A stretch of 41,230 bases of DNA from Bacillota bacterium (lineage in GTDB: Bacteria > Bacillota > Clostridia > Oscillospirales > Oscillospiraceae): the NCBI GenBank assembly GCA_029098045.1, contig JAQXNO010000011.1, positions 1 to 41,230 of the forward strand. The letters run 5' to 3'. The notes below the pieces were generated by a model. It saw nothing but the letters and a program-made list of their open reading frames with translations, had not been told where the DNA came from and ran no database searches. Numbering within the stretch: the first letter of the stretch is position 1; every line of letters starts with the position of its first letter. Position numbers and translations under genes: made by a program. Of this stretch, positions 1-41,230 are shown one piece after another.

Positions 1-2
1 GC

Positions 3-149
3 AACGGCACCAAAAATCCGTATGGATATTTGACATATACAGCCGCCAAAAAAGTGAGTGAAATAGTTGAAAAATTATACTTATTCTTCAGTAATATTGA
101 ACATATTGGAAGCAAATATTTTGCATGGGATAATTCTTGCAAAGTTTAG
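3..149 (+). CDS. 3' end of a truncated CDS of unknown function (..NGTKNPYGYLTYTAAKKVSEIVEKLYLFFSNIEHIGSKYFAWDNSCKV*)
   Basis: Open frame from the window edge to a TAG at 147-149, followed by a hairpin. Confidence 0.45.
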   Translation, partial: NGTKNPYGYLTYTAAKKVSEIVEKLYLFFSNIEHIGSKYFAWDNSCKV

Positions 150-160
150 GCTATAAAAAA

Positions 161-194
161 AATCGTGCCGGAGATTCCACTCCGACACGACTTG
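161..194 (+). terminator. Hairpin, putative terminator
   Basis: tcgtgccggag ... ctccgacacga inverted repeat just after the stop codon. Confidence 0.45.
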
Positions 195-247
195 CAATTA
201 TTTGTGTTTTGTCTCTACCCCAACTATTGACATAGAACCAAAAGAGA

Positions 248-274
248 ACCGGGAGCCGTGGCTCCCGGTTTTAA
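248..274. terminator. Bidirectional terminator-like hairpin
   Basis: aaccgggagcc / ggctcccggtt followed by TTTT, at the 3' end of the minus-strand lipoprotein gene. Confidence 0.6.
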
Positions 275-290
275 TTTGCTGTTCTATCAA

Positions 291-812
291 TTATGATTCT
301 GCTTCTGGTTCTGCTTCATACAGCGTAAGAGTGCCTTCAATACGATTGATTACAGGGTTCTCAAAAACCATGATATACTGAATATCTCCGTTAGAAGCTG
401 GAGCCAGTTCGCAGTTCGTCATAAGATGCGGAGAAATGAAATCTTTTGTCGCAATGGTTATGATTTCGTTATACGGTTCTATCTTTCTATCTTCAACAAT
501 AACAAATGTCTGGGTTTGATAATCAATGTTTGCACCCTTTACTGCCCCATCACAACTGAAATCCACAATAATTTTGCCATCTTGCTCCTCAACAAATCTC
601 TCCGTATATTCACTTTTTAGAGAGAAAACTAAATCAACTTTCAAAGTATCATATTCGTCAAAAGCATTTTTTGTCCAAGTCTCTACCTGTTCAACCGTGA
701 AATATTCATCCCAATTTTCTGTCGTGATTTCAATAGTTTCCTTTTTCTTTCCACAAGCACACAAGGACAGACATAAAGCAAGTGCCAAGAGTATAGAGAT
801 TGTCTTTTTCAT
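291..812 (-). CDS. Small lipoprotein of unknown function
   Basis: MKKTISILLALALCLSLCACGKKK signal peptide with lipobox; SD-like aagaagga upstream. The listed ORF start (1028) is too early. Confidence 0.75.
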   Translation of the reverse strand: MKKTISILLALALCLSLCACGKKKETIEITTENWDEYFTVEQVETWTKNAFDEYDTLKVDLVFSLKSEYTERFVEEQDGKIIVDFSCDGAVKGANIDYQTQTFVIVEDRKIEPYNEIITIATKDFISPHLMTNCELAPASNGDIQYIMVFENPVINRIEGTLTLYEAEPEAES

Positions 813-837
813 TTGCGTTCCTTCTTTCTGTAATATA

Positions 838-870
838 AAAAAGTGCGTAACCGAAGCTACGCACTGAAAA
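838..870 (-). terminator. Terminator-like hairpin with TTCG loop, directly upstream of the lipoprotein SD
   Basis: On minus strand: gtgcgtagcTTCGgttacgcac followed by TTTTTT. Confidence 0.6.
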
Positions 871-888
871 ACGCATAGCTCCAGTGCC

Positions 889-993
889 GCGACGCAATTC
901 TTCGGAACCCACAGGGAACGCAAAGCGGAGAATGCGTTTTTGCCAAAGCAAAAAACACATTCCCTGCGGATTTCCAATATTGAATTGCGTCGC
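889..993. repeat. MITE-like long imperfect palindrome
   Basis: 12-bp perfect terminal inverted repeats gcgacgcaattc (889-900) / gaattgcgtcgc (982-993), plus internal nested pairing (cagggaa/ttccctg; gaatgcgtttttgc/gcaaaaaacacattc). Confidence 0.65.
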
Positions 994-1182
994 AAGATTA
1001 TGTTATCACACCTGTCCAGAAAAATCAAGGTAAATAGGCAATCTCATTCTTTTCTCGCTGCTTCTGGTATGCTATACTAACACAAAACCCACCACGGGAG
1101 GGATACCGATGGCGAATTACGAAAAGTGTTATTTTGCCGTCCGTCTCCTGCTTCTGATACAGAAACCGAACGGTCACAAAAC

Positions 1183-1208
1183 GGGCTGTCCGGGAGGCCA
1201 GCCCCTAC
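1183..1208 (-). repeat. REP-like element (GTAG + hairpin)
   Basis: Reverse complement: GTAG GGGCTG GCCTCCCGGA CAGCCC. Confidence 0.75.
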
Positions 1209-1245
1209 GGGATACTCTGTCTTTCTGCATCTTTCCTCAGAAAAC

Positions 1246-1271
1246 GTAGGGGGCGGCCTCCCGGACGCCCC
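1246..1271 (+). repeat. REP-like element (GTAG + hairpin)
   Basis: GTAG GGGGCG GCCTCCCGGA CGCCCC; same loop as the 1183 copy with compensatory stem changes. Confidence 0.75.
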
Positions 1272-1315
1272 GCGATAAACAAGACAAATGCCATACCACC
1301 ACCGGAGGTGACAAT

Positions 1316-1831
1316 ATGCGTCTGCCCCAGCGAAAACAGTCCCGCCTTGGCTGTTTCAATTACAGCGAATCCGGTTCCTATTTTATCACGATCTGCACAG
1401 AAGGTCGCAGAAAGATCCTTTCGGAGATATCCGCAGGAGCAGGCTTCCCGGACAGCCCGGAGGTAACCATTCATCTATTGAACAGTGGAAAAATAACGGA
1501 AAAATGGATACAGGAGATGAACCGCCATTATGACGACATTTCTGTTGACTGTTATGTCATCATGCCCGATCACGTGCATCTGCTTCTGTCCCTGACAGAG
1601 AAAAGCGGGCTGTCCGGGAGGCCAGCCCCTACTGCGGAATCTCGTTGCAATGCCGCTGTTTCCCGGTTTGTAGGGACATTGAAACGATTTACGAACCGGG
1701 AAATTGGTGAATCAATCTGGCAGCGGTCTTTTTATGACCACGTGATCCGAAATCAACAGGATTATGCGCAAATATGGAACTATATCGAAGATAATCCTCG
1801 AAAATGGATTTACGCACACGACCGTCTGTAA
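1316..1831 (+). CDS. REP-associated tyrosine transposase (RAYT), Y1/IS200-like HUH transposase
   Basis: SYFITICTEGR, MPDHVHLLLSL (HUH), IWNYIEDNPRKW (catalytic Tyr region); ggaggtgac SD upstream. Confidence 0.9.
   Translation: MRLPQRKQSRLGCFNYSESGSYFITICTEGRRKILSEISAGAGFPDSPEVTIHLLNSGKITEKWIQEMNRHYDDISVDCYVIMPDHVHLLLSLTEKSGLSGRPAPTAESRCNAAVSRFVGTLKRFTNREIGESIWQRSFYDHVIRNQQDYAQIWNYIEDNPRKWIYAHDRL
1607..1632 (-). repeat. REP-like element inside the RAYT coding sequence
   Basis: 26-bp perfect copy of 1183-1208. Confidence 0.8.
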
Positions 1832-1850
1832 GACTGATCCTCAAAAAACA

Positions 1851-1902
1851 GGAAGCACATCTTCACTGATTTCTCAGAAAGGATGTGCTTCCTTGCTTTT
1901 TG
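1851..1902 (+). terminator. Rho-independent terminator after the RAYT
   Basis: 11-bp perfect stem ggaagcacatc/gatgtgcttcc followed by ttgcttttt. Confidence 0.75.
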
Positions 1903-1911
1903 CTTGGATAA

Positions 1912-1934
1912 GGGACGGGAAACCCGTCCCCTAC
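1912..1934 (-). repeat. Second-type GTAG-headed hairpin (REP-like)
   Basis: gggacggg aaa cccgtccc + ctac: perfect 8-bp stem with GTAG on the minus strand. Confidence 0.55.
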
Positions 1935-1966
1935 ATTTGGTGTTCAAAAGTGGGCTGTTTACCCGC

Positions 1967-2023
1967 TTACTTTAGGCTTTCCTCAACAGCAACGGCCAGG
2001 TCGACGGTCATACCGACCATGGG
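1967..2023 (-). pseudogene. Duplicated 3' fragment of the adjacent GGGtGRT gene
   Basis: Encodes PMVGMTVDLAVAVEESLK*; real C-terminus is PMVGMTVSVAVAVEESQK*. 1981-2023 vs 2131-2173 identical at 39/43 bases. Confidence 0.75.
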
Positions 2024-2116
2024 TGAGCAATGCAAAGCATTGCGAGTAGAAATAGCCGCAACCTGCCGGTGGCAGGTTGCCACCTTACCCATGGGAGCAG
2101 AAGTATTCCGCTTTGA

Positions 2117-3115
2117 TTACTTCTGGGACTCCTCAACAGCAACAGCCACGGAGACGGTCATACCGACCATGGGATTGTTGCCTGCGCCCAGAAAGCCCAT
2201 CATTTCCACGTGGGCGGGGACGGAGGAGGAGCCTGCGAACTGGGCATCGCTGTGCATACGGCCCATGGTGTCGGTCATGCCGTAGGAAGCGGGGCCGGCA
2301 GCCATGTTATCGGGGTGCAGGGTACGGCCGGTGCCGCCGCCGGAAGCTACGGAGAAGTACTTCTTGCCCTGCTCGATGCACTCCTTCTTGTAGGTGCCTG
2401 CAACGGGGTGCTGGAAGCGGGTGGGGTTGGTGGAGTTGCCGGTGATGGAAACGTCAACACCCTCGTGATGCATGATGGCAACACCCTCGCGGACGTCGTC
2501 ACAGCCGTAGCAGTTGACAGCAGCGCGCTCGCCGTCGGAGTAGGGGATCTTCTTGACAATCTTCAGCTCGCCGGTGTAGTAATCAAACTGGGTCTGCACG
2601 TAGGTGAAGCCGTTGATACGGGAGATGATCTGCGCAGCGTCCTTGCCCAGACCGTTCAGGATAACCCGCAGGGGCTCCTTACGAGCCTTGTTGGCGGAGC
2701 GGGCAATGCCGATGGCACCTTCAGCGGCAGCGAAGGACTCGTGACCGGCCAGGAAAGCGAAGCACTTGGTCTCTTCACGCAGCAGCATGGCACCCAGATT
2801 GCCGTGACCCAGGCCGACCTTGCGGTCTTCCGCCACGGAGCCGGGGATGCAGAATGCCTGCAGGCCGATGCCGATGGCCTCAGCAGCGTCGGCAGCCTTG
2901 GTAGCACCCTTCTTCAGAGCGATGGCAGCGCCAACGCAGTATGCCCATGCCACGTCCTCGAACGCGATGGGCTGAATGCCCTTGACGATCTCGTAGGGGT
3001 CGAAGCCCTTTGCGACGCAGATCTCGCGGCACTCTTCAACGGAGTTCAGGCCGTACTGAGCGAGGACACCGTTGATTTTGTCGATTTTTCTTTCGTAACC
3101 TTCAAACAGAGCCAT
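2117..3115 (-). CDS. GGGtGRT family protein (function unknown)
   Basis: FSVASGGGTGRTLHPDNMAAGPASYGMTDTMGRMHSDAQFAGSSSVPAHVEMMGFLGAGNNPMVGM signature. Confidence 0.9.
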   Translation of the reverse strand: MALFEGYERKIDKINGVLAQYGLNSVEECREICVAKGFDPYEIVKGIQPIAFEDVAWAYCVGAAIALKKGATKAADAAEAIGIGLQAFCIPGSVAEDRKVGLGHGNLGAMLLREETKCFAFLAGHESFAAAEGAIGIARSANKARKEPLRVILNGLGKDAAQIISRINGFTYVQTQFDYYTGELKIVKKIPYSDGERAAVNCYGCDDVREGVAIMHHEGVDVSITGNSTNPTRFQHPVAGTYKKECIEQGKKYFSVASGGGTGRTLHPDNMAAGPASYGMTDTMGRMHSDAQFAGSSSVPAHVEMMGFLGAGNNPMVGMTVSVAVAVEESQK

Positions 3116-3130
3116 TGCAGCATCCTCCTC

Positions 3131-3823
3131 TTATTCGTGACGGGGGTCGATGTACTTGGCGGCACCTGCGAAACGGCCATAGGAACCCTTAGCCTTCTTC
3201 AGCGCCTCGTTGGCATCGTCGCCCTTCTTGATGAAGTCCATCATCTTGCCCAGATTGATGAACTCGTAACCGATGATCAGGTCGTCCTCGTCCAGAGCGA
3301 CGCGGGTGACGTAACCCTCAGCCATCTCCAGGTAGCGGGGGCCCTTTGCCTTGGTGGCGAACATGGTGCCGACCTGGCTGCGCAGACCCTTGCCCAGATC
3401 CTCCAGAGAAGCGCCGACGGCCAGACCGTCTTCGGAGAATGCGGACTGGGTACGGCCATAGACGATCTGCAGGAACAGTTCGCGCATTGCGGTGTTGATG
3501 GCGTCACAGACAAGGTCCGTGTTCAGAGCTTCCAGAATGGTCTTGCCGATCAGGATCTCGGAAGCCATAGCGGCGGAGTGGGTCATGCCGGAGCAGCCCA
3601 GAGTCTCAACCAGAGCTTCTTCAATGATACCTTCCTTGACGTTCAGGGTCAGCTTGCAGCAACCCTGCTGGGGAGCACACCAGCCGATACCGTGGGTAAA
3701 ACCGCTGATGTCAGAGATCTGCTTGGCCTGAACCCACTTGCCCTCTTCGGGGATGGGAGCGGGACCGTGATAGGCACCCTTGGCCACGGAGCACATATGC
3801 TGTACTTCTGCACTATAAATCAT
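3131..3823 (-). CDS. NifU/IscU-like iron-sulfur scaffold protein (GGGtGRT-associated)
   Basis: MIYSAEVQHMCSVAKG..APQQGCCKLTLNVKEGIIEEALVETLGCSGMTHSAAMASEILIGKT; Cys-containing NifU_N-like features; adjacent to GGGtGRT gene. Confidence 0.8.
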   Translation of the reverse strand: MIYSAEVQHMCSVAKGAYHGPAPIPEEGKWVQAKQISDISGFTHGIGWCAPQQGCCKLTLNVKEGIIEEALVETLGCSGMTHSAAMASEILIGKTILEALNTDLVCDAINTAMRELFLQIVYGRTQSAFSEDGLAVGASLEDLGKGLRSQVGTMFATKAKGPRYLEMAEGYVTRVALDEDDLIIGYEFINLGKMMDFIKKGDDANEALKKAKGSYGRFAGAAKYIDPRHE

Positions 3824-3986
3824 GGCAAATTTCCTTTCTTTCTAAAGGCGGTTCAAGCGCCTTTGGATTTACTGATACGGATAATCCGAAAGCCGGATTT
3901 TTTCCAGTAACATTATAATCAAGGATGCTTCAAAAGTCAAATCTTTTGTAGCCATATGGGCAGGTTTCTTCTGCGCCGCGAAGCGT

Positions 3987-4012
3987 AAAAAACGGAGGCA
4001 TTTCTGCCTCCG
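3987..4012 (-). terminator. Rho-independent terminator
   Basis: Minus strand cggaggcagaaatgcctccg followed by TTTTTT. Confidence 0.85.
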
Positions 4013-4023
4013 ATACGATTCGT

Positions 4024-5310
4024 CTAGCCCACACCCAGCAGGCCATATTGCGCCTTGAAGCGCAGAATGCGCTCCACGATGGCGTCCAGCCGGGCTTCGC
4101 TGAGGCCGCCCGTTTCCACGGCTTCCACCACCGCGTCAAAGGACCGGATAAAATCAATGGGCATCAGCAGAAGATCACAGCCCGCGCGCAGCGCTTCCAG
4201 CGGGGCACGGTCGGAGCCATACAGATCGGTAATGGCATCCATCTCCAGAGAATCGGTGATCACAAGCCCTTGAAAGCCCAATTGGGTTTTCAAAATGCCG
4301 GTGACGACCTGCTCCGACATGGTGGCCGGGGTGTTGCTGCCTGTCACGTTGGGCAGTGAAATGTGACCCGTCATCACCCAATCGCCGCTTCCGGCGGCTT
4401 CAAAGGGAAGCCATTCGCAGGCGGACAGCTCCACCATTGTCTTGTAGCTGACAGCAAGACCGTCGTGGCTGTCCTCTTTGGTATCGCCGTGGCCGGGAAA
4501 ATGCTTGAATACCGGGATGATCCCGGATTCACGAAGCCCCTGTGCCATGGCAGAAGCCATCTGGGCGGCAATCTCAGGATCGGAGGAAAAAGCCCGATCC
4601 CCGATGACGGTGTTTTTCGGGTTGGTATTCACATCAGCAATCGGCGCGAAATCCGTGTTGAAGCCGTAGGAAGCCAGATATGTACCGATGCTGCGACCCA
4701 TTTCCAGCGCATTTTTCGGATCGCCGGTTTTGCCGACGGCTGCCGCGCTTTTGTATTTGGGAAGCCGGAAGGCACTGTGATTGGCAAGCCTTGCAATGGA
4801 GCCGCCCTCCTCATCCACGCAGATGAACAAGGGAATCTCCACAGCCGCCTGCAGCGAAGCGTTGAAGGCGGTGATCTGCGCGGGGGATTCGATGTTCTTG
4901 CTGAACATGACGATACCGCCCACGGGGTATTCCTTCAGCGCGTCTTTCATGGCATCCGTAAGCTGGGTGTAGCCCCCGGTTTTGGAATTGCCGGCCTCGC
5001 CTGTCAGATTCAAAGACTCCGGGCGGATGACAAACAACTGTCCGACCTTTTCCCGCAGGGTCATTTCACGAAGCAGTGTGCGGATGTAGTCCGGCGCTTC
5101 CGTAGTTTCCGGCACTGCGGCTTCCGTTTCCTGTGTGGGAGGCGGCAGCTCTTCCTGCGTGGGAGAAGGCACCCCCTCCTGCGGCGTGGTGGCAGGCACA
5201 GATGCCATGACGGAGGTGTCCTCCCCGGACGGCTGCGGCAAAACAGCCGCAATCAGGCAGACCAGAAGGACAAGGCATAACAGAAGCAGGATGATTTTAG
5301 CTCTGTCCAT
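4024..5310 (-). CDS. Membrane-anchored GH3 beta-N-acetylhexosaminidase (NagZ-like)
   Basis: N-terminal TM, Pro/Thr-rich linker, then KHFPGHGDTKEDSHDG GH3 signature. Confidence 0.9.
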   Translation of the reverse strand: MDRAKIILLLLCLVLLVCLIAAVLPQPSGEDTSVMASVPATTPQEGVPSPTQEELPPPTQETEAAVPETTEAPDYIRTLLREMTLREKVGQLFVIRPESLNLTGEAGNSKTGGYTQLTDAMKDALKEYPVGGIVMFSKNIESPAQITAFNASLQAAVEIPLFICVDEEGGSIARLANHSAFRLPKYKSAAAVGKTGDPKNALEMGRSIGTYLASYGFNTDFAPIADVNTNPKNTVIGDRAFSSDPEIAAQMASAMAQGLRESGIIPVFKHFPGHGDTKEDSHDGLAVSYKTMVELSACEWLPFEAAGSGDWVMTGHISLPNVTGSNTPATMSEQVVTGILKTQLGFQGLVITDSLEMDAITDLYGSDRAPLEALRAGCDLLLMPIDFIRSFDAVVEAVETGGLSEARLDAIVERILRFKAQYGLLGVG

Positions 5311-5968
5311 GGGGGAAATCTCCTTGTATCAGTTTCACAAAGGCGGCTTTGTCGGCTGCGCCAAAGTATGCAGAACCGGCCACCAGAACATCCGCGCCGT
5401 TTTCCTTGCAAAGGATGTGGGTATTGGCATCGACGCCCCCATCCACTTCAATGTGGCAGGCGGGGTTGATCCCATCCATCCATGCCCGGAGCTGCCTGAC
5501 TTTGGGCATCATATCCTGCATGAATTTCTGACCACCGAAGCCCGGTTCTACGGTCATGATAAGGATCATGTCACACTTCTCGAGGTAGGGGATCGCGGCC
5601 TCGGCGGGCGTCCGGGGCTTGAGCACAATACCTGCCTTGCAGCCGAGGGCATGAATCCTGTCCAGCGCTTCCAGGGTATTCTGGGGCTGATCAGCCTCAA
5701 TGTGAATGGTCACGAAGTCTGCACCGGCACGGACAAACTCCTCCACATAACGGATGGGCTTGTCGATCATCAGATGCACATCCAGCGGCAGATCGGTGAC
5801 GCGCCGAAGGGCTTTCACCACAGGCATTCCAAAGGTGATGTTGGGAACAAAGTGACCGTCCATCACGTCCACATGAACAAAGTCGGCACCGCTACCCTCC
5901 AGGGCGCGTATATCCCGCTCCAGATTCATAAAGTCAGCGGATAAAATTGAAGGGGCAATCTTAGCCAT
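5297..5968 (-). CDS. rpe: Ribulose-phosphate 3-epimerase
   Basis: APSILSADFMNLERDI, HVDVMDGHFVPNITFGMPVV, MTVEPGFGGQKFM, EVDGGV. Confidence 0.95.
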   Translation of the reverse strand: MAKIAPSILSADFMNLERDIRALEGSGADFVHVDVMDGHFVPNITFGMPVVKALRRVTDLPLDVHLMIDKPIRYVEEFVRAGADFVTIHIEADQPQNTLEALDRIHALGCKAGIVLKPRTPAEAAIPYLEKCDMILIMTVEPGFGGQKFMQDMMPKVRQLRAWMDGINPACHIEVDGGVDANTHILCKENGADVLVAGSAYFGAADKAAFVKLIQGDFPHGQS

Positions 5969-6112
5969 AACAAAACTCCCATCATGAAAGAATTGATCGC
6001 CGCCATCATATCATGTTCGCGGGAAAAATGCAACAAAAGGGAAAAATTGCCATGTTTTTTTCCGAAGCCGTCAGCCATACTAAGTCTGAATCCAAAAGAA
6101 GGAGGAAGGAAT

Positions 6113-6277
6113 ATGAATTGTCACGCAAACAAGTGCATTGAATGCACCGTTCAGCAGTGCGCATACCATTGCGACAGCGAGAACTACTGCTCTCTGGATC
6201 GCATCCTGGTAGGTACCCACGAGGAAAACCCCACCCAGGATCAGTGTACCGACTGCAAGTCTTTCCGTAAGAGATAA
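6113..6277 (+). CDS. DUF1540-like small Cys-rich protein
   Basis: MNCHANKCIECTVQQCAYHCDSENYCSLDRILVGTHEENPTQDQCTDCKSFRKR; SD ggagga. Confidence 0.8.
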   Translation: MNCHANKCIECTVQQCAYHCDSENYCSLDRILVGTHEENPTQDQCTDCKSFRKR

Positions 6278-6286
6278 TCGTGCAAC

Positions 6287-6315
6287 AAATGCGGCGGCGG
6301 CAGCTGCCGCATTTT
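6287..6315 (+). terminator. Rho-independent terminator
   Basis: aaatgcggc/gccgcattt stem then TTTT. Confidence 0.65.
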
Positions 6316-6328
6316 CACTTCCTTTCAC

Positions 6329-6357
6329 TTGACGAAGGAAGATAAAAGCAGTATGAT
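6329..6357 (+). promoter_or_regulatory. Sigma-A promoter for htrA
   Basis: TTGACG-17 bp-TATGAT. Confidence 0.7.
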
Positions 6358-6486
6358 ATGTTCGATATGCGCGTAAAACCGAAGCGGGTTTCCGCATTTG
6401 CGTTCAAAAAAGGTTTTGCCAATATACATACATTTTTCATATATGCTGTTTATGATGAAAGAAAAAAGCCGAAGGAGGCAATCGAC

Positions 6487-8013
6487 GTGGACAATTACGA
6501 AAATGAACAGCCCCGGGAACCCGTGCAGGAGGATCCTGCCGCTGCCCAGGAGCAGCCTGAATATCAGCCCAACCCCGATCAGCAGCTCTATCACGGAGCC
6601 GGTATGGGAAGGAAGGAATCGCCCTTTGCCGACTCACCCTATGTGATGAACCGCGAAGCGCCAAAGGCGGAGCCCTATACCGCTCAGAATGCATACGTAC
6701 CGCCTGTTCCGCCCGAGAAACCGCCCCGCAAGCCGAAGAACGGGCACGGAAGCGGGAAGGTCTGGATGCGCGTTCTGTGTGCCGTCCTCGCGCTTGCGGT
6801 GCTGGCAGGCAGCTGCGGCCTGACGGCCTATTTTGTCAATGCGCGGTGGGAAAACGAAACGGGCGCAATGATCGAATCCTTTGAGCAGCGCTTCAATGAC
6901 CTGCAGGCACAGATTACCGGCGCGACAGCCAATCAGAACCAGATTGTCGGATACCCGGAGGTGTCTTATGTGACAGCGCCCGGCGCGATCTATCAGAACA
7001 ACGTGGCGTCCGTGGTGCTGATCACGGCGCGGGTGACATCCAGCATCTATGGACAGACCACCACCGGAACCTCCAGCGGCTCCGGCTTTGTGATCACGGA
7101 AGACGGCTATGTGGTAACCAACCACCACGTGATCGAAAATGCCACCAGTGTGAAGGTTACCCTGTATGACGGCACCGAGTATGACGCAAAGGTGATCGGC
7201 TCTGATTCTACCAACGATGTGGCCGTGCTGAAGATCACGGAAGAAGTCAAACTGAAGGCAGTCACAATTGGCTCCAGCACGGCTCTGAGCGTGGGCGATC
7301 AGGTGGTCGCCATTGGCAATCCGCTGGGCGAACTGACTTCCACCCTGACTGTTGGCTATGTCAGTGCCAAGGAGCGCAACGTGACCACAGAGGGCACCAC
7401 CATCAACATGATTCAGACCGATGCGGCCATCAATTCCGGTAACTCCGGCGGCCCCCTGTTTAACGCACAGGGCGAAGTGGTGGGTATTACCACAGCCAAG
7501 TATTCCGGATCTTCTTCCTCCGGCGCAACCATCGAGGGCATTGGCTTTGCAATTCCCATTGATGATGTGATGCCTCTGGTGGATGATCTGATGAACTATG
7601 GCTATATCAACACCGCCTACCTGGGTGTTATGGTCAGCGTGATGGATGCCGACACAGCATCCCGCTACGGCCTGCCGGTGGGCGCCTATGTGGAGGAAGT
7701 AACCTCAGGCTACAGTGCCCACAGGGCGGGCGTGAAGGCAAAGGACATCATTGTCGCCCTTGGCGATTATGAGGTTGAAAATGTCAGCGATCTGACAAAA
7801 GCCCTGCGCAAGTTCAGAGCAGGTGATACCACCACCATCACGGTCTATCGGGGCGGCCAGGAGCTGGTTCTGCCCATTACGCTGGATGAAAAGCCCCGGG
7901 ATACCGACACGGAAGTGCCCTCTGATTACGGCAGCAGCCAGATGCCTGCGGAAGGCGATTACGACGAATGGTTTGACTACTTTGCCCCCTTCTTTGGCGG
8001 CGGTAAGGGTTAA
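6487..8013 (+). CDS. htrA: HtrA/DegP-like serine protease (TM + trypsin-like + PDZ)
   Basis: SGSGFVITEDGYVVTNHHVI, NDVAVLKI, INSGNSGGPLFN. GTG start at 6487 with aaggagg SD; the ATG at 6358 overlaps the promoter. Confidence 0.9.
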   Translation: MDNYENEQPREPVQEDPAAAQEQPEYQPNPDQQLYHGAGMGRKESPFADSPYVMNREAPKAEPYTAQNAYVPPVPPEKPPRKPKNGHGSGKVWMRVLCAVLALAVLAGSCGLTAYFVNARWENETGAMIESFEQRFNDLQAQITGATANQNQIVGYPEVSYVTAPGAIYQNNVASVVLITARVTSSIYGQTTTGTSSGSGFVITEDGYVVTNHHVIENATSVKVTLYDGTEYDAKVIGSDSTNDVAVLKITEEVKLKAVTIGSSTALSVGDQVVAIGNPLGELTSTLTVGYVSAKERNVTTEGTTINMIQTDAAINSGNSGGPLFNAQGEVVGITTAKYSGSSSSGATIEGIGFAIPIDDVMPLVDDLMNYGYINTAYLGVMVSVMDADTASRYGLPVGAYVEEVTSGYSAHRAGVKAKDIIVALGDYEVENVSDLTKALRKFRAGDTTTITVYRGGQELVLPITLDEKPRDTDTEVPSDYGSSQMPAEGDYDEWFDYFAPFFGGGKG

Positions 8014-8036
8014 ACGGGAACATCCAATGAAATCTA

Positions 8037-8075
8037 TCCCCCCCAATACCGGGCTTCCGGTATGGGGGGATTTTT
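8037..8075 (+). terminator. Rho-independent terminator
   Basis: cccccccaataccgg gctt ccggtatgggggg + TTTTT. Confidence 0.85.
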
Positions 8076-8079
8076 ACGA

Positions 8080-8095
8080 TGTCGAAAAAGTCGAA
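8080..8095 (+). promoter_or_regulatory. Tandem 0A-box-like sites
   Basis: TGTCGAAaaAGTCGAA, first copy matching the 0A-box core TGTCGAA; upstream of the Spo0A-like gene. Confidence 0.5.
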
Positions 8096-8113
8096 AACAA
8101 TATGTAGATAAAA

Positions 8114-8130
8114 TGTTGCAAATTGCAACA
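8114..8130. promoter_or_regulatory. 17-bp perfect palindrome, possible operator
   Basis: TGTTGCAA A TTGCAACA. Confidence 0.5.
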
Positions 8131-8175
8131 AGATATGGTATTTTATTGGTGAAATCACATACGGGGTGATGAACG

Positions 8176-8928
8176 ATGGAGAAGAGGAAACTGCTCATCG
8201 CGGATGCGTCGGAGGAATTTTGTGATGCGCTGGAGGAATGCCTGAAAGACGGATATTGCGTCCAGGTGTGCCGGGAAGGAAATGAGGCGCTGCGGATGCT
8301 GGAGGCGTTCCGGCCGGACGTGGTGATCCTGGATTTGCTGCTTCCCGGTATGGATGGAGTGACCCTGCTGCAGCGTGCTGCGGAGCGGGGCCTGCAGGCA
8401 CCGGTGCTGGCGACTACACGGTTTTTGAGTGACTTTATGCTCCATGCCATGGAGCGGCTGGGCATTGGCTATGTGATGGTCAAACCCTGTGAGGTTTCCG
8501 CGGTTGCCGCAAGACTTCAGGAGCTGCTGCAAATGCAGACATGGGATGCGGCGCAGCGGGACGTCAGCGCATCGGTGGATACCGCACTGCGGCAGTTGGG
8601 TGTGCAGACCCATCCACGGGGCTATGCCTGCCTGCGTCATGCGCTGATGGAGGCAATCCGGGAACCTGGCCAGCAGGTGACCAAAACACTCTACCCCACT
8701 GTGGGAAAGCTCTGCGGCGGCAATGCAAAGCAGGTTGAACGGGCCATCCGCCTTCTGATCAGGCAGGCATGGCTGTATCGGGACCCGGAGGTCTGGAACG
8801 CACACTTTTCCATGAATCCGGAACAGATACAAAAGTGTCCATCCAACAAACTGTTTATCTGCACCATCGCCAGAAATATTATGGAGAAGCATATGGACAC
8901 CGGCGCGCAATTTCGAAAGGTTGTGTGA
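8176..8928 (+). CDS. spo0A: Response regulator with Spo0A-type C-terminal DNA-binding domain (divergent Spo0A)
   Basis: Receiver VVILDLLLPGMDGV; C-term LGVQTHPRGYACLRHAL..VTKTLYPTVGKL..QVERAIRLLIRQAW..PSNKLFICTIARNI parallels Spo0A. Confidence 0.8.
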   Translation: MEKRKLLIADASEEFCDALEECLKDGYCVQVCREGNEALRMLEAFRPDVVILDLLLPGMDGVTLLQRAAERGLQAPVLATTRFLSDFMLHAMERLGIGYVMVKPCEVSAVAARLQELLQMQTWDAAQRDVSASVDTALRQLGVQTHPRGYACLRHALMEAIREPGQQVTKTLYPTVGKLCGGNAKQVERAIRLLIRQAWLYRDPEVWNAHFSMNPEQIQKCPSNKLFICTIARNIMEKHMDTGAQFRKVV

Positions 8929-8963
8929 TTTTACAGTAGTATTTTCTCCAAAAATAGGCATAC

Positions 8964-9056
8964 TAGGGAAGCTTTGATGAAACCGGAAAGAGCTGGCGGC
9001 AAAGAATCTGCCATTTCAGCCGAAGACGGTTTGCTCAGAGCTTCCCTATCTTTTTT
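8964..9056 (+). ncRNA. Structured leader / attenuator-like RNA upstream of LCP gene
   Basis: P1 tagggaagct/agcttcccta + TCTTTTTT; P2 aaaccg/cggttt; internal loop GAAAGA/CGAAGA; P3 gctg/cagc; P4 gcgg/ctgc with loop caaagaat. Confidence 0.6.
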
Positions 9057-9073
9057 CGCCGGGAGGAAATGCG

Positions 9074-10033
9074 ATGAATGGAAGATATTCCAGAGCCGGA
9101 GCAATATGGCGGGTGATGATTGCGGAGCTGGCCGTGGTTCTGGTCATGCTGCTGGCGGTGAATATCGTGGAGGCTGTAAATGCCAAACAGGAGTTCACGC
9201 AGCAGGCCGCGCAGCCGGTCGAAGCCACTGTGCAAATCGAGGGGGCGGAAGCATCTATTGATGCAGGCCCCCAGACGGAGCCCAGGCAGGAGATCCTGAA
9301 CATCCTGCTCATCGGGCAGGATACGGAGGCAAAAAGCGGCGCAAGAGCGGATGCCATCATTCTTTGCACCCTGAACAGGGAAAAGAGAACCGTGACACTG
9401 ACATCATTTTTGCGTGATCTGTATGTGACCATACCCGGCCATGGAAAAAACCGCCTCAATGCGGCACACAGCTTTGGCGGCATCGAGCTGCTGGATGATA
9501 CTCTGTACGAGAATTTTGGCGTGGAAGTCCATGGCAATGTGCGGGTGGACTTTCGCCACTTTGAAAAGATCATCAATCTACTGGGCGGAGTTACGGTAGA
9601 ACTGACCCGGGCGGAAGCCCGGTTTATCCGCAGGCATGTTCCCGAAAGCAGGGTGACGGAGGGCATACAGCATCTGCGCGGTGCAGAGGCGTTGGCATAC
9701 GCGCGGAATCGAAATGATGTGGACGGGGATTTCAGCCGGACAAATCGGCAGCGCAACCTGCTGCAGGCGCTGGTCAATCAGTGCAAAAGCCTGAGAATGC
9801 GCCAGATACTTCCCTTGCTCCGGGATATTCTGCCACTGGTCACCACGGATATGTCCAAAACACAGCTGCTCCGCTATGCGGCAGCCATGCTCCCCGTGCT
9901 TGCAAAGCCGCAGATCAAAATGCTGACCATTCCGGTTGCAGGCGGATTTCGCTATGAGAGAATTTCCGGGATGTCCGTACTGGTGCCGGATCTGGAAAAG
10001 AACAGACAGGCTTTGATGGATGCACTGAGTTAA
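9074..10033 (+). CDS. LytR-CpsA-Psr (LCP) family protein
   Basis: ILNILLIGQDTE..RADAIILCTLN..TLTSFLRDLYVTIPGHGKNRLNAAHSFGG..GVEVHGNVRVDFRHFEKIINLLGGV. Confidence 0.93.
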   Translation: MNGRYSRAGAIWRVMIAELAVVLVMLLAVNIVEAVNAKQEFTQQAAQPVEATVQIEGAEASIDAGPQTEPRQEILNILLIGQDTEAKSGARADAIILCTLNREKRTVTLTSFLRDLYVTIPGHGKNRLNAAHSFGGIELLDDTLYENFGVEVHGNVRVDFRHFEKIINLLGGVTVELTRAEARFIRRHVPESRVTEGIQHLRGAEALAYARNRNDVDGDFSRTNRQRNLLQALVNQCKSLRMRQILPLLRDILPLVTTDMSKTQLLRYAAAMLPVLAKPQIKMLTIPVAGGFRYERISGMSVLVPDLEKNRQALMDALS

Positions 10034-10038
10034 ACAAA

Positions 10039-10072
10039 CAGCCGGTATCTGTGATTGTACAGATACCGGCTG
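10039..10072. terminator. Bidirectional terminator between convergent genes
   Basis: cagccggtatct/agataccggctg 12-bp perfect stem. Confidence 0.65.
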
Positions 10073-10076
10073 CGGG

Positions 10077-11969
10077 TTATGCCTGACCAGGCTGCTCTTT
10101 CAGGTATTGCTCCCAGAGAAAGGACTGACCGGCTTCCGGGGAACCGAAGGCCTGCCGGATACCCGTGCAGAGGGTGCGCAGCTTGCGCTGCATGGCTTCT
10201 GTCTGAAAGATATCCTCATTTCCGGGCATCATGGCAAATTCCATGATGCGCGCCCGGTCTTCCTTTGGATAACTCATGGAATAGGTATCAACAAATGCCC
10301 GCTGGCTGCCCGCGGTCCATTGTTCGTCCTTCCGGGTCAGATTGGTCACATAGTCATTGTCATACTGAAAACCATCGGGGTTCAGGGCGTTCCAATCGTC
10401 ATAGGCCTTGCAGACCGTCATGACACGGGTTTCGATGATGTGGAACATCTCGTGACAGGCATTCTGAACCAGCCCGTCCCGCGCGGAAGGGAGGCATATG
10501 TAGGCGTTTGCGCCATCGTCCCAGTACTGAAGCCCCGCAGCCTCGTCCACCGACCCGGACGCGGGGGCTTTGCCGAAAATGCTGCGCACCAGACAAATCT
10601 GGATGCGGCCGCAGCCGGTCCTTTCGGCGGCGCGTAGAAAGAAGCCTTCCGGATAGAGGGAGAGAAACCGTTCCAGCTCCACAAGGTTTTGCCGGATCAC
10701 AGGAACCTGATATTCCGGAACCAGACGATAGTCCCAGGGCTCAAAGGCAGTGGCATCGGTCCAGAGCAGAATCTGCACCCCGTATGTTTCACAGAGCCGA
10801 TCCGCTGTGGCACGGCAGGCGGCGAGCCCCTGATAATCGGGCTTTTCGGCTGTGTAGCGGGCAGACAGGCAGGAGACGCTGTCCGGGATGGGCGCGGCAG
10901 TCAGATCCCAGCGGTACAGTGCATCACATTCGCAGGCCGCGTCGAAGGCCAGAAACCAAAGGGCATTCCCTGTTTCATCCGCCCGAAAGCTGTAGGGAAG
11001 GCTGCAATCAGGCAGGGTAAGACGGTTGGTGCGCCTGCCGCTGAGCAAATCATAGTAGTCCAGCTGCACCGCCGTACATTGCGTATCCAAAGAGGCAAGG
11101 ACGGTGCCGCCAATCTCCAAAACCGGATGCACATCAGAACCATATGTATGAGGGGTCAGCAGGGTGGGACCCTGTTCGGAATCGCCTGTCAGAAGCTCCG
11201 TATAGACGCCGTCCCGGACAATGGCAAAGTAGGAAGCATCTTTTGTCCAGAGCCTGACATCCCCCATGGTTTCCCGGAGCAGCTGCCCGGTCTGCGTGCT
11301 GATGTAAAGCTCCCGCCCATTGCCGTCAGCATCCAGCACGGAGCAGGCAAGCACCGAATCACCGCAGTGCAGTTTGGTGGCAGTCTGGACGGGATAAGCC
11401 ATCTCTTTCACAAGCCGGTCAAGGCCGCTGCTTAATTCCAGACAGCGAAGCGCGTCGGATGTACAGTAATAGAGCGCCTCCAGATCTTCGCTGAGGGCAG
11501 GCGTGCCGCAGAGACCTTCCGGCAGCTCCAGACGGCGCAGCTCTTCCAGCTGCGCGTCCAGAAAGACGAGACAACGGCGCGCATCATCATAATAAGTCAT
11601 TCCGTTTTCGCTGATGCGAACGGCAGCATCGTCGGGGGAAATACGGCAGCTCAGGTTTGCGGATGCCGATGGATAGAGACACGCGCCGCTGTACTTTGTC
11701 AGCGTGGTTGCATCCGTCCCGGAGAACAGCACAATACTGTCACCCATGGTGGCAATGGCACGGCTGTCGGTGCGCTGCAGCGGATAGACACGGACGGCGC
11801 CGTCTGTGACCGCTTCCAGTGCACTGTCCGGTGCATAGAGCCCCGGAGGCTGTACGGTGGGGGTGGGGACGGTGACGGGAGGGTCTGCGGGTGCGGCGAC
11901 CGATGCCGTCCGCGGCGTACAGCCGCACAGTGCCAACAGCAGCAATACCAGCGGGAGGATGCGTTTCAT
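10077..11969 (-). CDS. Lipoprotein with C-terminal zincin-like metallopeptidase domain
   Basis: MKRILPLVLLLLALCGC lipobox; NACHEMFHIIETRV (HExxH) and downstream YSMSYPKEDRARIMEFAM. Confidence 0.7.
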   Translation of the reverse strand: MKRILPLVLLLLALCGCTPRTASVAAPADPPVTVPTPTVQPPGLYAPDSALEAVTDGAVRVYPLQRTDSRAIATMGDSIVLFSGTDATTLTKYSGACLYPSASANLSCRISPDDAAVRISENGMTYYDDARRCLVFLDAQLEELRRLELPEGLCGTPALSEDLEALYYCTSDALRCLELSSGLDRLVKEMAYPVQTATKLHCGDSVLACSVLDADGNGRELYISTQTGQLLRETMGDVRLWTKDASYFAIVRDGVYTELLTGDSEQGPTLLTPHTYGSDVHPVLEIGGTVLASLDTQCTAVQLDYYDLLSGRRTNRLTLPDCSLPYSFRADETGNALWFLAFDAACECDALYRWDLTAAPIPDSVSCLSARYTAEKPDYQGLAACRATADRLCETYGVQILLWTDATAFEPWDYRLVPEYQVPVIRQNLVELERFLSLYPEGFFLRAAERTGCGRIQICLVRSIFGKAPASGSVDEAAGLQYWDDGANAYICLPSARDGLVQNACHEMFHIIETRVMTVCKAYDDWNALNPDGFQYDNDYVTNLTRKDEQWTAGSQRAFVDTYSMSYPKEDRARIMEFAMMPGNEDIFQTEAMQRKLRTLCTGIRQAFGSPEAGQSFLWEQYLKEQPGQA

Positions 11970-11971
11970 GA

Positions 11972-12148
11972 TTACTGTCTCCTTGCTAACGTATAGTCAT
12001 CTCCCTGACGGTAGTAAGGACAGCGGGATTTGGGTGTTGCAAAGAATCGGTAGACCTCATCTTCATCCAGATCCATCATGCAGAAGTATTCGTCATACTC
12101 TTCGTCGTAGTCATAGTACCAGCAGGTTTCGCATTCGCTGGCATTCAT
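11972..12148 (-). CDS. Small acidic Cys-containing protein, function unknown
   Basis: MNASECETCWYYDYDEEYDEYFCMMDLDEDEVYRFFATPKSRCPYYRQGDDYTLARRQ; ATGA overlap with upstream gene. Confidence 0.75.
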   Translation of the reverse strand: MNASECETCWYYDYDEEYDEYFCMMDLDEDEVYRFFATPKSRCPYYRQGDDYTLARRQ

Positions 12149-12666
12149 AGGCTTTCCTCCAGAATACAGAACCGAAACGTGCCATTTTCGAAGATCAGAC
12201 AGCTGTGGCTGCCATCCTTGGGAATGGACACGCTGCCGGGATTCAGGCAGCGGATGCCTGCGCGGGTTTCGTCCAGCTTCACATGGGTGTGACCGCTGAG
12301 GAAAACCGTACCCGGCTGCAAGGGCGGCAGCTGATCGGGACTGTGCAGATGACCGTGGGTCAGATAGAGGGTCAGCCCCTCCGTCTCCACCATGGCGTAG
12401 TCTGCCATGCAGGGAAAGGGCAGCACCATCTGATCTACTTCCGCTTCGCAGTTTCCGCGAACGGCCAGAATCCGATCCTTCCATGCGCTCAGCATGGGGA
12501 TCACATCCTTGGGCGCGTAACCCTTTGGCAGGTCGTTGCGGGGGCCGTGGTAAAGCAGATCGCCCAGCAGAATGATTCTGTCCGGCTGCTCGGTTTCAAT
12601 TGTATTCATAAGTTGTCTGCACCAGTAGGCAGAGCCGTGAATGTCAGATGCGATGAGTAATTTCAT
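12145..12666 (-). CDS. YfcE/MJ0936-family metallophosphoesterase
   Basis: IASDIHGSAYW, LLGDLLYHGPRN, AVRGNCE, THGH, SGHTHV, NPGSVSIP. Confidence 0.93.
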   Translation of the reverse strand: MKLLIASDIHGSAYWCRQLMNTIETEQPDRIILLGDLLYHGPRNDLPKGYAPKDVIPMLSAWKDRILAVRGNCEAEVDQMVLPFPCMADYAMVETEGLTLYLTHGHLHSPDQLPPLQPGTVFLSGHTHVKLDETRAGIRCLNPGSVSIPKDGSHSCLIFENGTFRFCILEESL

Positions 12667-13289
12667 AATATCTCCTGAAGCCTGTCTAAGTACGTCGAAA
12701 CGTCGAAGGGTTTGATTTTTTCATCTTTTCTCAGGTAAAGGGGGTGATGGGGATGCCCCTTTTTGGTTATGGCGCCGGCGCAGTACCAGGCTGCGCCGTA
12801 TTCCGCCCCCACGGCAAGCATATCCCGCACACAGGCAGACAGATACGCGCGCTTCTCAATGATGGCACCCCAGGCTGCCCAGACCGCGGGATGATCGGAA
12901 ATGGACAGCACGTAGCGGAACGCTTCTAGGTTTTCTCTGTGAAGCGCCATGTTGCAGGTGCGTTCCATGGCATCGGGATTGGTTGCCCGCTGGGCATAGA
13001 CATTGAACATGATGAAGGAATCAAAGCCATTGCCCAGCGCGATGCGCTCCACGGACTTGAGGGTGTTGTCCAGATTGTCCGGCTGCGCGGTGGAGGGATT
13101 GATGCCGATGCAGATCAGGGGATTTTTGCCCCGGGTACCCAGAATGTAACGGTATTCGGAGTAAAAAGGAGGGGCATAGAGCCACTTTTCAATGTCATAG
13201 TCGGGATTGGGTCTGTCCGCAGCGGCGCGTGCCTGCTCGAAGGTCACAAGCTCCAGCTGCGCCGTATTACCCTTGGGAATATGTGCCAT
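12663..13289 (-). CDS. DUF1643 family protein
   Basis: GKNPLICIGINPSTAQPDNLDNTLKSVERIA..FIMFNVYAQRATNP, AITKKGHPHHPLYL. Confidence 0.85.
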   Translation of the reverse strand: MAHIPKGNTAQLELVTFEQARAAADRPNPDYDIEKWLYAPPFYSEYRYILGTRGKNPLICIGINPSTAQPDNLDNTLKSVERIALGNGFDSFIMFNVYAQRATNPDAMERTCNMALHRENLEAFRYVLSISDHPAVWAAWGAIIEKRAYLSACVRDMLAVGAEYGAAWYCAGAITKKGHPHHPLYLRKDEKIKPFDVSTYLDRLQEIL

Positions 13290-13864
13290 TATGTATCCTC
13301 CCCGGTGGGAAACCACAGATGATTTTCCGGATCATGGAACGGACAGCCTGCGGGATCAATACCCTTCTGACGGCACCAGCCGTGGAAGGCGGTATCCAAA
13401 AAGGGATACACGCCGTTCATGGTGCTCTGGAGGCTGACGGTATTCCCATCTTCCAGATGCAGCTCCACCACAAGACTGCCGCCGGTAATCACATACAGCT
13501 TTTGACAGCGGATGTCCTCGTACCGATAGGTCAGATCCTTTTTGCCAAAACGGGTGAAGAGGAAGGTGTCCCGGTCATAAAAAACACCGAAGCTCAAATG
13601 ATAAACACACAGACCGATGCCCAGCACCAGCACCACGATCCCGCCATACAGCAGCGCGCCCCTTTCGGCAGCGCCGGAAAGAAGCGAGCAGATCCCCAAA
13701 AAGGTCAGAACAACACCGGCGATGCTGTACATCTTATTCAGCCGCACGGAAAGACCGCTGCGGTGCTGGCGCTTGCCGCGGAAAAGCTTTTGAAAGCCCT
13801 TGTCCAGCAGATAGCAAAGGCCGAAGGTGGCGGCAGCCAACACGAGAATGAGCGCAATATACAT
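13289..13864 (-). CDS. Membrane protein of unknown function
   Basis: Three hydrophobic segments; ATG overlap with downstream gene. Confidence 0.6.
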   Translation of the reverse strand: MYIALILVLAAATFGLCYLLDKGFQKLFRGKRQHRSGLSVRLNKMYSIAGVVLTFLGICSLLSGAAERGALLYGGIVVLVLGIGLCVYHLSFGVFYDRDTFLFTRFGKKDLTYRYEDIRCQKLYVITGGSLVVELHLEDGNTVSLQSTMNGVYPFLDTAFHGWCRQKGIDPAGCPFHDPENHLWFPTGEDT

Positions 13865-13876
13865 AGAATCTCCTCA

Positions 13877-14422
13877 TTATGCCCACAGAACGCAGTCTAC
13901 GGGAATGTCAAAACTGTCTGTTTCCAGATGGGGGAGCAGCTGGAAATCGTAGCACAGGGCAAGGGTCGGATGCTCCGGCTGGGCAGCCAGAAATCTGTCA
14001 TAGAAGCCGCCGCCGTAACCGATGCGATGCCCCTGGGGGTCAAAAGCAAGACCCGGCATCAGCACCAGTGCATGGGGATCATCCGCAACGGGGCCGTTTG
14101 CAATCGGCTCCGGAATTCCGGCATACCCTTTCTCTACGGCATTCAGATCATCCAGATAGATGAAAATCATTTCCTCTCCCACAACCTTGGGAACGGCCAC
14201 ACGCTTTCCGTCCCTCAGGGCACGTTCCAGCATGGGAACAGTTCGAACCTCCTGATTGTAGGGAAGATAGCCATAAATGGTTTTCGCCTGCCGGTAGAGG
14301 GAGGAGGCGGCAAACAGCTGCCCCAGCCGCTCGCTCTTTTGCGCGATCTCCGCTTCACTCATGGCACGCTTTTGCGCCCGGATGCGGCTGCGCAGCTCTT
14401 TCTTATCCATGATCCGCTTCAT
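13877..14422 (-). CDS. 5-formyltetrahydrofolate cyclo-ligase
   Basis: KKELRSRIRAQKRAMS, IYGYLPYNQEV, LVLMPGLAFDPQGHRIGYGGGFYDRFL. Confidence 0.95.
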   Translation of the reverse strand: MKRIMDKKELRSRIRAQKRAMSEAEIAQKSERLGQLFAASSLYRQAKTIYGYLPYNQEVRTVPMLERALRDGKRVAVPKVVGEEMIFIYLDDLNAVEKGYAGIPEPIANGPVADDPHALVLMPGLAFDPQGHRIGYGGGFYDRFLAAQPEHPTLALCYDFQLLPHLETDSFDIPVDCVLWA

Positions 14423-15071
14423 CCTTTCCGGCAGTTTCCTTCATGGGACGGAACATCCGAAACCAGAGGAAAATGGCAAGCTGCCCCAGCACACCCAGCA
14501 GAAAAATCTTCCACAGGTTGATTTTCCAGAAGGAGGCCGTGACATAAATGCTCAGAAGACTGCCCCAGACAATGCCGGAGATCAGCAGCTTGTTCCAACG
14601 GAAATCATGCCATGCGCTTCTAAGACTCAGCAGCACAATGCAGTTGACGGGGATTGCATAGAAGAAAAACACCCAGTTCCAGCCGGTACCGATGTCAAAG
14701 CTGGACAGCAGCACATACAGCAGCAGTGCCACAAACCACACCAGAATGGAGGAAAGCTTCAGAATAATGCGCTTGTCCGCCTTGCGCTTCAGGGCTTTTT
14801 CGGAAACCTGCGTCATGGCCTTTTCCAGTGTGCCGGGATTTCCGGGCAGCTCATTGGGATCGACCACCAGATCATTGACTGTGATGTCGAACTGCTCTGC
14901 CAGCTGTACCAGTGTGGTCACATCGGGCATGGATTCGCCCCGTTCCCATTTGGAAACAGCCTTGTCGGAATAATTGATTCTTTCGGCAAGACCTGCCTGG
15001 GTCAGACCGGCACGCTTGCGGTAAGACGCGATGTTACTGCCGATTTGCAGCTTCAGCTTTTCGCTGTCCAT
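14403..15071 (-). CDS. XRE-family HTH regulator with membrane-spanning C-terminus
   Basis: IASYRKRAGLTQAGLAERINYSDKAVSKWERGESMPDVTTLVQLAEQFD plus TM segments. Confidence 0.9.
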   Translation of the reverse strand: MDSEKLKLQIGSNIASYRKRAGLTQAGLAERINYSDKAVSKWERGESMPDVTTLVQLAEQFDITVNDLVVDPNELPGNPGTLEKAMTQVSEKALKRKADKRIILKLSSILVWFVALLLYVLLSSFDIGTGWNWVFFFYAIPVNCIVLLSLRSAWHDFRWNKLLISGIVWGSLLSIYVTASFWKINLWKIFLLGVLGQLAIFLWFRMFRPMKETAGKDEADHG

Positions 15072-15152
15072 AGTTTTCCTCCAGAAATGATACTATCTCA
15101 TAGTATAACAAAATATTGACCTCTTTGCAACCGCTGTATCGCCGCGGTGCCG

Positions 15153-15184
15153 AAAAAACGTCCCGACACAAATCGTGTCGGGAC
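15153..15184 (-). terminator. Rho-independent terminator of the ftsH operon
   Basis: Minus strand gtcccgacacgatttgtgtcgggac followed by gTTTTTTC. Confidence 0.85.
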
Positions 15185-15190
15185 TGCGCT

Positions 15191-17107
15191 TTATGCTTCA
15201 TTTTCCGGCTCCGGGGGAAGCTCTGTCTGCGTTTCCTCCCCGCCGAAGCCATCGAAGAGGGAAGTGGTGGAAGTTCCGGCAATCTCGCGTCCTTCCATGC
15301 AGGCTTCAAACTGCTCGCCGGTCATGGACTCGTTGGCAAGCAGGAAATCCACAACGGCCTGAAGCTTGTCGGAATGCGCCTGCAGCAGTTGCCTGCAGTG
15401 ATCGTAAGCATTGTTGATGAGCAGCTTTACCTCCTCGTCGATGGTTGCTGCCACCGCTTCGGAATAGCTCTTTGTGGTCTGGTAGTCACGGCCGATGAAT
15501 ACCTCCCCACCGTCCAGATAACTGACGGTGCCCAGCTTTTCACACATACCGTAACGGGCTACCATATCCTTGGCAAGCTTGGTGGCACGGTCAATGTCGT
15601 TGGAGGCACCGACGGAGATATCGCCGATAAACAGCGCCTCTGCCACACGGCCGCCCAGCAGGGACACGATTTCCTCAAACATTTCGTTGCGGGTCATATT
15701 GGAGGAATCGTCCATGGGCAGGCTCCAGGTGGAGCCAAGGGACTGCCCGCGGGGAATGATGGTGATGTGCCGCACCGGGTCCTGAGTCTTCAGGAAATAG
15801 GTGGCAACGGCATGTCCGGCCTCGTGGATTGCGGTGGTCTTCAGATCCCGGCGCTGGGCAACGCGGCTGCGCTTGGCAGGACCGGCAATGATTTTCATCA
15901 TGGCCTCGTTCAGATCGTTCATACTCAGGACGGGGCGGTTTTCACGGGCAGCCATAATGGCGGCCTCGTTCAGAAGATTGCTCAAATCAGCGCCCGTAAA
16001 GCCGGCGGTTGCCCGGGCGATGGTCTTCAGACTGACGGAATCATCCAGACGCTTGCCTTTGGCATGGACTTTCAGAATCTCTTCACGACCCTTCACGTCG
16101 GGACGCCCCACATGGATCTGCCGGTCAAACCGACCGGGACGAAGCAGTGCAGGATCGAGAATGTCGGGACGGTTGGTGGCTGCCAGAACGATGACACCCT
16201 CATTTTTGCTGAAGCCGTCCATCTCCACCAGCAGCTGGTTCAGAGTTTGTTCCTTTTCGTCGTGACCGCCGCCGAGACCGCTGCCGCGCTTGCGGCCAAC
16301 GGCATCGATTTCATCAATGAAAATGATGGCGGGGGCGACCTTCTTTGCCTGATCGAACAGGTCACGGACGCGGCTGGCACCCACACCGACGTACATCTCC
16401 ACAAAATCGGAGCCGGAAATGCTGAGGAACTGGACACCCGCCTCACCGGCGACAGCCCGTGCCAGCAGGGTCTTACCGGTGCCGGGAGGACCCACCAGCA
16501 GCATTCCGTGGGGAATTCTGGCGCCGATCTGGGTGAATTTTTCAGGATCACGGAGAAAATCCACCACTTCCCGCAGCTCTTCCTTTTCCTCATCGGCACC
16601 GGCCACGTCGTCGAAGGTGACCTTTTTGCCATCGGGAACACCCAGCACGGTGCGCGCCTTGCCGAAATTCTGCAGCGGGTTGCCGGCGCTGTTCATCCGG
16701 CTCATCATGAAGGCCCACACAAACAGCAGCACCACGCCGGCAAGGATGATGGGCAGCACGATATCAAAGGGTGAGTCCTCTTTTACGGCTACAAAGTCAT
16801 AGCGAAGCAGAATGCCACTTTCGGTCTGCGCAAGGAAGGTATCGTGCATCTCGGCACGGAAACCGTCCGGGTCGGACAGCGTTGTGGTGATTTTGGATTC
16901 TCCGTTGTAGGGGGTATACAGCTGCATGGTGAGCTGATCGCCCTGCACCTGAAACTCCCTGACCTGTTCCTGCCGGAACAGGGAGACCACCTCAGAGTAG
17001 GGGATGGTGTTGCTTTTGCTGCCGAACAGATTTGTCAGCCAGCCGAAAGCCACGGACAGCACCAGCAGGTAGACAATCAGAGGAACAAACTTATTGCCTT
17101 TTTTCAA
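15191..17107 (-). CDS. ftsH: ATP-dependent zinc metalloprotease FtsH
   Basis: [26 protein letters not shown] motif, HEAGH; TTG start. Confidence 0.97.
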
Positions 17108-17121
17108 AATTGAGTTTCTCC

Positions 17122-17664
17122 TTATTTTTCATATGCTTCAGGACTGAGAACACCCACAAAGGGAAGGTTGCGGTATTGCTCATTAAAGTCCAGACCGTAA
17201 CCGACCACAAATTCATTGGGAATCACAAAGCCCGTATAATCTGCCTTGACGGTGATGCCCGGCACGCGGCGCTCCGGCTTATCCAGCAGGGTACAGATCT
17301 TCAAAGAGGCAGGCTCCTTTGCCAGCAAATGATTGTAGGTGAACTGCAGGGAATTTCCGGTATCAAAAATATCCTCCAGAATCACCACATGGCGGCCCCG
17401 GATATCCTGGGAAACGTCCTGCTTCACAATCGCCTTGCCGGTGGAAACGGTGCCTGCGTAGGAGGAAATCCACATGAAGTCCATCTGACAATGCTCCGTA
17501 AAATACTTGAGAAAGTCGGCGTAGAACATCACGACACCCTTCAGGACACCTACAAAAATGGGGTTCTTTCCTGCGTATTCCGCGCTGAGCTGCGCAGCCA
17601 GCTCTTTCACGCGCGTCTGAATCTGCTCTTCCGTGAGCAGCACTCTGCTGATGTTTTCCAGCAT
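17122..17664 (-). CDS. hpt: Hypoxanthine phosphoribosyltransferase
   Basis: VGVLKGVVMFYADFLK, VVILEDIFDTGNSLQF, PNEFVVGYGLDFNEQYRNLPFVG. Confidence 0.95.
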   Translation of the reverse strand: MLENISRVLLTEEQIQTRVKELAAQLSAEYAGKNPIFVGVLKGVVMFYADFLKYFTEHCQMDFMWISSYAGTVSTGKAIVKQDVSQDIRGRHVVILEDIFDTGNSLQFTYNHLLAKEPASLKICTLLDKPERRVPGITVKADYTGFVIPNEFVVGYGLDFNEQYRNLPFVGVLSPEAYEK

Positions 17665-17681
17665 AACGAAACCTCTTTTCT

Positions 17682-18923
17682 TTATTCACAGCCGTAGCTG
17701 CTATTGCCGGTTTGACAGAACCGGATTTGTACTGCGGGAAGTGAGGTGGCGGCCCGGTCCAGATTCACCCCGATGCCGAAAACGCCCAGAATGCCCGCAT
17801 CATCGCAGATCACAGGGATGGTGCCGCGGAGCGGGGCAGGGACTTTTCGGTCGATAAAGAGCTTTTTCAGGGATTTGGTACCGCCGGGCATACGTATGGC
17901 ATCGCCGCTCTGACGGCAGCGAATGCGAACCGTGCCCACAGGGTGGACGGTAAAAATTTCTGTGGTATTGATGATCTCCCGGGCATCGCTGCAGTGCAGC
18001 CGCAGATTGCTCCGGGGCTGCGCAGCCAGAACCTGCAGGGTATCATAATTGCGGGTGATGACCACGCCGCCGGGAAAATCACCCCGGGCGGAGGGATTGT
18101 CGGAAAATACAAGGGATTCGGCCAGCTCCAAATGCAGGGCTTCCGGCTCCCGGACGCCGCTATCCTTCAAAAAACGCTCCAGAACCCGCATACGGACGGC
18201 GGGCATGGTCTGACGCAGCGCGGTGACGCTGATGGGATGCGCTTCTGCCAGCTGTGCCAGTGCTTCCTCATCCTGCCGCAGCCGTAATGCCATGGCAGAC
18301 AGATTCTGGGACAGTCTGGGATTTTCCGCCCGAAGCAGCGGCATGACATGGTGGCGCAGCCGGTTGCGCAGAAATGCGTCGGTGTCGTTGGAGCTGTCCG
18401 TGATATGCTCCACATGGTACTCCGCAAGGAAGGCCTCCACCTCCTGACGGGTGATATTCAGCAAAGGACGAATGACATTGCCGCTGACCGGCGCAATGGC
18501 ACCCAGACCCTTCAGCCCGGTGCCCCGCACCAGATGCAGCAGAACCGTCTCCGCGTTGTCGTCGGCGGTGTGGGCGGTGGCGATTTTTCCGGGCAGACTC
18601 CGCAGGAATGCATATCTGGCATCCCGTGCGGCAGCCTCCAGCCCCTTTTTGCCGGGGATCACGTTGCCGGCGCCCACGTGAAGTGGGATGCCGTAGCCGT
18701 TACAGAAGGCGCGGACAAACTGCTCGTCCCGCAGGGACTCCTCACCGCGCAAACCGTGATTGAAATGGGCGGCCTGAAGGCTGATGCCCAGCTTGTCCTT
18801 CAAAAGATACATGGCCCAAAGCAGCGCCATGGAATCCGCGCCGCCGGAGACGGCACATATGACCGTTTCCCCGGGATTTACCATGGAATAGGACCGCAGG
18901 AAACCTTCCAGCTTATTCAGCAT
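17682..18923 (-). CDS. tilS: tRNA(Ile)-lysidine synthase
   Basis: ICAVSGGADSMALLW (SGGxDS), AHFNHGLRGEES, HTADDNAETVL. Confidence 0.95.
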   Translation of the reverse strand: MLNKLEGFLRSYSMVNPGETVICAVSGGADSMALLWAMYLLKDKLGISLQAAHFNHGLRGEESLRDEQFVRAFCNGYGIPLHVGAGNVIPGKKGLEAAARDARYAFLRSLPGKIATAHTADDNAETVLLHLVRGTGLKGLGAIAPVSGNVIRPLLNITRQEVEAFLAEYHVEHITDSSNDTDAFLRNRLRHHVMPLLRAENPRLSQNLSAMALRLRQDEEALAQLAEAHPISVTALRQTMPAVRMRVLERFLKDSGVREPEALHLELAESLVFSDNPSARGDFPGGVVITRNYDTLQVLAAQPRSNLRLHCSDAREIINTTEIFTVHPVGTVRIRCRQSGDAIRMPGGTKSLKKLFIDRKVPAPLRGTIPVICDDAGILGVFGIGVNLDRAATSLPAVQIRFCQTGNSSYGCE

Positions 18924-20250
18924 GCTTCCACTCCCGATCAGAGAAGGTCTGGTAGGGGCCAAACCACTGCAGCTTCACCGTGCCGGTTTCGCCATGGCGG
19001 TTCTTGGCCACAATGCATTCCGCAAGACCCTTGTCCTCGGTGTCGGCGTGATAGTATTCGTCCCGGTACAGGAACATGACGGAGTCCGCGTCCTGCTCGA
19101 TGGCGCCGGATTCGCGCAAATCCGACAGGATGGGGCGCTTGTCCGTACGGCTTTCCACCGCGCGGGACAGCTGGCTCAGACAGATCACGGGGATATTCAG
19201 CTCCTTGGCCAGGATCTTCAGACTTCTGGAGATTTCACCGACCACGGTCACCCGGTTGTCACTGTTTTTGCCATAGCCGGAGCCCTGCATCAGCTGCAGG
19301 TAGTCGATGACCACAAGTCCCAGATTGTCCAGCCGGCGGCACTTGGCGTTGATGTCCGCAACGGTAACGGAGGGATTGTCGTCGATACGAATGTCGGTCT
19401 GGCTGAGGGCGGCAGAGGCCATGCAAAGCTTGCCCCATTCGTCCTCGTTGAGCTTGCCGGTAACCAGCTTCTGCATATCAATGAAGCTTTCACTGGCCAG
19501 CAGACGCAGGGCGAGCTGCTCCCGGCTCATTTCCAGATTGAAAACGGCCACGGTTTTTTTGTACTTTTTCGCCACATTCACGGCGATGTTCAAAGCAAAG
19601 GCGGATTTGCCCATGGCGGGACGGGCGGCGACCAGCAGAAGGTCGGATTTGTTCAGACCGTTGATCTTCGAATCCAGATCCCGCAGACCGGTGGACAGTC
19701 CGGGAATCAGGGAGTCGGACTGGCTCAGCTCGGTCAGACGGTCAAACACCTTGTGCAGAACCGTGCCGATGTGCTCCAGAGAATCATTCCGCTCGCCCTT
19801 TCGCAGCGCATAGATCTTCTTCTCGGCGCTTTCAAGCATTTCCGCGGCAGTACCCACCTCGGAATAAACGGTTTCCGAAATATCCGTTGCAGCCCGGGCA
19901 AGACCACGCAGCATGGCCTTTTCCCGGACGATGCTTGCATACCGGGCGGCATTGGCGGCGGTGGGCGTGATTTCCATCAGCTGAAGGACGTAATCCCGGG
20001 AATTGTCCTGATAGACACCCAGCTCCTTCATCTTGTTGAGCACCGTCACCGGATCGATGGTCTGGGAGAAATTGAACATGGTGTAGATGGTCTCAAAAAT
20101 CTCCCGGTTTTGCTTCAGGTAGAAGTCCTCCGGGGAGAGGATGCCCACGATGTCTGCCAAGCAGCGGCTGTCAATGAGAATGGAACCCAGCACGGCCTGC
20201 TCCGCTTCCAACGATTGGGGCGGCTGTCTGGTCAAGAGTTCTTCATCCAT
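18913..20250 (-). CDS. dnaB: Replicative DNA helicase
   Basis: PPQSLEAEQAVLGSILID, AARPAMGKSAFALNIA, VVIDYLQLM, RDEYYH. Confidence 0.97.
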   Translation of the reverse strand: MDEELLTRQPPQSLEAEQAVLGSILIDSRCLADIVGILSPEDFYLKQNREIFETIYTMFNFSQTIDPVTVLNKMKELGVYQDNSRDYVLQLMEITPTAANAARYASIVREKAMLRGLARAATDISETVYSEVGTAAEMLESAEKKIYALRKGERNDSLEHIGTVLHKVFDRLTELSQSDSLIPGLSTGLRDLDSKINGLNKSDLLLVAARPAMGKSAFALNIAVNVAKKYKKTVAVFNLEMSREQLALRLLASESFIDMQKLVTGKLNEDEWGKLCMASAALSQTDIRIDDNPSVTVADINAKCRRLDNLGLVVIDYLQLMQGSGYGKNSDNRVTVVGEISRSLKILAKELNIPVICLSQLSRAVESRTDKRPILSDLRESGAIEQDADSVMFLYRDEYYHADTEDKGLAECIVAKNRHGETGTVKLQWFGPYQTFSDREWKHAE

Positions 20251-20309
20251 GCGGTGCTCCTTTCTGCCTGAAAATGACGGCATTTTTACCCCGTGCGAAA
20301 GCACGGCAA

Positions 20310-20756
20310 TTACTGCTCTTCGATTTTGACGGTCAGGGGGGCGTTGATTTCATAGCCAAGCTTGCAGGTGACGGTGTAGGTGCCCACACTCTTGATGGGG
20401 TCGGCAATGACGATCTTGCGCTTGTCCAGTTTGATGCCGGAGCTCCTTGCCAGTGCGTCTGCAATCTCCTGATTGGTGACGGAGCCGAACAGACGACCTG
20501 CGCCGCCGCCCTTGGCGGTGACGGTCAGGGTCATGGCACGCAGCTTCTTGGAGGTTTCCAGAGCCTCGGCCTTCTCACGGGCAATGCGCTCCTGAGTGGC
20601 CTTATCGTTCATACGCATGGTATTGATGGCATCGGCAGTTGCTTCCTGCGCCAGCTTTTTGGGCAGCATGAAGTTACGGGCATAGCCGTCGGAAACTTCG
20701 ATCATCTGACCCTTCTTGCCCTTGCCTTTTACGTCCTGCAGCAGAATAACTTTCAT
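20310..20756 (-). CDS. rplI: 50S ribosomal protein L9
   Basis: [36 protein letters not shown]. Confidence 0.97.
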
Positions 20757-20768
20757 GGTGATTTCTCC

Positions 20769-22745
20769 TTACATTTTGTAGAAACTGTCAATGGATGCCA
20801 CCAGCTTGTCCAGCACATCCTTGACGGTGGAATTTTTGATCTGTGCACCTGCGGTGGCCGCGTTGCCGCCGCCGCCCAGCGCTTCCAGAATGACCTGCAC
20901 ATTGGCAGCGCCAATGCTGCGGGCGGAAACGATGACGGTGTCACCGTCGGGATACAGCACGAAGGATGCGGTGATGCCGGAGATGTTCAGCAGCTCATCG
21001 GCTGCCTGTGCTGCCAGAATACGGGAGGTGGCAGTGCTGAGCGCGGCGATGGCAATCTCCTGACGGTAAAGCCGGGCGGACCGGATGATCTGGTACTTTA
21101 CCATGGTATCCTGAAAATCGTTCTGCAGCAGCAGCTTGACTTCGGTGGGATCCGCACCCAGACGGCGCAGCGCGGCGGCAGCTTCAAAGGTGCGCTCACC
21201 GGAGCGGACATTGAAGAACTTGGTGTCCAGACAGATGCCTGCCATCAGACTCTTGGCTTCAATCGGAAGCACATCGTCCTTCTCCACGGCATACTGCAGC
21301 AGCTCCGTGACCAGCTCCGAGGCGGAGGATGCATAGGTTTCATGGAGATTCACAACCACGGGATTGATATAATCGGCGGCGCGGCGGTGATGATCCACCA
21401 CGCAGACCTTGGAGATGGCCTCCAGCAGAGGCGCAAATTCCACCTGCTCCGGGCGGTTGGTATCGACGATGATCAGAATGCTGGAATTGTCACAGGTCAG
21501 CAGCGCATCCTGACCGGAAATGAAAACATCCCGATATTCCGGAACCTGCCGGATTTCATCGATCAGACGGGCGCAGGCATTGTTTTCCAAATCAATGACG
21601 ATGCTTGCCTGTTTGCATCTTTTCCGGCACAGACAGCTGATGCCCATGGCCGCACCGAGAGAATCCAGATCGGCGTTCTTGTGCCCCATGACAAACACGT
21701 GACTTGCCTGCCCAATCAGCTCCATCAGGGAGTTGGCGGTGACACGGGTACGCACCTTGCTGCCATATTGAGCCTCGGTGCTGCGGCCGCCGTAGAAGGA
21801 GAAATTGAAGCGGTCTTTGATGACGGCCTGATCACCGCCGCGGCTGAGGGCCATTTCAATGCCCAGAGCTGCGAAATTGTAAGCCTCCTCAAAGTTCTCC
21901 GCGTCAATCCCCATTCCCATGGACACGGAGGCGGACAGACCTGCGGGGTTGGCAATCTCGTGAATGTTCTCCAGCAGGGAGAACTTGTCCTCGATGGCAC
22001 GGTTCAGATCCTGTTTTTCAAAGATAAACAGGAAACGGTTTCGCTCCAGCCGGCGCAGCAGACCGTGATAATTGTCCGTCCATTGAGTGATGGCATCGCC
22101 GAGCTTTGCGTTTAAGGTGGAGATTCTGTTTTCGGTCAGATTCTTTGTCAGCTCCTCATAGTTGTCCACAAGAATAATGGCGACCACAGGCCGGGAGCGT
22201 ACATATTCGTCACGGATTTGATAGAGATTGGTCAGATCCGCAAAATAAAGTGCACCCAACAGGGTTCCGGCGGGATCGTCGGCACGGACACAGGAACCAT
22301 AGACACGGTAGCGGCGGCCGTCCATTGTGACATCATAGGGCGCCTCGGTCTTGCGATTGGTCAGCCAGTCCAGCCTGAAGCCGGGGAGTATATCGGAAAG
22401 ATACTGCTCCGTCATTGCATCACGAAAACCGGTGATGCCGGCAAACTGATCGTTGCACCAGACGACACCGCTGTCATCCAGCCGGATCACCGCGGCGGGA
22501 AACGGTGCCTCGCCGCGACTGACGGACTCGACGGTGTCCGGCACGCTCTGAATATAGCGCAGCAGCTGACGGTGCCGGGACTTGCGCGCGATTGTATAGG
22601 ACATGAACAGCAGCAGCACAACCGCGCCTTCAGCGGCGGCAAGCAGATACTGATTCAGCAGCAGCGCGGCCAGGCAGAAGCCCAGCATGACCCAGAAATA
22701 CAGACCGAATCCGGGGCTGATCAGTCGTCCGAGCTTTTTGTTCAC
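20769..22745 (-). CDS. gdpP: c-di-AMP phosphodiesterase (TM-PAS-degenerate GGDEF-DHH/DHHA1)
   Basis: VFVMGHKNADLDSLGAAMGI (DHH), VVDHHRRAADYI, GGGGNAATAGAQ; GTG start with aggagg SD. Confidence 0.93.
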   Translation of the reverse strand: MNKKLGRLISPGFGLYFWVMLGFCLAALLLNQYLLAAAEGAVVLLLFMSYTIARKSRHRQLLRYIQSVPDTVESVSRGEAPFPAAVIRLDDSGVVWCNDQFAGITGFRDAMTEQYLSDILPGFRLDWLTNRKTEAPYDVTMDGRRYRVYGSCVRADDPAGTLLGALYFADLTNLYQIRDEYVRSRPVVAIILVDNYEELTKNLTENRISTLNAKLGDAITQWTDNYHGLLRRLERNRFLFIFEKQDLNRAIEDKFSLLENIHEIANPAGLSASVSMGMGIDAENFEEAYNFAALGIEMALSRGGDQAVIKDRFNFSFYGGRSTEAQYGSKVRTRVTANSLMELIGQASHVFVMGHKNADLDSLGAAMGISCLCRKRCKQASIVIDLENNACARLIDEIRQVPEYRDVFISGQDALLTCDNSSILIIVDTNRPEQVEFAPLLEAISKVCVVDHHRRAADYINPVVVNLHETYASSASELVTELLQYAVEKDDVLPIEAKSLMAGICLDTKFFNVRSGERTFEAAAALRRLGADPTEVKLLLQNDFQDTMVKYQIIRSARLYRQEIAIAALSTATSRILAAQAADELLNISGITASFVLYPDGDTVIVSARSIGAANVQVILEALGGGGNAATAGAQIKNSTVKDVLDKLVASIDSFYKM

Positions 22746-23091
22746 GGTTCTCTCCTCCTGTAGTTTGGCACAATCGCCCAAAATGGCTATATTATTTTGT
22801 CATTATAGCAAATTCAAATCGGATGTGCAACCAGATTTTCTTTGAAATCCGAAGAAAGATCATATCCAAAGGATTACTCGGCAAATTACAAAAAATAGTT
22901 GTATACTTTTTGTGCAAAATGTGTTATACTACTTTTGCAGGCGCCGGGTGGGCAGACCCGGGCAATATCACGCAACCGAATCATGATGCAGGCATTTTCC
23001 GGAAGGAACGGCGATACGGGGCCGGGAATTCGGAAGATGGTTGCCTGCGTTTGTGCGCGTTTTTGCGAAATTTGAAAGGAGTTTATATCAA

Positions 23092-24747
23092 TTGGCAGAA
23101 AAACTGAAAATTATCCCTCTGGGCGGACTGGATGAGATCGGCAAGAACATCACGGTGCTGGAGTATGGCAAGGACATGATCGTGGTGGACTGCGGTGTGG
23201 GCTTTCCCGAAGAGGATATGTACGGCGTGGATCTGGTAATTCCCGACTTTTCCTATCTGGTGGCAAACCAGAAGAAGCTGCGGGGTATGTTCATCACCCA
23301 CGGACACGAAGACCACATCGGCTCCATACCCTATGCCATGCAGCAGGTGAACTGTCCCATCCATGGTACCGCCATGACCAATGGGCTCATCAAGCTGAAG
23401 CTGGAAGAGCACCGGCTGGCGGATACCGTCAAGCTCATTACCCACAAGCCCGGTGATGTGGTCAAGGCCGGCTGCTTCCAGGTGGAGTTTATCCATGTGA
23501 ATCATTCCATTGCGGATGCGGTGGCTTTTGCCGTCAAGACCCCCGTGGGTACGGTGGTGTTCACCGGCGATTTCAAGATTGATCCCACCTCCCGGGAGGG
23601 CATGATCGATCTGGCACGGCTGGGTCAGCTGGGCAATGAGGGCGTGCTGGCGCTGATGGCCGATTCCACCAATGTGGAGCGCGCGGGCTATACGCCCAGC
23701 GAAAATACGGTGGCCGAAGGTCTGGACCGCCAGTTTAAGAGCTGCGACCAGCGGATCATTGTCACCACCTTTGCATCCAATATGCACCGGATTCAGGCAA
23801 TCCTTGCCACGGCGCAGCGCTATGGCCGCAAGGTGGCGGTCACAGGCCGCAGCATGGAAAATATGCTGAAGGTGGCGCAGGAGCTGGGCTATCTGAAGGT
23901 AAAGCCCGGTACCATTGTGGAGCTGGGCGCGCTGAAGAATGTTCCCAAGAACAAGCAGGTGATCGTATCCACCGGCTCTCAGGGCGAGAATATGTCCGCC
24001 CTTTACCGCATGGCCTTCAATACCCACAAGCAGGTGGAGATTGTGGCGGGGGATCGGGTCATCATCTCCGCTTCCGCCATCCCCGGCAACGAAAAGGCCG
24101 TTTCCAGAATCATCAATGAGCTGTACCGCAAGGGCGCGGATGTGGTCTATGAAAAGAGTGAGGGCCTGCACGTTTCCGGCCACGCCTGCCAGGAAGAGCT
24201 GAAGATCATACACGCGCTGGTCAAGCCCAGATTCTTCATTCCCCTCCACGGCGAGCAGCGGATGCTGCAGATTCACAGCAAGCTGGCGCAGATGATGGGC
24301 ATGAATCCCAAGAACATCTTTATCGGCCAGATTGGCACCTGCTTTGAGCTGACGGGCAAGACCTGCAAGGTGGGCGCGTCGGTCACTGCCGGCAAGGTAT
24401 TTGTGGACGGTACCGGTGTGGGCGACGTGGGCAGCGTGGTGCTGCGTGACCGCAAGCATCTGGCACAGGACGGCATGCTGGTGGTCTGCGTCAATCTGAA
24501 TGCGGAGGACGGCAGCGTTCTGTCCGGCCCCGATATTATCACCCGCGGATTCATCTACGTCAAGGAGTCCGAGGATCTGATGGAGGAGCTGCGGGAGGTT
24601 GCTCTGGAAGCCATCGAGCGCTGCCAGCGCAAGCATGTGCGGGACTGGTCTGCCATCAAGTCCGCCATCAAGAACGATCTGAGCGGTTACCTCTATAAGA
24701 CTACCAAACGTAATCCCATGATTCTGCCCGTGATCATGGAAATCTGA
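23092..24747 (+). CDS. rnj: Ribonuclease J
   Basis: KIIPLGGLDEIGKNITVLEYG, ITHGHEDHIGSIPY, FVDGTGVGDVGSVVLRDRKHLAQDGM; TTG start with gaaaggag SD. Confidence 0.93.
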   Translation: MAEKLKIIPLGGLDEIGKNITVLEYGKDMIVVDCGVGFPEEDMYGVDLVIPDFSYLVANQKKLRGMFITHGHEDHIGSIPYAMQQVNCPIHGTAMTNGLIKLKLEEHRLADTVKLITHKPGDVVKAGCFQVEFIHVNHSIADAVAFAVKTPVGTVVFTGDFKIDPTSREGMIDLARLGQLGNEGVLALMADSTNVERAGYTPSENTVAEGLDRQFKSCDQRIIVTTFASNMHRIQAILATAQRYGRKVAVTGRSMENMLKVAQELGYLKVKPGTIVELGALKNVPKNKQVIVSTGSQGENMSALYRMAFNTHKQVEIVAGDRVIISASAIPGNEKAVSRIINELYRKGADVVYEKSEGLHVSGHACQEELKIIHALVKPRFFIPLHGEQRMLQIHSKLAQMMGMNPKNIFIGQIGTCFELTGKTCKVGASVTAGKVFVDGTGVGDVGSVVLRDRKHLAQDGMLVVCVNLNAEDGSVLSGPDIITRGFIYVKESEDLMEELREVALEAIERCQRKHVRDWSAIKSAIKNDLSGYLYKTTKRNPMILPVIMEI

Positions 24748-24748
24748 C

Positions 24749-24773
24749 GCGATCGCGATCGCGCGATCGATCG
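24749..24773. repeat. GATC-dense palindromic low-complexity tract
   Basis: gcgatcgcgatcgcgcgatcgatcg: four GATC sites (24751, 24757, 24765, 24769) right after the rnj stop. Confidence 0.7.
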
Positions 24774-24777
24774 TAAG

Positions 24778-24808
24778 AAGCCGCCCTCCCGTGAGGGCGG
24801 TTTTTCAA
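24778..24808 (+). terminator. Rho-independent terminator of rnj
   Basis: ccgccctcccgtgagggcgg + TTTTT. Confidence 0.9.
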
Positions 24809-24834
24809 AACAAAGACAAAACAGGAGCATTTCT

Positions 24835-25776
24835 ATGCGCTATTATTTTGCCCCCATGGAGGGCATCACCGACGCAGTCTACCGACAGGTACACCATCAC
24901 TTCTTCCCGGGGCTTCACAGCTACTATATGCCCTTTCTTTCTCCCACCATGCACCGCACACTGACAAACCGGGAATCCCGGGATCTGCCTCCGGCAAGCA
25001 GCGTACCCTTCCGGGCGGTGCCCCAGATTCTGACAAAAGTGCCGGAGGATTTCCTCTGGGCTGCCCGGCAGTGCGCCCAGCGGGGCTATGACGAAGTGAA
25101 TCTGAATCTGGGCTGTCCTTCGGGCACGGTGGTTTCCAAAGGAAAGGGCGCCGGTATGCTGGCAGACCCTGCAAAACTGGATGAATTTCTGGACGCGGTT
25201 TTTGCCGCGACGCCGCTGCCCATATCGGTGAAAACCAGACTGGGTATGACCGATGGGTCGGAATTTCCGCAGCTTCTGCGGGTGTTCAATCAGTACCCCA
25301 TCAAGGAGCTGACCATCCACCCCCGGGTGCGCAGGCAGTTTTACAATGGCACAGTGGACATGGAAATGTTCCGATATGCGCTGCAAAACAGCCGGAACCA
25401 GCTGTGCTACAATGGCAATCTGCGCACGCTGACGGAGGTTCACGCCTTTGAAGAAGCGTACCCGCAGGTGGGAGCCGTGATGATTGGACGCGGCCTTGTG
25501 GGAACTCCGGATATGTTCCATCCCGGAACCGGCGCGCAGACGCTCCGCGCCTTCCACGATGAATTGCTGGATACGTACATTGAAACCTTTGGCAGTGCGC
25601 GAAATGCCATCTTCCGGATGAAAGAGAACTGGCATTGCATGATCCTGCGCTTTGATGACAGCGAAAGGCTGTGGAAGCGGCTGCGGAAAACCACGGATAT
25701 TGGAGAATACCGCGCCATCACGGCGGAGATTTTCGAAACGCTTCCCCTGCGCGCGGAGCTTCGGGCGGACTGGTAA
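24835..25776 (+). CDS. tRNA-dihydrouridine synthase
   Basis: FAPMEGITDAVYRQ, VNLNLGCPSGTVVSKGKGAGML, ISVKTRLG, TIHPRVRRQFY, MIGRGLVG. Confidence 0.95.
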   Translation: MRYYFAPMEGITDAVYRQVHHHFFPGLHSYYMPFLSPTMHRTLTNRESRDLPPASSVPFRAVPQILTKVPEDFLWAARQCAQRGYDEVNLNLGCPSGTVVSKGKGAGMLADPAKLDEFLDAVFAATPLPISVKTRLGMTDGSEFPQLLRVFNQYPIKELTIHPRVRRQFYNGTVDMEMFRYALQNSRNQLCYNGNLRTLTEVHAFEEAYPQVGAVMIGRGLVGTPDMFHPGTGAQTLRAFHDELLDTYIETFGSARNAIFRMKENWHCMILRFDDSERLWKRLRKTTDIGEYRAITAEIFETLPLRAELRADW

Positions 25777-25930
25777 GACAATCCTGTCACTCAAATGGCT
25801 GATGCAGGCGCGTCAGCCATTTTGTGTTGCAGCGGTTATTTCTCCGGCCGACAAGGCAGGAGCAGGACAGGAATGCGTGAAAAACCCGTTCCAAATCGAT
25901 AGTTATGTAAACCAATCAATAGGAAAATGA

Positions 25931-25959
25931 TTGACAAACACCTGCTTGGAGTGTATAGT
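25931..25959 (+). promoter_or_regulatory. Sigma-A promoter
   Basis: TTGACA-17 bp-TATAGT. Confidence 0.85.
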
Positions 25960-25996
25960 TATTTGGGCAAGATTTTTCGTAAGAAAGGAAATGCTT

Positions 25997-26653
25997 ATGA
26001 TCAGAACGATGGATTTATATGACATGAGCCACTCTTTGGCGGGGAAATACCTGCAGGATTTCGAATACCCCTGGCAGGCACTGTCCGGGATCAAGGCGCT
26101 GATTCTGGAATTGGGTCCCAAGCTCGGTGACGATTTTACACAGGCAGCACCGCAGGTCTGGGTGCATAAAACCGCAAAAGTGGCACCGACGGCCTATCTT
26201 GGTAGCCCCTGCATCATTGGCGCGAATACCGAGGTGCGGCACTGTGCCTTTATCCGCGGCAGCGCGCTGGTGGGTGAAAATTGTGTTGTCGGCAATTCTG
26301 TGGAGCTGAAGAATGTGATCCTCTTTGACAATGTGCAGGTTCCCCATTATAACTATGTGGGTGACAGCATTCTGGGCTACAAGTCCCATATGGGCGCGGG
26401 AAGCCTGACCTCCAATGTCAAGTCCGACAAAACGCTGGTGAGCGTCAAATGCGGCGACGAAAGAATCGAGACCGGGCTGAAGAAGTTCGGTGCCATGGTC
26501 GGCGACTTTGTTGAGGTTGGCTGCAACAGTGTGCTCAATCCCGGCACGGTGGTGGGTCGCGGCAGCAATATCTATCCGCTTTCCTGTGTTCGTGGCGTTG
26601 TGCCTGCAAACAGCATCTACAAAACCGGCGGCGTGATTGTTTCAAAAGCTTAA
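25997..26653 (+). CDS. Left-handed beta-helix acyl/nucleotidyltransferase-like protein (GlmU C-terminal-like)
   Basis: VHKTAKVAPTAYLGSPCIIGANTEVRHCAFIRGSALVGENCVVGNSVELKNVILFDNVQVPHYNYVGDSILG hexapeptide repeats; next to glmM. Confidence 0.85.
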   Translation: MIRTMDLYDMSHSLAGKYLQDFEYPWQALSGIKALILELGPKLGDDFTQAAPQVWVHKTAKVAPTAYLGSPCIIGANTEVRHCAFIRGSALVGENCVVGNSVELKNVILFDNVQVPHYNYVGDSILGYKSHMGAGSLTSNVKSDKTLVSVKCGDERIETGLKKFGAMVGDFVEVGCNSVLNPGTVVGRGSNIYPLSCVRGVVPANSIYKTGGVIVSKA

Positions 26654-26666
26654 AGGAGGCTTTTAT

Positions 26667-28052
26667 ATGGGCAAATATTTTGGAACCGATGGTTTCCGCG
26701 GCGAAGCCAATGTGAATCTGACTGCAGACCACGCGTTTAAGGTCGGCCGTTTTCTGGGCTGGTATTACACCCAGGTCAGGCGGCGCAGCGGACAGGACGG
26801 CCCTGCCCGAATCGTGATTGGTAAGGACACCCGCCGCTCCAGCTATATGTTTGAGTACAGCCTGGTGGGCGGCCTGGTTGCCAGCGGCGCCGATGCGTAC
26901 CTGCTGCACGTCACGACCACACCCTCTGTGGCCTACGTGGTGCGCACCGACGGCTTTGACTGCGGCATCATGATCTCCGCATCCCACAATCCCTACTATG
27001 ACAACGGCATCAAGCTGATCAACGGCTCCGGCGAGAAGATGGACGAGGGCATCATCAGTCTGGTGGAAGCCTACATCGACGGGGAACTGGTGGCATTCGA
27101 CCGCCGCTGGGAGGAGCTGCCTCTGGCGCACAAGGAAATGATCGGCCGCACGGTGGACTATGTTTCCGGCCGTAACCGCTATATCGGCTACCTGATTTCT
27201 CTGGGCATTCATTCCTTCAAGGGAATCAAGGTGGGTCTTGACTGTGCCAACGGTTCCTCCTGGAACATTGCCAAGAATGTCTTTGACGCGCTGGGCGCCA
27301 AAACCTATGTCATCAACGCGGAGCCCGACGGCTACAACATCAACAGCAATGCAGGTTCCACCCACATCGAGGTGCTGCAGAAATTTGTGGTTGACAACGG
27401 TCTGGATGTGGGCTTTGCCTATGACGGTGATGCGGATCGCTGTATGTGCGTGGATGAAAAGGGCAACATTGTCAGCGGTGACCATATCCTGTATATCTAC
27501 GGCAAGTACATGAAGGAACGGGGAAAGCTTGTGGGCAACACCGTGGTGACCACCGTGATGTCCAACTTCGGCCTGTACAAGGCCTTTGACGAGCTGGGCA
27601 TCGACTATGCCAAAACCGCCGTGGGCGACAAGTACGTCTATGAGTACATGATGAACAACGGCTGCCGCATTGGCGGTGAGCAGTCCGGCCACATCATCTT
27701 CTCCAAGTATGCCTCCACCGGTGACGGCATTCTGACGAGCCTGAAGATGATGGAGGTCATGCTGGCCAAGAAGAAGACCCTGAGCCAGCTGTGCGAGGGT
27801 CTGACCATCTATCCCCAGGTGCTGAAGAACGTGAAGGTTGCCGACAAGGCTGCTGCCCAGTCCGACCCCGATGTGCAGGCTGCTGTGTCGGAGGTTGCCG
27901 CGAAGCTGGGCGATACCGGCCGCATTCTGGTTCGCGAGTCCGGCACCGAGCCGAAGATCCGCGTCATGGTAGAAGCCGAGAGCATGGAAGTCTGCCAGGA
28001 GTATGTGGATCATGTGGTGGAAACCATCAAGCGCAAGGGTCACGCAGTCTAA
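26667..28052 (+). CDS. glmM: Phosphoglucosamine mutase
   Basis: GKYFGTDGFRGEAN, ISASHNPYYDNGIKL, FDGDADR-type AYDGDADRC, RESGTEPKIRVMVE. Confidence 0.95.
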   Translation: MGKYFGTDGFRGEANVNLTADHAFKVGRFLGWYYTQVRRRSGQDGPARIVIGKDTRRSSYMFEYSLVGGLVASGADAYLLHVTTTPSVAYVVRTDGFDCGIMISASHNPYYDNGIKLINGSGEKMDEGIISLVEAYIDGELVAFDRRWEELPLAHKEMIGRTVDYVSGRNRYIGYLISLGIHSFKGIKVGLDCANGSSWNIAKNVFDALGAKTYVINAEPDGYNINSNAGSTHIEVLQKFVVDNGLDVGFAYDGDADRCMCVDEKGNIVSGDHILYIYGKYMKERGKLVGNTVVTTVMSNFGLYKAFDELGIDYAKTAVGDKYVYEYMMNNGCRIGGEQSGHIIFSKYASTGDGILTSLKMMEVMLAKKKTLSQLCEGLTIYPQVLKNVKVADKAAAQSDPDVQAAVSEVAAKLGDTGRILVRESGTEPKIRVMVEAESMEVCQEYVDHVVETIKRKGHAV

Positions 28053-28080
28053 AATTTTATAATCGAACCAAAATAACGAT

Positions 28081-28107
28081 AATGCCGCCCAAACGGGCGG
28101 CATTTTT
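28081..28107 (+). terminator. Rho-independent terminator of glmM
   Basis: aatgccgcccaaacgggcggcatt + TTTT. Confidence 0.9.
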
Positions 28108-28204
28108 GTTGGGTTTTGCTCTTGATGACACCACCTTATCGTGATAGAATACGTGGCGGCAGTTGGGACTGCCGTATTTTTGTGATGAGAAGAAGGTTTC
28201 GAGA

Positions 28205-29494
28205 ATGGAAACTGAATTGATTTGTTTGGCGGTTGCCGCCATCGGGGGACTTTTGATGTCCCGCGTGACGAAACTGCTGAATCTTCCCGCGGTGACTGCC
28301 TATCTGGTGGCAGGACTGCTGCTGGGACCCTACTGTATTGGTGCCCTCGGGATTCCCGGTATGGGCTTCGGCTCTATGGAAATGGTGGAAGCCCAGAGTA
28401 TTCTGACAAAGACCGCCCTTGGTTTTATCGCGTTTTCCATGGGCAATGAATTCCGCCTGTCCCAGCTTAAGAGCATGGGCGGCAAGGCCATTTTTATTGG
28501 CGTCGCCCAGGCGGTGGTGACCACGCTGCTGGTGGATGCGGTGCTGATTTTTGTCCACCTGCTGTTTCCCCGGATACTGACGCTGTCCTCCGCACTGGTG
28601 CTGGGCGCCATCGCCGCCGCAACGGCACCTGCCGCCACCCTGATGGTGGTGCGCCAGTACAAGGCCGACGGCCCCATGACCCGGCTGCTGATGCTGGTGG
28701 TTGCCATTGACGATGCGGTGGGTCTGTTGCTGTTTTCCGTGTCCTTCGGCATCGCGACGGCACTGGAAAGCGGCGCAGTCAGCGTTGCCGGCGTGGTGGT
28801 AGAGCCCATTGTGGAGATCGTGCTGTCTCTGGGACTTGGCGCGCTGATGGGAATTGTGCTGAATCAGGTGGAGCGCCTGTTCCATTCCCGCAGCAGGCGT
28901 ATGACCATCTCCGTGGCATTCGTGCTGCTGACGGTGGGACTGTCCATGCTGGAGTTTACGATTTGCGGCATCCACTGCGGATTTTCGCTTCTGCTGGTCT
29001 GCATGATGACCGGCACCGTCTTCTGCAATATCTGTGACACCTCCCAGGAGCTGATGGAGCGCGTGGAGCGCTGGACGGTGCCCCTGAATGTGCTGTTCTT
29101 TGTGATTTCCGGCGCGGAGCTGGATCTGCAGGTGCTGGCCAATCCCATGACCCTTCTGGTTGGCGTGATCTACATTGCTGCCCGTTCCGCAGGCAAATAC
29201 CTGGGTACATACAGCAGCTGCAAGACCGTCAAGTGCTCCGAGACCATCACAAAGCACCTGGGCATCACCCTGCTTCCCCAGGCAGGTGTGGCACTGGGCA
29301 TGGCACTGACCGCCACAGCCCTTCCGGGCGGCGCGTTGGTGCGCAATGTGGTCCTCTTCAGTGTTCTGGTTTACGAGCTGGTTGGCCCGGCACTGACTAA
29401 GCGCTCTCTGCTGCAGGCCGGTGAAATCCGCCCCGAGGGCAAGACCAGCGCCCGTACCATCAACAAAGAAAAACCCCCTGTGAATATCCACTGA
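28205..29494 (+). CDS. Cation:proton antiporter (CPA2-type)
   Basis: Approximately 12 TM segments; LPAVTAYLVAGLLLGPYCIGALG, AIDDAVGLLLFSVSFG. Confidence 0.88.
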   Translation: METELICLAVAAIGGLLMSRVTKLLNLPAVTAYLVAGLLLGPYCIGALGIPGMGFGSMEMVEAQSILTKTALGFIAFSMGNEFRLSQLKSMGGKAIFIGVAQAVVTTLLVDAVLIFVHLLFPRILTLSSALVLGAIAAATAPAATLMVVRQYKADGPMTRLLMLVVAIDDAVGLLLFSVSFGIATALESGAVSVAGVVVEPIVEIVLSLGLGALMGIVLNQVERLFHSRSRRMTISVAFVLLTVGLSMLEFTICGIHCGFSLLLVCMMTGTVFCNICDTSQELMERVERWTVPLNVLFFVISGAELDLQVLANPMTLLVGVIYIAARSAGKYLGTYSSCKTVKCSETITKHLGITLLPQAGVALGMALTATALPGGALVRNVVLFSVLVYELVGPALTKRSLLQAGEIRPEGKTSARTINKEKPPVNIH

Positions 29495-29503
29495 GAACCC
29501 GAT

Positions 29504-29544
29504 ACCCCCTGCGGCCGAACCATCCCGGCAGCAGGGGGTATTTT
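29504..29544 (+). terminator. Rho-independent terminator
   Basis: taccccctgc ... gcagggggta + TTTTT. Confidence 0.8.
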
Positions 29545-29667
29545 TATGGGACAAAGATGGATTTCCTTGCATTTGAAGGTGGGGTATGATACCATAATAT
29601 ATAAGTTACGAAAGCGGCAGGCGGAGGAGTTTTCGCTGCAATTGCCGCGGAAAGCGGAGGAGAGAAA

Positions 29668-31962
29668 ATGAAACGTTGGGTATCGCTGCTTTTGGCAATC
29701 GTCATATGTCTGAGCCTTGCGGCCTGTGGGGGAGAAATGGGAACTGCCCCGGAACAGACGGCCCTCCACAACCTGAACGATATGGTTGTGGAAGGCTCCG
29801 GGGAGTATATCGTGCCGGAAGAATATCCGATGCTGTTTACGGAACGGCTTTTGGACGATGAATCGATCTCCAGACTGCAAAATAAACAGCTGGATGCAGT
29901 GCGCGCAGCGATTTCGACACCTGCTGATTTTGCGGCATGGCTGGATACACAGCAGGCACAGTATTACAGCAATGTGATCTGCAATGACTATGGGCAGCGC
30001 AGATTCGGCACGGAGTATTCCCAAAGCTGCTACGGGGGTATGCTGTTCACCCCTGCAGTTGCCGGCCTTGCTGCATATATCCTTGGGGATGATATTCCCG
30101 GAATGGGGATGGTGGCAGTCAACATGGCTTACGGGGATGGGCTGGTGCTCTGCGGCAATGTGTTTCCTGTGGATGACGGCTACTATGTGTTCTCTCTGGA
30201 CTGCCTGTCCCAGCGGTGGCAGGAGACAGCAAAATCCAATCGGATCATGAAAGAAGTGTTCCCGCTGATTCAAATCACGGGGCTGTCGGATCTGATTCCG
30301 TTCTGCGGCGGAAAGGACGATATTTCTTCCCGTGGCGGAACACCCGCACAAGGGTTTTATTTCCTCGCAGATCAAGAGATTGTAATGGACTTGGATGCCG
30401 GCTACTACATCCCACAGGATCCCAGTCTGGTGATTGAGTTCTACCGTAATGATGCATGCTTTGCTGCATATGGGGCTGAGGGAGCGGAACACATCAAGCC
30501 TGAGAATATCGGCAGCTATTGCCTGTCCGACCTGCTTGGCGGAACGACGCTGACGGCGGAGGAGGCCTATGAGTTGCTGGATATGGAGCCGGAGCAGGTC
30601 AAGGAACGGGTCAAAACCGCAGCCGATGTGCTGATGTATATGCTGGCAGCCAATATCGGTGACTGCGGTGGCTGCTACTGCGATGAAATTGACGGTCAAA
30701 TCTGGCACTCCAATCTGTCTGCCTTTGGCGTCATGGAGCAGCGCCTCAGCAACTGCGGCGCTTCTGCCAACCTTGCAAATTACCTGCTGGAGGGCGACTA
30801 TGAGGAAGTGGGCTTCATCCTCCACGGCTATTACATTGGGCAGGGCGGCGGCCACGTTTACAATTACATTCGCCATGAGGGTAAGTATTACATCGTGGAT
30901 TTCAGCTGGTATATTTTCAACGGATACAGGCCGGAGAATGATTTCCCGGTGATGGTACTGAACCGCCTGGAGGATTTTGGCCCCAGATGCGCGGAGCTGT
31001 ACGGCCCGGTCTCCATGGTCATCGCCCATACTTCCACGGGACAGCATCTGCCCAATGTGTTTGACGATGCAAACCGGATTTATGCGGTGCCCAAGGGGGC
31101 GCAGTATACCATTCTGTATCAGGACAATAGCCCGAGTGCCTATCAGGTGGACGAGTATCCGCTGGATCAGAGCAAGCTGGACTGGACCGTATTTCGAAGC
31201 GAAATCAGTGAACGTCCCTCCCGAAATTATGGAAAGGTGACGGCAGCATTCGACATCAAGCCTGAAAACATCGGTCAGTACCAACTGTCCGATTTGCTTG
31301 GCGGAGCAACGCTGACGGCGGAGGAGGCCTATGATCTGCTGGACATGGAGCCGGAGCAGGTCAGGGAACGGGTCAAAACCGCGGCCGATATGCTGATGTA
31401 TATGCTGGCCGGTAAGATGGGTGACAACGGCGGCTGCTACTGCGATTTGATTGACGGACAGACTTGGCACTCCAATTTCACCGCCTTTAAGGTGATGGAG
31501 CAGCGGCTGGGGAACTGCGGTTCTTTTGCCAACCTTGCAAATTATCTGCTGGAGGGTGACTATGAGGAAGTGGGCTTCATCCTCCACGGCTATTACATTG
31601 GGCAGGGCGGCGGCCACGTTTACAATTACATTCGCCATGAGGGCAAGTACTACATCGTGGATTTCAGCTGGTATATGTTTAACGGATACATGCCGGAGAA
31701 TGATTTCCCGGTGATGGTACTGAACCGCCTGGAGGATTTTGGCCCCAGATGCGCGGAGCTGTACGGCCCGGTCTCCATGGTCATCGCCCATACCTCCACG
31801 GGACAGCATCTGCCCAATGTGTTTGACGATGCAAACCGGATTTATGCGGTGCCCAAGGGGGCGCAGTATACCATTCTGTATCAGGACAATAGCCCGGATG
31901 CCTATCAGGTGGGCGAGTATCCGCTGAACCAGAACAAGCTGGACTGGACAAAATTCGAATAA
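29668..31962 (+). CDS. Lipoprotein with two tandem transglutaminase-like domains
   Basis: MKRWVSLLLAIVICLSLAACGG lipobox; two copies of NCG..ANLANYLLEGDYEEVGFILHGYYIGQGGGHVYNYIRHEGKYYIVDFSWY (C-H-D triad). Confidence 0.75.
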   Translation: MKRWVSLLLAIVICLSLAACGGEMGTAPEQTALHNLNDMVVEGSGEYIVPEEYPMLFTERLLDDESISRLQNKQLDAVRAAISTPADFAAWLDTQQAQYYSNVICNDYGQRRFGTEYSQSCYGGMLFTPAVAGLAAYILGDDIPGMGMVAVNMAYGDGLVLCGNVFPVDDGYYVFSLDCLSQRWQETAKSNRIMKEVFPLIQITGLSDLIPFCGGKDDISSRGGTPAQGFYFLADQEIVMDLDAGYYIPQDPSLVIEFYRNDACFAAYGAEGAEHIKPENIGSYCLSDLLGGTTLTAEEAYELLDMEPEQVKERVKTAADVLMYMLAANIGDCGGCYCDEIDGQIWHSNLSAFGVMEQRLSNCGASANLANYLLEGDYEEVGFILHGYYIGQGGGHVYNYIRHEGKYYIVDFSWYIFNGYRPENDFPVMVLNRLEDFGPRCAELYGPVSMVIAHTSTGQHLPNVFDDANRIYAVPKGAQYTILYQDNSPSAYQVDEYPLDQSKLDWTVFRSEISERPSRNYGKVTAAFDIKPENIGQYQLSDLLGGATLTAEEAYDLLDMEPEQVRERVKTAADMLMYMLAGKMGDNGGCYCDLIDGQTWHSNFTAFKVMEQRLGNCGSFANLANYLLEGDYEEVGFILHGYYIGQGGGHVYNYIRHEGKYYIVDFSWYMFNGYMPENDFPVMVLNRLEDFGPRCAELYGPVSMVIAHTSTGQHLPNVFDDANRIYAVPKGAQYTILYQDNSPDAYQVGEYPLNQNKLDWTKFE
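30491..31191 (+). repeat. Internal gene repeat, copy 1 (period 762 bp)
   Basis: Aligned with copy 2 at 31253-31962 at constant offset 762. Confidence 0.9.
31253..31962 (+). repeat. Internal gene repeat, copy 2 (period 762 bp)
   Basis: See copy 1. Confidence 0.9.
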
Positions 31963-31966
31963 AAAG

Positions 31967-32018
31967 CCCCCGGTAACGTCATGACCAAAAGAACATGACG
32001 TTACCGGGGGAATTCTTT
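31967..32018 (+). terminator. Rho-independent terminator
   Basis: 17-bp perfect stem cccccggtaacgtcatg/catgacgttaccggggg then aattcTTTTTT. Confidence 0.9.
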
Positions 32019-32033
32019 TTTATGAGTTCTAAA

Positions 32034-32270
32034 TGAGCAACTGCGACTGATCTCTGAATGTCATTGTAAGGCGCGCCGTTACCCTAAGAATAAGAAATGG
32101 TTCCTGAAAAAGTATTCAGAGGCTGAAAAATCCAGAATTGAAGAATTCGATAATGAAGCCGCCACCGAAAAGGTGCAAAGTATGAGTCGGTCATGGCACC
32201 TCTGGTTAAGTCTAATCCGGCAGACAGCGAACTTGCCATCGCTGGTTGATATGAATATCAGGCATAGATT
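32034..32270 (+). pseudogene. Possible gene remnant between two terminators
   Basis: Readable frame without a convincing start: LRLISECHCKARRYPKNKKWFLKKYSEAEKSRIEEFDNEAATEKV.. Confidence 0.25.
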
Positions 32271-32273
32271 AAG

Positions 32274-32308
32274 GCCTCCCTTTTGATTGAAAAAGGGAGG
32301 CTATTTTT
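32274..32308 (+). terminator. Rho-independent terminator
   Basis: gcctccctttt gattga aaaagggaggc + taTTTTT. Confidence 0.85.
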
Positions 32309-32333
32309 GTTTTGAATGTGTATTTTCAAAAAA

Positions 32334-32660
32334 TCAAATGGACTGCTCAGATAGCCATGTAAGGAAGCTTTTTGCCAAGTTGAGTTTCTTCGCGCTCATT
32401 CCACGCATCAACTCTGCAACATCCCTCCATTCATCGCTATCATAACGAACGCTTCCTGTCAAAAACGTGTCAGGAGTGGTATCCAGCGCGAGCGCCAATT
32501 TCATTACTACTTCCAGTGAGGGGATGGATGTAGCACGCTCAATGCAGGAAAGATATTTATCGTTAATCCCAGCGCGTTCGCAGACTTCAGCCTGCTTCAA
32601 ACCAAGTTCCTTTCGTCTTTGGGCAATCCGCTTTCCAATTTGAGAGTAATCCAATTCCAT
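32334..32660 (-). CDS. XRE-family HTH regulator
   Basis: IGKRIAQRRKELGLKQAEVCERAGINDKYLSCIERATSIPSLEVVMKLALALD. Confidence 0.92.
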   Translation of the reverse strand: MELDYSQIGKRIAQRRKELGLKQAEVCERAGINDKYLSCIERATSIPSLEVVMKLALALDTTPDTFLTGSVRYDSDEWRDVAELMRGMSAKKLNLAKSFLTWLSEQSI

Positions 32661-32735
32661 AAAAAGCGCCTCCCTTTGCACATATTTTACCGAATTGAAA
32701 CGACAGGTAAAACAATCCAAAAGTCGTAATTCCAC

Positions 32736-32764
32736 TTGACATAAGAATAATGCGCAATTATAAT
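32736..32764 (+). promoter_or_regulatory. Perfect consensus sigma-A promoter
   Basis: TTGACA-17 bp-TATAAT. Confidence 0.9.
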
Positions 32765-32875
32765 TGAATTATCCACTTTTGGACATAATGCGCAAGAGAG
32801 TGGAGCAGACTGTATACTTTTTAGATAATAATGTATGGGACCATATCGTCTGCAATTTGGAAAGGAGAATGCATT

Positions 32876-33418
32876 ATGGCAATCCGTAGAGTAACCGGCG
32901 TTATGAGAATTGTTGCAAATTCTCGTCGCGAACTTCCAATGGAAGTGAACCAATTTATACAGCAAAATGATTCTATTGCTTATCAAGTTCACGCAACAGT
33001 AACTTATAGTTTGAGTCCTGAAGCACCGATTGGCCCTTTAGGAAATTGGTCGCAAACGGTAACGTGGACGGCAGAGGGAGATGATAATGATCCTGTGTTC
33101 AAGCAGTGGTTTGATGCGTATAATGCGCAAAGTAGCCAACCTCAGAGTGCAGGTTGCTATGTAGCTACTGCTGTTTATGGCTCTTACGACTGTCCTCAGG
33201 TATGGACTCTTCGCCGCTTCCGCGATAACACACTGGCTGAAACTTGGTATGGCCGTGCTTTTATTCGTACCTATTACGCAATCTCGCCCACTCTCGTCAA
33301 ATGGTTTGGGAACACGGAGTGGTTTAAGAGAATGTGGAAAGGCAAACTTGACCGTCTGGTTGCTAATCTGAATGCTTCTGGTGTTGCCAATACACCTTAT
33401 GAAGATAAGGTTTGGTGA
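32876..33418 (+). CDS. CFI-box (CFI-box-CTERM-like) protein
   Basis: CYVATAVYGSYDCPQVWTLRRFRDNTLAETWYGRAFIRTYYAISPTLVKWFG; aaaggag SD. Confidence 0.8.
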   Translation: MAIRRVTGVMRIVANSRRELPMEVNQFIQQNDSIAYQVHATVTYSLSPEAPIGPLGNWSQTVTWTAEGDDNDPVFKQWFDAYNAQSSQPQSAGCYVATAVYGSYDCPQVWTLRRFRDNTLAETWYGRAFIRTYYAISPTLVKWFGNTEWFKRMWKGKLDRLVANLNASGVANTPYEDKVW

Positions 33419-33421
33419 TTT

Positions 33422-33883
33422 ATGAGTGCACCTAAGATTTCTGCACAGGAACAGAAAATTCTGCGCGGCAATGCAAAAGCGGAATTGGAACGAATGGAAG
33501 CATGCCTTGCTGATGAGAATACTGCTCAAATACTTGATGCATTCAAAAACAAGTTTAATATCTGCGAAACAGTATATAAGGTTATCTTCGCAGAGCATCA
33601 GAAACGCAAGCAGAAGAATGTGAGTGGTTATCTAAAGGTGGATATGAAACAGGTGCCGCATGCCCTGAACTTTGCTGGATATTCTTTTGAAAAAACCGAC
33701 TTGAATGAGCTCTTTGGCGCATCAGGTAAAAAAGGTACAACGGTCAAGAAGCTTCGCGATTCAGTTACTCACGGTAATGACCCCAAAGCCGTGAATGAGA
33801 TCGTTGCGCGCAAGGAAGAATTATTTGGTTATATGGATTCTTTCTTATCTGTGATTCGTACATTTGATGATGCTGCTGCGTAA
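33422..33883 (+). CDS. Small alpha-helical protein with HEPN-like Rx4H motif
   Basis: VKKLRDSVTHGND; predicted helical; starts 3 nt after the CFI-box stop. Confidence 0.6.
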   Translation: MSAPKISAQEQKILRGNAKAELERMEACLADENTAQILDAFKNKFNICETVYKVIFAEHQKRKQKNVSGYLKVDMKQVPHALNFAGYSFEKTDLNELFGASGKKGTTVKKLRDSVTHGNDPKAVNEIVARKEELFGYMDSFLSVIRTFDDAAA

Positions 33884-33893
33884 CCCTATACAT

Positions 33894-33922
33894 TTCCCTC
33901 CCCACCATGGGGAGGGAATTTC
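33894..33922 (+). terminator. Terminator of the CFI-box operon
   Basis: ttccctcccc/ggggagggaa + TTTCT. Confidence 0.65.
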
Positions 33923-33967
33923 TATGCCCGCAGAGCGAACTGTCCGAAACTTGACAAGGGTCGAAAT

Positions 33968-33996
33968 TTGAGAAAAGTTCGAATTTTTGATATAAT
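33968..33996 (+). promoter_or_regulatory. Sigma-A promoter with no obvious ORF downstream
   Basis: TTGAGA-17 bp-TATAAT. Confidence 0.65.
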
Positions 33997-34002
33997 ATAT
34001 AT

Positions 34003-34127
34003 AGAAAGTCGAGAAATGAAAAATAATTCTAAAAGGAGATCTGATAAAGGAAGATATTCCTGCAATGCGTGTTTGATTTTCATAAAAATTACCCCTTCTG
34101 TATGTCGCAACAGAAGGGGTTTTGTAT
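34003..34127 (+). ncRNA. Candidate small RNA (promoter-terminator pair)
   Basis: From the 33968 promoter to terminator accccttctgt/acagaaggggt + tttgt at about 34090-34124. Confidence 0.4.
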
Positions 34128-34190
34128 GTCACAATAAAAGCAAGGTTTGTCGCAACTCAGAAGGTAAAACCGTTGCAGCGCAACGTATTA

Positions 34191-34919
34191 TTACTCTTCC
34201 CAGTTGTGCCAGACGTTCTGGACGTCGTCGTCCTCTTCCATGATGTCCAGCAGCTTTTCCATCAGAGCGATGTGCTCCTCGCTCTCCAGCTTCTGATAGT
34301 TCTGGGGAACCATTTCGATCTGCGCGGAAACGAAGGTGTACTTGGAAAGATTCGCAACCACGTCGTTGAAGTCATCGGGCAGGGTGTAGATGGTGAATAC
34401 ATCGCCGTCGGCCTCGAAGTCGTCAGCACCGGCTTCCATGGCATCCATCATGACCTCTTCCTCATCATAGTCCCCATCTTCGTTGTCGATGACGAGAACA
34501 CCTTTCTTGTCGAAGGACCAGGACACACAGCCGGAAGCGCCCAGATTGCCGCCGAACTTGTCGAAGTGGTGGCGCATGGAGCCTGCGGTACGGTTACGGT
34601 TGTCGGTCATGGTCTCCACGATGACAGCAACACCGCCGGGGCCGTAGCCTTCATAGGTGATGGACTCGTAGCTGTCGCCGCCGCCTGCACCGCTGGCCTT
34701 CTCCAGGCAGCGCTTGATGTTGTCGTTGGGCATATTGGCAGCCTTGGCCTTGGTAATGACGGTGGCAAGCCGGGAGTTGTTGGCAGGATCGGTGATGCCG
34801 CCGCCCTCCTTCACAGCCACGATCAGCTCCTTGGCGATCTTGGTAAAGGCGGCAGCGCGCTTGGCGTCCTGTGCGCCCTTGGTTTTCTGGATGTTATGCC
34901 ATTTGGAATGTCCGGACAT
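34191..34919 (-). CDS. yebC: YebC/PmpR family protein
   Basis: MSGHSKWHNIQKTKGAQDAKRAAAFTKIAKELIVAVKEGG. Confidence 0.96.
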   Translation of the reverse strand: MSGHSKWHNIQKTKGAQDAKRAAAFTKIAKELIVAVKEGGGITDPANNSRLATVITKAKAANMPNDNIKRCLEKASGAGGGDSYESITYEGYGPGGVAVIVETMTDNRNRTAGSMRHHFDKFGGNLGASGCVSWSFDKKGVLVIDNEDGDYDEEEVMMDAMEAGADDFEADGDVFTIYTLPDDFNDVVANLSKYTFVSAQIEMVPQNYQKLESEEHIALMEKLLDIMEEDDDVQNVWHNWEE

Positions 34920-34986
34920 ATATGTTTCTTCCCTTCAAGCTATTTTTCAAAATTCCCATACATTTTAGCACTTGGCCGCGCAAAAA

Positions 34987-35766
34987 TCAATAGTATTTCA
35001 TGCAGTCTGTGTGGATTTGGGAGATTTTTACCTGCACTTCCGGGAAAGCCCCGGCAATCCGTTCCGCCAGAACCGCAACCACGGGATTTTCCGTGTGAAA
35101 ATGCCCGGCATCGATCAGATTCAGCCCCAGATCGCGGGCGTCCCAGAACTGATTGTACTTGATGTCGGCCGTGACAAAGGTATCGCAGCCGGCCTCCAGC
35201 GCCTCAAGCATTCCGCCGGCACAGCTGCCGCCGCCGACGGCAACTTTTTGGACAGGCTTGCCCCCATCCACATAGCGCAGTCCTTCACAGCCAAGGCACT
35301 CCTTGACTGCGGCAAGGAATGTTGTCAAAGACTGCTGCTGCACAGTACCGCAGCGCAGCAGCCCGTAAGGGGGATCCCCGGTGGGATGGATGATGCGGAT
35401 GTTTTGCAGTCCCAGCCTGGCTGCCAGCACATCGTTGACACCGCCGGGAGCACAGTCCAGATTGGTGTGGGCATTGATGGCGCTGATCCCATGGCGGCAC
35501 AGCCGCATGATACAGCGGCCGAGGGATGTCTCGTCGGTGATGGCCTTCGGTGCATGAAAAATCAGGGGATGGTGGGTGACGATCAACTGGGCACCGATTT
35601 CTTCCGCTTCCCGGCATACATCCTCAAAGGGATCCAGCGCCACCAGAATTCTGGTGACCTGTGTACCTTTCCTGCCGCACAGCAGTCCCACATTGTCCCA
35701 GTCCATGGCCATGGCGCGGGGCGCAAGGGTTTCAAGGAATGCCAGAATATCCGCTACAGTCGTCAT
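34987..35766 (-). CDS. Nif3-like dinuclear metal center protein
   Basis: WDNVGLLCGRKGTQVTRILVALD, VTHHPLIFH, SAINAHTNLDCAPGGVND, DAGHFHTENPVV. Confidence 0.93.
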   Translation of the reverse strand: MTTVADILAFLETLAPRAMAMDWDNVGLLCGRKGTQVTRILVALDPFEDVCREAEEIGAQLIVTHHPLIFHAPKAITDETSLGRCIMRLCRHGISAINAHTNLDCAPGGVNDVLAARLGLQNIRIIHPTGDPPYGLLRCGTVQQQSLTTFLAAVKECLGCEGLRYVDGGKPVQKVAVGGGSCAGGMLEALEAGCDTFVTADIKYNQFWDARDLGLNLIDAGHFHTENPVVAVLAERIAGAFPEVQVKISQIHTDCMKYY

Positions 35767-36455
35767 GGGAGTTCCTCCATAAAAGAAAAGGTTTCATTCT
35801 GCGCCAGCGCCTCCAGTTCTTTGAGTGCCCGGAGCTTCTCTTCGTCGCTCTGATGCGCGGTGGCGATTTTCAGACCGTCTACCACCCATTTGTAGTAAGC
35901 AGCCGCATCGGGGGAGGTTTCTTTCGCAAGGGCGGGGGAAAAGTAGCACTGTCCCACAGTCAGCTTCGGCACACCGGGGCGGTAGCGCACCTTCATGACG
36001 GTGTACAAAAACCGTCCGTCCCGCAAGGCAGTTTCCGCTTCAATCTGCCAGCCGCCCTCGGACAGATACCGGCGCAGCAGGGGTGTCTTGGACTGGCACT
36101 GGAGAACAAGGGTATATTGTTCGCTTTTCAGCCATGGAGCACTTTCCAGAATGTGAATCATGGTGTCCGCACCCATCCCGGCACAGACCATGCATTCAAA
36201 ATCCCGGGGGATGCCGCAGACGCCGTCGGATAAGAAGAATTCCATTTTTCCTGCCACGCCGAATTTGCGCGCGTTGCGCAGGGCGCTGTGCAGGGGGGCT
36301 TCCTTTACATCGGAAGCAATGCAGGAACGGGCGATGCCGGAAGTGAGCAGGTGAATGGACAGATATCCGTGGTCACAGCCAATGTCGGCCACACGGCTGC
36401 CCCGCTCTACAAAGCTTGCACAGACCAGCAGCCGGTCAGAAATGGGGAGTTTCAT
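35763..36455 (-). CDS. trmK: tRNA (adenine(22)-N(1))-methyltransferase
   Basis: ISDRLLVCASFVERGSRVADIGCDHGYLSIHLL, SDGVCGIPRDFECMVCAGMGADTMIHIL; overlaps nif3. Confidence 0.92.
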   Translation of the reverse strand: MKLPISDRLLVCASFVERGSRVADIGCDHGYLSIHLLTSGIARSCIASDVKEAPLHSALRNARKFGVAGKMEFFLSDGVCGIPRDFECMVCAGMGADTMIHILESAPWLKSEQYTLVLQCQSKTPLLRRYLSEGGWQIEAETALRDGRFLYTVMKVRYRPGVPKLTVGQCYFSPALAKETSPDAAAYYKWVVDGLKIATAHQSDEEKLRALKELEALAQNETFSFMEELP

Positions 36456-36479
36456 GGTTTTCCTCCAAAAGGGCAGAAA

Positions 36480-36507
36480 TGCCATCCCGGCGTAATCCGG
36501 GATGGCA
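36480..36507 (-). terminator. Terminator-like hairpin after the DUF1858 gene
   Basis: tgccatcccgg/ccgggatggca, 11-bp perfect stem. Confidence 0.55.
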
Positions 36508-36518
36508 CAGCCGGTATT

Positions 36519-36749
36519 TTACTGCTTTTCGGCTTCGTTGGCTTCGTAGGCTTCCAGGAAGTGGTTCAGCTGAGTCAGGAAGGGATCAACTTCGATGCCG
36601 TGAACCATGCAGGCTTCCGCGACGGTTTCGCCCCGGGAAGAGGGGCAGCCCAGACAGTGCATTCCGATGGCGAAGAACAGGGGGGCAGCCTGCGGCGCAA
36701 CATCCAGAATATCGCCAATGATGGTGCTCTTTTCAATTTTGACAGCCAT
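36519..36749 (-). CDS. DUF1858-type small protein
   Basis: ILDVAPQAAPLFFAIGMHCLGCPSSRGETVAEACMVHGIE. Confidence 0.88.
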   Translation of the reverse strand: MAVKIEKSTIIGDILDVAPQAAPLFFAIGMHCLGCPSSRGETVAEACMVHGIEVDPFLTQLNHFLEAYEANEAEKQ

Positions 36750-36961
36750 AATCAATGACCTCCTATGCAGATAATTCAAGTTATTATAACCTTATTCAAC
36801 ACAAAATACAAGAGGGTTTTTCGCATTTCTGAATTATCCCGTCCCACACCAAACAACGCTTGAATTGTCGAAATACATATGATATCCTAAATTCAGGAAG
36901 AATCAACGCAATTTGATCCGATTGCCTTTGGGCACAGAAAGAGAAATGAGGAGTTGATCCT

Positions 36962-39343
36962 GTGTCATCCGGGAAACAGGAACTGAAAAAACTGCAAAAA
37001 ATTGTGGACAGGGTCGCTGCGTATCGGAAGACCATGACAGCGCTGAGCGATGCTGCGCTGAAAAACAAGACCGATGAATTCCGGCAGCGCCTTCATGAGG
37101 GGGAGACGCTGGATGATCTGCTTCCCGAGGCCTTTGCCGTGGTGCGGGAGACCGGCCGGCGGGTGCTGGGTATGGAGCATTTTCCCACGCAGATGATTGG
37201 CGGCGTTGTGCTGCATCAGGGTCGCATCGCCCAGATGCGCACCGGCGAGGGCAAGACACTGGTGGCGACGCTGCCGGCCTACCTCAACGCACTGACGGGT
37301 CAGGGCGTTCATGTGGTCACGGTCAATGATTATCTGGCAAAACGCGACGCGGATCAGATGGGACAGATCCATCGCTTTTTGGGTCTGACGGTGGGAACGG
37401 TGCTGGGCGGCATGAGCAGTGCCCAGCGCAGAGCTGCCTACAGCTGCGATATTACATATGTGACCAACAGTGAGCTGGGATTTGACTACCTGCGGGACAA
37501 CATGGCAATGCGAAAGGATCAGATGGTTCAGCGGGGCTTCCACTACTGCATCATCGATGAGGTGGACTCCGTACTGATCGACGACGCGAGAACGCCGCTG
37601 ATTATCTCCGGCGGAAGTGTCCGTCCCTCCCGTCTCTATGAAGCCTGTGACACACTGGCACGCCGTATGACCAGAGGAGAGGATCTGAAGGAATTTTCCA
37701 AGCTCGATATGATGTCCGGCGCCCAGCAGGAGGAAACCGGGGACTTTATCGTGATCGAGAAGGAAAAACAGGTTTTCCTGACAGAAGCCGGTGTCCGCAG
37801 AGTGGAAAAGTTCTTCCGTGTGGAGAACATTGCGGATTTGGAGAATATTGAGTTGCAGCACCATATGAATCTGGCGCTGCGGGCCAACTATCTTTTGGCT
37901 CGTGACAGGGACTATGTGGTGAAGGACGGAGAGGTTCTGATTGTGGATGCCCTGACCGGCCGCATCATGCCGGGACGGCGGTATTCGGAGGGACTGCATC
38001 AGGCCATTGAAGCCAAGGAACGGGTCAGGATTCATAAGGAAAACCGGACGGTGGCCTCTGTCACCTATCAAAGCTTTTTCAACAAGTACCGGAAAAAGGC
38101 CGGCATGACCGGCACCGGCCAGACGGAGGAAAAGGAATTCGCAGAGGTCTACGGCATGGATATCGTGCAGATTCCAACCTTCCGCCCGGTGCAGCGGATC
38201 GACCGGGAGGATCTGGTGTTCCGCACAAAAGCCGAAAAGCTGGAAGCAGTCTGCCGGGATGTGTTGGCCAGCAGGGAGCAAAAGCGCCCGGTGCTGGTGG
38301 GTACCGTGAGTGTGAGCGACTCGGAGGAGCTGAGCCGCCTGTTTGCGGAGCGGGGCATCCACCATCATGTGCTCAACGCCAAGTACCACGACAGGGAAGC
38401 CGCCATCGTCGCCGAAGCAGGACGCCGGGGCGCCGTTACCATTGCGACCAATATGGCCGGCCGGGGAACGGACATCAAGCTGGACGATGCGGCAAGGAAA
38501 GCGGGGGGACTGCTGGTCATCGGCACCGAGCGGTATGACTCCCGCCGTGTTGACGATCAGCTGCGCGGCCGCTCCGGCAGACAGGGAGATCCCGGCGAGT
38601 CCCGTTTTTACCTGTCGCTGGAGGACAGTCTGCTGCGCCTGTATGGCGGAAAGAATCCGGCAGCGCTCTTTGACGCGCTGGATGTTCCTGCGGGTGAGGG
38701 ACTGACCCACGGCTCGCTGACGAGGGCGATCAACCGTGCCCAGCAGCGCATTGTCAGCGACCAGTTCGCCCAGAGGCGGAAGCTGATCGGATATGACCGG
38801 GTGATGAACGAGCAGCGGGAGGCGGTCTATGCCCACCGGCTGCGGGTGCTTGAGACGACGGACATACACGCAATGATCACCGCGCTGCTGCGGCTTACAG
38901 TGGAAGATGCGGTAGAGGCGGCATCCGCCGGAAAGAGCGAGCGGGAGCGCAGGAGCCTGACGGTGCAGATGTTTTCCCGGATGCTCACGCCGGGCGCAAT
39001 GGCCGCCTGCGAGACCTGCGGGGATGAGGAATTTCCCGACCGTCTTACCGATGCGCTGATTGACCGATACAATTGCATCGAGAGCGCGTTCGGAGATCCG
39101 ATCCTGATGCGTGAACGCGAACGGGAGCTCCTGCTGAAGACGGTGGACAGACACTGGATGGAGCATATGGACGATCTGGAACACCTGCGGCAGGGGGTCA
39201 GACTGGTGTCCTACGCCCAGCGGGACCCGCTGGAGGCCTATCAGATCGATGCCTTCCGGCTGTTTGAGGAAATGAAACGCAGCATTCGCTATGATACGGC
39301 TCTGGCAATGCTGAGCATCGGGCAGATGAAAGTGAGGCCGTGA
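36962..39343 (+). CDS. secA: SecA ATPase, form lacking the C-terminal Cys-rich tail
   Basis: AQMRTGEGKTLVATLPAYLNAL, IIDEVDSVLIDDARTPLIISG, ATNMAGRGTDIKL, GRSGRQGDPGESRFYLSLEDSL; GTG start, ends soon after SIGQMKVRP. Confidence 0.95.
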   Translation: MSSGKQELKKLQKIVDRVAAYRKTMTALSDAALKNKTDEFRQRLHEGETLDDLLPEAFAVVRETGRRVLGMEHFPTQMIGGVVLHQGRIAQMRTGEGKTLVATLPAYLNALTGQGVHVVTVNDYLAKRDADQMGQIHRFLGLTVGTVLGGMSSAQRRAAYSCDITYVTNSELGFDYLRDNMAMRKDQMVQRGFHYCIIDEVDSVLIDDARTPLIISGGSVRPSRLYEACDTLARRMTRGEDLKEFSKLDMMSGAQQEETGDFIVIEKEKQVFLTEAGVRRVEKFFRVENIADLENIELQHHMNLALRANYLLARDRDYVVKDGEVLIVDALTGRIMPGRRYSEGLHQAIEAKERVRIHKENRTVASVTYQSFFNKYRKKAGMTGTGQTEEKEFAEVYGMDIVQIPTFRPVQRIDREDLVFRTKAEKLEAVCRDVLASREQKRPVLVGTVSVSDSEELSRLFAERGIHHHVLNAKYHDREAAIVAEAGRRGAVTIATNMAGRGTDIKLDDAARKAGGLLVIGTERYDSRRVDDQLRGRSGRQGDPGESRFYLSLEDSLLRLYGGKNPAALFDALDVPAGEGLTHGSLTRAINRAQQRIVSDQFAQRRKLIGYDRVMNEQREAVYAHRLRVLETTDIHAMITALLRLTVEDAVEAASAGKSERERRSLTVQMFSRMLTPGAMAACETCGDEEFPDRLTDALIDRYNCIESAFGDPILMRERERELLLKTVDRHWMEHMDDLEHLRQGVRLVSYAQRDPLEAYQIDAFRLFEEMKRSIRYDTALAMLSIGQMKVRP

Positions 39344-39344
39344 A

Positions 39345-40559
39345 ATGGACAGTGGCAAAAGACTGATGGTCTATATGCTGGGCGGCTTTGAGATGTATTT
39401 TGACGGCGCGCCCATTCAGCTGAAAAAGAAACTGACGGCAAAGCCGCTGCTCTTGCTTCAGCTGCTTCTGAACAATCGGGAAGCAGGCGTGTCCAGACGC
39501 ACTGTGATAGAAGCACTCTACGGAGAGGAGACACAGATCGATACCGCCAACAGCCTGAATGCCACGGTTTCCCAGCTGCGAAGAATCCTGAAAGAGACCC
39601 GGCTGCCCCAGGAGAATTACATCCATGTGCGAATGGACCGATACTTTTTCGAAAGCTCTTTTCTCACATGGGTGGACACGGAAGCGGTCACGGTGCTGCG
39701 GCAGGAGGCGGATCTGGCCTCCGGCGATCAGCGTCTGGAGCTTCTGTATCAGATCTGCGACCTGTATCATGGGCGGTTTTTGCCGGAACTGGACGGCGAG
39801 ATCTGGGTGGAGATTGCCAGAGCGGACTACCAGCGCCTGTACCGGGACAGTCTCAATGAAATCTGCAATTCCCTGAAAGAGCGTGGAGCCTATGATGAGA
39901 TCCTGCGGTTGACGGGCGTTGCCGCCAAAGTGTTTCCCTTTGATGAATGGCAGGTCTGGCAGCAGGAATGTCTGGTGCATCAGGGGCGCATCAAGGAAGC
40001 ATACGAGCTTTACCGTCAGGTGGAAAAGCTGTATCTGACCGAGTTGGATGCGCCGCCGCCGGAGCGAATGCGTTCCCGGTTCCGCAATCCGGAAAAGGAG
40101 CCGTGGCGGAAGGCTGAGAACATCGGTGCCGTTCGCAGATGGCTGCGGGATTCTGATCTGGATGGACCCTATTGCATTCCATTCCCCAGCTTTCTGTATA
40201 TGTACAGCCTGATCACCAGACTGAACAGCATTACGGATACGCCGTTCTGCCTTCTGCTGTGTACGCTGAGCATATCCGACGGCCGCACAAACCCAACAGC
40301 CAGGGAGTATCACGCCGCGATGGAGCAGCTGGAGGGGGTGCTTGAAAAGTCACTGCGTTGGGAGGATGTCTTTACGCGCTATTCCCGCAGCCAGTTTCTG
40401 GTGACACTGCTGGGCGCTTCGGAGGAAAACAGCGGTGTGGTTGCAAATCGTATCAGGCAGCGGTTTGGTGATCTCATTGGGGAACGAAGGCTCCGTCTGG
40501 ACTGTCAGGTCATGCGGGCGGAAGAGCTGATGACAGAGAAAAAGAAACCGGAAGCATAA
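39345..40559 (+). CDS. Winged-helix + BTAD (SARP-like) regulator with degenerate GGDEF-like C-terminus
   Basis: GGFEMYFDGAPIQLKKKLTAKPLLLLQLLL..; BTAD-like TPR region; C-term RWEDVFTRYSRSQFLVTLLGASEENSGVVANRIRQRF. Confidence 0.75.
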   Translation: MDSGKRLMVYMLGGFEMYFDGAPIQLKKKLTAKPLLLLQLLLNNREAGVSRRTVIEALYGEETQIDTANSLNATVSQLRRILKETRLPQENYIHVRMDRYFFESSFLTWVDTEAVTVLRQEADLASGDQRLELLYQICDLYHGRFLPELDGEIWVEIARADYQRLYRDSLNEICNSLKERGAYDEILRLTGVAAKVFPFDEWQVWQQECLVHQGRIKEAYELYRQVEKLYLTELDAPPPERMRSRFRNPEKEPWRKAENIGAVRRWLRDSDLDGPYCIPFPSFLYMYSLITRLNSITDTPFCLLLCTLSISDGRTNPTAREYHAAMEQLEGVLEKSLRWEDVFTRYSRSQFLVTLLGASEENSGVVANRIRQRFGDLIGERRLRLDCQVMRAEELMTEKKKPEA

Positions 40560-40579
40560 GGCTTCACCTAAATCATAAA

Positions 40580-40617
40580 AGCGGGCGCTCACTTCAAAAA
40601 GTGGGTGCCTGCTTTTT
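40580..40617 (+). terminator. Rho-independent terminator
   Basis: agcgggcgctcact ... agtgggtgcctgct + TTTTT (imperfect stem). Confidence 0.6.
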
Positions 40618-40659
40618 GCGCTTTGAAGTCATGACAGGGGGCTGCGGAAGAAGTTCCAT

Positions 40660-40826
40660 TAAGGCAACACCGCACAATTGCGTCAGCGGATCTCAGCGGA
40701 TCTTTTGCGCCATTTCTGCAGTTCCAAAAACGGGAAATACATACAGTATTCCCCCGTTTTTGAAACTTTGAACTGGCACAAAATCTCTCGCTGCGCTTCC
40801 TTGCCGAATTATGCGGTGTAGCCCTA
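40660..40826. repeat. MITE-like element with terminal inverted repeats and central hairpin
   Basis: taaggcaacaccgcacaatt / aattatgcggtgtagcccta (17/20 complementary); central caaaaacggg/cccgtttttg and cagttc/gaactg. Confidence 0.7.
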
Positions 40827-40842
40827 GAACCGTAAAATATTC

Positions 40843-40922
40843 GGTTCCATGAAAAACTTGTGTGATTTGTGTCTTTCGGATTTTCAGAAAAACGCAAATC
40901 ACACAAGTTTTTTCATGGAACC
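40843..40922. repeat. Long near-perfect inverted repeat
   Basis: ggttccatgaaaaacttgtgtgatttg (40843-40869) vs caaatcacacaagttttttcatggaacc (40895-40922); only one extra base in the A/T run. Confidence 0.85.
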
Positions 40923-40953
40923 GGAAAACTTAAGAAAACTGCCCTCCGGGCGG

Positions 40954-41230
40954 TTATTTCTTCCACAGGTAGACTCTCAGCTCGTAGGGTTTCAGAACGG
41001 AGGTATCGGCGGCCTCGTAATTGCGCAAAATCAGCTGGGCATCCGCAAGTTCAAAGCCTCTGGGTGCTTTGAAGGGCACTTCCTTTTCCGTAAAGGAGCA
41101 TACCACAAGAAGCTTCTGATGCGCATCCTCTCTGGAATAGGTGTAAAGGGAGGGGGAAAGCCTGCCATACTCCCTGTAATTTCCGTCTTTGACACAGGAC
41201 AGCTCTTTTCGCAGCGCGATTGCCTTGCGG
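40954..41230 (-). CDS. C-terminal part of a GH13 alpha-glucosidase/oligo-1,6-glucosidase-like protein (truncated by window)
   Basis: RKAIALRKELSCVKDGNYREYGRLSPSLYTYSREDAHQKLLVVCSF..LILRNYEAADTSVLKPYELRVYLWKK*. Confidence 0.7.
   Translation of the reverse strand, partial: RKAIALRKELSCVKDGNYREYGRLSPSLYTYSREDAHQKLLVVCSFTEKEVPFKAPRGFELADAQLILRNYEAADTSVLKPYELRVYLWKK

Follow-up and report, generated by a model that had tools for sequence, protein, structure and literature searches.

A CFI-box and HEPN-like gene pair beside a divergent XRE regulator: a candidate defence or toxin module of gut bacteria

Results

The window analyzed here, a 41,230-nucleotide stretch of an Oscillospiraceae genome (assembly of 1.89 Mb in 202 contigs, 79% complete), carries a compact AT-rich cassette at 32274–33922, where G+C content falls to 0.415–0.44 against ~0.55 in the surroundings. 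A 108-residue XRE/HTH_3 regulator (32334–32660, minus strand; Pfam HTH_3, 7.1e-13) diverges from a plus-strand operon of two genes. Gene 1 (32876–33418) encodes a 180-residue protein with an orphan N-terminal domain (residues 1–92) and a CFI-box-CTERM domain (residues 94–180), and gene 2 (33422–33883) encodes a 153-residue HEPN-like protein. Only 3 nt separate the gene 1 stop from the gene 2 start, and a sigma-70 promoter, TTGACA-17-TATAAT (32736–32764, plus strand), precedes the pair and agrees with consensus at 12 of 12 positions. The AT-rich composition, divergent regulator, perfect promoter and tight gene spacing had all been described in an initial sequence-only reading and were borne out. 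Its picture of an insert bounded by terminators survived in part: hairpins fitting the terminator consensus lie at the left border (32273–32302, plus strand) and 3′ of gene 2 (33894–33918, plus strand), but since both read on the plus strand, the consensus does not make the left one a terminator for the XRE gene, which lies on the minus strand.

On the right, a genome of the same genus that lacks the cassette is homologous from 34084 onward through yebC, so that the sequence left of 34084 is not orthologous in that genome. The precise left edge or an empty site could not be set because the left-flank genes lie on other contigs in sister genomes, and neither direct-repeat borders nor an integrase or tRNA were found at the cassette borders. 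In another genome of the genus, a type II restriction enzyme and a D12-class methylase adjoin yebC within a 37% G+C island (locus L120, 2913–5031; L numbers denote compared loci), suggesting that this flank is a recipient of foreign cargo; other relatives carry ordinary genes beside yebC, and synteny leftward is lost. Between gene 2 and yebC, at 33968–34125, lies a promoter-like TTGAGA-17-TATAAT whose −10 is extended. The 123 nt behind it fold strongly (z −5.1), close with the hairpin on the yebC side and may represent a small RNA or read-out transcript. A non-coding RNA antitoxin at this position was considered, given the promoter-like site and strong fold, and rejected; the terminator half is common to the same-genus genome without the cassette, which assigns the promoter-fold element to yebC. 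On the other side, the interval 32022–32276 between a lipoprotein gene and the cassette resembles a reading frame in decay, interrupted by stops and shifts of frame. The lipoprotein-like protein itself (29668–31962) contains an internal duplication, the second copy of which matches a transglutaminase-like domain (PF04473).

The control region contains a repeated 11-mer, ATAATGCGCAA. The entire 1.89-Mb assembly contains three copies of it, always on the same strand and always inside the cassette, and the reversed control pattern has 0 copies in the assembly. Two copies sit at the promoter, one within the −35/−10 spacer (O1, 32747–32757, plus strand) and one 38 nt further, directly downstream of the −10 (O2, 32785–32795, plus strand). 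Judged by this placement and rarity, these are candidate operators to which the XRE protein likely binds. The third copy (O3, 33120–33130, plus strand), a candidate auxiliary operator, falls within the coding sequence of gene 1 and may be coincidental. Within the XRE transcript, the ribosome-binding region (AAAGGGAGGCGC) has a complement on the 3′ side (32661–32677 with 32292–32308), a possible self-pairing that would mask the start.

Association with a divergent XRE gene recurs well outside the window. Among 50 CFI loci it lies upstream of the CFI-box gene in ten, nine of them at 75–141 bp; a same-strand XRE gene in that position was found in none, and XRE ORFs number 13 across all 50 loci. 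One further divergent case lies within the genus (L163). Because the arrangement extends to distant CFI-box subtypes (L079 and L080), it does not simply reflect common descent of one locus. In the XRE–CFI operons of L079, L080 and L163, a third gene begins with MGLFDxLFG or MNFFQKLFK and forms a recurring small partner that is not HEPN-like.

Gene 2 is a small helical protein whose KLRDSVTHG (RDSVTH) motif had been taken at the outset for the Rx4–6H signature of HEPN RNases. Published HEPN features comprise Rx4–6H, a polar residue (N, D or H) directly after the R, and Ex3[KR] in helix 2 (PMC3710099). Each has a counterpart here: R112–H117, D113 immediately following R112, and E49-xxx-K53 inside helix 32–62. 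All five residues (E49, K53, R112, D113 and H117) are invariant in seven homologues, down to 25% identity. The AlphaFold2 model (pLDDT 86) places helices at residues 8–28, 32–62, 78–84, 91–98, 108–117, 121–129 and 131–152. In the HEPN fold, four helices are arranged with an insert between the second and third, the motif ending helix 3, and an often kinked helix 4. The model follows this arrangement, with an insert after 32–62, a helix 108–117 ending in the motif (R112-D113-xxx-H117), and a broken last helix 121–152, the comparison being of helix order and not of superposed coordinates.

Database searches were less supportive. Foldseek returned 0 significant matches, HEPN or other, for the gene 2 model against PDB and BFVD, and the Pfam HEPN profile PF18737 matched gene 2 at E 0.021, below the family cut-off, and just 2 of its 7 relatives. 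These results would suit a protein that is not HEPN at all, with RDxxTH present by chance or for structural reasons in some other helical protein and the cassette doing something else. We consider that improbable, as the five published positions are invariant to 25% identity and lie in the right helices, and profile–profile comparison points the other way. Aligned by hhalign to five genomic PF18737 HEPN proteins, the gene 2 family scored 32.4 (probability 43%), far above 60 shuffles (12.8 ± 2.1, maximum 18) and four unrelated real families used as decoys (SPFH, membrane, zinc-ribbon and CFI; 11–16). This alignment places R112/H117 on the RNxxxH of PF18737 and spans the motif and last helix, without helix 2. 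Motif anatomy, invariance and helix order, joined weakly by the profile–profile comparison and by no structure match, make it highly probable that gene 2 is a HEPN protein. To this extent the first assignment is supported.

Purifying selection acts on gene 2, with dN/dS of about 0.05–0.24 in pairs where dS could be estimated. A search of 84,980 species genomes, which reaches close relatives only, recovered five relatives of gene 2, and one more was found separately at 25% identity; none were found in plasmids and viral contigs.

Gene 1 ends, as first proposed, in a CFI-box: its C-terminus matches NF041770 (CFI_box_CTERM) over 69 of 69 positions at 79.5 bits (cut-off 40; E=1.2e-22). Its N-terminal domain, predicted at low confidence as strands with one helix (AF2, pLDDT 55), has no significant relative in 295 genomes of the order or 56 of the genus; two viral-contig matches of 25 residues each proved spurious. 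No Pfam domain was detected in gene 1, including the MNT nucleotidyltransferase. Compared between loci, the last 86 residues are near-constant and the remainder is entirely different, with the orphan domain in the window, a zinc ribbon and helical repeats in L004–L006, L009 and L012, and other contents in L013–L015. From L004 to L005, dN is 0.01 in the CFI domain and 0.18 in gene 2. A constant tail and a variable head beside a faster-changing effector suggest that the tail serves docking or localisation and the head sensing.

The CFI tail helices are amphipathic and basic, making membrane contact possible. The domain is also borne by prepilin-like, cold-shock, CAP and calcium-binding proteins, so a CFI-box alone is no marker of defence. 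In L083 (genome G237) it ends type IV prepilin-like proteins, encoded as two oppositely oriented copies. Plasmids of Rhodanobacter, Marinobacter and Microbulbifer (L142, L143 and L144) carry the tail on a short protein that reads as Cas4/RecB-like, and in the latter two a PD-(D/E)XK-type protein follows directly, as though a single nuclease had been divided.

The pairing of the two genes is conserved. Co-occurrence, the absence of which would have counted against the sequence-only reading, was found in four loci. In L004, L005 and L006, from rumen or gut Clostridia, gene 2 relatives stand directly behind a CFI-box gene that carries a different other domain, the spacing ranging from a 4-nt overlap to roughly 40 nt at the widest. 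No CFI-box gene lies near the gene 2 relative in 3 of 7 cases, two of them in conjugative-element contexts. The XRE–CFI–Rx4H layout itself reappears in L060 with a different protein (RNAFAHG). Further pairs occur on two prophage-like contigs. In L012, genes for an SPFH protein, a small protein that is likely membrane-bound, an RNAIAHG protein and a CFI-box protein precede what look like phage scaffold and capsid genes, and the opposite flank holds an Abi_2 gene and a resolvase; in L014, a CFI-box gene and an RDRLIH gene adjoin one that looks like a terminase. These phage calls come from reading the sequences and not from family searches. In L015, a CFI-box gene and an RNGVAHG gene are flanked by a SNF2-type helicase on one side and by the Mod and Res genes of a type III system on the other.

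Leaving out the loci found through gene 2, a suitably placed Rx4H was present in 5 of 20 CFI-box neighbour genes, against 3/189 for the remaining ORFs (p=2.3e-4); removal of the gene 2 family gave 4/18 versus 3/182 (p=1.4e-3). The motif had been spotted by eye before the count, and the viral collection yielded no relatives of the HEPN-like partners of L012, L014 and L015, so the association is a strong suggestion and not proof. Among CFI-box genes of eight plasmids, no adjacent gene examined carried a HEPN-like motif in a position like that in HEPN proteins. Defence genes were seen nearby at L012 (Abi_2) and L015 (type III restriction–modification). The majority of CFI-box genes in the order stand without a HEPN neighbour.

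Such a layout invites comparison with a plain type II toxin–antitoxin system, in which gene 2 would be a HEPN toxin, gene 1 its binding antitoxin and the XRE protein a co-regulator, with stabilisation of a plasmid or island, and not defence against phage, as the main effect. The 3-nt gap, the ATGA overlaps seen at L004 and at L012, control by a repressor and a HEPN effector are all typical of these systems, and gene 2 relatives are present on conjugative elements. However, those copies lack a CFI gene, CFI-box genes mostly occur without HEPN, and the CFI-box partner is elsewhere large and domain-rich (351–503 residues), unlike antitoxins; we regard this explanation as unlikely.

The SPFH genes raise another, that of an envelope or general stress operon in which the CFI-box protein would be a membrane-stress adaptor and gene 2 a non-catalytic helical partner or stress-activated RNase. 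Operons in L004, L005 and L012 encode a Band_7_1/SPFH zinc-ribbon protein along with a small one that is likely a membrane protein, resembling pspA-ydjGHI of B. subtilis, whose YdjI is an SPFH protein (PMC8581546), and the basic amphipathic CFI helices would suit such a role. The cassette in the window, however, has neither an SPFH nor a membrane gene, the catalytic residues of gene 2 are invariant, and the scattered distribution, with hits in just 3 of 295 genomes at an E of 0.001 and one of these marginal, fits mobile cargo better than a house-keeping stress response. A stress operon is in our estimation improbable.

Discussion

We favour, with evenly balanced confidence, a repressed two-gene HEPN-RNase module with a CFI-box partner, resembling abortive-infection or toxin–partner systems and probably acquired as an operon. 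The divergent XRE protein would hold the operon low, most likely through the ATAATGCGCAA sites in and behind the promoter, until infection or stress lifts repression or the restraint imposed by gene 1. Gene 2 would act as a metal-independent dimeric HEPN RNase with R112 and H117 as its active site, assisted by E49 and D113; once freed, it would cut cellular or invader RNA and growth would stop. Gene 1 would be its co-translated partner, whose near-invariant CFI-box tail docks with the effector or the membrane and whose variable head detects infection or stress on the envelope, or else restrains the RNase. The defence side of this proposal gains from genomic context, namely the prophages, the Abi_2 neighbour, the type III restriction–modification operon and the type II system beside yebC in a sister species.

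A broader interpretation, possible but held only tentatively, is an undescribed, modular family of defence systems in gut Clostridia and the prophages they carry. A CFI-box sensor under XRE repression, its sensing head replaceable, would be coupled to interchangeable effectors and sometimes to an SPFH membrane platform. The effectors would be several unrelated HEPN RNases and, on plasmids, perhaps other nucleases.

The CFI-box is a named and widespread domain, also found on plasmids of Pseudomonadota and Bacteroidota. Its repeated link to XRE repressors and HEPN-like RNases, in some cases within prophages or a restriction locus, offers a first testable role for it, and points to a candidate gut-bacterial immune or toxin module missing from current catalogues. 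The initial inference of a repressor-controlled pair with a possible RNase is now better supported by sequence, and we regard the cassette as a probable HEPN-effector module under repressor control, its partner domain being previously undescribed.

PADLOC gave weak matches only for gene 2 and its relatives and none for gene 1, with no catalogued system convincing, and an open-literature search found no paper using the CFI-box name. The best-matching family is the MAE_28990/MAE_18760-like HEPN (PF18737), which shares an Rx4H ending one helix followed by a long last helix; gene 2 has RDxxTH in about 150 residues, whereas PF18737 proteins have RNxxAH in 210 residues and are accompanied by ParB/methylase or ParA-like genes instead of a CFI-box partner (PMC3710099). 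HEPN/MNT systems (HepT/MntA) likewise place a small HEPN protein in a two-gene operon, but gene 1 lacks the MNT nucleotidyltransferase domain and the cassette is under apparent XRE control. AbiF/Abi_2 of Clostridia is also a prophage-borne Rx4H HEPN system, and the L012 pair has an Abi_2 gene in its vicinity; neither the Abi_2 domain nor the abiF RNA motif was found for the cassette. AbiF is neutralised by an upstream non-coding RNA (PMC12373285), whereas the partner here is a protein. That partner is a clear member of the CFI-box-CTERM proteins (NF041770), here tied to an XRE regulator and a HEPN-like gene.
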